Assembly: GCF_008365275.1 (NCBI RefSeq)
Contig: NZ_CP043504.1
Location: 744,001 to 808,000 of the forward strand
Reading direction: 5' to 3'
DNA length: 64,000 bases
From: Protaetiibacter larvae
GTDB taxonomy: Bacteria; Actinomycetota; Actinomycetes; Actinomycetales; Microbacteriaceae
Position numbers and translations under genes: made by a program. This document shows positions 1 to 64,000 of this stretch, one piece after another. Position 1 is the first letter of the stretch. Every line of letters begins with the position of its first letter. The notes below the pieces were generated by a model, which did no database searches, was not told where the DNA came from, and saw nothing but the letters and a program-made list of their open reading frames with translations.

Positions 1-59
1 CGACCACCGGGGCCGCCGTGCGGGTCGACGGTGGCTACGTGGACTCGATCCTGCCGTAG
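1..59 (+). CDS. C-terminal end of a short-chain dehydrogenase/reductase (partial)
   Basis: Only the last 18 residues and the TAG stop lie in the window, in the frame beginning at base 3. They read TTGAAVRVDGGYVDSILP. The TG-x(4)-VDGGY pattern is the usual C-terminal tail of classical SDR enzymes, just after the substrate loop. Cofactor and catalytic residues are off the left edge, so the substrate cannot be inferred. The gene converges on the DUF3073 gene. Confidence 0.6.
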   Translation, partial: TTGAAVRVDGGYVDSILP

Positions 60-74
60 CGGCGGGGGTACGGT

Positions 75-278
75 TCAGGCGGTCTTGACGTCGTCGTCGA
101 CGTCTTCCTCGTCGTCACCGTAGGTGTCGGCGTACTCCGGCCACTTCTCGAGGTCTTCCTCCAGGCGGGGGTTGCCGCCGAGTTCGCGCTCGAGTGCGCC
201 GTAGTTCGTGTCCGGGCTGAAGTACTTCAGATCCCGGGCGACCTTGGTGTGCTTTGCCTTCTGACGGCCGCGCCCCAT
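75..278 (-). CDS. DUF3073 family protein
   Basis: A 67-residue soluble protein beginning MGRGRQKAKHTKVARDLKY. This basic, glycine-containing start followed by YFSPDTNY is the signature of the actinobacterial DUF3073 family. The C-terminal third is very acidic (DDEEDVDDD), so the molecule is strongly bipolar in charge. The length matches the family. The start is ATG at 276-278 with a purine-rich GAGGGGG stretch upstream. No biochemical function is known to me for this family. It stands alone between the end of an SDR gene and a divergent flavoprotein. Confidence 0.85.
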   Translation of the reverse strand: MGRGRQKAKHTKVARDLKYFSPDTNYGALERELGGNPRLEEDLEKWPEYADTYGDDEEDVDDDVKTA

Positions 279-416
279 GCGTGACCCCCTCGTGATTCAG
301 GATGCCGGGTAGGGAAAAGACTCGGGCGGGAGTCTATCACGCACGCGGCATCCGCCCGGGTGCGGGGGCCCCGCTCCGCCGCCCACGAAGGGGCCGCGCC
401 GGGTAACGTGGAGCGG

Positions 417-1517
417 GTGACCGACCGTCCCACCGACACCGCCGTCGTGATCATCGGCGCCGGTCAGGCGGGCCTCTCGGTCGGCTATTTCCTGCGCAAG
501 CTCGGGCTCGATCCGGGCAACGACTTCGTGCTCCTGGATCGCGGTCCGGGTGCGGGGGGCGCGTGGCAGTTCCGGTGGGAGGCGCTGCGGCTCGGCTACG
601 CGCACCGGGTGAACGACCTTCCCGGCATGGAGGAGCTCGGGCTGAGCTTCGACACCGCCGATCGGCATGCCCCCGCGCGCGAGGTGGTGGCCGACTACTA
701 CCGGCAGTACGAGGAGCACTTCGGGCTGCAGGTGGTGCGCCCGGCGGATGTGACGCGCGTGACCGCGACCTTCGACGGCTTCGCGGTGACCTTCGACGAC
801 GCATACGGCGATCAGACCGTGTCCACCCAGGTGCTGGTCAATGCGACCGGAACGTGGGGGGCGCCCTTCGTGCCCTGGTATCCGGGCATGAACGGCTTCC
901 AGGGACGTCAGCTGCACACCGTCGACTATCGGGATGCAGAGGAGTTCCGCGGCCGCGACGTGGTCGTGGTCGGCGGCGGCACGAGCGCGATCGGCTTCCT
1001 CCTGGAGCTCGAGGGGGTCGCCGGCAGCACCACCTGGGTGGCGCGGCGCCCGGTCGAGTTCCTCGAGGAGCAGGAGCTCAACATCGAGGGCGGCACGCGC
1101 GCCGTCACGCTGCAGGATGCCGCCGCGCGCGAGGGGCTCGCGCTGCCGAGCATCGTGTCGACCACGGGCGTTCCGCGCACCCGGCGCATCCAGTCGGCGA
1201 TCGACCGCGGCCTGCTGGTCGCGAAACCCATGTTCGCCTCGATCGAGGCCGATGGCGTGCGCTGGGCGGATGGCGGCTTCCAGCACGCCGACGCCATCAT
1301 CTGGGCCACCGGCTTCCGCCCCGAGCTGCGCCATCTCGCACCGCTCAAGCTCCGCGAGCGGGCGGGCGGCGTGACGGTCGCCGGCGGTGCCGCCTACCGC
1401 AATGCGAACATCTTCTTCGCGGGCTACGGCCCCACGGCATCCACGATCGGGGCGAGTCGCGCCGGGCGCACGATCGCGCGGCAGATCGTCTCGGCGCTCA
1501 GCGCCCGCGGTTTCTGA
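417..1517 (+). CDS. FAD/NAD(P)-dependent oxidoreductase, flavin monooxygenase-like
   Basis: A protein of 366 residues from the GTG at 417. The first Rossmann dinucleotide motif, VVIIGAGQAGLS, falls at residues 10-21 (FAD). A second, DVVVVGGGTSAIG, falls near residue 180 and is suited to NAD(P)H. An ATG-type motif (ATGTWGAP near 143 and IWATGFRPEL near 295) completes the two-dinucleotide-binding fold of class B flavin monooxygenases and CzcO-like flavoproteins. The substrate is unknown. I chose 417 rather than the ATG at 360 because a -10 box, TAACGT at 404-409, lies 7 nt upstream, as in many leaderless genes of this window. The residues encoded upstream are not FMO-like. Confidence 0.8.
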   Translation: MTDRPTDTAVVIIGAGQAGLSVGYFLRKLGLDPGNDFVLLDRGPGAGGAWQFRWEALRLGYAHRVNDLPGMEELGLSFDTADRHAPAREVVADYYRQYEEHFGLQVVRPADVTRVTATFDGFAVTFDDAYGDQTVSTQVLVNATGTWGAPFVPWYPGMNGFQGRQLHTVDYRDAEEFRGRDVVVVGGGTSAIGFLLELEGVAGSTTWVARRPVEFLEEQELNIEGGTRAVTLQDAAAREGLALPSIVSTTGVPRTRRIQSAIDRGLLVAKPMFASIEADGVRWADGGFQHADAIIWATGFRPELRHLAPLKLRERAGGVTVAGGAAYRNANIFFAGYGPTASTIGASRAGRTIARQIVSALSARGF

Positions 1518-1526
1518 CCCCGGGGC

Positions 1527-3596
1527 TCAGTCCCGGCGCGTCGTGCTGCGGTTGCGGGAGTTCGCGTCGGCGGGTGCCTTCGGGGCGCGCAACGGCGGCC
1601 GCACGGGCTCGCCGCGGCGATCCTGGCCGGGCAGCGGCCGCGATCGGCGACCGTAGATGAGGTCGGAGGAGTCGAGCAGCCACGGCACGAGCGCCACCAC
1701 GACGCCGTGCACGAGCATGAGCTTGTGCCGGATGCGGCGGGCCTTGTGGTTGTGCAGCACGGTCTCCCACCAGTGCCCGACGATGTACTCGGGCAGGTAG
1801 ACGGTGACGACCTCCGCACCGTGGTCGGCGCGGTGCTGCTTGATGTACTTGATGAGCGGCATCGAGATGTCGCGGTACGGCGAGGCGAGGATGCGCATCG
1901 GCACCGTGATGTTGTGCGCCGCCCACTGGTCCAGCAGGGTGTCGCTCGCTGCGTCGTCGATCGACACGTGCACCGCCTCGATCGACTCGTGCCGCGCGGC
2001 GATCGCATAGTCGAGGGCCTTGAGCACGGGCTTCGACATCCGGCCGACGAGCACGATCGCGTGGTCGCCGCTCGCGCCGAACACCGTGGTGGCGTCGGCG
2101 GCGATCTCGCGGTCGACGTCGCGGTAGTACCGGTTCACGCCGATCATGAGCAGGATCAGGATCGCCATCACCACGAACACGATCCAGGCGCCATGCACGA
2201 ACTTGGTGATGGTCACGATGACGAGCACCGAGGCGGTCATGAAGGCGCCGAGCGCGTTGATCGAGAGCCCGCGCCAGATCGCGCCGGGGGTCGCGGAGCC
2301 TTCGCGCACCTGCCGGAGCCAGTGCCGCACCATGCCGATCTGGCCGAGGGTGAACGAGATGAAGACGCCGATGATGTACAGCTGGATGAGGGTCGTGACG
2401 TTCGCCTGCGCGCCGATGAGCAGCACGATCGCGACCGCCGAGAGGGCGAGCACGCCGTTCGAGAAGATGAGCCGGTCGCCGCGCGAGGCGAGCGCCTTGG
2501 GGGCGTAGCCGTCGCGGGCGAGCACCGAGCCGAGCAGCGGGAAGCCGTTGAAGGCCGTGTTGGCCGCGAGCAGCAGCACCGCCGCGGTCGTCGCCTGGAT
2601 GATGAAGAACGGGATCGTGTTGTTGCCGAAAGTGCTCGCGGCGATCTGCGCGATGAGGCTGCGCTGCGGCGAGGTGGCGCAGTCATCCCAGCCGATGAGG
2701 TCGCAGGCGCGTTCGGCGTACTGCACGCCCGTGATGAGGGCGACGACCGTGAGGCCCGAGAACAGCACGATCGCGATGCCGCCCATCGCGACGAGCGTGC
2801 GCTGGGCGTTCGTGACCTTCGGGCGACGGAACGCGGGCACGCCGTTCGAGATCGCCTCGACGCCCGTGAGCGCCGCGCAGCCGCTCGCGAAGGAGCGCAG
2901 CAGCAGGAGCACGAAGGCCGCCGCCGTGAGCGACTCGCCGTGCACGCTGAAGCCCGCGCTCTCGGCGACCGGCGCATCCCCCAGGGCGGTGCGCACGAGG
3001 GCCACGATCACCATGACGGCGATCGAGGCGATGAAGAGGTAGGTCGGCACGGCGAAGGCCTTCGACGCCTCGCGTACGCCGCGCAGGTTGATGGCGGCGA
3101 GCACCACCACGAAGCCGACGGCGAGCTCCACGCGGAACGGGTTCAGCTCCGGGATGGCCGAGATGATGTTGTCGACGCCGGACGCCACCGACACGGCCAC
3201 GGTGAGGATGTAGTCCACGAGCAGCGCCGCCGCCACGACGACGCCGGCCTTCTCGCCGAGGTTCCTGGACGCCACCTCGTAGTCGCCGCCGCCCGAGGGG
3301 TAGGCCTTGATGAGCTGCCGGTACGAGGCGACCACGACGATCAGCAGCACCACCACGGCGGCCGCGATCCACGGCGCGAGCACGAGGAACGCGGTGCCGC
3401 CGATGAGCAGGATCATGAGCAGTTCCTGCGGCGCGTAGGCGACCGAGGAGAGCGGGTCGCTCGCGAAGATGGGGAGCGCCAGATGCTTGGGGAGCAGCTG
3501 CCCTTCGAGCTTCTCGGTCGGCAGCGGATCGCCGATGATCCAGCGCTTGGGAGATCGTGGTGTGTCGTCGGAGTCGGTCCGACCCTCGTCAGTCAC
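1527..3596 (-). CDS. KimA-like APC-superfamily permease (probable potassium importer)
   Basis: A 689-residue polytopic protein. About twelve hydrophobic segments fill residues 40-480, followed by a cytosolic domain (about 495-640) resembling the UspA-like C-terminus of KimA/YdaO transporters. Family-like stretches are FASDPLSSVAYAPQE near the N-terminus, AYPSGGGDYEVASRNLGEK and SGCAALTGVEAISNGVPAF. These match the layout I recall for Bacillus KimA, a high-affinity proton-coupled K+ importer controlled by c-di-AMP. Generic amino-acid transport is the alternative. The start is GTG at 3594-3596 (VTDEGRTDSDD). The open frame runs further upstream, but into promoter sequence of the divergent gene. 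The tail of about 40 residues is rich in Arg and Pro. No c-di-AMP riboswitch is seen upstream; the transcript should be leaderless. Confidence 0.75.
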   Translation of the reverse strand: MTDEGRTDSDDTPRSPKRWIIGDPLPTEKLEGQLLPKHLALPIFASDPLSSVAYAPQELLMILLIGGTAFLVLAPWIAAAVVVLLIVVVASYRQLIKAYPSGGGDYEVASRNLGEKAGVVVAAALLVDYILTVAVSVASGVDNIISAIPELNPFRVELAVGFVVVLAAINLRGVREASKAFAVPTYLFIASIAVMVIVALVRTALGDAPVAESAGFSVHGESLTAAAFVLLLLRSFASGCAALTGVEAISNGVPAFRRPKVTNAQRTLVAMGGIAIVLFSGLTVVALITGVQYAERACDLIGWDDCATSPQRSLIAQIAASTFGNNTIPFFIIQATTAAVLLLAANTAFNGFPLLGSVLARDGYAPKALASRGDRLIFSNGVLALSAVAIVLLIGAQANVTTLIQLYIIGVFISFTLGQIGMVRHWLRQVREGSATPGAIWRGLSINALGAFMTASVLVIVTITKFVHGAWIVFVVMAILILLMIGVNRYYRDVDREIAADATTVFGASGDHAIVLVGRMSKPVLKALDYAIAARHESIEAVHVSIDDAASDTLLDQWAAHNITVPMRILASPYRDISMPLIKYIKQHRADHGAEVVTVYLPEYIVGHWWETVLHNHKARRIRHKLMLVHGVVVALVPWLLDSSDLIYGRRSRPLPGQDRRGEPVRPPLRAPKAPADANSRNRSTTRRD

Positions 3597-3604
3597 GGAA
3601 GGGG

Positions 3605-3632
3605 AGCATACGCCCTCCGCGCACCAGGTCAA
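3605..3632 (-). promoter_or_regulatory. Promoter of the KimA-like permease (leaderless)
   Basis: Read on the minus strand there is a -35 TTGACC (3627-3632), a 16-bp spacer and a -10 TATGCT (3605-3610). The GTG start follows after 8 nt. This is close to sigma-A consensus, and the initiation point should coincide with the start codon. Confidence 0.65.
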
Positions 3633-3650
3633 CTGGCGGCCCGACCCTCC

Positions 3651-3656
3651 TATGAT
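3651..3656 (+). promoter_or_regulatory. -10 element of the divergent exported-protein gene
   Basis: TATGAT sits 6 nt before the GTG start at 3663. Its upstream half overlaps the promoter region of the permease on the other strand, so the two divergent genes share about 60 bp of control DNA. Confidence 0.5.
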
Positions 3657-3662
3657 CGTGCG

Positions 3663-4310
3663 GTGACGACTACCCGACGCCGCAAGCGCTGGCCCTGGAT
3701 CGTGGGGGCGGTCGTGCTCGTCGTGCTGATCCCCGTGGCGGTGCTCGGGCTGCCGATCCTGCTGCACCAGAACCAGGGGGCGGCCAACCAGCACCCGGCG
3801 GTCGAGGACTGGCCGACGACGGTCACGGCGAACGGGGATGACGGCCGCGAGCGCGAGCTGACGGTGGTCTCCCCCGACCCGGGCGGCGTCGTCGACACCT
3901 CGGCGCTCGCGACGGGGGATCGCATCGTCGTGAGCGGCACCGGGTTCGATGCCGCGCAGGGGATCTATGTGGCGATCTGCGTGATCCCGGACGACCCGTC
4001 GATCAAGCCGGGCCCGTGCCTCGGCGGGGTGCCCGACCAGGAGGCGCAGGAGGGTGCCGAGGGCGAGATCCAGTGGGCGCCGAGCAACTGGATCAACGAC
4101 CAGTGGGGGTGGAAGCTGTTCGGTGCGCGCCCGTTCGACGATGCCGCGACCGGCACCTTCACGGCGTACCTCGAGGTCGTCGACCCGGTGGGTGACGGCA
4201 TCGACTGCACCTCGACGCCGTGTGCGATCTACACGCGCAACGACCACACGGCGCTCGGCGACCGCGTGCAGGACCTCTTCCTGCCGGTGGCATTCCGCGC
4301 CCTTCGCTGA
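3663..4310 (+). CDS. Membrane-anchored exported protein of unknown function
   Basis: A 215-residue protein starting VTTTRRRKRWPWIVG. A basic N-terminus is followed by one hydrophobic helix (about residues 11-33), giving a signal anchor with the remainder outside. The outer part has a region near residues 75-125 (SGTGFDAAQGIYVAICVIPD) that resembles the immunoglobulin-like fold of neocarzinostatin-type and related actinobacterial surface proteins, with paired cysteines (CVIP, PCLGG, DCTSTPC). I do not recognise a specific family. Transcription is probably leaderless. The stop codon TGA is supplied by the first bases of an intergenic repeat (4307-4344). Confidence 0.65.
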   Translation: MTTTRRRKRWPWIVGAVVLVVLIPVAVLGLPILLHQNQGAANQHPAVEDWPTTVTANGDDGRERELTVVSPDPGGVVDTSALATGDRIVVSGTGFDAAQGIYVAICVIPDDPSIKPGPCLGGVPDQEAQEGAEGEIQWAPSNWINDQWGWKLFGARPFDDAATGTFTAYLEVVDPVGDGIDCTSTPCAIYTRNDHTALGDRVQDLFLPVAFRALR

Positions 4311-4344
4311 TCGAGTGCCGCGCGCAGCGCGGTGTATCGAGATC
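4307..4344. repeat. TGATCGAG...TCGAGATC intergenic palindrome, single unit
   Basis: A 38-bp imperfect palindrome starting CTGATCGAGTGCCGC and ending GCGGTGTATCGAGATC. It is identical over 38 bp to 58318-58355 and related to the tandem array at 5782-5883. It fills the whole gap between two convergent genes. Its first bases contain the stop of the plus-strand gene and its last bases run into the stop of the PadR gene. A role as bidirectional terminator is plausible. Confidence 0.75.
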
Positions 4345-4960
4345 AGCCCCGCAGGCTCGCGATGACCTCGCGTCGCACCTCGTCGAGGCGGCGCACGAGC
4401 AGCTCGACTGCGTCGGGGCCGAGGGCGGCGCTCGCCGCCCTCCCGCGGAGCTCCGACCGCAGCTCGGCTCGGAAACTCGTGAGCGCCGCGTCGGCCTCCT
4501 GCAGCAGGCGTCGGGAGGTGGCCCGCTCCTCGCTGACGGTGTCGACATAGGGGGGAGGCACTGTCGCCCCCTGCGTGTCGCGGCGCGCCGAGGCGAGGTC
4601 GGCCTTGAGGGTCCGCATCGCGTCGTTCACGGACTGCCGCACCTCGTCGGCGAGGCGGCGCACCGAATCGGTGACATCCGTCTCGATCGTGTCGAGCTCC
4701 TCCCGGCGCGCGGCGAGCTCGGCGCGACCCGCCTCGGTGATCGCGTAGACGGTGCGACGTCCGTCGGACTCCTTGGTGACGAGCCCCTCCTCCTGCAGCT
4801 TCGCGAGGCGCGGGTAGATGGTGCCTGCGCTCGGTACGTAGGTGCCGCCGAAGCGCTCGCCGAGCGCCTGGATGAGCTCGTAGCCGTGCCGTGACTGCTC
4901 GTCGAGCAGACTCAGCAGGTAGAGGCGCAGGTGTCCGTGGGCGAAGACCGGCGGGGTCAT
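4343..4960 (-). CDS. PadR family transcriptional regulator
   Basis: A 205-residue protein with an N-terminal winged helix (LRLYLLSLLDEQSRHGYELI, residues 10-29; YVPSAGTIYPRLAKLQEEGL; RRTVYAITEAGRAEL). This is the canonical PadR_N domain. The C-terminal half is a long helical region with heptad character, suited to dimerisation. It is the second gene of an operon: its ATG overlaps the stop of the DUF4097 gene by ATGA. Two palindromes centred near 5905 and 5930 upstream of the operon are the obvious candidate operator, implying autoregulation. The inducing signal is unknown. Confidence 0.9.
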   Translation of the reverse strand: MTPPVFAHGHLRLYLLSLLDEQSRHGYELIQALGERFGGTYVPSAGTIYPRLAKLQEEGLVTKESDGRRTVYAITEAGRAELAARREELDTIETDVTDSVRRLADEVRQSVNDAMRTLKADLASARRDTQGATVPPPYVDTVSEERATSRRLLQEADAALTSFRAELRSELRGRAASAALGPDAVELLVRRLDEVRREVIASLRG

Positions 4961-5757
4961 GCCCGCACCGCGTGCAGGATGCTCACGTCGCCGCCGACGG
5001 TGTTGACGCGCACGTCGGTCCAGCGTCCGTCGAGCGCGCCGTGCCGCGCCGTGTAGCGGCCCTTGATGACGCTGATGCTCTGGGCGTCGAGCTGCAGCTT
5101 GCCGCCCACCGTCTGCACGGTGAAGCTCGCGGGCGCGTCGGGGTCGAAGCGTGCCGTGACGTTGCCCGACACGGTGTTGATGCGCACCGCATCTGGGATC
5201 CCGGTCGCGTCGAGCATGACCTCGCCCGAGACGCCGTCGGCGTCGAACCGGGTGATGGCGCCGGATGCGATGACGTCGCCGGAGACCGTGTTGACCCCGA
5301 CGCTTCCCGTGTGCTCGCGCACGGTCACCTCGCCGCTCACCGAGTTGACGGTGAGGCGTCCGGTGAGGCCGTCGGCGACGAGGTCGCCGGAGACCGTGTT
5401 GAGCTGCGCGTCGCCCTCGACACCCGACACGAGGGCCTCGGCCGAGACGACGCCGAGCGTGATGGCGATCTGGCGCGGCACGAGCACGCTGACCTCGGCG
5501 GCGACCTTGGAGCGCAGGCTCTTGAACGCCTCGATCCAGTTGTCCCAGCGCAGCTGGGGGTGGTCGATCTCGAGGCGGTCGCCGTCCACCTGGATGAGCA
5601 GCTCGCGCCCGTTCACCGCGTGCACCTCGACCCGCACGCCGGGTTCGTCGTGGGCGACGATGTCGACGTGCCCGCCGATGAGACCCACCTTGAGCCGGTG
5701 GATGTTCTCCAGGTCGATGACCTTGGGCCCGTCGATGAGCCACTTCTCCTGAGCCAT
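4957..5757 (-). CDS. DUF4097 family beta-strand repeat protein (putative adhesin)
   Basis: A 266-residue protein without an obvious signal peptide. From about residue 110 it consists of short repeats containing NTVSGD, NSVSGEV and NTVSGNV, the hallmark of DUF4097 beta-helix proteins. These are often paired with PadR regulators. The start ATG at 5755-5757 is preceded by a strong AAAGGAGGG ribosome binding site. Upstream in-frame codons run through tandem repeats and were rejected. The N-terminal 60 residues (VKVGLIGGHVDIV-like) continue the strand pattern. Cellular role is not established; it may be a cytoplasmic or surface scaffold. Confidence 0.85.
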   Translation of the reverse strand: MAQEKWLIDGPKVIDLENIHRLKVGLIGGHVDIVAHDEPGVRVEVHAVNGRELLIQVDGDRLEIDHPQLRWDNWIEAFKSLRSKVAAEVSVLVPRQIAITLGVVSAEALVSGVEGDAQLNTVSGDLVADGLTGRLTVNSVSGEVTVREHTGSVGVNTVSGDVIASGAITRFDADGVSGEVMLDATGIPDAVRINTVSGNVTARFDPDAPASFTVQTVGGKLQLDAQSISVIKGRYTARHGALDGRWTDVRVNTVGGDVSILHAVRA

Positions 5758-5781
5758 GCCGGCCCTCCTTTCACTGCCCCG

Positions 5782-5883
5782 CTGATCGAGTGCCGCCGAA
5801 GCGGAACCACCCCGCCGATCGAGTGCCGCCGAAGCGGAACCACCCCGCCGATCGAGTGCCGCCGAAGGCGGTGTACCGAGATC
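5782..5883. repeat. 33-bp tandem repeat array of the TGATCGAG family
   Basis: Three units with a period of exactly 33 bp (GATCGAG begins at 5784, 5817 and 5850). The first two carry GAAGCGGAACCAC. The last ends with GGCGGTGTACCGAGATC, the same terminal motif as the single-copy elements at 4307 and 58318. The array lies in the 5' leader of the DUF4097-PadR operon. Confidence 0.8.
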
Positions 5884-5897
5884 CGCGGACCACAGCA

Positions 5898-5935
5898 CGC
5901 GATATATCGCGTCCGTCGCAACTCACGATATATCG
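5898..5935. promoter_or_regulatory. Paired palindromic operator, probably for PadR
   Basis: CGCGATATATCGCG (5898-5911) is a perfect 14-bp palindrome. CGATATATCG recurs at 5926-5935, with centres 26 bp apart. This A/T-rich island in very GC-rich DNA lies upstream of the DUF4097-PadR operon. Dyad operators of this kind are typical for PadR proteins. Assignment to this PadR is inferred from position. Confidence 0.6.
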
Positions 5936-6023
5936 CGTTTAGCGATCGCGCAACACGGGGACAGGCGAAGCCCCCGGGTCCAGGTGAACGGAGATCCGGG
6001 GGCTTCGCGTCGGTGGGGCGCCG

Positions 6024-6692
6024 TCAGGCGGTCGCCGGTTGGGTGGAGGAGTCGACAGGCGCGGCGGAGGCTTCTGCGGAGGGCTCGGCGCCCACCGATC
6101 GCTCCGGCACGCGCAGGAGCGGGATCGTGACGCCCACCATCGGCCCGATGAGCAGCGCGAAGGCGAGGGTGCCGATGCCGACCTGGCCGCCGAGCAGCCA
6201 TCCGATCGTGAGCACGGCCACCTCGATCCCGGTGCGGACGACCCAGATGGGCCAGCCGGTGCGGGCGTGGAGACCCGTCATGAGGCCGTCGCGCGGGCCG
6301 GGGCCGAGGCGCGCGCCGACGTAGAGGCCGGTCGCGATCGCGAGCAGCACGAGTCCGCCCGCGAACATCAGGCCCTGCAGCACGGGCGAATCCTGCTGGG
6401 GGATCCATCCGAGACCCAGCTGGGCGCTCGGACCGATCAGCAGCACGTTGAGCACGGTGCCCACGCCGGGCTTCTGGCGGATGGGGATCCACAGCAGCAG
6501 CACGACGACGCCGATGAGGTTGGTGACGAGGCCGAACGCGATGCCGGTCTGTGCCGAGACGCCCTGCGTCAGCACGTCCCAGGGGGCGACGCCGATGCCG
6601 GCGCGCACCATGAGCGCGATGGCGATGCCGTACAGGAACAGGCCCACGAGCAGTTGCCCGATGCGGCGCGCCCAGAGGAGTCGGTTGGTCAT
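6024..6692 (-). CDS. YczE-like integral membrane protein
   Basis: A 222-residue protein with five or six hydrophobic segments. It has the conserved stretches YGIAIALMVRAGIGVAPWDV, VGTVLNVLLIGP and LGPGPRDGLMTGL typical of the YczE/YitT-like family. Transport substrate is unknown for the family. The start ATG at 6690-6692 has GAGGTGA upstream. It is divergent from a MocR regulator. Published surveys of MocR proteins describe a subgroup (YczR) genetically linked to YczE membrane proteins, and this pair fits that arrangement. The C-terminal 30 residues are low-complexity Ala, Ser and Pro. Confidence 0.85.
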   Translation of the reverse strand: MTNRLLWARRIGQLLVGLFLYGIAIALMVRAGIGVAPWDVLTQGVSAQTGIAFGLVTNLIGVVVLLLWIPIRQKPGVGTVLNVLLIGPSAQLGLGWIPQQDSPVLQGLMFAGGLVLLAIATGLYVGARLGPGPRDGLMTGLHARTGWPIWVVRTGIEVAVLTIGWLLGGQVGIGTLAFALLIGPMVGVTIPLLRVPERSVGAEPSAEASAAPVDSSTQPATA

Positions 6693-6712
6693 GGCGGTCA
6701 GTTCACCTCGGA

Positions 6713-6748
6713 ATTGGCCCTTGTGCAAGAGTCCAATCTGACTACACT
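6713..6748. promoter_or_regulatory. Shared control region: MocR operator candidate and MocR promoter
   Basis: ATTGG (6713-6717) and CCAAT (6733-6737) form an inverted repeat around TTGTGCAAG. For the plus-strand gene, -35-like TTGTGC (6721-6726), 16 bp and -10 TACACT (6743-6748) precede the ATG at 6755 by 6 nt, again leaderless. The dyad overlaps this promoter and lies close to the YczE-like start, so one regulator could control both genes. Confidence 0.5.
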
Positions 6749-6754
6749 GGCCGC

Positions 6755-8173
6755 ATGAACACCCTGTCGGCGCGGGCATTGGCCTTGCTCATGGTGGATT
6801 GGCGCGGATCCAATGGACCGGCGTATGCGGCGCTCGCCGATCGCGTGCGCCTGCTCGTGCTCGACGGGCGCATCCCGCTCGGCACGCGCCTGCCCGCCGA
6901 ACGCGAGCTCGCCGCGCAGCTCGGCCTGAGCCGCACCACCGTCTCGGCCGCCTACGCCGAGCTGCGCGACACCGGCTACCTCGACTCGGTCCGCGGCTCC
7001 GGCAGCACCGCGCGGCTTCCGCGCGACGGCGGCGTCGACCTCGACCTGCTCGCCGAGGCACCGCTCGACTTCTCCAAGGCATCCCTCCCCGCGTTGCCTG
7101 CGGTCGCGCAGGCCGCGCAGGCCGCGGTCGACCGGCTGCCGAGCTTCCTCGGCGACAGCGGCTTCGACCCCTTCGGGATGCTCGTGCTGCGCCGCGCGAT
7201 CGCCGAGCGCTACACGGCGCGGGGCCTGCCGACGGCCCCCGAGGAGCTGATGATCACGGTGGGCGCGCAGGCCGCCATCCACCTGCTCGCGCGCACCCTG
7301 CTCGCCCGCGGCGACCGGGCGATCGTCGAGTCGCCCGGCTATCCGCACGCCTTCGAGGCCCTCAAGTCGGCGGGCGCGCGACTCGTGCCGGTGGCCGTCA
7401 CGACCGACGACGGCTGGGACGTCGCCGGCCTCGAGCAGGCCTTCCAGCGCACGAGCCCCACGGTCGCCTACCTCATGCCCGAGTTCCAGAACCCCACCGG
7501 CAAGACGATGGACGACGACCTCCGCGCCCGCGTGGCGGCCCTCGCCGAGCGCGAGGGGACGACGATCATCGTCGACGAGACCATGACAGGTCTCGGGCTC
7601 GACGGTCAGGATCGGCCGCTGCCGTTCCCGGTCAATCGCGGTGTCGTGGTCATCGGATCGGTCGGCAAGTCGATCTGGGGCGGGCTGCGGATCGGATGGG
7701 TGCGCGCCGAGCGCGAGCTCATCCAGCGGATGGCGCGCGTGCGGTTCGCGAGCGACCTGGGCACCCCCATCCTCGACCAGCTCATCGTGGCCGAGCTCGT
7801 GCCCGACTACGAGCAGATCCTCGCGGGGCGTCGTGCCTACCTGCGGCAGGGCCGCGACCACCTCACCCGGCGGCTGCGCGCGGCGCTGCCGCAGTGGCGC
7901 GTGCCGCACGTGGAGGGCGGCATCGTCGCCTGGGTGAACCTCGGCGCGCCGCTCAGCTCGCAGCTCGCGCTCGCCGCGCGCAACGAAGGGCTCGTGATCG
8001 GAGCCGGGCCGCGCTTCGGGCTCGACGGCGTCTTCGAGCGCTTCCTGCGCATCCCGTTCGGGCAGCCCGCCGACCAGATCGATCAGGCCGTCGTCGCCCT
8101 CGCCTCCGCCTGGTCGTCGGTGGCCCGCCACACCGTCCGCCTCGACGACGCCGAGCTCGCCCACGTCGTGTAG
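6755..8173 (+). CDS. MocR-type GntR/aminotransferase-fold transcriptional regulator (YczR-like)
   Basis: A 472-residue protein. Residues 20-90 form a GntR winged helix (RLPAERELAAQLGLSRTTVS). Residues about 115-460 form a class I aminotransferase fold. The PLP-binding lysine is in IGSVGKSIWGGLRIGW near residue 305, and the Asn/Asp/Tyr cofactor contacts (EFQNPTGKTM, IIVDETM) are present. The N-terminal WRGSNGPAYAALADR motif is typical of actinobacterial MocR proteins. It probably senses PLP or an amino-acid aldimine and regulates the divergent YczE-like gene. The start is ATG with a -10 box 6 nt away. Confidence 0.9.
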   Translation: MNTLSARALALLMVDWRGSNGPAYAALADRVRLLVLDGRIPLGTRLPAERELAAQLGLSRTTVSAAYAELRDTGYLDSVRGSGSTARLPRDGGVDLDLLAEAPLDFSKASLPALPAVAQAAQAAVDRLPSFLGDSGFDPFGMLVLRRAIAERYTARGLPTAPEELMITVGAQAAIHLLARTLLARGDRAIVESPGYPHAFEALKSAGARLVPVAVTTDDGWDVAGLEQAFQRTSPTVAYLMPEFQNPTGKTMDDDLRARVAALAEREGTTIIVDETMTGLGLDGQDRPLPFPVNRGVVVIGSVGKSIWGGLRIGWVRAERELIQRMARVRFASDLGTPILDQLIVAELVPDYEQILAGRRAYLRQGRDHLTRRLRAALPQWRVPHVEGGIVAWVNLGAPLSSQLALAARNEGLVIGAGPRFGLDGVFERFLRIPFGQPADQIDQAVVALASAWSSVARHTVRLDDAELAHVV

Positions 8174-8221
8174 CGCCGAGACGCGGCGAGTGGTCCCCTC
8201 CGGCGGCCCACATCCTCGAAT

Positions 8222-8239
8222 GGCTCCCCGAAGGGAGCC
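8222..8239 (+). terminator. Short stem-loop after the MocR gene
   Basis: GGCTCCC-CGAA-GGGAGCC is a perfect 7-bp stem with a four-base loop, 49 bp after the MocR stop. No T-run follows, so intrinsic termination is uncertain. The rest of 8174-8372 shows nothing recognisable apart from the leader of the RND gene. Confidence 0.35.
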
Positions 8240-8372
8240 GCTCGACGGGGCTCCGCATACAGGCAATTCCGAGAATCGGGGATGGGGGCGCGTGGGATAG
8301 TTGCACGAAGTGCACGGCGGCGTGCGCATCTCCAGTCGCGCCGAGCGCGGCATCCACAGCCCTGGGAGAACC

Positions 8373-11300
8373 GTGTCACTGCTTTCGGTGTTCAGTCTGC
8401 GCAACCGTGCCCTCATCGCCCTGCTCACCATCGTGGTGGCGCTGTTCGGCGGGTACGCGCTCACCGCGCTCAAGCTCGAGCTTTTCCCCTCGCTCACGCT
8501 GCCGAACGTCACCATCATCACGACCTACCCGGGGGCGAGCCCGGATGTCGTCGAGAACGACGTGTCCACGCCCATCGAGAGCGCCATCCAGGGCATCGAG
8601 GGCCTCGACTCCAGCTCGGCCACCTCGTCATCGGGCGTCTCGACGGTGCAGGCCTCCTTCGTGTTCGGCACCGACCTCACCCGCGCCGAGCAGAAGGTCG
8701 AGCTCGCCGTGGGCCGCATCGGCTCGCAGCTGCCGGATGCGGTCGACCCGCAGGTGGTCACCTTCTCGATCGGGGACTTCCCGGTCGTGCAGCTCGGCGT
8801 CACGAGCGACCTCGACCCCGCCGACCTCGCGTCTCGCCTCGAGACCGTCGCGGTGCCCGCCCTCGAGCAGACCGACGGCGTGAGCTCGGCCACCACCTAC
8901 GGCGCCTCGGGGCAGCGCATCACGATCACCCCGGATGCGACCGAGCTGGCGCTGCACGGACTCAGCACCCAGGCCATCCGCGATGCCCTGCAGGCCAACG
9001 GTGCCCTGCTCGCCGCCGGCACGATCGACGACGGCGACCAGACCCTGACCGTGCAGTCGGGTACCAAGATCGTGTCGACCGAGGAGCTCGAGCAGCTGCC
9101 GCTGCTGGGGGGACCGACCGCCCCGGCGGCGCCCGGCGCCCCGACCCCCGCCGCCGAGCCCGTCACGATCGGCGACGTCGCCGAGGTCGCGATCGTCGAG
9201 AACCCGATCACCGGCATCTCGCGCGTCAACGGCGAGCCCTCGCTCACGGTCGCCATCACCAAGACCCCCGCGGGCAACACGGTGGAGGTGTCGCGCGCGG
9301 TCAACGCCCAGCTCGACGATCTGGCCGCCCAGCTCGGCGGCAACACGACGTTCACGGTGATCTTCGACCAGGCGCCCTTCATCGAGAGCTCGATCAACTC
9401 GCTCGCCACCGAGGGTCTGCTGGGTCTCGGCTTCGCCGTGATCGTCATCTTCATCTTCCTGCTGTCGATCCGCTCGACCCTCGTCGCGGCGATCTCGATC
9501 CCGGTCTCGGTGCTCATCACCTTCGTGGCGATGCTCGCCACCGGCTACTCGCTCAACGTGCTCACCCTCGGCGCGCTCACGATCGCGATCGGTCGCGTCG
9601 TGGACGACTCGATCGTCGTCATCGAGAACATCAAGAGACACCTCGGCCTCGGCGAGGACAAGAAGGCCGCGATCCTCGCGGGCGTCAAGGAGGTCGCGGT
9701 CGCCGTCACGGCATCCACCGTCACGACCGTCGCCGTCTTCCTGCCGATCGCCCTCGTCGGCGACATCACGGGTGAGCTGTTCCGTCCGTTCGCCCTCACC
9801 GTGACGATCGCGCTCGCGGCGTCTCTGTTCGTCGCTCTCACCATCGTGCCCGTGCTCGCCTACTGGTTCCTCAAGGTGAAGCCCGTGCACGCCCACGACG
9901 CCGAGGCGGGCGACACCGCGCACCCGGCCGACGAGCTCGACCGTCCGAGCGCCCTGCAGAAGGCGTATCTGCCGATCATCCGCTGGACGGTCGGCCACCC
10001 CGCCGTCACGATCGTCGCGGCGGCCCTCGTGCTCGTCGGCACCCTCGCGCTCGTGCCCTTCGTGCCCACCAACTTCGTGGGCGGCAGCGGACAGAACACT
10101 CTCTCGATCAGCCAGACGATGCCTCCCGGCACGAGCCTCGCGGCGAAGGACGCCGCAGCCAAGCGGCTCGAGGCCGCGCTTCAGGATGTCGACGGCCTCG
10201 AGACCGTGCAGGTCTCGGTGGGCTCGAGCGGCGGATCCTCGCTCTCCGCGCTCTTCGGAGGCGGCGGATCGACCACCTTCTCGATCACGACCGACGAATC
10301 CCTCGACCAGGATGAGCTGCGCGCCGACGTGCAGGACGTCATCGACGGCCTCGACGCGAGTGAGGTCGGTACCGTCTCGGTGTCGTCCGGCAGCGGCGGA
10401 GGCGGCTTCTCGAGCGACATCGCGATCGAGGTGAAGGCGCCCGACGAGGCCACCCTCGAGTCGGCGACGAGCGACATCCTCGACGCCATGACGCAGCTCG
10501 ACGTCACCCAGCAGGCCGAGTCCAACCTGTCGGAGAAGCAGCCCTACATCGCCATCCAGGTGGACCGCGAGAAGGCCGCCGCGGCCGGCCTCTCGGAGGT
10601 CGCGGTGGGCGGCATCGTCGCCGAGGCGATGCTGCCGGCCCCGCTCGGCTCGATCGAGGTGGACGGCAACACGCTCAACATCTACATCGACAACCCGAAG
10701 GCGCCCGTCACCGTGCAGGAGCTCGAGGACTTCGAGCTGCCGACCCGCACGGGGCTCGTGCCGCTCCGCGAGCTCGCGAGCGTCGAGCAGGTCGACGGCC
10801 CGGCATCCATCTCGACCCAGCGCGGCATCCGCACGGCGACCGTCTCGGTCACCCCGAGCACCGCCGACATCGGCACCGCCTCGGCGTCCGTGCAATCGGC
10901 CCTCGCCGACATCGAGCTGCCGGACGGCGTGACCGCGACCGTCGGAGGTGTCACGGCCGACCAGCAGGACGCCTTCAGTCAGCTCGGCCTCGCCCTGCTC
11001 GCGGCGATCCTCATCGTCTACACGGTCATGGTGGCGACCTTCCGCAGCCTGCGGCAGCCGCTGCTGCTGCTCGTCTCGGTGCCGTTCGCGGCGACCGGTG
11101 CGATCCTGCTGCAGCTGGCATCCGGCATCCCGCTCGGTGTCGCCTCGATCATCGGCCTGCTCATGCTCATCGGCATCGTGGTGACGAACGCGATCGTGCT
11201 CGTCGACCTCGTGAACCAATACCGCGACCGTGGGCTCGGCGTGGTGGATGCGATCGTGCACGGCGCGAGTCGTCGTCTGCGCCCGATCCTCATGACGGCG

Positions 11301-11513
11301 CTCGCCACCATCTTCGCGCTCGTGCCGATGGCGGTGGGGCTCACCGGGCACGGCGGCTTCATCTCGCAGCCGCTCGCGATCGTCGTGATCGGCGGTCTCA
11401 TCTCGTCGACCGTGCTGACGCTCATCGTGCTGCCGTCGCTCTACTCGCTCGTCGAGGGCGCGAAGGAGCGGCGCGAGATCCGTCGGGCCGCGAAGGCCGC
11501 GGTCGCCGCGTAG
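8373..11513 (+). CDS. RND superfamily efflux transporter (HAE1/SwrC-like)
   Basis: A protein of 1046 residues with the AcrB/HAE1 plan. TM1 near residues 10-30 is followed by a porter domain (FPSLTLPNVTIITTYPGASP), six TM segments near 330-530, a second porter half and the last six TMs near 860-1010. The proton-relay motif GRVVDDSIVVIENIKRH in TM4 is intact. It lacks a neighbouring membrane-fusion or outer-membrane gene, as in Gram-positive SwrC relatives that act alone. Glycine-rich inserts (ALFGGGGSTTFS; SSGSGGGGFSSD) replace part of the second porter loop. The start is GTG at 8373 with GGGAGAA upstream. Substrate is not predictable. Confidence 0.85.
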   Translation: MSLLSVFSLRNRALIALLTIVVALFGGYALTALKLELFPSLTLPNVTIITTYPGASPDVVENDVSTPIESAIQGIEGLDSSSATSSSGVSTVQASFVFGTDLTRAEQKVELAVGRIGSQLPDAVDPQVVTFSIGDFPVVQLGVTSDLDPADLASRLETVAVPALEQTDGVSSATTYGASGQRITITPDATELALHGLSTQAIRDALQANGALLAAGTIDDGDQTLTVQSGTKIVSTEELEQLPLLGGPTAPAAPGAPTPAAEPVTIGDVAEVAIVENPITGISRVNGEPSLTVAITKTPAGNTVEVSRAVNAQLDDLAAQLGGNTTFTVIFDQAPFIESSINSLATEGLLGLGFAVIVIFIFLLSIRSTLVAAISIPVSVLITFVAMLATGYSLNVLTLGALTIAIGRVVDDSIVVIENIKRHLGLGEDKKAAILAGVKEVAVAVTASTVTTVAVFLPIALVGDITGELFRPFALTVTIALAASLFVALTIVPVLAYWFLKVKPVHAHDAEAGDTAHPADELDRPSALQKAYLPIIRWTVGHPAVTIVAAALVLVGTLALVPFVPTNFVGGSGQNTLSISQTMPPGTSLAAKDAAAKRLEAALQDVDGLETVQVSVGSSGGSSLSALFGGGGSTTFSITTDESLDQDELRADVQDVIDGLDASEVGTVSVSSGSGGGGFSSDIAIEVKAPDEATLESATSDILDAMTQLDVTQQAESNLSEKQPYIAIQVDREKAAAAGLSEVAVGGIVAEAMLPAPLGSIEVDGNTLNIYIDNPKAPVTVQELEDFELPTRTGLVPLRELASVEQVDGPASISTQRGIRTATVSVTPSTADIGTASASVQSALADIELPDGVTATVGGVTADQQDAFSQLGLALLAAILIVYTVMVATFRSLRQPLLLLVSVPFAATGAILLQLASGIPLGVASIIGLLMLIGIVVTNAIVLVDLVNQYRDRGLGVVDAIVHGASRRLRPILMTALATIFALVPMAVGLTGHGGFISQPLAIVVIGGLISSTVLTLIVLPSLYSLVEGAKERREIRRAAKAAVAA

Positions 11514-11621
11514 TCGGTGGTCTCGAGACGCGTCCCGCTTCGCGGGCGCTCCTCGACCACCTCGGGTGTCCAGGTGGTCGAGGAGCGCCGCCGCAGGCGA
11601 CGCGTCTCGAGACCACCGACT
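11512..11621. repeat. 110-bp giant inverted repeat between the RND pump and the DEAD-box gene
   Basis: Outer arms of 23 bp (11512-11534 and 11599-11621) are perfect inverses containing GGTGGTCTCGAGACGCGTC. Inner arms of 17 bp, GCGCTCCTCGACCACCT (11546-11562) and its inverse (11572-11588), are also perfect. It starts inside the stop codon of the RND gene. The GGTCGAGGAGCGC and TCTCGAGACC blocks relate it to the TGATCGAG...TCGAGATC family. It may act as a strong factor-independent barrier to readthrough. Confidence 0.8.
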
Positions 11622-11870
11622 CGCGCCGCCGCGCGCGAATACGCGGGACTTTCCCAGCGCCAGCCGCTAGGGTGAACCGTCGGCTCTCGACGAACCGCGG
11701 CTCCTGCGCGCGGAAATGCACTTTGTAGGTCGAGCGGGCCGGATCGCCAACGCATCCGTTGGTGAGGAATTCCACGAGGAAAACGGCCCCGGTCTACGTC
11801 TGCCCGGGTTCTCGCCGCGCGCGTCGCTTTCGCGCGCGTCGCACACTCATGAACACCGGAGAACATCACC
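11622..11870 (+). promoter_or_regulatory. Promoter and long 5' leader of the DEAD-box helicase gene
   Basis: About 250 bp with no convincing ORF. TAGGGT (11668-11673) is a possible -10. Downstream are GTTGGTGAGGAATTCCACG and a pyrimidine/CG-rich stretch (GCGCGCGTCGCTTTCGCGCGC is locally self-complementary). RNA helicase genes often have long regulated leaders for cold induction; here that is only inference. Confidence 0.3.
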
Positions 11871-13904
11871 ATGCCTTACTCACCCCGTCAGCACACCGGA
11901 GGCGCCGCCAAGAAGGGCGCCCCGAAGAAGGTGGGCGGCCCGAGCGCCAAGCACCGCGGCTACAACCCCGAGGCGGATGCCGCCCGCGGCGCCAAGAAGC
12001 CGCGCTGGAACAGCGAGCAGCGCGTCGCCAACGGCCGCGGCGCCGAGCGTCCGCGCGGCCAGCGCCCCGAGCGCGGCGAGGACGGCCGCCCCAACTGGGA
12101 GCCCCGCGGCAAGGATGCTCGCGCATCCGTCGAGCGCGCCCCCGCCGCGCGCAGGCGCGACACCGGTTACGGCGAGCGTTCGCGCGACGACCGCGGCTAC
12201 AGCGACCGCCCGCGCGCCGAGCGCCCGCACGGCGACCGGCCGCACCGCCTCGCCGGCGACCGCCCGCAGCGCGGCAGCTACGGCGACGAGCGCCCCCGTC
12301 GCGACGACCGTCCGTCGTCCGGCGACCGTCCCCGCTACGAGGATCGCACCCGTCGCGACGAGCGCCCGCGTTACGACAATGACCGTCCGCAGCGTCCCGC
12401 GCGCTCGGAGGAGCGTCCGCGGTTCGACGCCGACCGCCCGCGTCGCGACGACCGCCCGCGTTACGACAACGACCGTCCCCGGTTCGACGCCGACCGTCCC
12501 CGTCGCGACCGCGACGACCGTCCGGCCCGCAGCTTCGACAGCGACCGTCCGCGTCGCGAGTACGGCGACCGTCCGCGCCGCGACGACGACCGCCGCGGAG
12601 GCTACGACCGCCCGCGCTCCGACGACCGCCGTCCGGCGCGCGACGACCGCGAGTCGTACACGCCGCGCCCGGTCGTCGAGGACGTCGTGCTCGAGCGCCT
12701 CGAAGCGCAGGCCACCCTCGCCTCGGACGTCGAGGGCGTGACCTTCGCCGACCTCGGCCTCGGCCAGAACATCGTGCGCGAGCTCGCCGAGCTCGGCGCC
12801 ACCGCGCCGTTCGCCATCCAGGCCGCCACCATCCCCGACGTGCTGTCGGGCGGCGACGTGCTCGGCCGCGGCCGCACCGGCTCCGGCAAGACCATCGCCT
12901 TCGGCGCCCCCCTCGTGGAGCGGCTGCTGAAGCTGCAGGCCGGCGACAACCGCCGCCGCGAGTTCGGCCGCGCCCCGCGCGCGCTCATCCTCGCGCCGAC
13001 CCGCGAGCTCGCCCTGCAGATCGACCGCACCGTGCAGCCGATCGCGCGCAGCGTCGGCCTGTTCACCACCCAGATCTACGGCGGCGTCCCCTACGCCCGC
13101 CAGCTGGGCGCACTCGAGCGCGGCGTCGACATCGTCATCGGCACCCCCGGACGCATCCAGGACCTCTCCGCATCCGGTCGCCTCGACCTGTCGCAGGTGG
13201 TCATCACGGTGCTCGACGAGGCCGACCACATGTGCGAGCTGGGCTTCGCCGAGCCGGTCACCGAGATCCTCGACCGCACGGCCGAGGGCGGGCAGCGCCT
13301 GCTGTTCTCCGCGACCCTCGACAAGGGCGTGGCCGACATCGTCGACCGCTACCTCAAGGACCCGGCCGTGCACGAGGTGGCCGGCGAGGACCAGGCGAGC
13401 TCCACGATCGAGCATCGTGTCCTGCTGCTCGACCAGCGCGACAAGCAGGAGGTGCTCATCGAGCTCGCCTCCGGCCCCGGCAAGAAGCTCGTCTTCGCGC
13501 GCACCCGCGCCTTCGCGGAGCAGCTCGCCGACCTGCTCGACGACGCCGGCATCCGCGCCGAGTCGATTCACGGCGACCTCACCCAGTCGCGCCGCCAGCG
13601 TGCGCTCGAGAAGTTCTCCTCGGGCCGGGTCACGGCGCTCGTCGCCACGGATGTCGCCGCGCGCGGCATCCACGTCGACGACGTCGCGCTCGTGATCCAG
13701 GCGGATGCGCCCGACGAGTACAAGGCCTACCTGCACCGCGCCGGCCGCACCGGCCGCGCCGGCAAGGACGGCCTCGTGGTCACGCTCGTGCCGCGCAACC
13801 GTCGCCGCCGCACCGAGGAGCTGCTGCAGCGCGCCGACATCGTCGCCGAGTGGACCCCGGTCGTGCCGGGCGACGCGATCATCGAGGAGCTCGCCGGGCG
13901 GTAG
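11871..13904 (+). CDS. DEAD-box ATP-dependent RNA helicase with Arg/Asp-rich N-terminal tail
   Basis: A 677-residue protein. Residues 1-265 are intrinsically disordered, first Lys/Gly/Ala-rich and then repeated DRPRRD, RYDNDRP and RFDADRP units. The helicase core (about 280-660) has a Q-motif region, GRGRTGSGKT (Walker A), PTRELALQI, TPGRIQDL, VLDEADHM (DEAD), FSATL (SAT), ARGIHVDD and HRAGRTGRAGK. Most actinobacterial homologues carry the basic tail at the C-terminus; this one has it in front. It likely unwinds structured mRNA or rRNA, for instance at low temperature. Tandem DNA repeats of about 60-100 bp in 12360-12540 encode part of the tail. Confidence 0.9.
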   Translation: MPYSPRQHTGGAAKKGAPKKVGGPSAKHRGYNPEADAARGAKKPRWNSEQRVANGRGAERPRGQRPERGEDGRPNWEPRGKDARASVERAPAARRRDTGYGERSRDDRGYSDRPRAERPHGDRPHRLAGDRPQRGSYGDERPRRDDRPSSGDRPRYEDRTRRDERPRYDNDRPQRPARSEERPRFDADRPRRDDRPRYDNDRPRFDADRPRRDRDDRPARSFDSDRPRREYGDRPRRDDDRRGGYDRPRSDDRRPARDDRESYTPRPVVEDVVLERLEAQATLASDVEGVTFADLGLGQNIVRELAELGATAPFAIQAATIPDVLSGGDVLGRGRTGSGKTIAFGAPLVERLLKLQAGDNRRREFGRAPRALILAPTRELALQIDRTVQPIARSVGLFTTQIYGGVPYARQLGALERGVDIVIGTPGRIQDLSASGRLDLSQVVITVLDEADHMCELGFAEPVTEILDRTAEGGQRLLFSATLDKGVADIVDRYLKDPAVHEVAGEDQASSTIEHRVLLLDQRDKQEVLIELASGPGKKLVFARTRAFAEQLADLLDDAGIRAESIHGDLTQSRRQRALEKFSSGRVTALVATDVAARGIHVDDVALVIQADAPDEYKAYLHRAGRTGRAGKDGLVVTLVPRNRRRRTEELLQRADIVAEWTPVVPGDAIIEELAGR

Positions 13905-13960
13905 TCGCCCGGACTTCAGGTGATCGACGCACCCCGCACCCCGCACCCCGGTGCGTCCGT

Positions 13961-14046
13961 GCGAGAAATGCAGGAGATTCCGGCCGTCGAGCCGCCGCCG
14001 CCCCGTGGCGGCGGACCCCGGCCGCGGATTCTCCTGCATTTCTGGC
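13961..14046. repeat. AAATGCAGGAG palindromic element, copy 1
   Basis: AGAAATGCAGGAGA (13964-13977) and its perfect inverse TCTCCTGCATTTCT (14030-14043) enclose a second stem built from CCGCCGCC and GGCGGCGG. Copies with the same arm core lie at 30555-30644 and 59837-59925. It lies downstream of the helicase gene. Confidence 0.85.
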
Positions 14047-14383
14047 ATGAGGCAGGAGTGCGAGGGGTGCGGGTGAGCCGCGCTCGCGACGCAGCGGACC
14101 GCCTCAGCGGGAGAACGGATGCGGCCCGCGGGCGCCATCCCACTGGCGCCCACGGGCCGTCTTGCGGCCGTGCACCGCGGGGTTCTGGGGCTTAAAGAAG
14201 GTTCGGGGGGTCGCCGCCCCCCGACGGCGCCCCCCGCTCCGGATTCCCCCCAGATATCCGGTATTACCTTGAGAAGAAAGGTAACCACCGGGTAAGCATT
14301 CCGCGATCACCCCGAAGTGGGGGCACCCGTGCGGGGGTGGATGGGGGCCGACGGCTGTCGCAGGCGCCGGGTAGCGTGGGCGC
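14047..14383. other. Intergenic region with a possible micro-ORF and a small hairpin
   Basis: On the minus strand an open frame ends at 14104 and encodes, near its end, KPQNPAVHGRKTARGRQWDG followed by ARGPHPFSR. It reads like a real small basic protein, but no convincing ATG or ribosome binding site is present before about 14205. An AT-richer patch at 14240-14300 includes TTACCTT-GAGAAGA-AAGGTAA. Near the right end, TAGCGT (14372-14377) is the -10 box of recQ. Confidence 0.3.
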
Positions 14384-16303
14384 ATGCCCAACGCTGCCGA
14401 GGTGCTCCACCGCGTCTTCGGCTACGACTCCTTCCGGGGGGATCAGGCGGCGATCATCGACCGGCTGGTCGAGGGTGGCGACGCCGTCGTGCTCATGCCC
14501 ACCGGTGGCGGCAAGTCGCTGTGCTACCAGATCCCGGCGCTCGTGCGGCGGGGAACCGGTGTCGTCATCTCGCCGCTCATCGCGCTCATGCAGGATCAGG
14601 TGGATGCGCTCGAGGCGCTCGGCGTGCGCGCCGCGTTCCTCAACTCCACCCAGAATCCCGACGAGCGCCGTCGTGTCGAGGCGCAGCTCGTGGCGGGGGA
14701 GCTCGACCTGCTCTACCTGGCCCCCGAGCGGTTGAGTCTCGACGGCACCCGTGAGCTGCTCGACCGGGTCGAGCTCGCGCTGTTCGCGATCGACGAGGCC
14801 CACTGCGTCTCGCAGTGGGGGCACGACTTCCGACCCGACTACCTGGGCCTCTCGGTGCTGCACGAGCGCTGGCCGGCGGTGCCGCGGGTCGCCCTCACCG
14901 CGACCGCGACGGCCGCCACCCGCCGCGAGATCGTCGAGCGGCTCGACCTCGGCGGTGCCGCGCAGTTCGTCTCGAGCTTCGACCGCCCCAACATCCAGTA
15001 CCGGATCGAGCCCAAGAACCAGCCGCTCGCGCAACTGCTGCGACTCATCCGCACCGAGCATCCGGGCGACGCGGGCATCGTCTACTGCCTGTCGCGGGCA
15101 TCCGTCGAGAAGACCGCCGAGGCGCTCGTGGCCGAGGGCATCCCGGCGCTGCCGTACCACGCGGGGCTCGACGCCGGGGTGCGCGCGCGCAACCAGGCGC
15201 GATTCCTGCGGGAGGACGGCATCGTCATGGTCGCGACGATCGCCTTCGGCATGGGGATCGACAAACCCGACGTGCGGTTCGTGGCGCACCTCGACCTGCC
15301 CAAGTCGGTCGAGGGCTACTACCAGGAGACGGGCCGCGCCGGTCGCGATGGGCTGCCGTCGACCGCGTGGCTCGCCTACGGCCTGCAGGATGTCGTGCAG
15401 CAGCGGCGAATGATCCAGGAGTCGGAGGGCGATGCCGCTTTCAAGCGCCGCGCGTCCCAGCATCTCGACGCGATGCTCGCGCTCTGCGAGACCGTCGAAT
15501 GCCGCCGGGTGCAGCTGCTGTCGTACTTCGGGCAGTCGTCCCGACCGTGCGGCAACTGCGACACCTGTCTCTCGCCGCCGGAGGCGTGGGACGGCACGGT
15601 GCCGTCGCAGAAGCTGCTTTCGACGATCGTGCGGCTGCAGCGCGAGCGCAACCAGCGCTTCGGCGCGGGGCACCTCATCGACATCCTGCTGGGGCGCGAC
15701 ACGGAGCGCGTGCGGCAGCAGCGCCACGACGAGCTGCGCACCTACGGCATCGGCGCGGAGCTCTCCGAACAGGAATGGCGCGGCGTGGTGCGGCAGCTGC
15801 TCGCCCAGGGGCTGCTCGCGGTGAACTCCGACGGCTACGGCACGCTCGTGATCACCGAGGCGTCGGCCGCCGTGCTCGACGGATCGCGGACGGTCTCTCT
15901 GCGGCGCGAACCGGAGCGCGCGGCGAAGCTCGTGAAGCGCAAGGCCGGGTCGGAGCTCCCTGAGGCGGCCCAGCCGCTCTTCGAGCGCCTGCGCTCCTGG
16001 CGGGGCGAGGTGGCCCGCGAGCAGGGCGTGCCCGCCTACATCGTGTTCGGCGACGCGACTCTGCGCGGCATCGCCCTCACCGAACCGCGCACGCGCGACG
16101 AGCTCGCGGCCGTCTCCGGCGTGGGCGAGAAGAAGCTCGACTCCTACGGCGACGCCGTGCTCGCCCTCGTGCGCGGCGAGCAGCCCGCGCCGCTCGCGGC
16201 GGCTGCGGCGTCGGCCTCGCGCGTGCCCGCGGGCGCGGTCGCGTTCGACGACGACCTTCCGCCCCTCAGCGACGACGACGCCCCGCCGCTCTTCGACGAG
16301 TAG
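14384..16303 (+). CDS. recQ: ATP-dependent DNA helicase RecQ
   Basis: A 639-residue 3'-5' DNA helicase of recombination and repair. Walker A is MPTGGGKSLCYQ (residues 40-51). The DExH box is IDEAHCVSQWGHDFRPDY, with SAT-like ALTATATAATR and motif VI QETGRAGRDGLPS. The RecQ-C zinc site is present (C...C-x2-C-x2-C in SYFGQSSRPCGNCDTC). The HRDC domain covers about 515-600 (RLRSWRGEVAREQGVPAYIV, LAAVSGVGEKKLDSYG). Full RecQ-RQC-HRDC length. The ATG is 6 nt after TAGCGT, so translation is probably leaderless. An acidic tail (DDDLPPLSDDDAPP) ends the protein. Confidence 0.95.
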   Translation: MPNAAEVLHRVFGYDSFRGDQAAIIDRLVEGGDAVVLMPTGGGKSLCYQIPALVRRGTGVVISPLIALMQDQVDALEALGVRAAFLNSTQNPDERRRVEAQLVAGELDLLYLAPERLSLDGTRELLDRVELALFAIDEAHCVSQWGHDFRPDYLGLSVLHERWPAVPRVALTATATAATRREIVERLDLGGAAQFVSSFDRPNIQYRIEPKNQPLAQLLRLIRTEHPGDAGIVYCLSRASVEKTAEALVAEGIPALPYHAGLDAGVRARNQARFLREDGIVMVATIAFGMGIDKPDVRFVAHLDLPKSVEGYYQETGRAGRDGLPSTAWLAYGLQDVVQQRRMIQESEGDAAFKRRASQHLDAMLALCETVECRRVQLLSYFGQSSRPCGNCDTCLSPPEAWDGTVPSQKLLSTIVRLQRERNQRFGAGHLIDILLGRDTERVRQQRHDELRTYGIGAELSEQEWRGVVRQLLAQGLLAVNSDGYGTLVITEASAAVLDGSRTVSLRREPERAAKLVKRKAGSELPEAAQPLFERLRSWRGEVAREQGVPAYIVFGDATLRGIALTEPRTRDELAAVSGVGEKKLDSYGDAVLALVRGEQPAPLAAAAASASRVPAGAVAFDDDLPPLSDDDAPPLFDE

Positions 16304-16349
16304 CTCGCGCCTTCCCCCGCCCCCCGCCCCTCATCCCTCCGTTCGCTTC

Positions 16350-16418
16350 CGCAACTCAGGAGCTGGCGGGCGGATGCGGTGCGGCTCCCGCGAAAACGCG
16401 CGTTCGTCCTGAGTTGCG
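16350..16418. terminator. Long-arm stem-loop between convergent recQ and flotillin genes
   Basis: CGCAACTCAGGA (16350-16361) and its perfect inverse TCCTGAGTTGCG (16407-16418) are separated by 45 bp. The position between two converging genes suggests bidirectional termination. The arm resembles CAACTCAAGGAG at 42824 and the CAGGAG core of the AAATGCAGGAG elements. Confidence 0.6.
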
Positions 16419-16496
16419 AAGACTGGCGTGCGCCGATGAGACGTGGCGGCGGCGCCACGCGTCGGACGGGGTGCGGCGCCGCCGGACGGGGACGCG

Positions 16497-18038
16497 TCAG
16501 ACGGCGGGCGGGGTCGGCTCCGCCGCGGGCTTCGGGGCCCTCGGGGGACGTTTCACGGCCGGGGCGGCATTCTCGGCGCCTCCGACCGCGCCCGTCGTCG
16601 CCCCGCCGAGCGCAGCACCCGCGACACCGCCCAGCAGCGCCGAGAGGTCGAGGCCGGTCAGGCTCTTCACCACGGCGGGGATCTCGCTCGCGACCTCCGA
16701 CACCGTCTTCGTGACGGCGGAGGCGCCATCCGTCGAGACGACCGTGAGGTTCGCGATGTTCCCGAGCGGCTCCGACACGGCGCGCGTGATCTCGGGGAGG
16801 CGGGTGATGATCTCGGAGGCGAGGGCCGCCTCGCCGTACTTCTTGAGCGCCTCCGCCTTCGCGTCGATCGCCTTCGCCTCGGCGAGGCCCTCGGCGGCCA
16901 CGGCGGCGGCGCGCGCCTCGCCCTCCGCGCGGATGCCCTCGGCGAGCGCCACCTGGCGATCGCGCTCGGCGATACCTGCCAGGCGCACCGCTTCGGCGGC
17001 CGCCTGCGCATCCTGAACGGCGGCCACCTTGTTCGCTTCGGCGATCTTGGTCCGCTTGAAGGCGTCGGCCTCGGTGGTGGCGTTGGCCGCGTCGCGCTCG
17101 GCCTGCGCCGCCTGCACGGTGGCGTACGCGTCGGCTTCGGCGGGTTTGCGCACCGAGATGTCGAGGCGCTCCTGCTCCACCTTCACCTGCTCGACGAGCG
17201 CTTCGCGCTGCTGGCTGGCGACGAGCTTGTCCTGCTCGGCCGTCGCGAGCTGACCGGCCGCGTTCGCTTCGGCGTTCGCGCGATCCGTCTCCGCCTTGAT
17301 GGCCGCCTGCTTGAGGCTGAGCGCCTTCTGGCGCTCGGCGATCTGCTCGGCCGCCTCGATGCGGGCGAACTCGGCGGCGCGCTGGGTCTCGGCCTCCTTC
17401 ACTTCGGCGTTCTGCCGGGCGAGGGCCGCCTCCGCGCGCCCGAGGTCGGCGAGGTAGCTCGTGCCGGGCGTGGAGATGTCGGAGATGTTGAGCAGGTCGA
17501 CCTGCAGGCCCTGCTCGGCGAGGTCGAGCTTGGTGGCCTCGACCACGGCCTCCGAGAGCGCGTTGCGGTTGGAGATGATCTCCTGCACCGGCATGTTGCC
17601 GATGATGGATCGCAGCGAGCCCTCGAGCGACTGCTGGATGATCTGGGTGAGCGAGTTCTGCTGCGAGAGGAAGCGCTGGGCGGCGCGCCGCACGCCCTCG
17701 GCGGTGCCCGACACCTTGAAGTTCACCGACGCCTGGATGGCGAGCTTGATGAAGTTCTTGTCGACGCCCTCCACCGCGATGCCGATCTGGCGCTGCTCGA
17801 GCGACACGAGGAAGCCCTGCTGCAGGATCGGCCAGATGAACACGCGGCCGCCGATGACGACCCGCTGCCCGGCGTCGGGTTCGGCGACCTTGCCGCCCGC
17901 GCCGCGCCCCACGATCACCATCGCGGAGTTCGGCGGCACCCGCTTGATTCGCCCGGCGACGAAGCCGAAGATCGCCAACGCCACGACGATGAGCGCGATG
18001 ACGGCGAAGACGGTGATGTTCTCGGTGAAGAAGTTCAC
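16497..18038 (-). CDS. Flotillin family (SPFH/Band 7) membrane-scaffold protein
   Basis: A 513-residue protein. One N-terminal membrane helix (residues 8-30) is followed by an SPFH domain (about 35-210) with VEGVDKNFIKLAIQASVNFK and IGNMPVQEIISNRNALSEAV. A long Ala/Glu/Lys coiled coil (215-430) has the flotillin EA-repeat character (ADRANAEANAAG-like). The C-terminus is a GGVAGAALGG segment with a Pro-rich tail. It should organise membrane microdomains with the NfeD-like partner encoded 34 bp upstream. The start is GTG at 18036-18038 with GAAAGG upstream. Confidence 0.9.
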   Translation of the reverse strand: MNFFTENITVFAVIALIVVALAIFGFVAGRIKRVPPNSAMVIVGRGAGGKVAEPDAGQRVVIGGRVFIWPILQQGFLVSLEQRQIGIAVEGVDKNFIKLAIQASVNFKVSGTAEGVRRAAQRFLSQQNSLTQIIQQSLEGSLRSIIGNMPVQEIISNRNALSEAVVEATKLDLAEQGLQVDLLNISDISTPGTSYLADLGRAEAALARQNAEVKEAETQRAAEFARIEAAEQIAERQKALSLKQAAIKAETDRANAEANAAGQLATAEQDKLVASQQREALVEQVKVEQERLDISVRKPAEADAYATVQAAQAERDAANATTEADAFKRTKIAEANKVAAVQDAQAAAEAVRLAGIAERDRQVALAEGIRAEGEARAAAVAAEGLAEAKAIDAKAEALKKYGEAALASEIITRLPEITRAVSEPLGNIANLTVVSTDGASAVTKTVSEVASEIPAVVKSLTGLDLSALLGGVAGAALGGATTGAVGGAENAAPAVKRPPRAPKPAAEPTPPAV

Positions 18039-18072
18039 GGCGTGCCTTTCGAGGGTGCGGGAGGCGGGCGGG

Positions 18073-18564
18073 TCAGGTCTCGGATGCGGGCGCGTCCGCC
18101 GCGGGCACCGCGCGCTCGATGCGCACGCGCGACCCCTGCAACTCGATCACCCGGATGCGGGTGTCGCGTGGGATGGTCTCGTCGGCGAAGGCGAGCCGGG
18201 TCTCGACCTCGTGCGGGCCGTCCAGGCTCACCTCCCCGGAGGTCGTGGTGACGGTCGATCGGGTCACGCCGTACAGGCCGACGGGAGAGCTCGGTGCGCC
18301 GTCCTCGCTGCGCCGGAGGGTGCGGATGAGCAGTTGCACGGCGACGAGCACGGCGATGCCGATGAGCCCCGCGATGAGGTAGGCCGACCAGTCGGGGAGC
18401 CCGTTGGAGACGGCGATCGCGCCGGAGGCGCCGAACACGGCGAGGGCGCTGCCGACGGCGGTGCCGGAGAGGGCGCCGTCGAGGAAGTCGAGGATCTCGT
18501 CGAACACGAGCGAGACGATGACGAGCAGCAGTCCGATTCCGCCGACGATGAGGAAGGGGAGCAT
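18073..18564 (-). CDS. NfeD-like membrane protein with OB-fold domain
   Basis: A 163-residue protein with three membrane segments (about 3-20, 30-50 and 62-82). A C-terminal beta-barrel region (GLYGVTRSTVTTTSGEVSL ... TRIRVIELQGSRVRIERAV) has the features of the NfeD OB-fold. NfeD proteins pair with flotillins, and the flotillin gene follows directly, so the two form an operon. The ATG lies 6 nt after TAGACT on the minus strand, giving a leaderless transcript. A divergent acyltransferase gene begins 87 bp away. Confidence 0.8.
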   Translation of the reverse strand: MLPFLIVGGIGLLLVIVSLVFDEILDFLDGALSGTAVGSALAVFGASGAIAVSNGLPDWSAYLIAGLIGIAVLVAVQLLIRTLRRSEDGAPSSPVGLYGVTRSTVTTTSGEVSLDGPHEVETRLAFADETIPRDTRIRVIELQGSRVRIERAVPAADAPASET

Positions 18565-18651
18565 GCCCCGAGTCTAGGGTGAGGGTCCCTCGGCGCGGCA
18601 GGGTCGCGAGTGCATGCCCACGGCGGAATGCCCTCGTGCGAATCTGGCGTG

Positions 18652-19356
18652 ATGCGTTTCCTCAGCCGGCTGATCCTCTCGCCTCTGGCCCGGCTGATCT
18701 TCCGTCCGCGCGTGATCGGCCGCCGCAACGTGCCGAAGCACGGCGGGGTGCTGCTCGCCTCCAACCATCTGGCCTTCATCGACAGCATCGTCATCACGCT
18801 CGTCGCCCGCCGCTCGGTCGCGTTCATGGCGAAGTCGAGCTACTTCACCGGCAGGGGGGTGACGGGGGCCCTGCAGCGCGGCTTCTTCGGCGGGGTCGGC
18901 GCGGTTCCCGTGGAGCGCGGTGCGGGATCCGCGGCCCAGGACGCGCTCGACGCCGGCCTGCGAGTCCTGGAGGCGGGTGACGCGTTCTCCATCTACCCCG
19001 AGGGCACCCGCTCGCGCGACGGGCGCCTCTACCGCGGTCGCACCGGGGTGGCCTGGCTCGCCCTCACCGCGGGCGTTCCGGTCGTCCCGGTGGCGATCAC
19101 CGGCACCGACGACATGCAGCCCGGCGGCAAGGGCCCCATCCGGATGGCGCGGGTGACGGTGCAGTTCGGCGAGCCGATCGACCTCTCCGCCTTCGGTCCC
19201 GCCACCTCGGGGCGCGCACGCCGCGAGGCCACGGACGCCGTGATGGCCGCCATCCAGCGCATGTCGGGGCAGGTGGAGGCCGGCGTCTACAACGAGCCGC
19301 CGGCGACGACCGTGCGCGAGCGCGTGAGCCGCATCCTGCATCCCGAACGTCGCTGA
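18652..19356 (+). CDS. 1-acyl-sn-glycerol-3-phosphate acyltransferase (PlsC family)
   Basis: A 234-residue acyltransferase that would convert lysophosphatidate to phosphatidate at the cytoplasmic membrane. The catalytic NHLAFID (N-H-x4-D) lies near residue 38, the glycerol-3-phosphate motif YPEGTRSRDGRLYRG near 117, and VPVVPVAITGTD near 145. The start was set at the ATG of MRFLSRLILSPLARL. An upstream in-frame ATG at 18610 lacks homology-like sequence, while GAATCT is positioned 6 nt before 18652. Genes of this subgroup sometimes act on other acyl acceptors. Confidence 0.85.
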   Translation: MRFLSRLILSPLARLIFRPRVIGRRNVPKHGGVLLASNHLAFIDSIVITLVARRSVAFMAKSSYFTGRGVTGALQRGFFGGVGAVPVERGAGSAAQDALDAGLRVLEAGDAFSIYPEGTRSRDGRLYRGRTGVAWLALTAGVPVVPVAITGTDDMQPGGKGPIRMARVTVQFGEPIDLSAFGPATSGRARREATDAVMAAIQRMSGQVEAGVYNEPPATTVRERVSRILHPERR

Positions 19357-19384
19357 ATCCGGCCCGCCGGACTACCGTCGTGAC

Positions 19385-20269
19385 ATGACGTTCAACGACG
19401 ACGCCGACATCAGCAAAGGGCGTGCGAGCCGACGCGCGGGCGCGGGCCTCGCGCTCGGCGGCGGCGGGCTCGGCATCGTGGGCATCATCGTGCTCATCGT
19501 GAGCCTCACCACGGGCGTCGACCTCGGCCCCGCCCTCGGCGGGCTCGACGGGGGCAGCCAGGCGGGCGGCGATCAGGGCATCGACAGCGCACTGGACCAG
19601 TGCCAGACGGGCGCCGACGCCAACCGCGACCTCGACTGCCGCATGAAGGGCGCCGCCGCCTCCCTCGAGGACTACTGGTCGGGCCAGGTGCAGGGCTACC
19701 GCGGCACCGCCGTGCAGCTGTTCTCGGGGTCGGTGAACACCGGATGCGGGGGAGCGTCGAGCGCGGTCGGTCCGTTCTACTGCCCGGCCGACGAGATCGT
19801 CTACATCGACACCGCCTTCTTCGACGAGCTGCGCGACCGCTTCGGCTCGAGCGGCGGTCCGCTCGCCCAGCTCTACGTGGTGGCGCATGAGTGGGGTCAC
19901 CACATCCAGAACATCACCGGGCAGATGCAGGGACTCGACACGAGCCGCACCGGCCCGGATTCGGACGGCGTGCGCCTCGAGCTGCAGGCCGACTGCTACG
20001 CCGGCGCCTGGGTGGGTGCTCAGGAGAGCACCCTCGACGACAACGGGGTGCCGTTCCTCGAGCCGATCACCGCCGCCGAGCTCGCCGACGCCCTCAGCGC
20101 GGCGGCCGCGGTGGGCGACGACCACATCCAGGAGTCGGTGCAGGGGCAGGTGAATCCCGAGACCTGGACGCACGGTGCGAGCGCCCAGCGGCAGACGTGG
20201 TTCCAGGCGGGGCGCACGGGCGGACCGGGTTCGTGCGACACCTTCTCGATCCCGGGGTCGCGGCTGTGA
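19385..20269 (+). CDS. Neutral zinc metallopeptidase (YpfJ/KPN_02809-like), membrane anchored
   Basis: A 294-residue protein. A short polar N-terminus precedes one hydrophobic helix at about residues 20-43 (GIVGIIVLIVSL), so the catalytic domain is probably extracytoplasmic. The zinc motif HEWGHHIQN (HExxH) is near residue 168, with the downstream glutamate in ELQADCYAGAWVG acting as third ligand. Length and motif agree with the Zn_peptidase family (Pfam PF04228). The substrate is unknown. The ATG follows TACCGT by 6 nt. Confidence 0.85.
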   Translation: MTFNDDADISKGRASRRAGAGLALGGGGLGIVGIIVLIVSLTTGVDLGPALGGLDGGSQAGGDQGIDSALDQCQTGADANRDLDCRMKGAAASLEDYWSGQVQGYRGTAVQLFSGSVNTGCGGASSAVGPFYCPADEIVYIDTAFFDELRDRFGSSGGPLAQLYVVAHEWGHHIQNITGQMQGLDTSRTGPDSDGVRLELQADCYAGAWVGAQESTLDDNGVPFLEPITAAELADALSAAAAVGDDHIQESVQGQVNPETWTHGASAQRQTWFQAGRTGGPGSCDTFSIPGSRL

Positions 20270-20368
20270 CGGGGCGACGCGTCTGAACGCTTCCCGTGAA
20301 CTCTTGGCGGAACCCGACAAGAGGCATCGCGTGCCGAGCGCTCGGCGTGGTGCGCGGCTCACGAGGGG

Positions 20369-20398
20369 TTAGACAGCCGCGCGGAGCCGACCTACCGT
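20369..20398 (+). promoter_or_regulatory. Promoter of the acyl-CoA dehydrogenase/oxidase gene
   Basis: TTAGAC (20369-20374), an 18-bp spacer and TACCGT (20393-20398). Unlike most genes here it leaves a leader of about 30 nt with a clear GGAGGA ribosome binding site before the ATG at 20435. Confidence 0.45.
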
Positions 20399-20434
20399 GA
20401 GGTCATCCCTCGACTCTCCCTGATGGAGGACGCC

Positions 20435-22534
20435 ATGACCCGCACCGACGCCGGTCCCGAACTGGCCACCGAGCTCCCCGACGAGGTGAGCACGCCGCGC
20501 GACGCGGCCACCGACTCCGCGAAGCTCGAGGTGGATGCCGCCTGGCTCGGCGAGTACCTGCTGGGCCGCTGGGCCGAGGAGCGCAAGGCCTCCCGTGCGC
20601 TCGCCTCGAAGCCGGAGTTCCAGTTCGTGGGCGACCTGTCGCTCGCCGAGCACCGCGAACGCGTGCTGGCGCAGCTGCGCCTGCTGGTCGAGAACGACGC
20701 CGTCCATCGCGCCTTCCCGGTGAGGTTCGGCGGGGGCGACAACCACGGGGGCAACATCGCGGCCTTCGAGGAGCTCGTGCTCGCCGACCCCTCGCTGCAG
20801 ATCAAGTCGGGCGTGCAGTGGGGGCTGTTCGCGGCCGCGATCCTGCACCTCGGCACCGAGGAGCACCACGAGCGCTTCCTGCCGGGTGCGCTGAGCCTCG
20901 AGGTGCCGGGCGCCTTCGCGATGACCGAGACGGGCCACGGCTCGGATGTGGCGTCCGCCGCCACGACCGCGACCTTCGACGAGGACGCCGACGAGTGGGT
21001 CATCCACACCCCGTTCCGCGCCGCCTGGAAGGACTACCTCGGCAACGCGGCCCTGCACGGCAAGGCGGCGGTGGTGTTCGCGCAGTTGATCACGAAGGGC
21101 GTCAACTACGGCGTGCACGCCTTCTACGTGCCGATCCGGGATGCCGATGGCGCCTTTCTGCCGGGCGTCGGCGGCGAGGACGACGGACTGAAGGGCGGCC
21201 TCAACGGAATCGACAACGGGCGCCTCCACTTCGACCACGTGCGCGTGCCGCGCACCAACCTGCTCGACCGCTACGGCCACGTCGACCCGGACGGCGAATA
21301 CAGCTCGCCCATCGCGAGCCCCGGCCGCCGCTTCTTCACGATGCTCGGCACGCTCGTGCAGGGCCGCGTCTCGCTCGACGGCGCATCCACCCTCGCCTCG
21401 AAGCTCGCCCTGCACATCGCGATCACCTACGGCAGCCAGCGCCGCCAGTTCACGGCAGGCACGAGCGACGAGGAGGTGCTGCTCGACTACCAGCGCCATC
21501 AGCGTCGCCTGCTGCCGCGCCTCGCCCAGACGTATGCGATGTCGTTCGCGCACGAGGAGTTCCTCGACCTCTTCGACCAGGTCTTCTCGGGCGCGAGCGA
21601 CACCCCGAGCTCGCGCGAGGATCTCGAGACGATCGCCGCGGCGCTTAAGCCGTTGTCCACCTGGGCGGCGCTCGACATCCTGCAGGAGGCCCGCGAGGCG
21701 CTCGGCGGCTCCGGCTTCCTCGCCGAGAACCGGCTCACCCAGCTGCGCGCCGACCTGGACGTCTACGCGACGTTCGAGGGCGACAACAACGTGCTGCTGC
21801 AGTTGGTCGCGAAGCGGTTGCTGACCGACTACGCCCGCAAGTTCGCGAAGGCGGATGCCGGGGCGCTCGCGCAGTACGTCGCGGGCCAGGTGGGCGAGGC
21901 GGCCGTGAACCGCACCGGCCTGCGGCAGCTCGCCCAGACGGTGGCCGACTTCGGCTCCACCGCCCGCTCGGTGGGTTTCGTGCGCGACGAGGACTCGCAG
22001 CGCCAGCTGCTCACCGACCGCGTGCACACCGCGGTCGCCGAGCTGGCCGCGAAGCTGCGCCCGGCATCCAAGCTGTCCGCCGTGGACGCGGCGGCGCTGT
22101 TCAACCGCTACCAGAACGACCTCATCACCACGGCGCGCGCCCACGGCGAGCTGCTGCAGTGGGAGGCCTTCACGCGGGCGCTCGCCCAGGTGCCCGAGGG
22201 TGACACGAGACAGGTGCTCACCTGGCTGCGCGACCTGTTCGGGCTCGGGCTCATCGAGAAGGACCTCGCCTGGTACCTCGTGCACGGCCGGCTCTCCGGC
22301 AAGCGCGCCGAGGCGATCACGGCCTACATCGACGATCGGCTGCTGCCCCGCATCCGCGAGCACGCGCTTTCGCTCGTGGCGGCCTTCGGGCTCACCCCCG
22401 AGCTCGTGCGCGCCCCGAACGCCTCGGGCAACGAGCAGCGTCGTCAGGACGAGGCGCGCGCGTACTACGCCACGCTGCGCGCCTCGGGTGAGGCGCCGGT
22501 CGACGAGAAGGCGCTCAAGGCCGCGAAGCGCTGA
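20435..22534 (+). CDS. Acyl-CoA dehydrogenase/oxidase family protein, 699 residues
   Basis: A large flavoprotein of the acyl-CoA dehydrogenase superfamily; length and a long C-terminal extension fit acyl-CoA oxidase-like members. The middle domain contains the flavin/substrate motif AFAMTETGHGSDVAS (near residue 160) and VHAFYVPIRDADG. The C-terminal helical domain has LDILQEAREALGGSGFLAENRL near 410, including the conserved ARE-x-LGG-like region, and YATFEGDNNVLLQLVAKR. It would oxidise acyl-CoA esters in fatty-acid breakdown. The start at 20435 (MTRTDAGPEL) is preferred over 20423 because GGAGGA is correctly spaced. Confidence 0.88.
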   Translation: MTRTDAGPELATELPDEVSTPRDAATDSAKLEVDAAWLGEYLLGRWAEERKASRALASKPEFQFVGDLSLAEHRERVLAQLRLLVENDAVHRAFPVRFGGGDNHGGNIAAFEELVLADPSLQIKSGVQWGLFAAAILHLGTEEHHERFLPGALSLEVPGAFAMTETGHGSDVASAATTATFDEDADEWVIHTPFRAAWKDYLGNAALHGKAAVVFAQLITKGVNYGVHAFYVPIRDADGAFLPGVGGEDDGLKGGLNGIDNGRLHFDHVRVPRTNLLDRYGHVDPDGEYSSPIASPGRRFFTMLGTLVQGRVSLDGASTLASKLALHIAITYGSQRRQFTAGTSDEEVLLDYQRHQRRLLPRLAQTYAMSFAHEEFLDLFDQVFSGASDTPSSREDLETIAAALKPLSTWAALDILQEAREALGGSGFLAENRLTQLRADLDVYATFEGDNNVLLQLVAKRLLTDYARKFAKADAGALAQYVAGQVGEAAVNRTGLRQLAQTVADFGSTARSVGFVRDEDSQRQLLTDRVHTAVAELAAKLRPASKLSAVDAAALFNRYQNDLITTARAHGELLQWEAFTRALAQVPEGDTRQVLTWLRDLFGLGLIEKDLAWYLVHGRLSGKRAEAITAYIDDRLLPRIREHALSLVAAFGLTPELVRAPNASGNEQRRQDEARAYYATLRASGEAPVDEKALKAAKR

Positions 22535-22558
22535 CCCGAGTCGGCCGCGACCCGTCGA

Positions 22559-23113
22559 TCAGTCGGACGTCGCGTCGCGTTCCGCCTGCAGGGCGAGGAG
22601 GTCGTCGACGAGGTCGCCGAGCGCGATCCGGCGCTCGCTGGGCGACAGGGGCGCGGGCTGCGCGATCCCCGGCACCGCCGCGGCCGCAGCCGCGATGTCG
22701 TCGAGGGCGAGGGTGCGCGCCTCCGCGATGATCCCCTCGACCGCGGCGTCATCCTGGGCGAGAGCCCGCAGGCGGGCGGCCTGGGCGAGCAGCACCTTGC
22801 GGCGGCGTTTGAGGGGTCGCGCGTCGTGCGACTGGAAGTCGGCCACGTGCTCGGCGCGACCGTGCTTGTAGGTGATCTGGGTGAGCGTGCGGGTGATGCG
22901 CGCGGCGTCCGCCTCCAGCTCGTCGGCGAGGGATGCGAACTCGTCGCGCGCGGCATCCGCGTACCAGGCGAGCTCGAAGTCCGCGCCGTCGCGCAGGGTG
23001 CGCACGATGACCAGGTTCTTCAGCTGCTGCCGCACGGCCGACCGCGCCACGAGCATGGCGTCGTCCACCAGCTCGCCGAAGCGCACTCGGCGGCGGGGAC
23101 GGTGACGGGGCAC
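22559..23113 (-). CDS. Conserved hypothetical protein
   Basis: A 184-residue, mainly helical, cytosolic protein starting from GTG with a very basic N-terminus (MPRHRPRRRVRFGELVDDAM). No motif I can name is present. The middle (LADELEADAARITRTLTQIT) and LKRRRKVLLAQAARLRAL suggest amphipathic or coiled-coil helices, and a second GDLVDDLL echo of the N-terminal GELVDDAM lies near the end. TAGCGT lies 5 nt before the start. It is divergent from corA and convergent with the acyl-CoA dehydrogenase. Confidence 0.6.
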   Translation of the reverse strand: MPRHRPRRRVRFGELVDDAMLVARSAVRQQLKNLVIVRTLRDGADFELAWYADAARDEFASLADELEADAARITRTLTQITYKHGRAEHVADFQSHDARPLKRRRKVLLAQAARLRALAQDDAAVEGIIAEARTLALDDIAAAAAAVPGIAQPAPLSPSERRIALGDLVDDLLALQAERDATSD

Positions 23114-23174
23114 ACCTCACGCTATCCGGCGCGGGACCACCCCTGCGCACACCGGACGCGACAGGATGTGCGCG

Positions 23175-24176
23175 ATGCCCCTCATCGACAACGCCATCTA
23201 CCGCGACGGCCGTCGTGTGCAGACCCCGCACACCCTCGAGGAGACCTTCGAGCTGAACCGCGCCGAGGGCGGGATGGCGTGGATCGGGCTCTACCGCCCG
23301 ACCGACGCCGAGCTCGCGGCGGTCGCCGAGGAGTTCTCGCTGCACGAGCTCGCCGTGGAGGACGCCTCGACCGGCCACCAGCGCGCCAAGCTGGAGCGCT
23401 ACGACGACGTGCTGTTCGTGGCCCTGCGGCCGGCCCGCTACATCGACAGCGCGGAGGAGGTGGAGTTCGGCGAGCTGCACGTGTTCGTCGGACCGGACTT
23501 CGTCGTCACGGTGCGCCACGCGGAGACACCCGATCTCGCCCAGGTGCGCAAGCGGCTCGAGGCCGACCCGGAGCTGCTCGCGCGGGGCCCGGAGGCGGTG
23601 CTGTACGCGATCCTCGACCAGGTGGTCGACGAGTACGAGCCCGTCGTGGCCGGGCTCGAGAACGACATCGACGAGATCGAGGACCAACTGTTCGGCGAGG
23701 ACGACGACGAGACGCTCGCCCGCCGCATCTACGATCTGTCGCGCGAGGTGATCAGCTTCCAGCGGGCCGTGCATCCGCTCGTCGGGATGCTCGACGCGCT
23801 GCTGCGCGGCGGCGTGCGCTACGGGGTGGATGTGGAGCTGCAGCGTTCGCTGCGCGACGTGCTCGACCACGTGACCCGCACGGTGGAGCGCGCCGACTCC
23901 TACCGGGCGCTGCTCGCGAGCGCCCTGCAGGTGCAGTCGACGCTCGTGACGCGCGCGATGACCCGCACCACCATCCAGCAGAACGAGCAGATCAAGCGGA
24001 TCACCTCGTGGGCCGCGATCCTGTTCGCGCCCACCCTCGTGGGCACGGTGTACGGCATGAACTTCCGGTACATGCCCGAGCTGCTGTGGACCTGGGGGTA
24101 TCCCTTCGCCCTGCTGCTCATGCTGCTGCTGGGCCTCGGCCTGTACGTGGTCTTCAAGATCAAGCGCTGGCTGTAG
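23175..24176 (+). CDS. CorA family magnesium/cobalt transporter
   Basis: A 333-residue CorA channel. A soluble N-terminal alpha/beta domain and long helices lead to two C-terminal TM segments. The signature YGMNF closes TM1 (near residue 295), followed by a short acidic loop (PELLWTWG) and TM2. The start at 23175 is chosen over 23166 because CAGGAT lies 7 nt upstream in the usual leaderless geometry. It should mediate Mg2+ (or Co2+/Ni2+) influx as a pentamer. Its 3' end overlaps the convergent hydrolase gene by 17 bp. Confidence 0.9.
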   Translation: MPLIDNAIYRDGRRVQTPHTLEETFELNRAEGGMAWIGLYRPTDAELAAVAEEFSLHELAVEDASTGHQRAKLERYDDVLFVALRPARYIDSAEEVEFGELHVFVGPDFVVTVRHAETPDLAQVRKRLEADPELLARGPEAVLYAILDQVVDEYEPVVAGLENDIDEIEDQLFGEDDDETLARRIYDLSREVISFQRAVHPLVGMLDALLRGGVRYGVDVELQRSLRDVLDHVTRTVERADSYRALLASALQVQSTLVTRAMTRTTIQQNEQIKRITSWAAILFAPTLVGTVYGMNFRYMPELLWTWGYPFALLLMLLLGLGLYVVFKIKRWL

Positions 24177-24999
24177 GGCTCGCCCATAGCTCGTCGAACA
24201 CGGCGGCAATGCCGCCGGGCGACATCACGGCCGAGCCGTGGTGACCGCCCTCGAGGCTGCGGTACGTGATCCGGGGGAGCAGCTCGCTCAACGCGCGGGC
24301 CGCGTCATGGAAGAACGGCTCGCTCCGCTCGCCCGCCATGACGACGCCACGCGCGGTGATCCCGCCCCACCTCTCGCGCGGCAGGGGTCGCCCGTCCTGG
24401 GTTCCGGCGAGCGCCGCGAAGTCGTAGCCGAGGGTGTGCACGAGGCGCTTTCCCGCGGCCCAGTTCGAGGTGAGGCGCATCGCGGCCACGCCGACGGCGG
24501 GGATGCTCATCGCCTCGCGGAGGAACAGAGCGAGCGCGCGCCCGCGCCGACCGGCGACGACCTCCGATGCGATCCGCTCGGGGAGGTCGCGGGGCACGGG
24601 AGGGCGGCTGTCGTCGACGATGAACGGGGGCTCGTAGAGCACGAGCCCTGCCACGCGATCGCCGAGGTGCGCAGCGGCCTCGAGCGCGAGGGCGGCACCG
24701 GACGAGCTGCCGAAGAGGATCGCGGATCCGCCGTTGGCGGTGATCACGGCGGCGAGATCCTCGACCTCCCGCGCTGGGTCGGCTGCGCCGGGTGCGACGT
24801 CGCCGCTGCCGGCGCGCCCGCGGCGGTCGTAGCGCACGACCGTGAACCGAGGCTCGAGCAGGGCGCCGAGGCGCCGGGACTGCTCATGCGTGGAGAGCGC
24901 TGCGTCGACGAGGATGACGACCGGTCCCGTGCCGGCCCGGTAGCTCGCGATCGAGGTACCGTCGGCGGAGGCGACGATCGTGGGTGCATCAACGCTCAT
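24160..24999 (-). CDS. Alpha/beta hydrolase
   Basis: A 279-residue alpha/beta-hydrolase-fold protein. The nucleophile elbow is ILFGSSSGAALALEAA (G-S-S-S-G, near residue 95), with the oxyanion-region LVDAALSTHEQS upstream. A candidate catalytic histidine lies in LEGGHHGSAVMSP near the C-terminus. Third gene of an ArsR-SRPBCC-hydrolase operon; its ATG overlaps the preceding stop by ATGA. The substrate is unknown. Confidence 0.85.
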   Translation of the reverse strand: MSVDAPTIVASADGTSIASYRAGTGPVVILVDAALSTHEQSRRLGALLEPRFTVVRYDRRGRAGSGDVAPGAADPAREVEDLAAVITANGGSAILFGSSSGAALALEAAAHLGDRVAGLVLYEPPFIVDDSRPPVPRDLPERIASEVVAGRRGRALALFLREAMSIPAVGVAAMRLTSNWAAGKRLVHTLGYDFAALAGTQDGRPLPRERWGGITARGVVMAGERSEPFFHDAARALSELLPRITYRSLEGGHHGSAVMSPGGIAAVFDELWASPTASA

Positions 25000-25490
25000 G
25001 CCTGCTCCTCGAGCCGTTCGGCGAGGCGGTCGAAGGCGCCCGTCCACCCGGTGACGACGCCCATTCGGATGACGCGCGCGAGCCGCTCGTCGGAGGCGAA
25101 ACGGGTGCGCATCACGAGGCGCGTGCGTCCTTCGTCGAAGCCGATGAACTCCACGGTGACCGCGTTGGCCTCCGGATCGAGGTCGGCGCCCGACTCGTCG
25201 GAGAAGGCCTCCACGTACGACAGCAGCGCATGCGGCACGACCTCGCTGTACACACTGCGGATCCAGACCTCCGGCATCCGAGCCGCCGGTCCCATCCCGA
25301 AATGCCACAGACCCCCTGGATGCACCTCGAGCGCGCGAACCGTGGTGACCCATCCCGCGGGCCCCCACCAGGCTTCGAGCCCGGCGACGGTGGTCCAGCT
25401 GCGCCACACCCGCTCGACGGTCGCCGGGAGCTCGCGCTCGAAGGTGAGCTCCCGGCGGTCGAGGTCCTTGTGGACGAGCAGGCCGCTCAT
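24996..25490 (-). CDS. SRPBCC (AHSA1-like) domain protein
   Basis: A 164-residue START-like helix-grip protein with the typical opening RRELTFERELPATVERVWRS, then AWWGPAGW and a C-terminal helix (RMGVVTGWTGAFDRLAERLEE). These Aha1-C/SRPBCC proteins bind hydrophobic ligands and are very commonly encoded behind ArsR regulators, as here. Both junctions in the operon are ATGA overlaps. Ligand and role are unknown. Confidence 0.85.
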   Translation of the reverse strand: MSGLLVHKDLDRRELTFERELPATVERVWRSWTTVAGLEAWWGPAGWVTTVRALEVHPGGLWHFGMGPAARMPEVWIRSVYSEVVPHALLSYVEAFSDESGADLDPEANAVTVEFIGFDEGRTRLVMRTRFASDERLARVIRMGVVTGWTGAFDRLAERLEEQA

Positions 25491-25804
25491 CGAGCCCCGT
25501 CGCCGTCGGCGACGAGGTGTCGCTCGAGGCGGTCGAGTCGCTCGTCCCACAGCGCGGCGAATCCGTCGAGCCAGGTGTCGAGCTCCTGGAATCGCGCGGC
25601 CCGCAGGGAGTAGATGCGCCGCTGGGCGTCGACGCGTGCCCGTACGATACCCGCGTCGCTCAGCACCTTGAGGTGCCGAGAGACCAGCGGTTGCTTGAGG
25701 GAGAGCGCGTCGACGAGCTCCCCCACCGAGCGGGAGCCGCCGCGCAGCACGTCGACGATCGCGAGCCGGTTCGGCTCGGCGAGGGCATTCATCGTCTCGA
25801 TCAT
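25487..25804 (-). CDS. ArsR family transcriptional regulator
   Basis: A 105-residue winged-helix repressor: MNALAEPNRLAIVDVL, then LKQPLVSRHLKVLSDAGIV as recognition helix and DAQRRIYSLRA as wing. No metal-binding cysteine motif (ELCVCDL) is present, so it belongs to the non-metal ArsR group associated with SRPBCC genes. It is the first gene of the operon. A dyad directly over the promoter makes autorepression likely. Confidence 0.92.
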   Translation of the reverse strand: MIETMNALAEPNRLAIVDVLRGGSRSVGELVDALSLKQPLVSRHLKVLSDAGIVRARVDAQRRIYSLRAARFQELDTWLDGFAALWDERLDRLERHLVADGDGAR

Positions 25805-25810
25805 GCGCTT

Positions 25811-25839
25811 ATATTACTAGTAGATAATATTACTGACAA
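25811..25839 (-). promoter_or_regulatory. ArsR operon promoter with overlapping dyad operator
   Basis: Minus strand: -35 TTGTCA (25834-25839), 17 bp, -10 TAATAT (25811-25816), then 6 nt to the ATG. The inverted repeat ATATTA (25811-25816) / TAATAT (25825-25830), with ACTAGT inside, spans the -10 and spacer, matching the placement of ArsR operators. Confidence 0.7.
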
Positions 25840-25847
25840 GTGATCCG

Positions 25848-25878
25848 CGGGCATCGATCCCGTGACCTCACGATTTTC
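25848..25878. repeat. att-like 31-bp copy of the tRNA-Phe gene
   Basis: Thirty of 31 bases match 26872-26902 inside the tRNA-Phe gene, covering the sequence from the anticodon loop through the T arm (TCGATCCCGTGACCTCAC core). The single difference is A at 25853 against G at 26877. The two direct repeats bracket about 1 kb of accessory DNA, the pattern left by tRNA-targeting integrases. Confidence 0.75.
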
Positions 25879-26068
25879 CGTGACTTCTATGCCCAAATCG
25901 CACTGTATCTATGGAGCCGGCTTGCTTCTGACCAGGTATTTTCCTGCGTGGTCGCAGTTGCTCGCCGTTGGTTCGGCGGGCGGAACTGGCCCGGATGTGG
26001 CCCACGAGGAGGGTCGCCGCCCGGCGGCGTGTTCGATTTTTTCGTTTTGCCCGAGTATGATGGACGTC
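25879..26068. other. Left part of the accessory segment
   Basis: About 190 bp between the att-like repeat and the antitoxin gene. Base composition is more AT-rich than the surroundings (for example a GATTTTTTCGTTTTG run). No supported ORF is seen. TTCGAT (26032-26037) and TATGAT (26056-26061) form a promoter for the next gene. Confidence 0.4.
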
Positions 26069-26596
26069 ATGAGCACCTCGACCGACACGCCACGCGGTGC
26101 CCGCAAGGCACAGACCTATCTCCCCGAGGCCGACGCCCGCGAGGAGATTCTCGACTTCGCTGAGTTGATGCGCGAGCTGGAGGTCTTCCTCGCACAGAAC
26201 TCGTCCAAGGCTGCGCTCGTCGACCCCCAAGGCAACGCCCGTCCCATCCCGGATGAGATCTTCCGCATCCTCGAGCAGGTGACGAACGCGCTCGCCGCGG
26301 GCGAAGGCATCACCATCGTGCCGCAGGGCATGACCATGACGACGCAGCAGGCCGCGGACTTCCTCGGCATCAGCCGCCCGACGCTGGTCCGTCTTCTGGA
26401 GGCGGGCGACATCGCTTACGACAAGCCCGGCCGCCACCGTCGTGTCCGGCTGGAGGACTTGGTTGCGTACCAGGCGAACTTCCGCGCCGAGCGTCGCGCT
26501 GCGCTGCGCGAGTTGCAGCGTGCCAGTCTCGGGGCGAAGGTTCAGGTGGGCAACCCGGCCGATGTGAAGCGTCGTGCGGAGCTGGACACTGAGTGA
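26069..26596 (+). CDS. HTH (excisionase-type) DNA-binding protein, probable antitoxin
   Basis: A 175-residue protein. The C-terminal half holds a MerR/excisionase-like helix-turn-helix (MTTQQAADFLGISRPTLVRL, about residues 88-110, then YDKPGRHRRVRLEDLVAYQ). Proteins of this kind with an N-terminal helical domain are encoded directly before PIN-domain toxins, and remnants of such a toxin follow here with a GTGA overlap. The ATG lies 7 nt after TATGAT. Codon use is less GC-extreme than in its neighbours, consistent with acquisition by transfer. Confidence 0.8.
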   Translation: MSTSTDTPRGARKAQTYLPEADAREEILDFAELMRELEVFLAQNSSKAALVDPQGNARPIPDEIFRILEQVTNALAAGEGITIVPQGMTMTTQQAADFLGISRPTLVRLLEAGDIAYDKPGRHRRVRLEDLVAYQANFRAERRAALRELQRASLGAKVQVGNPADVKRRAELDTE

Positions 26597-26795
26597 GCTT
26601 TCCCGCCTTCTTCGATACCAACGTTCTCTACGGAGCGCTGCTCAACGACTTCATCCTCGAACTCGCTGACCGCGGACTGTTCCGGCCGTTGTGGTCGAAG
26701 GATGTTCTGTGATGACCGTTGACGACTTCCTGCTCGCACTCATCCGTGCCGGGGTGCCGAAGTTCGTGGACGCGACCCGGTCGAAGCTCTACTGA
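26593..26795 (+). pseudogene. Internally deleted PIN-domain toxin gene
   Basis: Frame 1 (26593-26712, GTG start overlapping the antitoxin stop) encodes 39 residues with FFDTNVLYGALLNDFILELA, the PIN N-terminus with its first catalytic Asp (FDTNVL). It ends in WSKDVL and a stop. Frame 2 (26712-26795, ATG overlapping that stop) encodes TVDDFLLALIRAGVPKF and a short tail, like the C-terminal helices of such toxins. The central acidic residues of the nuclease site are missing, so roughly a hundred codons seem to be deleted. No toxic RNase can be made. Confidence 0.75.
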
Positions 26796-26859
26796 GCACT
26801 CGCCTGAGGGCGTCGTGCGGTGGCCGTGAGGGCGAAGGGGATGCTTCCCTTATTCCGTA

Positions 26860-26935
26860 TGGTGGCTCCGACGGGCGTCGATCCCGTGACCTCACGATTT
26901 TCAGTCGTGCGCTCTACCAACTGAGCTACAGAGCC
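26860..26935 (-). tRNA. tRNA-Phe (GAA)
   Basis: A 76-nt cloverleaf on the minus strand beginning GGCTCTGTAGCTCAG, anticodon GAA in the loop ACTGAAAAT, acceptor pairing GGCTCTG/CGGAGCC (one G-U pair), A discriminator and encoded CCA. It is the last gene of a Glu-Asp-Phe cluster and carries the right-hand att-like repeat at 26872-26902. Confidence 0.97.
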
Positions 26936-26964
26936 GAGGCCGGCGAACCGGCGCGCTAGGTGAA

Positions 26965-26990
26965 AGAGCCCTTCCTTTCGGAAAGGCTCT
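26965..26990. other. Stem-loop between tRNA-Asp and tRNA-Phe
   Basis: AGAGCC...TTCC-TTTC-GGAA...GGCTCT forms a bulged hairpin between two tRNAs of one transcript. A processing signal is more likely than a terminator. Confidence 0.4.
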
Positions 26991-26998
26991 CGCATCCG

Positions 26999-27072
26999 CG
27001 ACCCTGACGGGACTTGAACCCGCGACCTCCGCCGTGACAGGGCGGCACGCTAACCAACTGCGCTACAGGGCC
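26999..27072 (-). tRNA. tRNA-Asp (GTC)
   Basis: A 74-nt cloverleaf on the minus strand beginning GGCCCTGTAGCGCAG, anticodon GTC in CCTGTCACG, T arm with GGTTCAAGTCC, G discriminator. The CCA end is not encoded, unlike its two neighbours. Middle gene of the Glu-Asp-Phe cluster. Confidence 0.96.
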
Positions 27073-27093
27073 TTGCTATGGAGTTGTTCGGTT

Positions 27094-27169
27094 TGGTGAC
27101 CCCAACGGGATTCGAACCCGTGCTGCCGCCGTGAAAGGGCGGTGTCCTAGGCCACTAAACGATGGGGCC
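27094..27169 (-). tRNA. tRNA-Glu (TTC)
   Basis: A 76-nt cloverleaf on the minus strand beginning GGCCCCATCGTTTAG, anticodon TTC in CCTTTCACG, T arm GGTTCGAATCC, A discriminator and encoded CCA. First gene of the cluster. A -10-like TATGCT on the minus strand (27202-27207) lies 32 bp upstream and could drive it. Confidence 0.96.
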
Positions 27170-27392
27170 GTATCGGTGAACCGCACAGCAACCGAGGGTC
27201 AAGCATACGTGCCCCGCGCGAAGAACGCGAATCGGCCGACGCGGGGGCGCGCCTCCCGCCGCAACTTCATCTAAGGGTTGAGAGTTGGAGGCGGCGCGGC
27301 TCACTGGTCACCCCGTGAGTCGTGTTGTTAGTGTGAATGGTGTTGTCCATGTGACATAAGACCCACGGGTCGTCATGGGAAACGGGGAACTG

Positions 27393-28625
27393 ATGAACGA
27401 CCGTCCTGAGCGGGGAAACCGTGCGCTCCGGCATCCGCGTCGCGGAGCGCGGGGAATCGCCGTAGTCGCCGCGGTCGTCACAGGCGTGCTCACCGCATCG
27501 CTCGGCGCGGCCCCCGCCTACGCGGCCGACTTCCCCAGCTGGACGGATGTGCAGGCCGCCAAGCGCGACGAGGCGAGCGCCAAGGCCGAACTCGCCCGGC
27601 TCACCGCCGCCATCTCCACCGCCCAGGTCGAGGTGGACAGCACCCAGAAGGAGGCGGAGGCGCGCGGCAACGAGTTCAACGCCGCGCAACAGGCCTACGA
27701 CGAGCAGGTGCTCGTCGCGCAGAAGGTCGAAGAGCAGCGCGCCGCCGCGCAGGCGGTCGCCGACAAGGCGAAGGCCGACTCCACCCGACTCATCTCGAAG
27801 CTCGCCAAGCAGGGCGGGGGAGGCGACCTCACCGTCAACCTCCTCGGCGACACCGGCGGTGCCGACAGCTACCTGTATCGCATCGGCGCGATGCAGAAGG
27901 TCTCCGAGCGCAGCGACGCCCTCTGGGCGAACGCCGTGCAGGCGCAGAACGTCGCCAAGTCGCTCGCCGCGCAGGAGGAGGTGGAGAAGAACAAGCTCGA
28001 GCAGCTGAGGCAGGATGCCGAGGCCAAGCAGAAGGTCGCGCAGGCTGCCGCCGAGGCGGCCGCGCAGAGGCTCGCCGACCTCGAGGCGGCACAGGCCAAG
28101 GCCGCGTCGCTCACCGCCTTCCTCACCGGCCAGCGCGAGCAGACCGAGGCCGACTACCTCGAAGGCCTCCGGCAGAAGTGGGGATCGGGCGCCGGCGGCG
28201 AGGTGAGCCCGAGCGGCTGGGCCCGCCCGGCCGCAGGTTACATCTCCAGCAACTTCGGCCAGCGGTACCACCCCATCTACCATCGCTGGCAGCTGCACAC
28301 CGGCGTCGACCTCGCCGGTCCCGGATGCGGCATCCCGATCTACGCGGCGCACGCGGGCGTGGTCACCTACGCCGGATGGAACGGCGACCTCGGCAACTTC
28401 ATCCAGATCGACCACCGCGACGGCACCTCGTCGGGCTACGGCCACATCATGCCGGGAGGCATCGGGGTGAGCATCGGCCAGGAGGTCGCGCCGGGGCAGC
28501 CCATCGCGCGGGTCGGCACGACCGGTGGATCCACCGGCTGCCACCTGCACTTCATCATCCGCGTGAACGGCCAGCTCACCGATCCGGTGCCGTTCATGCG
28601 CAACCAGGGGATCACGCTTGGCTGA
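27393..28625 (+). CDS. Secreted M23 family peptidoglycan endopeptidase with coiled-coil domain
   Basis: A 410-residue protein. The signal peptide ends near residue 44 (APAYA-ADFPSW). Residues 50-265 form an Ala/Glu/Lys-rich coiled coil as in CwlO/EnvC-type hydrolases. The C-terminal M23 LytM domain has the zinc ligands HTGVDLA (H-x3-D) and GCHLHF (H-x-H), with NFGQRYHP at its start, so it is a probable active endopeptidase. The start at 27393 follows GGGGAAC; an ATG at 27375 is the alternative. It overlaps the next hydrolase gene by 8 bp. The coiled coil suggests control by an FtsEX-like partner not encoded here. Confidence 0.9.
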   Translation: MNDRPERGNRALRHPRRGARGIAVVAAVVTGVLTASLGAAPAYAADFPSWTDVQAAKRDEASAKAELARLTAAISTAQVEVDSTQKEAEARGNEFNAAQQAYDEQVLVAQKVEEQRAAAQAVADKAKADSTRLISKLAKQGGGGDLTVNLLGDTGGADSYLYRIGAMQKVSERSDALWANAVQAQNVAKSLAAQEEVEKNKLEQLRQDAEAKQKVAQAAAEAAAQRLADLEAAQAKAASLTAFLTGQREQTEADYLEGLRQKWGSGAGGEVSPSGWARPAAGYISSNFGQRYHPIYHRWQLHTGVDLAGPGCGIPIYAAHAGVVTYAGWNGDLGNFIQIDHRDGTSSGYGHIMPGGIGVSIGQEVAPGQPIARVGTTGGSTGCHLHFIIRVNGQLTDPVPFMRNQGITLG

Positions 28626-29889
28626 GACACCGAAGAAACCCGAGGGATCCGCCCGCGGCACGTCTGGACCGTCGACCGCCGCCGTGGCGATCGCGGCCGC
28701 ATTCGCCCTGACGGCGGCAGGAGGTGCGGCCCCCGCCGAGGCCGCGCGCCGTCCCGACTTCCCCAGCTGGCAGGAGGTGCAGGCCGCCCGGCAGAGCGAG
28801 GCCGCCAAGAAGGCCGAGGTCGAGAAGATCGAGAAGATCGTCGCGGATCTGCAGCAGCAGGCGGCGGACCTCGGCAAGGTCGCCATGCAGAAGGGCGAGG
28901 AGGCCCTGCTCGCGCAGACGGCGCTCGAGGCCGCGGAGGCGAAGACCGCGCGCCTCGCCGATCAGCTCGCCGACGCGCAGGATCGCGCGGACGCATCCGC
29001 TCTGCTCGCCGCGCGGCTCGTCGCGCGTCTCGCGCGCAGCGGCGGCAGCGACGCCACCCTCTCGCTCGCCTTCTCCTCCGAGTCGGACGCCGACGCGCTG
29101 CTCGCGCGACTGGGCGCGATGTCGAAGTTGAGCGAGTCGTCCGCAGCCCTCGTGGAGCGCGCCGTCTTCGACAAGCGCGCCGCCGGCTCCCTCGCCGAGC
29201 AGGCGAAGGTGGCCGAGGACGAGCGCCGCGCACGGGCCGCCGCCGCGGACGCCGCGAAGGTCGCCGCGGAGCAGGCGGCCGCCGCCGTCCAGGCGCAGGC
29301 GGCCGAGGCGAGCGCCAACCAGTCGGTGCTGTACGCGCAGCTCGCGACCCTCAAGGGCACCACCGCCGCCGTCGAGCAGCAGTACGCCGAAGGCGTCGAG
29401 TGGGCTGCCGCGCACCAGCCGCCGCCCCCGCCGCCTCCCCCGCCCTCGAGCGGCGGAGGGGCTCCGCCCGTCAACCCGGATCCGCCGGTGCCGGTCGGCT
29501 CGGCGGTCGCCGGGGCGATCGCGTACGCGGAGGCGCAGCTCGGCGAGCGCTACGTGCTCGGCGGGATGGGTCCCGACGTCTGGGACTGCTCCGGCCTCAC
29601 CAAGGCCGCGTACGCATCCGTCGGCGTCTACATCGGTCCGCACGGCTCGACCAGCCAGTACAACTACATGGCGGCGCAGGGCAGGCTCGTGTCGCTCGCG
29701 CAGCTTCAGGCCGGAGACCTGCTGTTCTACGCGGACGACGGTTCACCGTCCGCATCCACCAAGTACCACGTGGCGATCGCCCTGGGCGGCGGCCGCATGA
29801 TCGAGGCGCCGAACCCGAGCGCGCCGGTGCGCATCGTGGCCATCCGCAACGCGGATCTCGTGCCCTACGCGGGCCGCCCGACCGGCTGA
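28618..29889 (+). CDS. Secreted NlpC/P60 family cell-wall hydrolase with coiled-coil domain
   Basis: A 423-residue protein from a TTG start (28618) inside the end of the M23 gene, with AGGGG upstream. The signal peptide ends at APAEA-ARRPDF. A coiled coil covers about 50-260, then a run of nine prolines and a Gly/Pro linker (about 270-295). The C-terminal NlpC/P60 domain has the catalytic Cys in VWDCSGLTKAAY and His in YHVAIALGGG. The plan matches RipA-like D-Glu/mDAP-type endopeptidases. Both tandem hydrolases begin their mature part with DFPSW-x2-VQAA, suggesting a duplicated N-terminal module. Confidence 0.9.
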   Translation: MAETPKKPEGSARGTSGPSTAAVAIAAAFALTAAGGAAPAEAARRPDFPSWQEVQAARQSEAAKKAEVEKIEKIVADLQQQAADLGKVAMQKGEEALLAQTALEAAEAKTARLADQLADAQDRADASALLAARLVARLARSGGSDATLSLAFSSESDADALLARLGAMSKLSESSAALVERAVFDKRAAGSLAEQAKVAEDERRARAAAADAAKVAAEQAAAAVQAQAAEASANQSVLYAQLATLKGTTAAVEQQYAEGVEWAAAHQPPPPPPPPPSSGGGAPPVNPDPPVPVGSAVAGAIAYAEAQLGERYVLGGMGPDVWDCSGLTKAAYASVGVYIGPHGSTSQYNYMAAQGRLVSLAQLQAGDLLFYADDGSPSASTKYHVAIALGGGRMIEAPNPSAPVRIVAIRNADLVPYAGRPTG

Positions 29890-29908
29890 GCCGCGGGGAG
29901 CGCGCGGC

Positions 29909-30400
29909 TCAGTGCTCGTGCGGCACGAACGCCGCGATCCCCGCCTGGATGATGGCCTCGGCCTCGGCGGCGTCGCCCCAGCCCTCGGTCTTGACCCACT
30001 TGCCGGGCTCGAGGTCCTTGTAGTGCTCGAAGAAGTGCTCGATCTCCTTGCGGGTGTACTCCGGGATGTCGGCGACGTCCTGGATGTGCGCCCAGCGCGG
30101 GTCCTTCGCGGGCACCGCGATGACCTTCGCGTCCGAGCCGCCGTCGTCGGTCATGTTGAACACGCCGACGGGGCGCACCTTCACGCCGACACCGGGGAAG
30201 AGCGGGTAGTCGAGCAGGACGAGCACGTCGACCGGGTCGCCGTCGAGGCCGAGGGTGTTCTCGAAGTAGCCGTAGTCGGTCGGGTAGACGAAGCCGGTGA
30301 AGAGCACGCGGTCGAGGAAGACGCGCCCGGTCTCGTGATCGACCTCGTACTTGTTGCGGCTCCCCTTGGGGATCTCGATGACGGCGGCGTAGTCGGCCAT
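29909..30400 (-). CDS. ppa: Inorganic pyrophosphatase
   Basis: A 163-residue family I soluble pyrophosphatase that hydrolyses PPi to two phosphates in the cytosol. Signature residues are present: [11 protein letters not shown] at the N-terminus, [10 protein letters not shown] (D-x-D-P-x-D metal site, about residue 53-60) and KVKVRP-like [18 protein letters not shown] precedes the ATG. It is divergent from tilS, as in many actinobacteria. Length is typical for prokaryotic hexameric enzymes. Confidence 0.96.
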
Positions 30401-30445
30401 GGGGTTCTCCTGGGTGGGGCTCGATGTTGCAGCTAACTTTAGGCC

Positions 30446-31549
30446 ATGGTCGCCGACCCCCCTCGCCCCCGCCTGACGCCTGCGATGGCCGACATCCGTC
30501 GCGCCGTGCGCGAGTCGCTGGCCGGCCTCGCTCCCGCCGCCGCATCCCCCACAACTGCGAGAAATGCAGGAGTTCTGGCGGCGGATGCCCGTACCGGCGG
30601 GGATGCGGATGCGGCTGGGGGCGGATCTCCTGCATTTCTCGCAGGGCCGCTCGTGCTGGTGGCGCTCTCGGGGGGCGCGGACTCGCTCGCGCTCGCCGCG
30701 GCGGCCGCGTTCGAGGCGCCGCGTGCCGGGCTGCGGGCGGGTGCGGTGATCGTCGACCACGGGCTGCAGGCGGGGTCGGATGCAGTCGCCGCGCGGGCGG
30801 CGGATCAGGCGCGCGCGCTCGGGCTGGACCCGGTGCTCGTGCGCCGCGTGCAGGTGGGTGCGACGGGCGGTCCGGAGGCGGCCGCACGCGAGGCCCGCTA
30901 TGCGGCGCTCACCGCTGCAGCGACGGAGCTCGACGCGGCGGCGCTCCTGCTGGCCCACACCCTCGACGACCAGGCGGAGACCGTGCTGCTGGGGCTCGCC
31001 CGCGGCAGCGGCGGCGGCAGCCTGCAGGGCATGTCACCGGATGCGGGGCTGCTGAAGCGGCCGCTGCTCGGCATCCGCCGCGCCGCCACGCGGCAGGCCT
31101 GCGCCGACCAGGGCCTCGAGCCCTGGGACGATCCGCACAACCTCGACCCCTCCTACGCCCGGGTGCGGGTGCGCGAGCGGGTGCTGCCGGTGCTCGAAGC
31201 CGAGCTCGGCCCGGGGATCGCCGAGGCGCTCGCCCGCACCGCCGAGCAGTCGCGGGAAGACGGCGAGGCGTTCCAGCAGCAGATCGAGGAGTTCATCGAG
31301 GACGTCTGCGAGCCGGCCGAGGCGGGCATCGCGGTGTCGGTGGCGGCGCTCGCGGCCAACCCTTCGGCGCTGCGGCAGCGCGTCATCCGCTACGTGGTGG
31401 GCGCCGAGTTCGGGGTGTCCCTCAGCCGAGCGCAGACCCTCGAGGTGGCACGGCTCGTGACCGATTGGCACGGCCAGGACGCTATCCACCTGCCGGGTCT
31501 CACCGCCCGCCGCGAGGCCGGCCTGCTGGTGTTCGCCGCCGTCGAGTAG
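30446..31549 (+). CDS. tilS: tRNA(Ile)-lysidine synthetase with an in-frame palindromic insertion
   Basis: A 367-residue enzyme that converts cytidine-34 of tRNA-Ile(CAU) to lysidine. The ATP-pyrophosphatase loop [12 protein letters not shown] lies near residue 75, and [14 protein letters not shown] and [10 protein letters not shown] are typical. The residues coded by 30555-30644 (about 37-66, [20 protein letters not shown] and on) arise from a 90-bp inverted-repeat element occurring twice elsewhere in the window. Ninety bases equal 30 codons, so the frame is kept and the insertion sits in a variable N-terminal extension before the P-loop. The ATG is 6 nt after TAACTT. First gene of the ftsH-fol region. 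Confidence 0.93.
30555..30644. repeat. AAATGCAGGAG palindromic element, copy 2 (inside tilS)
   Basis: Perfect 18-bp arms CTGCGAGAAATGCAGGAG (30555-30572) and its inverse (30627-30644) enclose 54 bp of GC-rich sequence. The arm core is shared with 13964 and 59841. Total length is 90 bp. Confidence 0.9.
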
Positions 31550-31558
31550 GCGTCGGGC

Positions 31559-31610
31559 GCGGTTTCGGCCGGATGGCACCGACGCAACCGCGCCATCTGG
31601 CCGAAACCGC
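31559..31610. repeat. Stem-loop between tilS and hpt
   Basis: GCGGTTTCGGCCGGATGG (31559-31576) pairs with CCATCTGGCCGAAACCGC (31593-31610), 17 of 18 positions, around a 16-base loop. Another copy is not found in the window. It may terminate tilS or separate it from hpt, which has its own -10 box. Confidence 0.6.
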
Positions 31611-31647
31611 ACCACGACCTCCGCAAACACCGCAATAGGCTGGGCGC

Positions 31648-32199
31648 ATGGAGCCGGCCGACATCCAGGGTGACCTGACGGAGGTGCTGCTCAGCGAGGC
31701 CGAGATCCAGGTGCGGATCGCCGAGCTGTGCCGCGAGATCGAACGCGACTACCAGGGGCGCCCGCTGCTGCTCGTCGGCGTGCTCAAGGGCGCCGTCATG
31801 GTGATGGCCGACCTCTCCCGGGAGCTGCGCCGCGATGTCGAAATCGACTGGATGGCGGTGAGCTCCTACGGCGCCGGCACCGAGTCGAGTGGCGTGGTGC
31901 GCATCCTCAAGGACCTCGACACCGATCTCACCGACCGCCACGTGCTCATCGTGGAGGACATCGTCGATTCGGGTCTCACGCTCTCCTGGCTGCGCGAGAA
32001 CCTGTCGAGCCGCGGGGCGGCGAGCGTCGAGATCTGCGCACTGCTGCGCAAGCCCGAGGCGGCGAAGGTCGACGTGGATGCGCGGTATGTGGGCTTCGAG
32101 ATCCCGAACCATTTCGTCGTGGGCTACGGCCTCGACTACGCCGAGCGGTACCGCAACCTGCGTGCCGTCGGCATCCTCTCCCCCCACGTCTACAGCTGA
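31648..32199 (+). CDS. hpt: Hypoxanthine phosphoribosyltransferase
   Basis: A 183-residue purine-salvage enzyme that makes IMP or GMP from hypoxanthine or guanine and PRPP. The PRPP-binding motif [17 protein letters not shown] lies near residue 100. [14 protein letters not shown] and [10 protein letters not shown] (flexible loop) precede it, and the base-recognition region [17 protein letters not shown] follows. The ATG lies 6 nt after TAGGCT. The tilS-hpt-ftsH order is conserved from Bacillus to actinobacteria. Confidence 0.97.
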
Positions 32200-32200
32200 C

Positions 32201-32278
32201 CGTGGCGCGGCTGGAGCCGCGCCACGGGGGCGGGGGAAACGCCTCCCGCCACGAGGTCGCGGCTCCAGCCGCGCCACG
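32201..32278. repeat. 78-bp inverted repeat between hpt and ftsH
   Basis: Perfect 21-bp arms at 32201-32221 and 32258-32278, containing GCGCGGCTGGAGCCGCG, which is itself nearly self-complementary. It begins one base after the hpt stop codon, so it may form the hpt terminator while leaving the ftsH promoter (TAGCCT at 32331) free. Confidence 0.75.
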
Positions 32279-32330
32279 ACCCCCACTTAGCCTCCGGCGA
32301 ACACGCAGGTGGCGTGAAGCGGCCGGGCGG

Positions 32331-32381
32331 TAGCCTGACAGTCACGTTTCAGAGGAAGGATGCGGGCTCAGGCCCGCTCTC
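32331..32381 (+). promoter_or_regulatory. ftsH promoter and hairpin-bridged ribosome binding site
   Basis: TAGCCT (32331-32336) is the -10 candidate. The Shine-Dalgarno AGGAAGG (32353-32359) is 22 nt from the ATG, too far for normal use. Between them GCGGGC-TCAG-GCCCGC (32362-32377) forms a perfect 6-bp hairpin. Folding it leaves only 6 unpaired bases between Shine-Dalgarno and start. Confidence 0.55.
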
Positions 32382-34397
32382 ATGGACTTCAAGCGCATCT
32401 TCCGCGGCCCGCTCGTCTACATCGTGCTGGGCGCGATCATCCTGATCGTGGGCTTCAACCTGCTCACCGCATCCGGATTCCGCCAGGTCACCACCCAGCA
32501 GGGCCTCGAGCTGCTGTCGGGTTCGACCGTCGAGAAGGTCAAGATCGTCGACGGCGAGCAGCGCGTCGACCTGACCCTCACGAAGGCGTACGTCGTCGAC
32601 GACGTCGACAAGGGCAAGGCCGTCCAGTTCTACTACGTCGCCCCGCGTGGCGCCGAGGTGGTCGACGCCATCAACGCCGCCGACGTGAAGTTCGACGACG
32701 AGGTGCCGCAGACCAACTGGTTCACGAGCCTGCTCGGCATCCTGATCCCGTTCCTGCTCATCGGGCTCATCTTCTGGTTCCTGTTCTCGAGCATGCAGGG
32801 CGGCGGCAACCGCGTCATGCAGTTCGGCAAGTCGCGCGCGAAGCTCGTCTCGAAGGAGAGCCCGAAGGTCACCTTCAGCGATGTCGCCGGCGCCGACGAG
32901 GCGGTCGAGGAGCTCCATGAGATCAAGGAGTTCCTGAAGGACCCGGCCAAGTTCCAGGCGGTCGGCGCGCGCATCCCGAAGGGCGTGCTGCTGTACGGCC
33001 CCCCCGGAACCGGCAAGACCCTGCTTGCCCGCGCGGTCGCCGGCGAGGCGGGCGTGCCCTTCTACTCGATCTCGGGATCGGATTTCGTGGAGATGTTCGT
33101 GGGCGTCGGCGCGAGCCGCGTGCGCGACCTGTTCGACCAGGCGAAGCAGAACTCGCCGGCGATCATCTTCGTGGACGAGATCGACGCCGTGGGACGTCAC
33201 CGCGGCGCGGGTCTCGGCGGCGGCCACGACGAGCGCGAGCAGACCCTCAACCAGCTGCTCGTCGAGATGGACGGCTTCGATGTGAAGACGAACGTCATCC
33301 TCATCGCCGCCACCAACCGCCCCGACATCCTCGACCCCGCCCTGTTGCGTCCGGGTCGTTTCGACCGTCAGATCGGCGTCGACGCGCCCGACCTGAAGGG
33401 CCGCGAGAAGATCCTCGAGACCCACGCCAAGGGCAAGCCGATGTCGAAGAGCGTGGATCTCGCGGTCCTCGCGCGGAAGACCCCCGGCTTCACGGGCGCC
33501 GACCTCGCGAACGTGCTCAACGAGGCGGCCCTGCTCACCGCCCGCAGCAACGCGCAGCTCATCGACAACCGTGCCCTGGATGAGGCGGTCGACCGCGTGA
33601 TCGCCGGTCCGCAGCGCCGCACCCGCGTGATGAAGGACAAGGAGAAGCTCATCACCGCGTACCACGAGGGCGGTCACGCGCTCGCGGCGGCGGCGATGCG
33701 GCACACCGACCCCGTGACGAAGGTCACCATCCTGCCGCGCGGCCGTGCCCTCGGCTACACGATGGTGCTGCCGCTGGAGGACAAGTACTCGGTCACCCGC
33801 AACGAACTGCTCGACCAGCTGACCTACGCGATGGGCGGCCGCGTGGCCGAGGAGATCGTCTTCCACGACCCCACGACGGGCGCGAGCAACGACATCGAGA
33901 AGGCCACCGCGACGGCCCGCAAGATGGTCACCGAGTACGGCATGAGCGCCAACATCGGCGCCGTGAAGCTCGGCCAGTCGCAGGGCGAGGTGTTCCTCGG
34001 GCGCGACATGGGCCACCAGCGCGACTACTCGGAGGAGGTCGCCGAGAAGGTGGATGTGGAGGTGCGTCAGCTCATCGAGCAGGCTCACGACGAGGCGTAC
34101 CGGGTGCTCAGCGACAACCGCGACATCCTCGACACGCTCGCCCGCGAGCTCATCGAGAAGGAGACGCTCGACCACAACCAGCTCGCCGAGATCTTCGCCG
34201 AGGTGAGGAAGCTCCCCGAGCGTCCGCAGTGGCTGTCGAGCGAGACGCGTCCGATCAGCGACGTGCCCCCGATCGAGATCGGCACCGCGCCGGTCGACCC
34301 GGGCGCGGTGGACGGCGGGGTCGACACCGAGGTGCCTCCGACGAAGCCGAAGCGCACCCCGCGTCCGCGGCAGACGCCCGGCATCGCGACGGCGTAG
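32382..34397 (+). CDS. ftsH: ATP-dependent zinc metalloprotease FtsH
   Basis: A 671-residue membrane-bound AAA+ protease that degrades membrane and regulatory proteins. Two TM segments (about residues 10-28 and 112-134) flank an extracytoplasmic domain. The AAA module has GPPGTGKT, the DEID Walker B and the SRH in [21 protein letters not shown]. The zinc site HEGGH is near residue 427. The C-terminal 60 residues are Pro/Thr/Lys-rich and disordered, as in other actinobacteria. A competing ATG at 32360 opens an out-of-frame ORF that is only a shadow. FolE begins 6 bp after the stop. Confidence 0.97.
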
Positions 34398-34403
34398 GCG
34401 CCC

Positions 34404-35006
34404 GTGCCGATCGACTCGAAGCGCATCGAGGCGGCCGTCGTCGAGTTGCTGCGGGCGATCGGCGAGGATCCGGCCCGACCGGGGCTCGCCCAGACGCCGG
34501 AGCGGATCGCCGCGTCGTACGGCGAACTGTTCGCAGGGCTCGACGAGGATCCGCTCGAGCACCTCGCCGACGCGGAGGAGTTCACGGGTGAGGCCGACGG
34601 CCTCGGCGATCTGGTGCTCGTGCGCGACATCTCGTTCCGCTCCACCTGCGAGCACCACCTGCTGCCCTTCGTGGGCGTCGCCCACCTGGCCTATGTGCCG
34701 GGGGAGCGCATCGTGGGTCTCGGCAAGCTCGCCCGCGTGGTCGAGACGCTGAGCTCGCGCCCGCAGCTGCAGGAGCGCCTCACCGAGCAGATCGCGGACG
34801 CCCTCGACCAGGGTCTCGCCCCCCGCGGGGCGCTCGTGGTGCTGGATGCCCGCCACGGCTGCGTCTCGGCGCGCGGCACGCGCCAGGTCGACTCCACGAC
34901 GGTCACCGTCGCGAGCCGTGGCACCCTCGCGGAGCCGGCGGCGCAGGCGGGGGTGCTGGCTCTCATCGGCTCCGGGATCGGCGCGGGAGCAGCGGGGACG
35001 CCGTGA
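34404..35006 (+). CDS. folE: GTP cyclohydrolase I
   Basis: A 200-residue enzyme making 7,8-dihydroneopterin triphosphate from GTP, the first folate step. Motifs: RPGLAQTPERIAASY, STCEHHLLPFVGVAHLAYVP (the Cys and His zinc ligands) and VVLDARHGCVSARGTRQ (second zinc Cys). The start is GTG, 6 bp after the ftsH stop. The last four bases, GTGA, overlap the start of folP. First of four folate genes in order of translational coupling. Confidence 0.96.
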   Translation: MPIDSKRIEAAVVELLRAIGEDPARPGLAQTPERIAASYGELFAGLDEDPLEHLADAEEFTGEADGLGDLVLVRDISFRSTCEHHLLPFVGVAHLAYVPGERIVGLGKLARVVETLSSRPQLQERLTEQIADALDQGLAPRGALVVLDARHGCVSARGTRQVDSTTVTVASRGTLAEPAAQAGVLALIGSGIGAGAAGTP

Positions 35007-35800
35007 CCGCGATCCTCGGGATCCTCAACGTGACCCCCGACTCGTTCAGCGACGGCGGGCGATGGGCGCGCCTCGACGACGCCGTCGACCATGCCGCCCG
35101 CATGCACGCGGCGGGCGCCGACTGGGTCGACGTGGGCGGCGAGTCGACCCGGCCCGGCGCGGCCGCGATCGACCCCGACGAGGAGCAGCGTCGCGTCGTG
35201 CCGGTGGTCCGGGCGATCGCGGAGCGCGGCATCCCGGTGTCGATCGACACCCGCAACGCCGCCACGGCATCCGCTGCGATCGAGGCGGGAGCCTCGGTGG
35301 TGAACGACGTCTCGGGGGGTCTGTACGACCCGCACATGCCGGTCGTGGTCGCCGAGACGGGGGTGCGCTTCGTGGTCATGCACTGGCGGGGCGGGGCGGA
35401 TGTGGAGCCGCAGTACATCGACGTCGTCTCGGAGGTGCGCGCGGAGCTCAAGGCGCGGATCGCGGAACTCGTGGTGATCGGGGTGCGGCCCGATCGCATC
35501 ATCGTGGATCCGGGTCTCGGCTTCTCGAAGACGGCGGAGCACAACTGGGAGCTGCTGCGTCGACTCGACGAGCTCACCCCGCTCGCGCCCGTGCTGGTCG
35601 GCGCCTCGCGCAAGCGCTTCATCGGGCGGCTGCTGCCCGACAACGCGCCGCTCGGCAAGCGCGACGCCCCGACGGCGACGATCAGCGCGCTCGCGGCGCA
35701 GGCGGGGGCGTGGGGCGTTCGCGTTCACGACGTGCCATCGACGAGACTGGCACTGGATGTCTGGGAGCACTGGCAAGGAGGCCACGGTGACCGCGCCTGA
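35003..35800 (+). CDS. folP: Dihydropteroate synthase
   Basis: A 265-residue TIM-barrel enzyme that joins p-aminobenzoate to hydroxymethyl-dihydropterin diphosphate; the sulfonamide target. Signatures: GILNVTPDSFSDGGRW at the N-terminus, DVGGESTRPGA, VDPGLGFSKTAEHN and VGASRKRFIG. The GTG start overlaps the folE stop (GTGA). Its 3' end overlaps folB by 14 bp. Confidence 0.96.
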   Translation: MTAILGILNVTPDSFSDGGRWARLDDAVDHAARMHAAGADWVDVGGESTRPGAAAIDPDEEQRRVVPVVRAIAERGIPVSIDTRNAATASAAIEAGASVVNDVSGGLYDPHMPVVVAETGVRFVVMHWRGGADVEPQYIDVVSEVRAELKARIAELVVIGVRPDRIIVDPGLGFSKTAEHNWELLRRLDELTPLAPVLVGASRKRFIGRLLPDNAPLGKRDAPTATISALAAQAGAWGVRVHDVPSTRLALDVWEHWQGGHGDRA

Positions 35801-36155
35801 CGAGATCACGCTGACGGGCCTGCGGGCCATCGGCTACCACGGCGTCTACGAGCAGGAGCGCGTCGAGGGCCAGCTGTTCATCGTGGACGTGACCTTGCAC
35901 CTCTCGCTCGCGGCGGCCGCTTCGGGCGACGACCTGAACGCGACGGTGCACTACGGCGAGCTCGCCGACAAGGTGGTGCGGGCGGTGGAGTCGGATCCCG
36001 TGGATCTGATCGAGACGGTCGCCGAGCGGGTGGCGAACCTGGCACTCGCCTACCCGGTCGTGGACACGGTGACGGTGACCGTGCACAAGCCGAGCGCCCC
36101 GATCGCGGTGCCGTTCGCGGATGTCAGCGTCACGATCCGCCGGGGCCGCTCGTGA
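35787..36155 (+). CDS. folB: Dihydroneopterin aldolase
   Basis: A 122-residue aldolase converting dihydroneopterin to hydroxymethyl-dihydropterin. Signature pieces are LTGLRAIGYHGVYEQERVEGQ and HYGELADKVVRAVES, with the catalytic Lys in VHKPSAPI near the end. I chose GTG at 35787 (VTAPDEITL), which has AAGGAGG a few bases before it, over an in-frame ATG at 35757. Its stop overlaps the folK start by GTGA. Confidence 0.95.
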   Translation: MTAPDEITLTGLRAIGYHGVYEQERVEGQLFIVDVTLHLSLAAAASGDDLNATVHYGELADKVVRAVESDPVDLIETVAERVANLALAYPVVDTVTVTVHKPSAPIAVPFADVSVTIRRGRS

Positions 36156-36640
36156 CTACCCCGACGCGCGCCGTCGTGGCCTTCGGGGCGAACCTGGGGG
36201 ACCGCGAGGCGACGCTGCTGTCGGCGGCCCGCGAGCTGGCCGACTCCGAGGGCGTGGTGCTGCGGGCCGTCGCCCCGGTGATCGAGACGCCGGCGCTGCG
36301 TCCGCACGGGGTCGATCCGGAGGCGCCCGCCTACCTCAACACGGTCGCCCTGATCGACACGACCCTGTCGCCCGCCGCGCTGCACGCGGTGCTGCGCCGC
36401 GTGGAGGACGCCCACGGTCGGGTGCGCGCCGAACGCTGGGGCGACCGCACCCTCGACCTCGATCTCATCGTCTACGGCGAGCTGCAGCAGGACGACCCCG
36501 AGTTGACGCTGCCGCATCCGCGCGCCCACGAACGCGCCTTCGTGCTCGGCCCGTGGCTCGCGGTGGATGCGGATGCCGTGCTCCCCGGCCGCGGCCGGGT
36601 GTCCGCGCTGCTGGCCGCGCTCGAGGAGGAGGGCTCGTGA
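36152..36640 (+). CDS. folK: 2-amino-4-hydroxy-6-hydroxymethyldihydropteridine diphosphokinase
   Basis: A 162-residue HPPK that transfers pyrophosphate from ATP to hydroxymethyl-dihydropterin. Signatures: AFGANLGDREATL, RWGDRTLDLDLIVYG (metal-binding D-x-D) and LPHPRAHERAFVLGPW. It links FolB to FolP in the pathway. GTG start and GTGA-type overlaps on both sides show tight coupling. Confidence 0.96.
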   Translation: MTTPTRAVVAFGANLGDREATLLSAARELADSEGVVLRAVAPVIETPALRPHGVDPEAPAYLNTVALIDTTLSPAALHAVLRRVEDAHGRVRAERWGDRTLDLDLIVYGELQQDDPELTLPHPRAHERAFVLGPWLAVDADAVLPGRGRVSALLAALEEEGS

Positions 36641-37107
36641 CGCGCACCCGCCCCGGCGCGCTCGTGCTGCTGGCGGGGATCGGCGCGGTCGCCGCGTTCC
36701 TGCTGCAGCTGGGCCTGGGCGCGCTCGGCTACTCGAAGCTCGTGCCGCAGTTGTCGCTCTCGGTGACGCTCGCCGTGATCGCCGTGGTGGTGGTGGCGCT
36801 CGCGGTGCCGATCCGGCGTGCCACGCGCAGCACGGTGAAGCGCCGCGTGGACCCGTTCTACGCGACCCGGGTGGTGCTCATCGCGAAGGCGAGTTCGATC
36901 ACCGGCTCGCTCCTCGCGGGTGGCGCCGCCGGGGTGCTCGTGGAGCTGCTCGTCCGGCCGGTCTCGGCGTCGTCGTCGGTGTGGAGCGCGGTGGCGATGC
37001 TGGTGGCGGCGCTGCTGCTGCTCGCGGCGGGGCTCGTGGCGGAGAGCCTCTGCACGGTGCCGCCGGACGACGACGAGCGGCATCCGCCGGGAACCGCGGC
37101 ATCCTGA
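36637..37107 (+). CDS. DUF3180 family membrane protein
   Basis: A 156-residue protein with four hydrophobic helices (about 8-30, 38-60, 83-105 and 115-137). The central DPFYATRVVLIAKASSITGSL is typical of the DUF3180 family, found in actinobacteria directly after folK. Function is unknown. GTG start overlapping the folK stop. Confidence 0.85.
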   Translation: MTRTRPGALVLLAGIGAVAAFLLQLGLGALGYSKLVPQLSLSVTLAVIAVVVVALAVPIRRATRSTVKRRVDPFYATRVVLIAKASSITGSLLAGGAAGVLVELLVRPVSASSSVWSAVAMLVAALLLLAAGLVAESLCTVPPDDDERHPPGTAAS

Positions 37108-37123
37108 CCGGTAGCGTGAACCC

Positions 37124-37648
37124 GTGACCGACGACGCCGCCCCCGTGACCGCCGCACCCACCGGGCAGCGGCTCGATCCCGTGCCGGGCGAGTGGCGGCG
37201 GGTGTCGCCGAAGTACCTGGTGGTCGACCTGGTGTCCACCCTCATCGGCGGTGCGATCGCGACCGCGGCGACCGCCCTGCCCGCGACGCTCTTCGGCTGG
37301 GGCGTGTGGTGGTGGCTGCTGCCGGCCGCGGTCGCGCTGGTCTCGCTCGTGGGGCTCGCGCTGACCCCGCGCCGGGTGCGCTCGATCGGCTACCGGCTGC
37401 GGGACGACGATCTGCTGTTCCGCCGCGGCATCATGTTCCAGCGTTTCGTGGCGGTGCCTTTCGGGCGGATGCAGCTCGTCGACATCACGCGCGGCCCGAT
37501 CGTGCGCGCACTCGGCCTCGCCGAGCTCAAGCTCGTGACGGCCGCCGCATCGAGCGGCGTCGTCATCCCGGGCCTGCCGCTCGCCGAGGCGGAGGAGCTG
37601 CGCGACCACCTCGTGGCGCTCGCCGAGACGCGTCGGGCGGGGCTGTGA
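37124..37648 (+). CDS. PH domain-containing membrane protein (YdbS-like)
   Basis: A 174-residue protein with two TM helices (about 38-60 and 63-82) followed by one bacterial PH (bPH2/DUF304) domain with the characteristic RGIMFQRFVAVPFGRMQLVD and LGLAELKLVTAAA. GTG start 6 nt after TAGCGT. It forms a pair with the larger PH protein that follows; such pairs resemble Bacillus YdbS/YdbT. Precise role is unknown. Confidence 0.85.
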   Translation: MTDDAAPVTAAPTGQRLDPVPGEWRRVSPKYLVVDLVSTLIGGAIATAATALPATLFGWGVWWWLLPAAVALVSLVGLALTPRRVRSIGYRLRDDDLLFRRGIMFQRFVAVPFGRMQLVDITRGPIVRALGLAELKLVTAAASSGVVIPGLPLAEAEELRDHLVALAETRRAGL

Positions 37649-39183
37649 CCCAGCTCGCCGACGGCTCCTGGCACCGACTGCACCCGGCGACGCCTCTGCT
37701 GCGCGGCGGGATCGCGTTCCTCGCGCTGCTCGGGATCGTCATCGCGAACCTCCGCGAACGGCTCGTCGAGTTCTTCATCCCCGGCGTCGAATGCCCGGAG
37801 TCGCTGTGCTCGGAGGACCCGATCTCGGTCATCCTCGACCGGTACCTGCTCCTCGCGGTGCTCGTGGCGGCGGTCGTGCTGCTGCTCATCGTGGCGTTGT
37901 TCTGGCTCTCCTGGCGGATGCACACCTTCCGGGTCACCGAGGAGGTCGTGGAGGTGCGTTCCGGGGTGGTGTTCCGCTCGCACCGCAAGGCCCGGCTCGA
38001 TCGCGTGCAGGGCATCAACGTGAGCCGCCCGCTCGTCGCGCGCATCTTCGGTGCAGCCCGCTTGGAGATCAGCGCGGCCGGCTCCGACGCGAACATGCAG
38101 CTCGCCTACCTCACGAGCGCCAACGCCGACGGTTTGCGGGCCGAGATCCTCAGCCGCGCGTCGGGCATCCGGGCGCAGGCCGCGTCCGCGTCGGCGTCGG
38201 AGGCGAACGGGGATGCGCCCGCCGCGCCCGCGGGACTCGGCGAGGTGGCCCGTCAGCGCATCGACGAGTTCCTGGCACCCGAACTCGACCCGAACCTCGC
38301 TCCGCCGCAATCGGTCGTGACGATGCACGCCGGGCGTCTCGTCGGGTCGACCGCGTTGAGCTTCGGGACGATCTTCTTCGTGCTCGTGATCGTCGTGCTG
38401 GCGATCGTCATGACCGCCACCGACGGCGGGCCGTACCTGCTGTTCGCGACCATCCCCGTGCTGTTCGGCTTCGGCTCCTTCCTCGCGAACCGCATCGTCA
38501 AGTCGCTGCGGTACTCGATCGCGGCCACCCCCGACGGGGTGCGGGTGGGCTTCGGGCTGCTGTCGACGAGCAACGAGACGATCCCGCCCGGCCGCATCCA
38601 CAGCGTCGAGATCTCGCAGGAGCTGCTGTGGCGTCCCGCCGACTGGTGGACGGTCCGGGTGAACCTGGCCTCGCACTCCTCCGCGAAGGGGGCGGCGGGG
38701 CAGCGCAGCACCACGATCCTCCCGGTGGGTTCCCGGGTCGAGGTGCTCAAGGTGCTCGAGCTCGTGCTTCCCGGGCTCGTGACGGAGGCGACCCGTTGGC
38801 AGATCGAGGGCGGCCTCGACGACGCACGCCACGGCGACGGCTTCACCACCTCCCCGCGCCGGGCCGCGATCCTGCGGTGGTTCTCCTGGCGGCGCAACGG
38901 CTTCCTGCTGTTCCCGGATGCCGTGGTGCTGCGCCGCGGCGCGATCTGGCGTTCGCTCATCGTGGTGCCGACGGCCCGCACGCAGAGCGTCGACGTCCGG
39001 CAGGGGCCGCTCGAGCGGGCGCTCGGGCTCTCGGCCGTGCAGGTGCACACCGTGTCGGGTCCGGTGAGCGCACGCATCGGCGCCCTCGACGTGCGGGACG
39101 CCTCCCGCCTGTTCCGCGGCGTCGCCGCGGCGGGGGTCGCGGCGATCGAGGCGGATCGCTCGCACCGCTGGGGCGCCGCGTGA
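37645..39183 (+). CDS. PH domain-containing membrane protein, multiple domains (YdbT-like)
   Basis: A 512-residue protein with about four TM helices (residues 20-36, 65-90, 235-255 and 260-280). Three bPH2/DUF304 modules each carry an RxQGI/RIHSVEI/RTQSVDV-type strand (RKARLDRVQGINVSRPL; PPGRIHSVEIS; ARTQSVDVRQGPLERALGLS). GTG start overlaps the preceding stop by GTGA, so the two PH proteins are co-translated and may form a complex. Confidence 0.85.
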   Translation: MTQLADGSWHRLHPATPLLRGGIAFLALLGIVIANLRERLVEFFIPGVECPESLCSEDPISVILDRYLLLAVLVAAVVLLLIVALFWLSWRMHTFRVTEEVVEVRSGVVFRSHRKARLDRVQGINVSRPLVARIFGAARLEISAAGSDANMQLAYLTSANADGLRAEILSRASGIRAQAASASASEANGDAPAAPAGLGEVARQRIDEFLAPELDPNLAPPQSVVTMHAGRLVGSTALSFGTIFFVLVIVVLAIVMTATDGGPYLLFATIPVLFGFGSFLANRIVKSLRYSIAATPDGVRVGFGLLSTSNETIPPGRIHSVEISQELLWRPADWWTVRVNLASHSSAKGAAGQRSTTILPVGSRVEVLKVLELVLPGLVTEATRWQIEGGLDDARHGDGFTTSPRRAAILRWFSWRRNGFLLFPDAVVLRRGAIWRSLIVVPTARTQSVDVRQGPLERALGLSAVQVHTVSGPVSARIGALDVRDASRLFRGVAAAGVAAIEADRSHRWGAA

Positions 39184-39866
39184 ACGCCCGGGACGGGCGG
39201 CTCGGCGTGGGGGTGATCGGCGGCGGCCACGTGGGTCCCGTGCTGGGGGCGGCCCTCGGCGGCGCCGGGCACGCGGTCGTCGGGGTCGCCACGGTGTCGG
39301 ATGAGGGGCGCGACCGGGTGGAGGCGCTGCTGCCGGGCGTGCCGGTGCTGGCGGTGCCGGAGCTCGTCGAGCGCAGCGAACTGGTGCTCATCGCGGTGCC
39401 CGACGAGGAGCTCCCGGAGCTCGTGGCGGGGCTCGCCGCCGTCGGCGCCTGGCAGCCGGGGCAGCTCGTGGCGCATACGGCGCCCGGATACGGGGTCGGG
39501 GTGCTGCAGCCCGCCTTCGCGGCCGGCGCGATCCCGCTCGCCATCCATCCGGCGATGGCCTTCACGGGCACGAGCATCGACCTCGCCCGCCTGCACGACG
39601 CCTGGTGCGCCGTCACCGCCCCGACGCCCGTGCTGCCGATCGCCCAGGCACTCGTGGTGGAGCTCGGCGCCGAGCCGGTCGTGGTGGCGGAGGCCGACCG
39701 CCCAGGCTATGCGGCGGCGCTCGCGGCACTGCGCGGACTCTCGGCCGAGGTGGTGGCCGAGGCGGTCGACGCGCTGCGCGCGGCGGGGGTGCCGAGCCCG
39801 GGCCGGGTGATCGCCCCGCTGCTGCGTTCGGCGATCGAGAACGCCCTCGCGGCCGCCGGCGACTGA
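39180..39866 (+). CDS. Rossmann-like/DUF2520 domain protein
   Basis: A 228-residue NADP-binding oxidoreductase-like protein. GVIGGGHVGPVLGAAL is the dinucleotide motif. HPAMAFTGTSIDLARL marks the family region, and the C-terminal helical DUF2520 domain follows. Homologues occur next to panC, hinting at a link with pantothenate metabolism, but no reaction is established. The GTG start overlaps the preceding stop. Confidence 0.85.
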   Translation: MNARDGRLGVGVIGGGHVGPVLGAALGGAGHAVVGVATVSDEGRDRVEALLPGVPVLAVPELVERSELVLIAVPDEELPELVAGLAAVGAWQPGQLVAHTAPGYGVGVLQPAFAAGAIPLAIHPAMAFTGTSIDLARLHDAWCAVTAPTPVLPIAQALVVELGAEPVVVAEADRPGYAAALAALRGLSAEVVAEAVDALRAAGVPSPGRVIAPLLRSAIENALAAAGD

Positions 39867-39905
39867 GGTCCGAGCGGGGCCGAGACCGGGCTAGCCTTGA
39901 CACTC

Positions 39906-40760
39906 GTGACCCTGCCCGATGTCGTGACCACGATCGCCGAGCTGCGCACGCGCCTCGCCGGGCAGCGGGTGGCGCTCGTGCCGACGATGGGCGCGCTGCA
40001 CGCCGGGCACCTCGCCCTCGTGGACCGCGCGGTCGACCTGGCGACCGCATCCGCGGACGGTCTCGTGGTCGTGTCGATCTTCGTGAACCCCCTGCAGTTC
40101 GGGCCTGCGGAAGACCTCGACCGGTATCCGCGCGACCTCGACGCCGACCTGGCCGCGCTCGCGGACCGCGGGGTCGGGATCGTGTTCGCGCCGAGCGTCG
40201 CCGAGATGTACCCCGACGGCAAGCCGCAGGTGACGCTGCGCGGCGGCGCCGTCTCCGAGCTGTACGAGGGCCGCTCGCGCCCCGGGCACTTCGACGGCAT
40301 GCTCACCGTGGTGGCGAAGCTGCTCGGCATCGTGCGGCCCGCCGTGGCGCTCTTCGGACGCAAGGACGCGCAGCAGCTGTTCCTCGTGCAGCGGATGGTG
40401 AAGGACCTCGACCTCGCCATCCGCATCGAGGGCGTCGAGACGGTGCGCGAAGCCGACGGGCTCGCGCTCTCGAGTCGCAACCGCTTCCTCACCGCCGAGG
40501 AGCGCAAGGCCGCCCCCACCCTGCACCGGGCGCTCGAGGCGGCGTCCTCGGCGGGCGATCGCGGCATCGACGCGGTGATCGCGGCCGCCCAGTCGGTGCT
40601 CATGGATGAGGAACTCGTTAAGCTCGACTACCTGAGGGTCGTCGACCCGCGCACCTTCCAGCCGGTGTCCGACGACTTCCGCGGGCCCGCGCGCGTGCTC
40701 ATCGCCGCGCACCTCGGGACGACCCGTCTCATCGACAACGACGACATCTACCTGAACTGA
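39906..40760 (+). CDS. panC: Pantothenate synthetase
   Basis: A 284-residue enzyme that condenses pantoate and beta-alanine with ATP. Signatures: [19 protein letters not shown] (HIGH-like), [37 protein letters not shown] and the KMSKS-like [12 protein letters not shown]. The start at GTG 39906 lies 8 nt after TAGCCT; a TTG at 39897 in frame overlaps the -10 box and was rejected. LysS follows after 8 bp. Confidence 0.96.
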
Positions 40761-40768
40761 GCACCCCC

Positions 40769-42271
<1,503 letters not shown>

Positions 42272-42280
42272 GTTCGCAGC

Positions 42281-42433
42281 ATGACCGAGCCGACCCCGGA
42301 GAAGGAGCCGAAGCCCGCGGGCGAGCGGCCGAAGATCTCGCGCGGCCGCATCGCCGTGTGGATCGCGATGGCGGCCATCGGGCTGTGGCTCATCGGAACC
42401 GGCATCGTCGGCATCCTCACCACGAAGGGCTGA
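42281..42433 (+). CDS. Small single-span membrane protein, 50 residues
   Basis: Begins MTEPTPEKEPKPAGERPK, a Pro/Glu/Lys-rich cytosolic tail, followed by one hydrophobic helix (IAVWIAMAAIGLWLIGTGIV) and ILTTKG. ATG start 9 bp after lysS. It shows the sequence structure of a real membrane microprotein and is too short for most gene finders. Function is unknown. Confidence 0.6.
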   Translation: MTEPTPEKEPKPAGERPKISRGRIAVWIAMAAIGLWLIGTGIVGILTTKG

Positions 42434-42436
42434 GCG

Positions 42437-42529
42437 GTGGATCGACGCACCTCGCGGCTGGTGATGTACGGCGGGCTCGTGCTGATCCTCGTGGTGGTCG
42501 TCCTCGTCGTCGTGCTCAGCCCGCGCTGA
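42437..42529 (+). CDS. Very small single-span membrane protein, 30 residues
   Basis: GTG start 3 bp after the previous stop. VDRRTSRLVMYGGLVLILVV and a continued Val/Leu helix end in SPR. A basic N-terminus and one TM segment are nearly all it contains. It could be a small regulator or assembly factor. It is supported by position in a run of three small membrane ORFs, with no homology I recognise. Confidence 0.45.
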   Translation: MDRRTSRLVMYGGLVLILVVVVLVVVLSPR

Positions 42530-42552
42530 GCCGGGCGTCGTAGGCTGGCGGC

Positions 42553-42732
42553 ATGCCCACCGACTTCTGGGGAAACGCGATCTTCTCCGTGATCCCGACG
42601 ATCGCGCTCGGGCTGGTCTTCTGGTTCGTGCTGCGCGCGATCATCCGCGCGGACCGCACCGAGCGCAAGGTCTACGCCGAGATGGAGGCCGAGGAGCGCG
42701 CGCGTCGCGCCGCGGCCCGGCGCGACAGCTGA
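42553..42732 (+). CDS. Small membrane protein, 59 residues
   Basis: Starts MPTDFWGNAIFSVIPTIALG, one TM helix (about residues 9-30), then a basic amphipathic tail (RADRTERKVYAEMEAEERAR) that could form a coiled coil. The ATG is 6 nt after TAGGCT, so it has its own leaderless promoter. I believe similar proteins occur in Microbacteriaceae, without known function. Confidence 0.65.
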   Translation: MPTDFWGNAIFSVIPTIALGLVFWFVLRAIIRADRTERKVYAEMEAEERARRAAARRDS

Positions 42733-42798
42733 GGTGATCGAGGAGCGCCCGCGCCGCTGACCGGTCGCGAGCTCCCCTGCCCGCACCGCGCGATCCCG

Positions 42799-42929
42799 CA
42801 TCCCGAATCAAGGAGCCCAGCCTCCCAACTCAAGGAGTGCGTGTGGCTCGTGATGCGCGTGGGGCAGATGGGGCCGGATTCGCCCGTCGACTCCTTGAGT
42901 TGGGTTCCGCGACTCCTTGATTCGGGATG
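42799..42929. terminator. Double nested long-arm stem-loop between convergent genes
   Basis: Outer arms CATCCCGAATCAAGGAG (42799-42815) and inverse (42913-42929) are perfect over 17 bp. Inner arms CCCAACTCAAGGAGT (42824-42838) and inverse (42890-42904) are perfect over 15 bp. Both arms end in CAAGGAG, resembling those at 16350 and 30555. The element fills the gap between two converging genes. Confidence 0.7.
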
Positions 42930-42957
42930 GCCGCGGCAGCGGGCCGGGACGGATGCG

Positions 42958-43932
42958 CTACTCGCGCGGCCGCAACCGCACGTTCGGCAGCTCCGGCGCC
43001 GGCAGCGGCGACCCGTCGTACCCGTCGACGTGCCCGAAGCGCCCGCCGCGCTCGGCATCCGCGATCACCTCGCGCTGCCACTGCTCGCGGAGAGCCACGA
43101 TCTCGTCGTGGCTGCGTCCCACGAAGTTCCACCACATGACGATCGGTTCGCGCAGCGGCGCGCCGCCGATCACGAGAACCCGCAGCGCGGCGCTCGGCGC
43201 CTCGATGCGCAGCGCATCCGCCCCCACCGGCACGACGCCCAGGTGGTGCGGCGGCACCTCGACCCCCTGCAGGCGCGCGGGCTCGTGGTCGACGACGAGG
43301 CCGTACTCGAACCCCGGATCGGCGGGCAGCTCGACGCTCGCGCCCGCCGGCAGGGCGAGCTCCGCCGCGACGAGCGGTGTGTACGCGGTGACGGGCGAGG
43401 TGATGCCGAGCCACGACCCCACGAACACCCGCAGCGTCGCCTCGCCCACTCGGGCCACCTCGGCGACATGGCTCTCGAAGAACGGCGCGACACCGCGATC
43501 CGCCTCCGGCAGGGCGGTCCACAACTGCACCCCGTGCAGCTCGGTCGCGGCCGTCGTCGATACCTCGGAGTGCTGGATGCCGCGCCCGGCCGTCATGAGG
43601 TTCACCTGGCCGGGGGCGACGAACGCGTGGGCGCCTGTCGAGTCGCGGTGCTCGATCTCGCCCGCGTACAGCCAGCTGACGGTCTGCAAGCCGGTGTGCG
43701 GATGCGGGGGAGTGTCCATCGCGCCGGCGCGCGGGGTGGGGGTCGGGCCGTAGGAGTCGACGAAGCACCACGCGCCGATGAGCGAGCGTTTGCGCTGCGG
43801 GAGGGTGCGCCGCACGAGCAGCGCGCGCGGCCCGCCGAGCGGCACCTCGCGCGGTTCGAGCACCTCCACCCCGCTCGTGCTCGCATCCACGACGCAGACG
43901 AGCTCCTGCGGGTCCCGCTCGAGGTTGCTCAC
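42958..43932 (-). CDS. Pirin family protein
   Basis: A 324-residue bicupin protein. The N-terminal cupin holds the metal-binding histidines in MDTPPHPHTGLQTVSWLYAG and IEHRDSTG, then RGIQHSEVS (H and E). A C-terminal pirin domain follows (about 185-290). Bacterial pirins act as quercetin dioxygenases or redox sensors; which applies is unknown. GTG start 6 nt after TAGGGT on the minus strand. Confidence 0.9.
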   Translation of the reverse strand: MSNLERDPQELVCVVDASTSGVEVLEPREVPLGGPRALLVRRTLPQRKRSLIGAWCFVDSYGPTPTPRAGAMDTPPHPHTGLQTVSWLYAGEIEHRDSTGAHAFVAPGQVNLMTAGRGIQHSEVSTTAATELHGVQLWTALPEADRGVAPFFESHVAEVARVGEATLRVFVGSWLGITSPVTAYTPLVAAELALPAGASVELPADPGFEYGLVVDHEPARLQGVEVPPHHLGVVPVGADALRIEAPSAALRVLVIGGAPLREPIVMWWNFVGRSHDEIVALREQWQREVIADAERGGRFGHVDGYDGSPLPAPELPNVRLRPRE

Positions 43933-44062
43933 GCCCCGACCCTAGTCCCGCGACCGGTGCCGCACGGGGGCTCATTCCGGGGGATGCGCTCCCCTCTTCG
44001 ACCGCTCGACGACCCGAACGGGGGATCGTGGGAGCTGAGCGGCGCTCGCTAGCGTCGACCGC

Positions 44063-45133
44063 ATGGCGAGACGCGCAGGGGTGCGGGCAGCTGCGGCGGC
44101 GCTCGCGGCCGTGGTGGCGGCATCCGCCTTGTCGGGGTGCCAGTTCGTCGAGGATGTCGTGGCCGGGCAGCGGCTGCTCACCGCCGGGCTGAACGCCGAT
44201 GCGGCTCTCCGTGAGCTCGTCGCCGAGTTGGAGGCGCTCGTCTCGGTGGAGTCGGCGGAGTACGCCTTCGACGCGGCCGATGTCGATTCCCGGCCGGGCC
44301 TGCAGGTCGCGCTCGTCTCGACCGATCCGGGGGACTGGCGCGAGGTGCAGTCGCTGATCGAGGAGACCGGGGAGCTCGACGCGTTCGAGGAGCGCCCGAT
44401 CACGGCCACGCTGACCTCGGGCATGGTCTCCGCGACCATCGACACGGGCTCCCACCTGCTGCTCGGTGCGGACGCCTTGGCCGCGGCACGGGAGGCGGGC
44501 GGGCTCTTCCCGGACGCCCGGATCGAGCTGGCGCCGTGGTCCGACGTCGCGGCCGCGGTGACGGTGAGCACTCCGGGCACGGCGGAGGAGCTGCTCGCAC
44601 GCGTCACGGGCGACCCCGGCGTGCGGGCGTTCCTCGCGCCGCTCGACCCGGAGCGGGTGTGGGTCGCGTTCCGCGCCGCGGGGCTGGAGTTGGGCGGCAT
44701 CCCGAGCGCCGCCGAGGCGCAGTGGATTCTCGATCGCCTCGCCGTCGAGCTGCCCCGGTATCCGGTGGCCGTCGGTGCGGATGCCGCGGTTGCGTATCCG
44801 ACGGAGTGGGTGCAGGTCTCCGCGGGGGTGTCCGCCGCCGACCGCATGTTCACGATCCAGCTCGTGGGCGACGATGGGGTTGCGACGGGCCCCGCGTGGG
44901 ACGCCCTCCTCGAGGTGCTGCGGGTCGGGGCGCCGGGGGCGGACGATTCCTGCGCTCCGCTGCAGGTGTTCTACCCGTGGCCGGGCGTTCAGGGGAACTG
45001 GCCGTCCTTCGTGAACGACTGCGTCGAGTGGGCCGACGCGAACGCGGTCGACCGTCCGACGCTCGCTCCCCTGCGCGACGCCCTCGCGGCATCCGGCATC
45101 GACCTCGCCGCCCTCGGCTTCCGCCTCTCCTGA
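44063..45133 (+). CDS. Putative lipoprotein of unknown function
   Basis: A 356-residue protein with a lipoprotein signal peptide (MARRAGVRAAAAALAAVVAA) and lipobox LSGC with Cys at about residue 26. The mature part is alternating helices and strands with two widely spaced cysteines near the C-terminus (DDSCAPLQVF and FVNDCVEWAD) that could form a disulfide. I do not recognise a family. The ATG lies 7 nt after TAGCGT. The stop is immediately followed by a long stem-loop. Confidence 0.7.
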   Translation: MARRAGVRAAAAALAAVVAASALSGCQFVEDVVAGQRLLTAGLNADAALRELVAELEALVSVESAEYAFDAADVDSRPGLQVALVSTDPGDWREVQSLIEETGELDAFEERPITATLTSGMVSATIDTGSHLLLGADALAAAREAGGLFPDARIELAPWSDVAAAVTVSTPGTAEELLARVTGDPGVRAFLAPLDPERVWVAFRAAGLELGGIPSAAEAQWILDRLAVELPRYPVAVGADAAVAYPTEWVQVSAGVSAADRMFTIQLVGDDGVATGPAWDALLEVLRVGAPGADDSCAPLQVFYPWPGVQGNWPSFVNDCVEWADANAVDRPTLAPLRDALAASGIDLAALGFRLS

Positions 45134-45134
45134 A

Positions 45135-45198
45135 CCCGCGAGATGTCAGAAGTTGCACGATTCGGGCCGGGAAACCGCAACAGCTGACATCTCGCGGG
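45135..45198. terminator. Bidirectional stem-loop between lipoprotein and XRE genes
   Basis: CCCGCGAGATGTCAG (45135-45149) and inverse CTGACATCTCGCGGG (45184-45198) are perfect over 15 bp. After a 2-base mismatch the stem continues with GTTGC/GCAAC. It starts just after one stop codon and ends two bases before the other gene's stop. Confidence 0.7.
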
Positions 45199-45200
45199 AT

Positions 45201-45428
45201 TCAGCGGAGGGTGAGGAGGTCGCCGGGCTGGCAGTCGAGGGCGTCGCAGATGGCGGTGAGGGTGGAGAAGCGGATGGCGCGGGCGCGGTCGTTCTTGAGC
45301 ACGGAGAGGTTCACGAGGCTCACCCCGACGAGCTCCGAGAGGCGGGTGAGCGTCATCCCGCGTGCCTCGAGCAGTTCGTCGAGGCGGCAGTGGATGCGGC
45401 CGGAGTCGTCGGGTTCGGCGGGCGCCAT
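45201..45428 (-). CDS. XRE family helix-turn-helix regulator (YozG-like)
   Basis: A 75-residue Cro/CI-type protein: LDELLEARGMTLTRLSELVG, then SLVNLSVLKNDRARAIRFST as recognition region and ICDALDCQPGDLLTL. This compact form is the type encoded beside DUF2975 membrane proteins (Bacillus YoaS/YozG type). Its ATG shares a base with the stop of the DUF2975 gene, so it is the last gene of a three-gene operon. A nested palindrome at 46381-46417 is the probable operator. Confidence 0.9.
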   Translation of the reverse strand: MAPAEPDDSGRIHCRLDELLEARGMTLTRLSELVGVSLVNLSVLKNDRARAIRFSTLTAICDALDCQPGDLLTLR

Positions 45429-46210
45429 CAGACGAGCCCCTCGGTGTCGCGCTCGGCCGCCTCGGCCCGGGTGCGCAGCTGCTCACCCGCCCGGAAGGCG
45501 ATGCCGACCGCCGCAAGCGCGAAGGCGATGAGCAGCGGCCACCACTCGACCGTGAGCAGGAACTCGGCCGGATCCGGCCAGCCGAGGTCGACGAGCGAGT
45601 CGGGCGCCTCGGGGCCGGTGTACGACCAGCTCCACACCTGCAGCACGTCGCTGCTCGCCTGCAGCTCGCCGAGCTGCGTCGTGATCGAACCGGCGCCGCC
45701 GCCCACGAACACCGCGAGCGCGCTCGCCACGAAGGCGCGGCCCGCGCCCGGCCGGAACGCGGCACGGCGGCGCAGCGATGCGGCCAGCCGCGACACCGAC
45801 AGCGCGATCACGACCGTCATCGCTCCGTAGAGCAGGGTGCCGGATGCCAGCAGGATGCGGGCGAGCGCGCCGAGTCCCCTGACCTGGGCGGTCATCGCAT
45901 CCATGCTGCCGGAGACCAGGGTGGCGACGGGGGTGTCGTCGAGCGTCACACCGCGGGGCACCTCGACCGGGAACGGGGAGACGGGGAAGGTGACCGTGAC
46001 GGCATCCGAGAACAGGGTGATCGCGGCCGTGAACACGGCGTAGCTGCCGGCGATGACGGCCACCGCGATCGCCCCGAACAAGATGATCGGGAGCACGCGA
46101 CTCGCCTGGTTCGCCGCGAGCGCACGACCGAGCGCGATCACGACCAGCAGGACGGCGGCCAGCACGACCGCCACGAGGACGATGAGGGCGGAGGAGCCGA
46201 TGGCGCTCAT
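45428..46210 (-). CDS. DUF2975-like membrane protein
   Basis: A 260-residue protein with four main hydrophobic segments (about 7-32, 40-70, 110-140 and 155-180) and a fifth weaker one near 220. The TM arrangement and coupling to a small XRE regulator match DUF2975 family proteins. An extracytoplasmic loop lies at about 70-105 (VTVTFPVSPFPVEVP). Function is unknown; a role as membrane-bound sensor for the regulator is inference. Confidence 0.75.
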   Translation of the reverse strand: MSAIGSSALIVLVAVVLAAVLLVVIALGRALAANQASRVLPIILFGAIAVAVIAGSYAVFTAAITLFSDAVTVTFPVSPFPVEVPRGVTLDDTPVATLVSGSMDAMTAQVRGLGALARILLASGTLLYGAMTVVIALSVSRLAASLRRRAAFRPGAGRAFVASALAVFVGGGAGSITTQLGELQASSDVLQVWSWSYTGPEAPDSLVDLGWPDPAEFLLTVEWWPLLIAFALAAVGIAFRAGEQLRTRAEAAERDTEGLV

Positions 46211-46365
46211 GCCAGGCCCTCCGTCGCGCGCTGCAGGCGGGTGCCTGCGCGGAACACGCAGGCGAGGGCGAGGTTGCCGACGCCGACCACGAGTTCGCCG
46301 AGGAGGATGACGAGGACCGCGATGCGGCCGGCTCGGCTGATGTCGGGGGGTGCGGTGGTGACCAT
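46207..46365 (-). CDS. Small membrane protein, first gene of the XRE/DUF2975 operon
   Basis: A 52-residue protein starting MVTTAPPDISRAGRIAVLVI with one long hydrophobic helix (about 12-36), ending RAGTRLQRATEGLA. The ATG at 46363-46365 has a purine-rich AAGGAAGG further upstream. Its stop overlaps the DUF2975 start by ATGA. The tail resembles the end of DUF2975 sequences (GEQLRTRAEAAERDTEGLV), so it may be a split-off or duplicated piece. Confidence 0.6.
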   Translation of the reverse strand: MVTTAPPDISRAGRIAVLVILLGELVVGVGNLALACVFRAGTRLQRATEGLA

Positions 46366-46380
46366 TCGAGGGCTGCCTTC

Positions 46381-46425
46381 CTTATCGAATGTCGTTAATG
46401 TAACGATGATCGATAAGGCGCGCAA
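46381..46425 (-). promoter_or_regulatory. Promoter with nested palindromic operator of the XRE/DUF2975 operon
   Basis: Minus strand: -35 TTGCGC (46420-46425), 17 bp, -10 TACATT (46397-46402). Outer dyad CTTATCGA (46381-46388) / TCGATAAG (46410-46417) and inner dyad TCGTTA (46392-46397) / TAACGA (46401-46406) cover the -10 and spacer. Binding there would block RNA polymerase. Confidence 0.65.
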
Positions 46426-46624
46426 GCGCGTGGATCCCCCGCGAACCTCGATCCGGGTGACCAGCTCACGCGTCAGGGTCGCCGACCGCGTCCCACTCGC
46501 CCTCCCGCGTACCCCAGGAACGGAAACTGGGGTCGTTCGCGTCGCTCCGGAGCGCACCGCGTCGATAGCGTCGATCCGCCATGAGAGTCGCCACCCGAGG
46601 CGACCGACGAAGGGGAGGGTCGCC

Positions 46625-47584
46625 ATGACGACTTCAGGAGTACACGCGCGCGCCCGTCGCGCCGCGGCGGGAATCGGGGCGGTCGCCCTCGGACTGTCGG
46701 GGGCGCTGCTCGCCGGCGCACCGGCGTGGGCCGCGGATGCGCCGGCCGGCACGTTCACCGTTCCGAACGCGGCCGTCGTGGAGGACGACGAGCCCGGCTA
46801 CTGGTCGGCGACGCTGACGCCGAGCAGCGAGTTCAGCGTCGCCGAGGGCGACGTCATCGAGATCCAGGCGGAGGACGCGAACTTCTTCGCCGAGGGCCCT
46901 GCGGCCGCCGAGTGGGGTGGCACCTTCGCGGATCGCGAATGGGGCGCCTACCTGCTCTTCCTCGGCCCGACCACCGGCTTCGCCCGCTTCACGGCGACCG
47001 TCACCGAGGGCGACGACGCCTCGACCATCCTCGTCACCCTGCCGGCCGACGCCGCCCAGCCGTCGGATGCGCCCATCGCGCAGCTGACCCTCTCGGCCAA
47101 GGGTGCGGACTCGAGCTCCGGCATCAGCCTCGGCGCACCCCTCACCTGGTCCGGCGCCGGCGCATCCACCGGCGACGACGAGTCGACCACCCCGGACACG
47201 AGCGCCCCCTCGGTGGGTGCGGCTCCCGGCAGCACCCTCTCGCCCGGCGGATCGCTCGTCGTCGACGCGGGCGGATTCACCCCCGGCGAGTCGGTCGAGG
47301 TGTGGCTGCACTCCGACCCGGTGAAGCTCGGCACCCTCGTCGCCGGGGGAACCGGACGCATCAGCGGCAGCTTCACGATCCCCGGTTCGGTGCCCGTGGG
47401 CAACCACACGGTCGTCGCGACCGGGCTGACCTCCGGCGCCTCGGTCAGCATCGCGATCCGACTGCAGCTGCCGAACACGGGCGTCGACGTCACGCCGCTG
47501 CTGCTGGTGGCGGGCGTGCTCGGACTGGGTGGCCTCGCGCTCGTCGTGACCGCCCGGCGGCGCGGGGTCGTCACCCCCGCCTGA
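46625..47584 (+). CDS. LPNTG-anchored cell-surface protein
   Basis: A 319-residue secreted protein. The signal peptide ends near residue 37 (APAWA-ADAP). Two beta-rich regions (about 40-155 and 195-275) are joined by a Ser/Thr/Asp linker. The second has LSPGGSLVVDAGGFTPGESV, typical of Ig-like surface modules. The sorting signal LPNTG (282-286), a hydrophobic helix and RRR complete a sortase substrate. AGGGGAGGG lies before the ATG. Ligand or function is unknown. Confidence 0.85.
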   Translation: MTTSGVHARARRAAAGIGAVALGLSGALLAGAPAWAADAPAGTFTVPNAAVVEDDEPGYWSATLTPSSEFSVAEGDVIEIQAEDANFFAEGPAAAEWGGTFADREWGAYLLFLGPTTGFARFTATVTEGDDASTILVTLPADAAQPSDAPIAQLTLSAKGADSSSGISLGAPLTWSGAGASTGDDESTTPDTSAPSVGAAPGSTLSPGGSLVVDAGGFTPGESVEVWLHSDPVKLGTLVAGGTGRISGSFTIPGSVPVGNHTVVATGLTSGASVSIAIRLQLPNTGVDVTPLLLVAGVLGLGGLALVVTARRRGVVTPA

Positions 47585-47764
47585 TCCCCCAACCCGACGC
47601 CGAGGGCGGCCGTGCGAGTCATCGCGCGGCCGCCCTCGCGCGTTCGGGCGCCACGGTGCGCGACGCGACTGCGCCCACGGCGAACAGCGGCATCCCGCAC
47701 GGGGTCGCGTCGTTACTCTCGATGTACCGGCACGGTCTCGACCCCGTTGCTGCGAGGAGTTGAC

Positions 47765-50251
<2,487 letters not shown>

Positions 50252-50260
50252 CTGTTCGCT

Positions 50261-51145
50261 TCAGGAGGGGCGGGGTTCTTCGGACCCCGCCCCTTCGTCC
50301 GCCGCCAACTCGCGTCGCACATGCTCGGCGAGTCCGGCGAAGCCGCTCTCCGGGATGCCGACCACCGCGCCCGCGAAGGCAGCGGCCCAGCCGCGCGCCC
50401 GGCGCCAGCTGGCCGCGTCGTAGCGCGCGCCGAGCTGCGCGCGGAAGCGCTCACGTCCCGCGGCCGTGAAGAACAGCCACCCGGCCGACAGGTCGGCTGC
50501 CGGATCGCCCGCGGTGATGTCGCCGAAGTCGATCACCGCGGTGACCGTCGCGCCGTCGACGAGCACGTTGCCCGGGTGCAGGTCGCCGTGCAGCCAGAGC
50601 GGCGGCCCGGCCCACGGCGGGGCGGCCAGGGCATCCGTCCAGGCGGCGAGCAGCACCGGATGCGGGGCGAGTCGGGTGCGCATCGCCTCGTCGCGGGCGG
50701 CGAGCGGCACGCCCCGGAACGGGTTCGCGGGGGCGTCGGCGGGCGCGGGCTCGTGGAGGGCGACGAGCACCTCGGCGAGCTGCTCGGCCAGGGCGTCGCG
50801 GTCCGCCGGGTCGTCGGCGATCGCCGGATGCCCGGTGAACCACGGCACGATCGACCACGCCCACGGGTAGTCGCCATCGGGCACGCCCACCGCGACCGGG
50901 GTCGGCACCGGAACGGGCAGCCGGGGCGCGAGCAGGGGCAGCCAGCGCTGCTCGTGCTCGACGAGCTCCGCGGCGGCGGCCCGCCGCGGAAGCCGCACGG
51001 CGAGCTCGTCGCCGAGCCGGAAGAGATCGTTGTCCCAGCCGTGCGCCACGAGCTCGAGCGTCCCGCGACGCGACGGATGCTGAGCCGCGATCAGCCGATC
51101 GACCTGCTCGGCCGTCAGCGAGATCTCCGCGGGTGGGTGCGACAT
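50261..51145 (-). CDS. Aminoglycoside phosphotransferase (APH) family protein
   Basis: A 294-residue kinase-fold protein. The catalytic loop LWLHGDLHPGNVLVD (H-G-D-L-H-x-G-N) lies near residue 190 and the metal-binding VIDFGDITAGDPAADL follows. The family covers antibiotic kinases but also many metabolic small-molecule kinases; nothing here indicates resistance. ATG start 8 nt after TACTCT on the minus strand. Divergent from the LLM oxidoreductase with overlapping -10 boxes. Confidence 0.88.
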   Translation of the reverse strand: MSHPPAEISLTAEQVDRLIAAQHPSRRGTLELVAHGWDNDLFRLGDELAVRLPRRAAAAELVEHEQRWLPLLAPRLPVPVPTPVAVGVPDGDYPWAWSIVPWFTGHPAIADDPADRDALAEQLAEVLVALHEPAPADAPANPFRGVPLAARDEAMRTRLAPHPVLLAAWTDALAAPPWAGPPLWLHGDLHPGNVLVDGATVTAVIDFGDITAGDPAADLSAGWLFFTAAGRERFRAQLGARYDAASWRRARGWAAAFAGAVVGIPESGFAGLAEHVRRELAADEGAGSEEPRPS

Positions 51146-51153
51146 CAGGCGTC

Positions 51154-51163
51154 AGAGTAGCGT
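51154..51163. promoter_or_regulatory. Overlapping divergent -10 boxes
   Basis: The ten bases AGAGTAGCGT contain TACTCT (minus, 51154-51159) for the APH-like gene and TAGCGT (plus, 51158-51163) for the LLM gene. Two polymerases could not occupy both sites at once. Confidence 0.5.
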
Positions 51164-51170
51164 TCGTGGC

Positions 51171-51989
51171 GTGACCTCACCGCTCGCCGTGTCGCTGGGC
51201 CTCCCGGGCAGTCTGCCGCTCCACACGATCCGCGAGGCCGCCGTCGCGGCGGAGAGCGCGGGCCTCCACGCACTCTGGCTCAACGACACCCCCGGCGGCG
51301 ACTCGCTCGCCGGGCTCGCGGCGGCGGCCGGCGTCACCACCGGCCTGCAGCTCGCAACGGGGGTGATCCCTCTCGATCGGCTCACGGCATCCGAGATCGC
51401 CGGACGGGTGATCGAGCTCGGCCTGCCGCGGGAGCGGCTCACGCTGGGTGTCGGCTCCGGCGCCGCCCGGCATCCCGTGCCTCTCGTCGCCGCGGGCATC
51501 GTGGAGCTCGAGGCGCTGCTGAACGTGCGGGTGGTGCTCGGCGCGCTGGGTCCGCGGATGCGGCGGCTGGGCGCCGAGCGTGCCCACGGCCTGCTGCTGA
51601 GCTGGCTCACCCCCGAGACGGCGGCCGTGGCACGGGCCGAGGCGACCGCCGCCGCGATCGAGCAGGGCCGGCGCACGGTGCCGCGCGTCGTGCTCTACGC
51701 GCGCACGATCACGGAACCGGCTGCCCGCCCGGCGCTCGAGACGGAGTCGGCGCGGTACGAGAGCTATCCGAGCTACGCCGCGAACTTCGCACGGCTCGGC
51801 CACGGCGCGCTCGCCGCGACGATCGGCGCCGAACCCGGTTCGCTCGCCGACGGCATCACCGCCTACGCGGGTGCCGTCGACGAGCTCGTGCTGCGCGCCA
51901 TCACGGGCGACGACTCGGCCGCAGCCATCCGCCGTTTCGTCGACGCCGTCGAGGAGCTCGGCGCGTTCCTGGGCGGCGTCGACCTCTGA
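51171..51989 (+). CDS. LLM class flavin-dependent oxidoreductase
   Basis: A 272-residue luciferase-like TIM-barrel protein, somewhat shorter than usual (300-350). Recognisable features are AVAAESAGLHALWLNDTPGG at the N-terminus, LATGVIPLDRLTASEIAGRV, and LPRERLTLGVGSGAARHPV at the flavin phosphate site. The cofactor may be FMN or F420; the substrate is unknown. GTG start 7 nt after TAGCGT. Confidence 0.8.
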   Translation: MTSPLAVSLGLPGSLPLHTIREAAVAAESAGLHALWLNDTPGGDSLAGLAAAAGVTTGLQLATGVIPLDRLTASEIAGRVIELGLPRERLTLGVGSGAARHPVPLVAAGIVELEALLNVRVVLGALGPRMRRLGAERAHGLLLSWLTPETAAVARAEATAAAIEQGRRTVPRVVLYARTITEPAARPALETESARYESYPSYAANFARLGHGALAATIGAEPGSLADGITAYAGAVDELVLRAITGDDSAAAIRRFVDAVEELGAFLGGVDL

Positions 51990-52015
51990 CCGCGCGGCGG
52001 CGTTAGGGTTTCCCG

Positions 52016-52522
52016 GTGACCTCCGAGTTCCAGGTGCGGCGTGCGCGCACCTCCGACGTCCGCGGCATCCTCGAGCTGATCGAGCCGTACGTCGAGCGAC
52101 GCATCCTGCTGGGCAAGGAGCGCGTCACCCTCTACGAGGCGCTGCAGGAGTTCCGGGTGGCGGAGGCGGCGGACGGCACCCTCATCGGCTGCGGGGCTCT
52201 GCACGTCATCTGGGAGGACCTCGGCGAGGTGCGCACGCTCGCCGTCGCGGCGCCGTGGCGGCACCGTCGGGTGGGGCACGCGATCCTGGAGCGCCTCGAG
52301 CAGGACGCCCGCGAGCTCGGCCTCAGCCGCCTGTTCTGCCTGACCTTCGAGACGCGCTTCTTCGGCGAACGCGGTTTCGAGCCGATCGGCGAGCGCGTCG
52401 TCGACCCGGAGGTGTACGCGGAGCTGGTGCGGTCTCCCGACGACGGCGTCGCCGAGTTCCTCGACCTGGCTCGCGTCAAGCAGAACACCCTCGGCAACAC
52501 CCGGATGCTCAAACAGCTCTAG
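52016..52522 (+). CDS. Amino-acid N-acetyltransferase (GNAT-type N-acetylglutamate synthase)
   Basis: A 168-residue GNAT enzyme. Starts VTSEFQVRRARTSDVRGILE; the acetyl-CoA loop is APWRHRRVGHAILERLE (R-x2-R-x-G-like). LFCLTFETRFFGERGFEPI is the region seen in ArgA acetyltransferase domains of actinobacterial short NAGS proteins, which make N-acetylglutamate for arginine synthesis. No arginine genes are nearby. GTG start 6 nt after TAGGGT. Confidence 0.82.
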   Translation: MTSEFQVRRARTSDVRGILELIEPYVERRILLGKERVTLYEALQEFRVAEAADGTLIGCGALHVIWEDLGEVRTLAVAAPWRHRRVGHAILERLEQDARELGLSRLFCLTFETRFFGERGFEPIGERVVDPEVYAELVRSPDDGVAEFLDLARVKQNTLGNTRMLKQL

Positions 52523-52596
52523 CTTTCGCAGCTCGCATCCGGCACACGCCGCATCCGTGGCCCGGATCGGGCGCGCGGCAGGCCTAGCCTGACGAC

Positions 52597-53208
52597 ATGT
52601 CGAGCGAGCAGCCCGGACGCCTCCCCGCATCCGTGTATCGACGCCGTCGCGTCGTCGTCGGGCTCGCCGTGCTCGCGGTGATCGTCGTGATCGTGCTGCT
52701 CGTGATCCCGCGGGGCGGCGACGACCCCGACCGGGCGCCGGGCGCCGGCAGCTCGCAGACCCCCTCCGACGACGAGACGACGGACGGCGCCGCCGCCGAT
52801 CCCACCGCGGCATGCGATCCGGCGGTCATCGAGTTGACCCCGGTGATCGACGCGACCGAGTTCCCGGCGGGGCAGAACCCCCTCATCTCCATGGAGATCA
52901 CCAACACCGGCGCCGTGCCCTGCACGATCAACGTCGGCACGGATGCGCAGCGCTACGACATCGTGAGCGGCGCGGATCCGATCTGGAACTCGCAGGACTG
53001 CCAGACCTCCCCCACCCCGCAGGATCAGGTGCTGCAGCCCGGTGTGGCCGTCTCGACGACGCCGTTCCCCTGGGACCGCACCCGGTCGTCCGCAGACACC
53101 TGTTCCGCGGACCGGCCGCAGGTCACCGCGGGGGGCGCGACCTACCGCCTCTCGGTCTCGCTCGGGGATGTGACCTCGGCGAGCGACGTGCCCTTCCTGC
53201 TCTACTGA
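52597..53208 (+). CDS. Membrane-anchored exported protein of unknown function
   Basis: A 203-residue protein. Basic N-terminus, one TM helix (about 22-42), an acidic Ser/Thr/Asp linker (45-72) and an outer beta-rich domain with cysteines in TAACDPAVIE, VPCTINVG, SQDCQTS and DTCSADRP, possibly two disulfides. MEITNTGAVPCTINVG resembles DUF4232-like or Ig-like modules of actinobacterial surface proteins, without a firm match. ATG start 6 nt after TAGCCT. Confidence 0.65.
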   Translation: MSSEQPGRLPASVYRRRRVVVGLAVLAVIVVIVLLVIPRGGDDPDRAPGAGSSQTPSDDETTDGAAADPTAACDPAVIELTPVIDATEFPAGQNPLISMEITNTGAVPCTINVGTDAQRYDIVSGADPIWNSQDCQTSPTPQDQVLQPGVAVSTTPFPWDRTRSSADTCSADRPQVTAGGATYRLSVSLGDVTSASDVPFLLY

Positions 53209-53259
53209 GACGGTTTCGAGACCGGGCGATGCGATAGCGTCGAGCAACCCTGGAGCCCG

Positions 53260-55062
53260 ATGCCCGACACCACCACCGTCGCGGGGCCCGGCGAGCGTCC
53301 CGCCGACCGTCCGCGCCCCACGCGCCTACGGCGCGCCGTCGCGTCGATCGCCGTCGGCGGGCTGGTCGTCGTCGGCACGGCGGGACTCGCGTTCGCGGAT
53401 CTCGCGCCCACGGCTCCCGCGGGCGGGGCGGCGGCCCGGTTCGTGCCGCCTGACGGATACGCCGCGCTCGCGACAGCGGGGGACGGCAGCCGCACGATCC
53501 ACGAGTCGGCGCGCGACACCGGTCCGTCGTTGCTCCTCGAGGAGCCGGCGGGAGCCGTCGCGCACCTGTTCTCGGAGATCCCGTTCGATGTGCTGGGCAG
53601 CGCGCAGCTGTGGCGCGACATGTCGACGCCGCTCGACACCCCCGGCGTCCCGCTCTCGAGCATCTACCTCCTCGACGACTCGGGGGTGTCGCTGCTGACC
53701 GCCACGGGCGCGGAGCTCGGGTTCAGCTACCTGCCGGGGCTCGTCGTGCTGCCCGCGGATGCCGCGCCGGGGGCGAGCTGGACCGGCGAGGGTTCCGCCA
53801 TCCCCGGCGGCGCGATCGGCTACACGACCGCGGGCGAGGTGGCGGCGGGCGACCACGGGTGCCTCGTCACCACGACGGACACGCGCTACCTCGATGCCGC
53901 GACGGGGGAGGAGCTGCTGCAGGTGGTCGACACCGCGACCTGGTGCCCGGGGCGCGGCGTGGTCGCCGACCGGGCCGACTCCGGATCGGGGCCTATCACG
54001 GTCGAGAGCCGACCGCTCCCCGACGTCGACACGGGACTCGGCGGCGACGTCGACCCCGAACCTGTCCCGCTCGAGCTCGCCGACGCGGCCGACTGGACCG
54101 TGCGTCCGCTCGCCTTCCAGCGTTCCGACCCGGCGTTCGGCGACTCGCCGCGGGGCACGCCGTTCGAAGGCATCGGCGCGACCACGGCGGACGGCAGCCT
54201 CGTGCTCGCCGCCACCGGGCGACTGACCGCCTTCCGCGTCGACGGCGCGACGGCGACCCAGGCGTGGGGTGCCGCGCCGGGTGGCGACGTGCTCCAGGTC
54301 GCCGCCCTCGGCGAGCTCGTGCTGGTCTCGACGAGCGAACGCCGGCTCGTCGCCTACGACCAACGCGGCGTGCGCCTGTGGAATCAGCGGTTCCCGGATG
54401 TCGTGCTCGCACGCCCCGAGGCGGTCGGCGCCGATCTCGTCGCGGTGAGCCTCGACGGCACGCTGCGCCGCATCGATGCCGCGACGGGCGAGACGGTCTG
54501 GTCGATCGCCCTGCGCACCGACGTGGCGCAGGCCCCCGCGGTCGTCGGCGGCACGGTCGTGGTCGTGGATCGCGGTTCGACGGTGATCGCGCGCTCGCTC
54601 GAGGACGGCTCGGCGGTGTGGCGGACCGAGCTCGAGGGTGCGTCGCGGGTCGCCGCGGGCGAGGGGATCCTCGCGGCGCAGGGCACGACGACCGACGTCT
54701 GGCGACTCGACCCCGCCGACGGGGCCATCATCTGGCATGGCGAACGACCCGGCGCCGCGCGGCTGCTCCTCGTGACCGCCGAGCTCGTGGTGGCCCAGAG
54801 CGACGAGGGCACCACCGCGTTCGCCACCGGCTCGGGTGCGCGACGCTGGACCGACGCGGCGGCCGGCGGCCTCGCCGGCGACGGCACGCGCATCCTGCTC
54901 ACCGACGCGCAGGGGCTCCGGGTGAGGGATGCCGCGGGCGAGCTCGAGGCGCAGCTCGAGGTGCCGGTCGCGGGCGCGGGCACCACGAGGTTCCACCTGC
55001 CGTGGGGCGACGCGGTGCGCGTCATCAACAGCGACGGCACCGGATGGCTGGTGGCGCCATGA
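53260..55062 (+). CDS. Exported PQQ-like beta-propeller repeat protein
   Basis: A 600-residue protein. One N-terminal hydrophobic helix (about 26-47) acts as signal or anchor. A first domain (50-270) is unassigned. Residues about 300-590 form PQQ/WD-like blades (GRLTAFRVDGATATQAWG; RRIDAATGETVWSIALRTD; ARSLEDGSAVWRTELEG; TGSGARRWTDAAAG). Such propellers usually serve as scaffolds. The stop overlaps the start of the next gene (ATGA), so it is translationally coupled with a large membrane protein. GGAG precedes the ATG. Confidence 0.8.
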   Translation: MPDTTTVAGPGERPADRPRPTRLRRAVASIAVGGLVVVGTAGLAFADLAPTAPAGGAAARFVPPDGYAALATAGDGSRTIHESARDTGPSLLLEEPAGAVAHLFSEIPFDVLGSAQLWRDMSTPLDTPGVPLSSIYLLDDSGVSLLTATGAELGFSYLPGLVVLPADAAPGASWTGEGSAIPGGAIGYTTAGEVAAGDHGCLVTTTDTRYLDAATGEELLQVVDTATWCPGRGVVADRADSGSGPITVESRPLPDVDTGLGGDVDPEPVPLELADAADWTVRPLAFQRSDPAFGDSPRGTPFEGIGATTADGSLVLAATGRLTAFRVDGATATQAWGAAPGGDVLQVAALGELVLVSTSERRLVAYDQRGVRLWNQRFPDVVLARPEAVGADLVAVSLDGTLRRIDAATGETVWSIALRTDVAQAPAVVGGTVVVVDRGSTVIARSLEDGSAVWRTELEGASRVAAGEGILAAQGTTTDVWRLDPADGAIIWHGERPGAARLLLVTAELVVAQSDEGTTAFATGSGARRWTDAAAGGLAGDGTRILLTDAQGLRVRDAAGELEAQLEVPVAGAGTTRFHLPWGDAVRVINSDGTGWLVAP

Positions 55063-56870
55063 GGGCGGTGATCCGGACCGGGTGGCGCGTCGTCGTCGAG
55101 TTCGTGCAGCACGTGGTGATCGACCAGGTGCGGGACGGACGGCTGCGCGACCTCGGCTGGCCGCTGGGCCTGCGCCCGGTGGTCACCGTGGGCGTGGTGG
55201 GCTACGTCGTCGCAGCGTTGCTCGTGCTGCTCTCCGGCCCCCTGCGGGAGTGGATCCCGCTCGCCTCGCAGTCGGGTGCCGTCATCTTCACCCTGCCCCG
55301 GGCGATCGTCTGGTTGCTGCTCGCCCTGACCGCGCTGTCGATGACGCTCGCGGCCTGCGGTGCGCTGCACGCCCGCGCCTGGTTCCGATGGCTCACGGTC
55401 GGTCTCGTCATCGTCGTGCTGCTGTTCACGACCCTGCCCGACCAGCACGAGCTCCCCCTCTCGCGCATCGTCACGATCCTGGCGTCGGTGGGGCTCATCG
55501 TGTTCGTCGCCATCCGCGGTGGACGGGGCTTCCGGTGGTGGGAGTTCGCCGTCGTCGGCGCGCTCGTGTGGGGTCCGCTCGTCGTGACGGCGGGGGTGCT
55601 CACCGCCATCAACCGGCCGTTCGGCTTCGACTTCCTGCCCATCCTGTTGAGCCTCATGCTGTCGAGCCTCGGCCAGCTCGCGGTGCCGGCGGCGATCGCC
55701 GCCGGCGCGGCGGTCGCGAACGTCACGACCTCGGCGGCGGTCTGGGCGGGCACGGTGGTGCGTCGGGTGGTCGGCGTGCGCGCGGTCGTCGTGCTGCTCG
55801 TGCTCGCGGTGATCTGGCGCGGCATCGACGTGGGGGTCGGGATCGGCGCCATCCTGGCGGAGGACGCCCGGGTGCGTGCGGTGCTGGGCGGCGGCATCCT
55901 GCTGGCGCTCATCGCGGTGTCCTGGTTCGCGCTCGCCCGGATGCGCGCGGGTCGCGGCGCCCCGAACGCCGTCGAGATGATCGACGGGATCGACGCCCTC
56001 GCCCTCGCCGTGGCGGCCTTCACCACGACGAGCGTGCTCGCGACGCCGGTGATCCTCGTCGGCAACGTGGCTGTCGGCTTCGGGGCGCCGCAGGGGGTCG
56101 CGGATGTGCTGCTCGCGGTCGCGGAGTTCCTTGCGGACACGGCGGTCGTCTTCGGAGTGCGCCTCGCGGGCGGCGTGGTGCTGCTGGCGCTGGCGGTCGT
56201 GCAGGCGCGCCGCGGGCGGCGCACCACCCCCGAGCTCATGGCGGCGGTCGGCATCGCGTCGGTGCTCATCGCCGCGACGGTGCTTTTCGAGTTCCCGCTG
56301 CTGTGGTCGCCGGAGGGACTCGAGCTGTGGGGTGCGGTGCTCGCCGTCGGCGTGCTGCTCGTGGCGATCATCCGCCGGCGGGTGAGCCCGGCGCGCGCGA
56401 CCGCGGTGCTCGTGGCGTTGCTGCTCTCGGCGCTCTTCGCCTACCGCGACATCGTGACCGACCCGATCGCGTTCCTGCTCGGCTTCGCGGGAGGCGCGGT
56501 CGTGCTGTTCGGCTTCGTGTGGTCGTTCCTCACCGGCTACAAGATCGCGAACCAGGATTCCCGTGCCTACCCGCGCCCGGCCCGCGTGCAGCTCGCGCTC
56601 GCGAACGCCGTGTTCAGCATCACGGTGCTCGCCTTCCTGGCCCTCGCCCGCGACCCGGATGCGGCGGTGGCCCTCGGCGATCTGGCGGCGTTCGGCGGGC
56701 AGTCGTTCGGCGACCCGCTCGTCGCGGCGGTGCTGCTGCTCGCGCTGTGGGCGGCCCTGCGGAACCGGGAGCTCGATGAGGAGTCCCCGCCCGCGGAGCG
56801 GCCCGGAGAGGACGTGGCGTCGCCGGAGGCCGAAGCTCAGAACGCGGGGACGTCGACCGTTTCGCGCTGA
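55059..56870 (+). CDS. Large polytopic membrane protein of unknown function
   Basis: A 603-residue protein with roughly 14 predicted membrane helices spread from residue 40 to 580, separated by short loops and without a recognisable transporter motif. The N-terminal 30 residues (MRAVIRTGWRVVVEFVQHVV) look amphipathic. A cytosolic acidic tail (EESPPAERPGEDVAS) ends it. It is coupled by an ATGA overlap to the PQQ-like protein, which suggests a complex. Its 3' end overlaps radA antisense by 34 bp. No family is recognised. Confidence 0.7.
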   Translation: MRAVIRTGWRVVVEFVQHVVIDQVRDGRLRDLGWPLGLRPVVTVGVVGYVVAALLVLLSGPLREWIPLASQSGAVIFTLPRAIVWLLLALTALSMTLAACGALHARAWFRWLTVGLVIVVLLFTTLPDQHELPLSRIVTILASVGLIVFVAIRGGRGFRWWEFAVVGALVWGPLVVTAGVLTAINRPFGFDFLPILLSLMLSSLGQLAVPAAIAAGAAVANVTTSAAVWAGTVVRRVVGVRAVVVLLVLAVIWRGIDVGVGIGAILAEDARVRAVLGGGILLALIAVSWFALARMRAGRGAPNAVEMIDGIDALALAVAAFTTTSVLATPVILVGNVAVGFGAPQGVADVLLAVAEFLADTAVVFGVRLAGGVVLLALAVVQARRGRRTTPELMAAVGIASVLIAATVLFEFPLLWSPEGLELWGAVLAVGVLLVAIIRRRVSPARATAVLVALLLSALFAYRDIVTDPIAFLLGFAGGAVVLFGFVWSFLTGYKIANQDSRAYPRPARVQLALANAVFSITVLAFLALARDPDAAVALGDLAAFGGQSFGDPLVAAVLLLALWAALRNRELDEESPPAERPGEDVASPEAEAQNAGTSTVSR

Positions 56871-58186
56871 GCGCCCGAGAAGGCGAGGGTCTCGGCCGTC
56901 CGCAGGGTGCCCGCGCCGTCGTCGACGATGCGACGGTAGCCGAGGCGCGCGCCTTCGGCGGTGCGCTGACGGGCGCCGGGGACCGGCCGCACCTCGCCCG
57001 CGAGACTGATCTCGCCGATCGCGGCGAGATCGCGCGGCAGGGCGAGGTCTTTCGCGGCGGAGGCGATCGCGAGCGCGATGGCCAGGTCGGCACCGGGTTC
57101 GGCCAGGCGGATGCCGCCCACCGTCGACACATAGACGTCCGAGGTGCTGAGCTTGATGCCGCAACGCTTCTCGAGCACCGCGATGAGCATGGCGACGCGT
57201 GAGGCATCCACCCCGCTCACCACGCGGCGCGGGTTGGGCGCCTGGGTGCCCACGACGAGCGCCTGCACCTCGACCGGCAGCGCCCGGCGCCCCTCGATCG
57301 TGACCGTCACACAGGTGCCCGGCACCGGGGTGGTCGCGCGGGAGAGGAACAGGCCGGACGGGTCGGGCACCTCGGCGATGCCGTCGCCCGTCATCTCGAA
57401 GCAGCCCGCCTCGTCGGTGGGGCCGAAGCGGTTCTTGAGCGCCCGAACGAAGCGCAGCGCCGTCTGGCGGTCGCCGTCGAAGCTCAGCACGACATCCACG
57501 AGGTGTTCGAGCAGCCGGGGGCCCGCGATCGAGCCGTCCTTCGTGACATGGCCGACGAGCAGCAGCGGCAGGGCGCGCTCCTTCGCCACCCGGATGAGCG
57601 TGCCCGCCACCTCGCGCACCTGCGCGGGCTGGCCGGCCGCGCCATCCGAGAGGGCCGATGACACCGTCTGCACCGAGTCGACGATGAGCAGCTGCGGGCG
57701 GACGGCGTCGATCTGCCCGAGCACGGTCGCGAGGTCGGTCTCTGCGGCGAGGTAGAGCTCGTCGTCGAGGGCGCCGGTTCGTTCGGCGCGCAAGCGCACC
57801 TGGCTGGCCGACTCCTCGGCCGACACGTACAGCACGCGGATGCCGCGGCGGGCGGCGCGGGCCGCCACCTCGAGCAGCAGGGTCGACTTGCCGACGCCGG
57901 GCTCGCCCGAGAGCAGCACGGTGGCGCCGGGCACGAGCCCGCCGCCGAGCACGCGGTCGAACTCGCCGATGCCCGTGGGGCGGTGGGCGGCCTCATCCGC
58001 CTGGTGCGCCGTGATGGGGCGGGCAGCGCGCGACTCGGGAACCGCTGCCGGGGCGACCGTGGCGGTGGGGGCGCCGCGCTCGACGATCGATCCCCAGGCC
58101 TGGCACTCGGGGCAGCGGCCGAACCACTTGGCTCCCGTCCAGCCGCACTCCGAACACGCGAATCCGGGGGCGACGGGACGAGCCAT
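56837..58186 (-). CDS. radA: DNA repair protein RadA
   Basis: A 449-residue branch-migration ATPase. N-terminal zinc finger CSECGWTGAKWFGRCPEC (C-x2-C...C-x2-C), RecA-like core with Walker A SGEPGVGKSTLLLEVA near residue 95, the RadA-specific KNRFGPTDE motif, and a C-terminal Lon-like domain (GGIRLAEPGADLAIALAIAS). Length is normal. ATG 6 nt after TAGGCT on the minus strand. Processes recombination intermediates. Confidence 0.97.
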   Translation of the reverse strand: MARPVAPGFACSECGWTGAKWFGRCPECQAWGSIVERGAPTATVAPAAVPESRAARPITAHQADEAAHRPTGIGEFDRVLGGGLVPGATVLLSGEPGVGKSTLLLEVAARAARRGIRVLYVSAEESASQVRLRAERTGALDDELYLAAETDLATVLGQIDAVRPQLLIVDSVQTVSSALSDGAAGQPAQVREVAGTLIRVAKERALPLLLVGHVTKDGSIAGPRLLEHLVDVVLSFDGDRQTALRFVRALKNRFGPTDEAGCFEMTGDGIAEVPDPSGLFLSRATTPVPGTCVTVTIEGRRALPVEVQALVVGTQAPNPRRVVSGVDASRVAMLIAVLEKRCGIKLSTSDVYVSTVGGIRLAEPGADLAIALAIASAAKDLALPRDLAAIGEISLAGEVRPVPGARQRTAEGARLGYRRIVDDGAGTLRTAETLAFSGAQRETVDVPAF

Positions 58187-58250
58187 GCCGCCAGCCTAGG
58201 CGCGGCCTGCGACACCCCCGCCGCTCCCGTGCCGCGTCGGCGGCACCCCC

Positions 58251-58355
58251 GCTGATCTCGGGTCCCGCGGGGCGGCACCCCCCGCTGATCTCGAGTCTCG
58301 CGGTGCGGCACCCCCCGCTGATCGAGTGCCGCGCGCAGCGCGGTGTATCGAGATC
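58251..58355. repeat. 33-bp tandem array ending in a TGATCGAG...TCGAGATC unit
   Basis: GCTGATC recurs at 58251, 58284 and 58317, an exact 33-bp period. The two internal units carry TCTCGGGTCCCGC and TCTCGAGTCTCGC; the last unit (58318-58355) is identical to the single element at 4307-4344. The period and terminal unit match the array at 5782-5883. Confidence 0.8.
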
Positions 58356-58381
58356 CCACCCCCGAGTGGCAGACTCGCGGC

Positions 58382-58681
58382 ATGTCGTTCCAGGCGTACC
58401 TCGACGCGGTCGAGGCCAAGACCGGGCTCACGCCCCGCCAGCTCGTCGACCTCGCGAAGGAGCGCGGTTTCGACGCGCCGGGCGTGAAGGCGGGCGTCAT
58501 CGTGCAGTGGCTCGCCGACGACTACGGCCTCGGCCGGGGGCACGCGATGGCGATGGTGCACGTGATCCAGAAGGGCCCGGAGATCTCCGCCAAGCACGTC
58601 GGGACCGGCGGTTCGCACAGCGACGCCTCGACGACGTTGTGGCTCGACGGCAAGGCGACGAACCCCGCCGGCAGCCGCTGA
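58382..58681 (+). CDS. DUF4287 domain-containing protein
   Basis: A 99-residue protein starting MSFQAYLDAVEAKTGLTPRQ, followed by KERGFDAPGVKAGVIVQWLADDYGLGRGHAMA. This is the DUF4287 domain of small bacterial proteins with unknown function. The C-terminal 25 residues are Gly/Ser-rich. CAGACT, 6 nt before the ATG, is the likely -10. Confidence 0.85.
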   Translation: MSFQAYLDAVEAKTGLTPRQLVDLAKERGFDAPGVKAGVIVQWLADDYGLGRGHAMAMVHVIQKGPEISAKHVGTGGSHSDASTTLWLDGKATNPAGSR

Positions 58682-58687
58682 GCGGGA

Positions 58688-59812
58688 TCAGCCGCGCTCG
58701 AGCAGCACCATCACCTCGTAGTGCTCCGTCTGCGGGAACATGTCGAACACCCGCACCCGCCGCGCGCGGTAGGAGGGCAGCGCGGCCAGATCCCGTGCGA
58801 GGCTGACCGCGTTGCAGCTCGAGTACACGATCGCCCGCGCGCCGGATGCCTCGAGGGTGCCCGCGAGCTCCGTCCCGAGCCCGCGCCGCGGCGGGTTGAC
58901 GATCACGAGCTCGGGCGCTTCCGCGCCGGCCGCCTCGATCGCGGTGGCATCCCCGACGCGGAACGCGACGTCGGCGAGCCCCGCCTCGGCCGCGCTCGCC
59001 CGCGCACTGGCGACGGCGGGCGCGCTCACCTCGACGCCGAGCACCCGGCGCCCGGGCGCCGCGATGTGCAGCGCGAAGCCGCCGACCCCGCAGTACAGGT
59101 CCCACGCCGACGCCGGCTGGAGCTCGTCCACCCACGCGCGCGCCTGCCGGTAGAGCGCGGCGGCGATGCCCGTGTTGGTCTGGAAGAAGCTGCCGGGCCG
59201 CAGGTGCAGCACGACGTCGTCGAGGCGCATCGCGAGGGTCTCGTCGGCCGTGAGCGGCACCTCCACCTCGCCCTCGAGCAGGGCCGCGTGCTCGGGCAGC
59301 AGGTTCGCCGAGACGACCGCGAGCTGCGGAAGCGCGTCGAGCAGCCCCGGCAGGTGCTTGCGGATGCGGGCGAGGCTCTCGGTGGATCGCAGCACGAGCC
59401 GCAGCATGAGGCGGCCATCGGGGGACTCGGTGAGCAGCACGTGCTTGAGTTCGCCGCGCCGCGTCGGCACGTCGTAGGGCACCAGGCGCGCGCGGGTGAT
59501 GAAGGCGGTGATCGCGGGGAAGGCGGCGCCCAGTCCCGGCGCGAGCACCCCGCATGCCTGCAGGTCGACGCCGTGGCGGGCGGCGTCGAGGATCCCGAGG
59601 GTCGGCGCGTCGACGGTGCCGCCGACGACCATCTTCGCCTTGTTGCGGAACGCCTCGGGGGCGCTCGCGACCGGCGGCAGCCACACGGCATCCGCCCACG
59701 GGGCGAGCAGTTCTTCGGCGTGCGCGACCTTGCGCGCGAGCTGTTCGCTGTACTCGACGCCCATGAGCGTGCACGAGCGGCACACGCCCGCCTCGAAGTA
59801 CCCGCACCGCAC
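58688..59812 (-). CDS. rlmC: 23S rRNA (uracil(747)-C5)-methyltransferase RlmC
   Basis: A 374-residue class I SAM-dependent methyltransferase of the RumA/TrmA group. The N-terminal cysteines (RCGYFEAGVCRSCTLM) provide an iron-sulfur cluster. The SAM site includes DLYCGVGGFALHIA. NPPRRGLG and the catalytic YSSCNAVSLARDL are intact, and there is no N-terminal TRAM domain, as in RlmC rather than RlmD. GTG start 6 nt after TAGGGT. Target assignment within the family is by similarity of layout. Confidence 0.85.
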   Translation of the reverse strand: MRCGYFEAGVCRSCTLMGVEYSEQLARKVAHAEELLAPWADAVWLPPVASAPEAFRNKAKMVVGGTVDAPTLGILDAARHGVDLQACGVLAPGLGAAFPAITAFITRARLVPYDVPTRRGELKHVLLTESPDGRLMLRLVLRSTESLARIRKHLPGLLDALPQLAVVSANLLPEHAALLEGEVEVPLTADETLAMRLDDVVLHLRPGSFFQTNTGIAAALYRQARAWVDELQPASAWDLYCGVGGFALHIAAPGRRVLGVEVSAPAVASARASAAEAGLADVAFRVGDATAIEAAGAEAPELVIVNPPRRGLGTELAGTLEASGARAIVYSSCNAVSLARDLAALPSYRARRVRVFDMFPQTEHYEVMVLLERG

Positions 59813-59836
59813 CCGGTCACCCTACGCCGCATCCTG

Positions 59837-59925
59837 TGCCAGAAATGCAGGAGACTCGGCTGCTCGGCGACGGCGAGCTGCGGATGGGCGGGGTCGCCTC
59901 ATCCGGTTCTCCTGCATTTCTGGCA
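59837..59925. repeat. AAATGCAGGAG palindromic element, copy 3
   Basis: Perfect 18-bp arms TGCCAGAAATGCAGGAGA (59837-59854) and inverse (59908-59925) around 53 bp. It lies just upstream of rlmC (start 59812) and downstream of the xylanase gene, so it could terminate the latter. Confidence 0.9.
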
Positions 59926-60002
59926 GAGGTGGAGGCTGGACGGACGCCGGGGTGGACGCAGAAGTGGGGCGCCGGCTCGCGCCGACGCCCCACCCCGCGA
60001 AC

Positions 60003-61511
<1,509 letters not shown>

Positions 61512-61581
61512 TCACGCGTTCGGGGGGTACCCCTGTAGCCGACAGTCTGCCGCGGTCGGCGAAACACGTCAAGGGTGAGCC

Positions 61582-61592
61582 CGAAACTTTCG
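61582..61592. promoter_or_regulatory. Second CGAAACTTTCG operator candidate
   Basis: Exact repeat of the core at 61383-61393, followed directly by the palindrome CGATCGCGATCG (61591-61602). It lies between the divergent xylanase and DoxX genes and could serve either. Confidence 0.5.
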
Positions 61593-61677
61593 ATCGCGAT
61601 CGTCATGCCAGCGAAGACCGCCCCCCATCGCGCAGGATGGATCCCACCGACCACCACCGACCGCCGTCAGGAGCCCC

Positions 61678-62040
61678 ATGGTCATCGCCTATTGGATCGT
61701 CGCCGGCATCACCGCCGCGCTGTTCCTCGCCGCGGGCATCATCAAGCTCGTCCGCCCGAAGGATGCGCTCGCCACGACGATGCGTTGGGTGGAGGACTTC
61801 TCCCAGCCCCAGGTGCGCCTGATCGCGGCCGCCGAGGTGCTGGGCGCGCTCGGACTCGTGCTGCCCATCGCGACCGGCATCGTCCCGATCCTCGCGCCGA
61901 TCGCCGCCGTGGCGCTCGCGGTGCTCATGGTCGGCGCCGCCGTCACCCACCTGCGACGGCATGAACCGCCGATCCCGCTCGTGCTCCTCGCACTCGCGAC
62001 GGCGAGCGCCGTGCTCGGGTTCCTGCTCGTGTTCAGCTGA
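61678..62040 (+). CDS. DoxX family membrane protein
   Basis: A 120-residue protein with four TM helices (about 3-22, 45-65, 70-90 and 100-119). Sequence style MVIAYWIVAGITAALFLAAG, KLVRPKDALATTMRWVEDF and RLIAAAEVLGALGLVLP is typical of the DoxX-like group. AGGAG before the ATG. Function is unresolved. Its stop codon overlaps that of the convergent hydrolase within the palindrome TCAGCTGA. Confidence 0.85.
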   Translation: MVIAYWIVAGITAALFLAAGIIKLVRPKDALATTMRWVEDFSQPQVRLIAAAEVLGALGLVLPIATGIVPILAPIAAVALAVLMVGAAVTHLRRHEPPIPLVLLALATASAVLGFLLVFS

Positions 62041-62761
62041 TCGCGGCAACCGCCGCCTGGATCGCCGCCAAGGTGGCGCCCGGGTTCGAGATCATCGAGA
62101 CGTGCGAGGCGTCCACCTCGCTGATCGTGGCACCGGCCCGCTCGGCCAGCCGTCGCTGCACGTCGATCGGGATCACGAGGTCGGCCGTGCCGAGCACCGC
62201 CCAGCTGGGGATCGTCTTCCACGCGGGCGGACCCGAGGGCGTCACGTTCGCGATGAACGACGCAGGGCGCTGCCCGGCCACGATGAGCAGGCGGTCGGCC
62301 TCGGGCAGATCCTGAGCGAAGAAGCTGTGCACGGTGTCGGGCGTGAGGAAGGCCTCGGCGACCCCCTCCGGCGCGCCCGGGTAGCCGGCGACATCGAGCA
62401 CAGTCGTCGGGTCCGCGACGGCGAGCGCGGAGGTGGAGCCCTCGAGGATGCCGACCACCGTCTCGCCCTCATCGGGGATGAACGCGTCCACGTACACGAG
62501 CGCCTTCACCTCACCGCCCTGCGCGCCGGCGTTGGTGATCACGAAACCGCCGTAGGAGTGCCCGACGAGCACCACGGGGCCATGGGTGCGCTGGGCGAGG
62601 AACGACGCGATGTAGGCGGAGTCGGAGGCGACGCCGCGCAGTTCGTTGGGCGGGGCCAGCACGGTGAACCCCTCCGCCTGGAGGGGGGCGATGATCGCGT
62701 TCCAACTGGACGCGTCGGCCCAGGCTCCGTGGACGAGGACGATCGTGGGCTTGTCAGACAT
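62033..62761 (-). CDS. Alpha/beta hydrolase (EstC/salicylate esterase-like)
   Basis: A 242-residue hydrolase. Starts MSDKPTIVLVHGAWADASSW with the HGAWADASSW oxyanion region typical of this subgroup. Nucleophile VLVGHSYGGFVITNAG (Ser near residue 71), Asp near LGTADLVIP, His in EVDASHVSMISNP. AAGGAAGGGAAG precedes the ATG. Probably an intracellular carboxylesterase; the natural substrate is unknown. Confidence 0.88.
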   Translation of the reverse strand: MSDKPTIVLVHGAWADASSWNAIIAPLQAEGFTVLAPPNELRGVASDSAYIASFLAQRTHGPVVLVGHSYGGFVITNAGAQGGEVKALVYVDAFIPDEGETVVGILEGSTSALAVADPTTVLDVAGYPGAPEGVAEAFLTPDTVHSFFAQDLPEADRLLIVAGQRPASFIANVTPSGPPAWKTIPSWAVLGTADLVIPIDVQRRLAERAGATISEVDASHVSMISNPGATLAAIQAAVAAIS

Positions 62762-63005
62762 GATGCTTCCCTTCCTTCACACGCCGGGGGGCGCTTTCGC
62801 GGTGCAGGGTTCGGGTTGGGCGTCATCTGGGCGCTCTGCCGCCACCCTAGGGCGGCGCCGCGTACGGGCACCAGGGGCGGGGGATGAACAATGCGCCGCG
62901 CGAACCCCGAAACCCGCGCGCGCAACCTCGCCGCCCCGCTCCCCGTTGGTACCGTGACCCCTCGACGGGCCGGCTCGCGGCTCGCATGACGGAGACGAGG
63001 CTCCC

Positions 63006-63392
63006 GTGGCGAACGCCCAAGCAGGTTGGTACGACGACGGATCGGGACGGCAGCGGTGGTGGGACGGCCAGACCTGGACGGATCGCTGGCAGGACCCGGA
63101 ACCCGTGAACAGCCCCGCCGCGCTCGTCGAGCACATCAAGGCCGACGCGGTCTCCGGCGCGCAGCCCCGGCCCGGCGCGACGGGCGCGAACTACGTGGTG
63201 CTGCAGGTGATCCTCAAGGAGAAGCTGTGGGGCACCGGTTCCGGCAACCTCACCGAGCTCGAGAAGGCGATCAACGCCCAGGCCTCGCTGGGCTACCGCC
63301 TGCACACGATCACGACCGCGGCGTCCGGCAGCAAGGGCATCGGCGGCGGTGACCGCATCCAGGCGACGCTCGTCTTCGAGCGGCTGAGCTGA
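63006..63392 (+). CDS. DUF2510 and DUF4177 domain protein
   Basis: A 128-residue protein. The first 30 residues (MANAQAGWYDDGSGRQRWWD, then GQTWTDRW) are the DUF2510 motif common in actinobacteria. The remainder (VVLQVILKEKLWGTGSGNLT, LEKAINAQASLGYRLHTITT) is a DUF4177-like module of short beta-alpha-beta proteins. GTG start. No membrane segment. A strong terminator follows 39 bp downstream. Role is unknown. Confidence 0.8.
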   Translation: MANAQAGWYDDGSGRQRWWDGQTWTDRWQDPEPVNSPAALVEHIKADAVSGAQPRPGATGANYVVLQVILKEKLWGTGSGNLTELEKAINAQASLGYRLHTITTAASGSKGIGGGDRIQATLVFERLS

Positions 63393-63431
63393 TCGGTCCC
63401 GCCGGAACCGGCACGGACACGCCGAAAACGG

Positions 63432-63460
63432 AAGAAGCCCTGATGATCAGGGCTTCTTCT
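63432..63460. terminator. Intrinsic-type bidirectional terminator
   Basis: A 14-bp perfect stem, GAAGAAGCCCTGAT and its inverse, around a single-base loop, with short T-rich and A-rich flanks (TTCTTCTCT). It lies between the DUF2510 gene and tRNA-Ser, both of which end towards it. Confidence 0.8.
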
Positions 63461-63462
63461 CT

Positions 63463-63551
63463 GGCGGTACCGGTGGGATTTGAACCCACGGATGGCTTGC
63501 ACCATCACATGTTTTCGAGACATGCTCCTTCGGCCGCTCGGACACGGTACC
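63463..63551 (-). tRNA. tRNA-Ser (CGA)
   Basis: An 89-nt class II tRNA on the minus strand. Acceptor GGTACCG/CGGTACC, D arm TCCGAGCGGCCGAAGGA, anticodon CGA in TCTCGAAAA, a long variable arm (GATGGTGCAAGCCATC), T arm GGTTCAAATCC, G discriminator and encoded CCA. It reads the UCG codon. Confidence 0.96.
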
Positions 63552-63607
63552 GCCGAGAAGTCTAACGGACGCGGGCGGGTGCTCGGGACGGCCTCCGCAT
63601 CCCGCGT

Positions 63608-64000
63608 TCACCGCCGGCGGGACGCCGTCACCGTGAACTTCGGCGTGCGCGCGAGCTGCCGGGTCGGGCCGACCAGCCGCTCGAGCACGGGGCGATATGC
63701 GAGGTGCGAGTTCCACACCACCCGCAGCTCGCCGCCGGGCCGCAGTACGCGGGCGGCGTCCGCGAACAGGCGGTGGGCGATCTCGGTGGTCACCGCGGCG
63801 CCGGCGTGGAACGGGGGGTTCAGCACCACGAGATCGGCGCTCGCGGCGGGCTCCGCGGAGAGTCCGTCGTCGTGGCGGGTCTCCACCTCGACGCCGTTCG
63901 CCTCCGCGGTCAGCCGCGCCGACTCGACGGCGATCGCCGAGACGTCGCACGCCAGGATGCTCGCGCCGGGGGTGCGGCGGGCGAGCTCCGCCGCGACGAC
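63608..64000 (-). CDS. RsmC-type class I SAM methyltransferase, C-terminal part (partial)
   Basis: The last 130 residues of a gene entering from the right edge (in frame from 64000). VVAAELARRTPGASILACDV is the SAM-binding strand with its acidic residue; ADLVVLNPPFHAG contains the catalytic NPPF of N2-guanine/N6-adenine methyltransferases; LFADAARVLRPGGELRVVWN and ARTPKFTVTASRRR complete the small-MTase domain of RsmC/RlmG-like rRNA enzymes. The exact target cannot be decided without the N-terminus. Confidence 0.85.
   Translation of the reverse strand, partial: VVAAELARRTPGASILACDVSAIAVESARLTAEANGVEVETRHDDGLSAEPAASADLVVLNPPFHAGAAVTTEIAHRLFADAARVLRPGGELRVVWNSHLAYRPVLERLVGPTRQLARTPKFTVTASRRR

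What the first reader, a model, noticed from the sequence alone, without database searches (positions are those of the whole stretch)
30555..30644. Palindromic element sits in frame inside tilS
The element is exactly 90 bp, 30 codons, and is translated as about residues 37-66 of an essential tRNA-modifying enzyme just before its SGGADS loop. It contributes no stop codon in this frame. This looks like domestication of a mobile palindrome as coding sequence, and its mRNA hairpin lies early in the gene.
Basis: partly seen in the sequence, partly recalled or inferred. Interest (0 to 1): 0.75.

Follow-up and report, generated by a model that had tools for sequence, protein, structure and literature searches.

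The report
Nuclease-linked palindromic repeat inside tilS
A 90-base palindrome inside the tRNA-modifying gene tilS is one of about 40 copies of a scattered DNA repeat whose arms also flank a gene for a DNA-binding nuclease, which suggests a previously undescribed kind of bacterial repeat system (similar to REPIN/RAYT, with a different enzyme) that can settle in frame inside essential genes.

Summary
The palindrome is real: 18-bp perfect arms around 54 bp at 30555-30644, in frame in tilS. It is not unique. The host genome (a Homoserinibacter, Microbacteriaceae) holds about 38 copies of AGAAATGCAGGAG-N54-CTCCTGCATTTCT: arms invariant, spacing fixed, interiors all different, mostly intergenic. 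In tilS it is an old insertion: present in own plus four of eight congeners, absent in three, with a different palindrome family at the same spot in one. AlphaFold models it as a disordered linker, so it looks tolerated; I found no evidence of domestication.

The unexpected part is outside the window. In 10 of 10 genomes examined with the clearest partner gene, elements flank both sides of one gene coding for an AbiEi-like winged helix fused to a DUF559 nuclease. Paralogues of that gene have palindromes with their own arm sequences, and arm type follows the protein tree. RAYT transposase is absent. I propose a REPIN/RAYT-like repeat propagated or maintained in trans by a winged-helix/Vsr-like nuclease. 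The association is shown; mobilisation is inferred. Two in-gene copies (tlyA, yeiH-like) enclose native coding sequence, in tlyA with no length change, which simple insertion does not explain.

The parts
30446..31549 (+). tilS coding sequence (367 aa) that contains the element
   Evidence: ORF list; orthologues in 39 of 40 relatives; alignment
30555..30644 (.). the 90-bp palindromic element (family A)
   Evidence: genome-wide family
30555..30572 (+). left arm CTGCGAGAAATGCAGGAG (invariant core AGAAATGCAGGAG 30560-30572)
30573..30626 (.). 54-bp interior: sequence unlike other copies, length fixed
30588..30601 (.). off-centre CCCG-N6-CGGG motif found at the same place in most copies
   Evidence: oriented profile
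30627..30644 (-). right arm (same 18-mer on the minus strand)
30479..30520 (+). codons 12-25, conserved N-terminal helix of TilS upstream of the element (shows translation starts upstream)
30668..30685 (+). SGGADS P-loop codons 75-80 downstream of the element
13959..14048 (.). second copy of the same family in the window, intergenic
59836..59926 (.). third copy of the same family in the window (one base longer inside), intergenic
42824..42904 (.). palindrome CCCAACTCAAGGAGT-N51, similar to the arms (TCCCAAATCAAGGAGT) that flank the second own wHTH-DUF559 gene (L282)

Best explanation
The element is one copy of a dispersed palindromic repeat family with a dedicated partner gene. The partner codes for an AbiEi-like winged helix followed by a DUF559 (Vsr/I-Bth0305I-like) nuclease domain and itself lies between copies of the repeat. 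Proposed mechanism: the winged helix binds the two invariant inverted arms, which must sit about 54-55 bp apart; the nuclease nicks or cuts there; and repair copies or inserts the palindrome elsewhere and keeps the arms uniform within a genome. The interior is free to drift in sequence but not in length. In tilS a copy settled in frame in the flexible stretch between the N-terminal helix and the P-loop strand; because it is a multiple of three without a stop it is translated as a disordered linker and tolerated. Shown: the family, fixed spacing, conserved arms, insertion in tilS and in one intergenic site, flanking of the partner gene, matching of arm type to protein clade. Inferred: binding, nicking, propagation in trans.
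For: About 38 own copies with invariant arms and 79-81 bp core, every arm paired; congeners carry 0-43. Empty sites: tilS 29-37 bp versus 134-136 bp, and the intergenic copy at G000 1398329 with 129 versus 38 bp in G004. Partner gene: flanked on both sides in 10 of 10 top-clade loci with identifiable family-A copies, in the same arm dialect as the genome's other copies. Strict test: shared arms on both sides in 16/29 wHTH-DUF559 loci versus 0/28 tilS and 0/25 tlyA loci; on a fresh sample 5/18 versus 4/672 random windows. Arm type is congruent with the protein tree: 11 changes, the minimum for 12 types; 500 shuffles gave at least 13, mean 16.3. Homoserinibacter lacking the gene have few or no copies (G007 0, G002 1, G001 14); carriers have 23-43, except G003 with 4. 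Nuclease homology by sequence: 3hrl and 3r3p. TilS element modelled as disordered.
Against: No direct evidence of movement: no strain-level insertion, no clear target-site duplication. In tlyA and a yeiH-like gene the arms enclose native coding sequence, in tlyA with no length change, so not every copy arose by insertion. The hypothesis was formed on the same loci as the first count; only the 18-locus sample was independent. G001 keeps 14 copies without the gene and G003 has the gene with only 4 exact copies. By the strict test 13 of 29 loci in the first set and 13 of 18 in the fresh set show no shared palindromes.
Confidence: 0.66

Rival explanations
1. The arms are an operator. The AbiEi-like winged helix binds paired inverted sites to regulate its own gene, and the dispersed copies are a regulon or chromosome-organising sites kept by selection, with no mobility.
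For: AbiEi proteins bind inverted repeats in their own promoter (PMC7319586, abstract). Arms behave as independent DNA-site instances, without pairwise covariation beyond consensus. tlyA and yeiH-like copies arose around native sequence.
Against: Copies lie in every gene arrangement, 10 of 38 between convergent genes where there is no promoter. tilS and one intergenic copy are insertions of about 91-105 bp. Copy number swings from 0 to 43 between congeners. Elements also flank the 3' side of the gene.
Confidence: 0.18
2. An ordinary MITE: terminal inverted repeats moved by an unrelated transposase, with the nuclease gene merely a favoured neighbour or hitchhiker.
For: Terminal inverted repeats, small size, mostly intergenic.
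Against: No Y1 transposase in 22 genomes. The interior is not shared between copies, unlike usual MITEs. Several arm families each sit with their own paralogue of the same protein. No target-site duplication recognised.
Confidence: 0.08
3. The hairpin acts as RNA (terminator, attenuator or mRNA stabiliser).
For: Strong predicted hairpin.
Against: No covariation of positions flanking or inside the arms; no Rfam match; all gene orientations; the fold in the tilS 5' region is not better than shuffles.
Confidence: 0.05
4. The tilS copy was domesticated: its peptide has a function in TilS.
For: NAGDSA..SPAF is kept in several species.
Against: Those residues are the DNA arms; between them the peptide diverges and is predicted disordered. 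G002/G003/G007 have TilS without it.
Confidence: 0.03

Closest known systems
REPIN/RAYT (REP doublets and REP-associated tyrosine transposase; PMC3116915)
   Same: Two short invariant inverted sequences at fixed distance (71 bp start-to-start for GI REPINs, 67 bp here), variable spacer, mostly extragenic, one partner gene per family flanked by copies, host-lineage-specific sequence types.
   Different: No Y1/RAYT gene in any of 22 genomes. The partner is a winged-helix DUF559 nuclease. Arms lack the GTAG tag and are not themselves small hairpins. No compensatory changes seen in the spacer.
Rickettsia palindromic elements (RPE)
   Same: About 100-bp palindromes inserted in frame in coding genes and also intergenic, read as tolerated peptide (from established knowledge).
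   Different: Unrelated bacteria and arms; here most copies are intergenic. From the literature read, RPE are CGTC-tagged repeats, and CGTC repeats lack a known transposase (PMC3733652).
AbiEi antitoxins / AbiE type IV toxin-antitoxin
   Same: N-terminal winged helix of the AbiEi_4 kind; AbiEi binds inverted repeats.
   Different: C-terminal nuclease domain instead of the antitoxin domain; no AbiEii toxin gene seen between the flanking elements.
Vsr-like homing endonucleases (I-Bth0305I, PDB 3r3p) and DUF559 protein 3hrl
   Same: Sequence similarity of the C-terminal 80 residues.
   Different: Not in an intron; associated with palindromic repeats and fused to a winged helix.

Membership tests
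REPIN/RAYT | inverted pair of short invariant sequences at fixed spacing with variable interior | tested here: met
REPIN/RAYT | associated Y1 (HUH) tyrosine transposase, RAYT, in the genome | tested here: not met
   PF01797 0 of 22 genomes, controls positive
REPIN/RAYT | GTAG-type tag and REP stem-loop in each arm | tested here: not met
   arms AGAAATGCAGGAG have no GTAG and no internal stem
REPIN/RAYT | partner gene flanked by the repeats (analogous feature) | tested here: met
   10 of 10 loci, but the gene is not a RAYT
MITE | terminal inverted repeats | tested here: met
MITE | target-site duplication | tested here: inconclusive
   empty sites too diverged
MITE | interior shared among copies / derived from a transposon | tested here: not met
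   interiors unrelated except local duplicates
Rickettsia palindromic element | in-frame insertion in coding sequence | tested here: met
   tilS; smc copy lies in frame, its insertion not tested
Rickettsia palindromic element | sequence homology to RPE families | not tested
   no RPE sequences were compared; different phylum
wHTH-DUF559 partner as nuclease | DUF559 fold with conserved ExD..H..DR.RD residues | tested here: met
   Pfam above cut-off, invariant E227, D229, H234, D243, R246, D247
wHTH-DUF559 partner as nuclease | cleaves or nicks the arms | not testable with these tools
   needs biochemistry

The most novel reading that the evidence does not exclude
A class of bacterial palindromic repeats is written and spread by winged-helix/Vsr-like nucleases rather than transposases. 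Each nuclease subfamily has its own arm 'word' (many containing CAGGA), and the system can create its paired arms around resident coding sequence at a fixed 55-bp spacing (tlyA, yeiH-like) as well as insert whole palindromes (tilS). Genomes may hold several such families in parallel, and one family can replace another at the same site (tilS in G008).
Probability: 0.45. Interest if true: 0.92.

Novelty: new variant of a known kind. Interest (0 to 1): 0.8.

Why it matters
DUF559 proteins are widespread and listed in Pfam as being of unknown function. Tying a subclass of them to cognate dispersed palindromes gives a testable function, and would be a second, enzymatically unrelated solution to the REPIN/RAYT problem. 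It makes open questions directly testable: how such repeats keep arms uniform while interiors drift, how they enter essential genes in frame, and whether a homing-type nuclease can rewrite short sites genome-wide. A limited search of an open-access library found no paper linking DUF559 with palindromic or inverted repeats; subscription journals and preprints were not covered.

Tried and rejected
RAYT mobilisation: rejected, no PF01797. RNA element: no Rfam hit, no covariation. Captured-spacer idea (interiors as foreign DNA): interiors gave no matches elsewhere in the own genome beyond the arms. Nested copies as proof of a fixed insertion unit: the two nested cases give inconsistent lengths. 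Partner on viruses: none; plasmid relatives are distant. First protein trees used wrong reading frames for some rows or lacked rows and were discarded; one search is the valid one. Positions printed for loci I had wrongly reversed are mirrored; searches give true coordinates. Synteny windows for the two intergenic window copies mostly missed the orthologous site. A phylum-wide sample found few strong homologues outside Microbacteriaceae.

Full report
OBSERVATION. Window 30555-30644 is an 18-bp perfect inverted repeat around 54 bp, in frame in the tilS ORF 30446-31549. The arm is far above chance in the window (6 hits versus 0.09 expected). The N-terminal stretch [15 protein letters not shown] lies upstream of the element and is conserved across genera, and a TAACGTTA-like motif precedes the ATG in several genera, so the start is upstream and the element is translated.

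THE FAMILY. In the host genome (2.56 Mb, one contig) the two-arm pattern occurs 35 times exactly, reversed control 0. With mismatches I collected 38 copies. The core is AGAAATGCAGGAG-N54-CTCCTGCATTTCT, nearly always 80 bp. No solitary arm was seen in the list of exact arms apart from copies whose partner has a mismatch and two nested pairs. Interiors are all different, but most contain CCCG-N6-CGGG at the same off-centre position. Positions flanking the arms show no covariation between the two arms of a copy beyond the consensus, so each arm looks like an instance of a DNA recognition site and not one half of a selected RNA stem. Most copies are intergenic in all gene orientations. The genus is Homoserinibacter: named relatives L146 and L147 correspond to G004 and G001 by coordinates. 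The core also occurs in other Microbacteriaceae genera, with genus-specific outer extensions and spacing of 77-80 bp.

TILS HISTORY. Own, G001, G004, G005 and G006 carry a copy at the same place; G008 carries a different palindrome there (GTCGCAGAAGCAGGCT arms); G002, G003 and G007 are empty. Occupied sites are 99-105 bp longer than the empty ones. G002 and G003 nest among carriers, and their tlyA arms look decayed, so absence is best read as loss. AlphaFold gives pLDDT below 50 only for residues 32-63, which is the element, between helix 12-25 and strand 69-73. It is therefore a tolerated linker; the data give no reason to call it functional protein.

OTHER IN-GENE COPIES. smc (G000 2453545) holds an 81-bp copy in frame. 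tlyA and a yeiH-like gene hold copies whose interior is native coding sequence. In tlyA the alignment to G007, which has no arms, is gapless, so the arms arose there by substitution; the yeiH-like gene shows the same native interior. Simple insertion cannot explain these two; I leave the process open.

THE PARTNER GENE. Pairs of copies about 1 kb apart in four genera enclose one homologous gene: an AbiEi_4-like winged helix plus DUF559, whose C-terminal part resembles PDB 3hrl and the homing endonuclease entry 3r3p. A profile search finds one top-scoring copy per genome in most element-rich genomes. In 10 of 10 such loci family-A elements lie on both sides. An eleventh, G052, has the same arms with a longer spacer. 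Weaker paralogues first looked like negatives because they lack family-A arms, but many carry palindromes with their own arms: TCCCAAATCAAGGAGT, TTGTGCAGGA, ATCATTCAGGA, CAACTCAGGAGA, GATGCAGGCTGAA and others. By a strict test 16 of 29 loci share arms on both sides versus 0 of 53 control loci. A fresh set gave 5 of 18 versus 4 of 672 random windows, drawn from loci enriched in elements and so conservative. Arm type changes 11 times on the protein tree, the minimum for 12 types; 500 label shuffles gave at least 13. The G004/G005 protein clade also matches their own arm dialect TGTCGAAAATGCAGGA. A second own family (GCAGGCT..AGCCTGC) is dispersed too: seven copies, all 58 bp. The palindrome in tilS of G008 has arms of that type.

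INTERPRETATION. The arrangement is that of REPIN/RAYT: a repeat population of paired inverted sites with one partner gene flanked by copies (PMC3116915). The enzyme is different: RAYT-type Y1 transposases are absent from all 22 genomes tested, with positive controls. I infer that the winged helix recognises the arms, as AbiEi proteins recognise inverted repeats (PMC7319586), and that the DUF559 nuclease drives propagation or arm renewal. Binding, cutting and movement are not shown. The main rival is an operator/regulon without mobility; insertions, convergent positions and copy-number swings speak against it, and the native-interior copies speak for it.

LIMITS. Genomes without elements were hardly tested for the partner gene. 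Copy number and gene presence agree only loosely (G001 14 copies without the gene, G003 4 with it). Literature was searched only in an open-access library.

Noticed in passing
window 42824-42904: Palindrome with arms CCCAACTCAAGGAGT, flanked by further nested arms (gaatcaaggag / ctccttgattc), similar to the repeat beside the second own wHTH-DUF559 gene (L282).
   Followed up: partly
window 45135-45198: Perfect 15-bp inverted repeat CCCGCGAGATGTCAG around 34 bp; possibly another palindrome family.
   Followed up: no
window 11512-11621: 23-bp inverted repeat (AGTCGGTGGTCTCGAGACGCGTC) with a second GGTGGTCGAGGAGCGCC hairpin inside.
   Followed up: no
window 32201-32278: 21-bp inverted repeat directly after the hpt stop codon, before ftsH; perhaps a terminator.
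   Followed up: no
G008 C3:371820-371875 (L071): tilS of this congener carries at the same place a palindrome of another arm family (GTCGCAGAAGCAGGCT), resembling the repeats beside the own gene at L318.
   Followed up: partly
G000:C1:710310-710462 and 1232892-1233023: Nested elements: one pair of arms inside another pair.
   Followed up: partly
L032 tlyA, L104/L325 yeiH-like: Paired arms at 55-bp spacing enclose native coding sequence; in tlyA there is no length change against G007.
   Followed up: yes
G000:C1:2453545-2453625 (L035): An 81-bp copy lies in frame in smc, a chromosome-segregation gene.
   Followed up: partly
G151:C3:46937-47789 (L280): Partner-like gene split over two reading frames, one element beside it; three exact copies remain in that genome.
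   Followed up: no
upstream of tilS ATG, window 30430-30446 and orthologues: A TAACGTTA-like motif just before the ATG recurs across genera, suggesting a leaderless tilS transcript.
   Followed up: no
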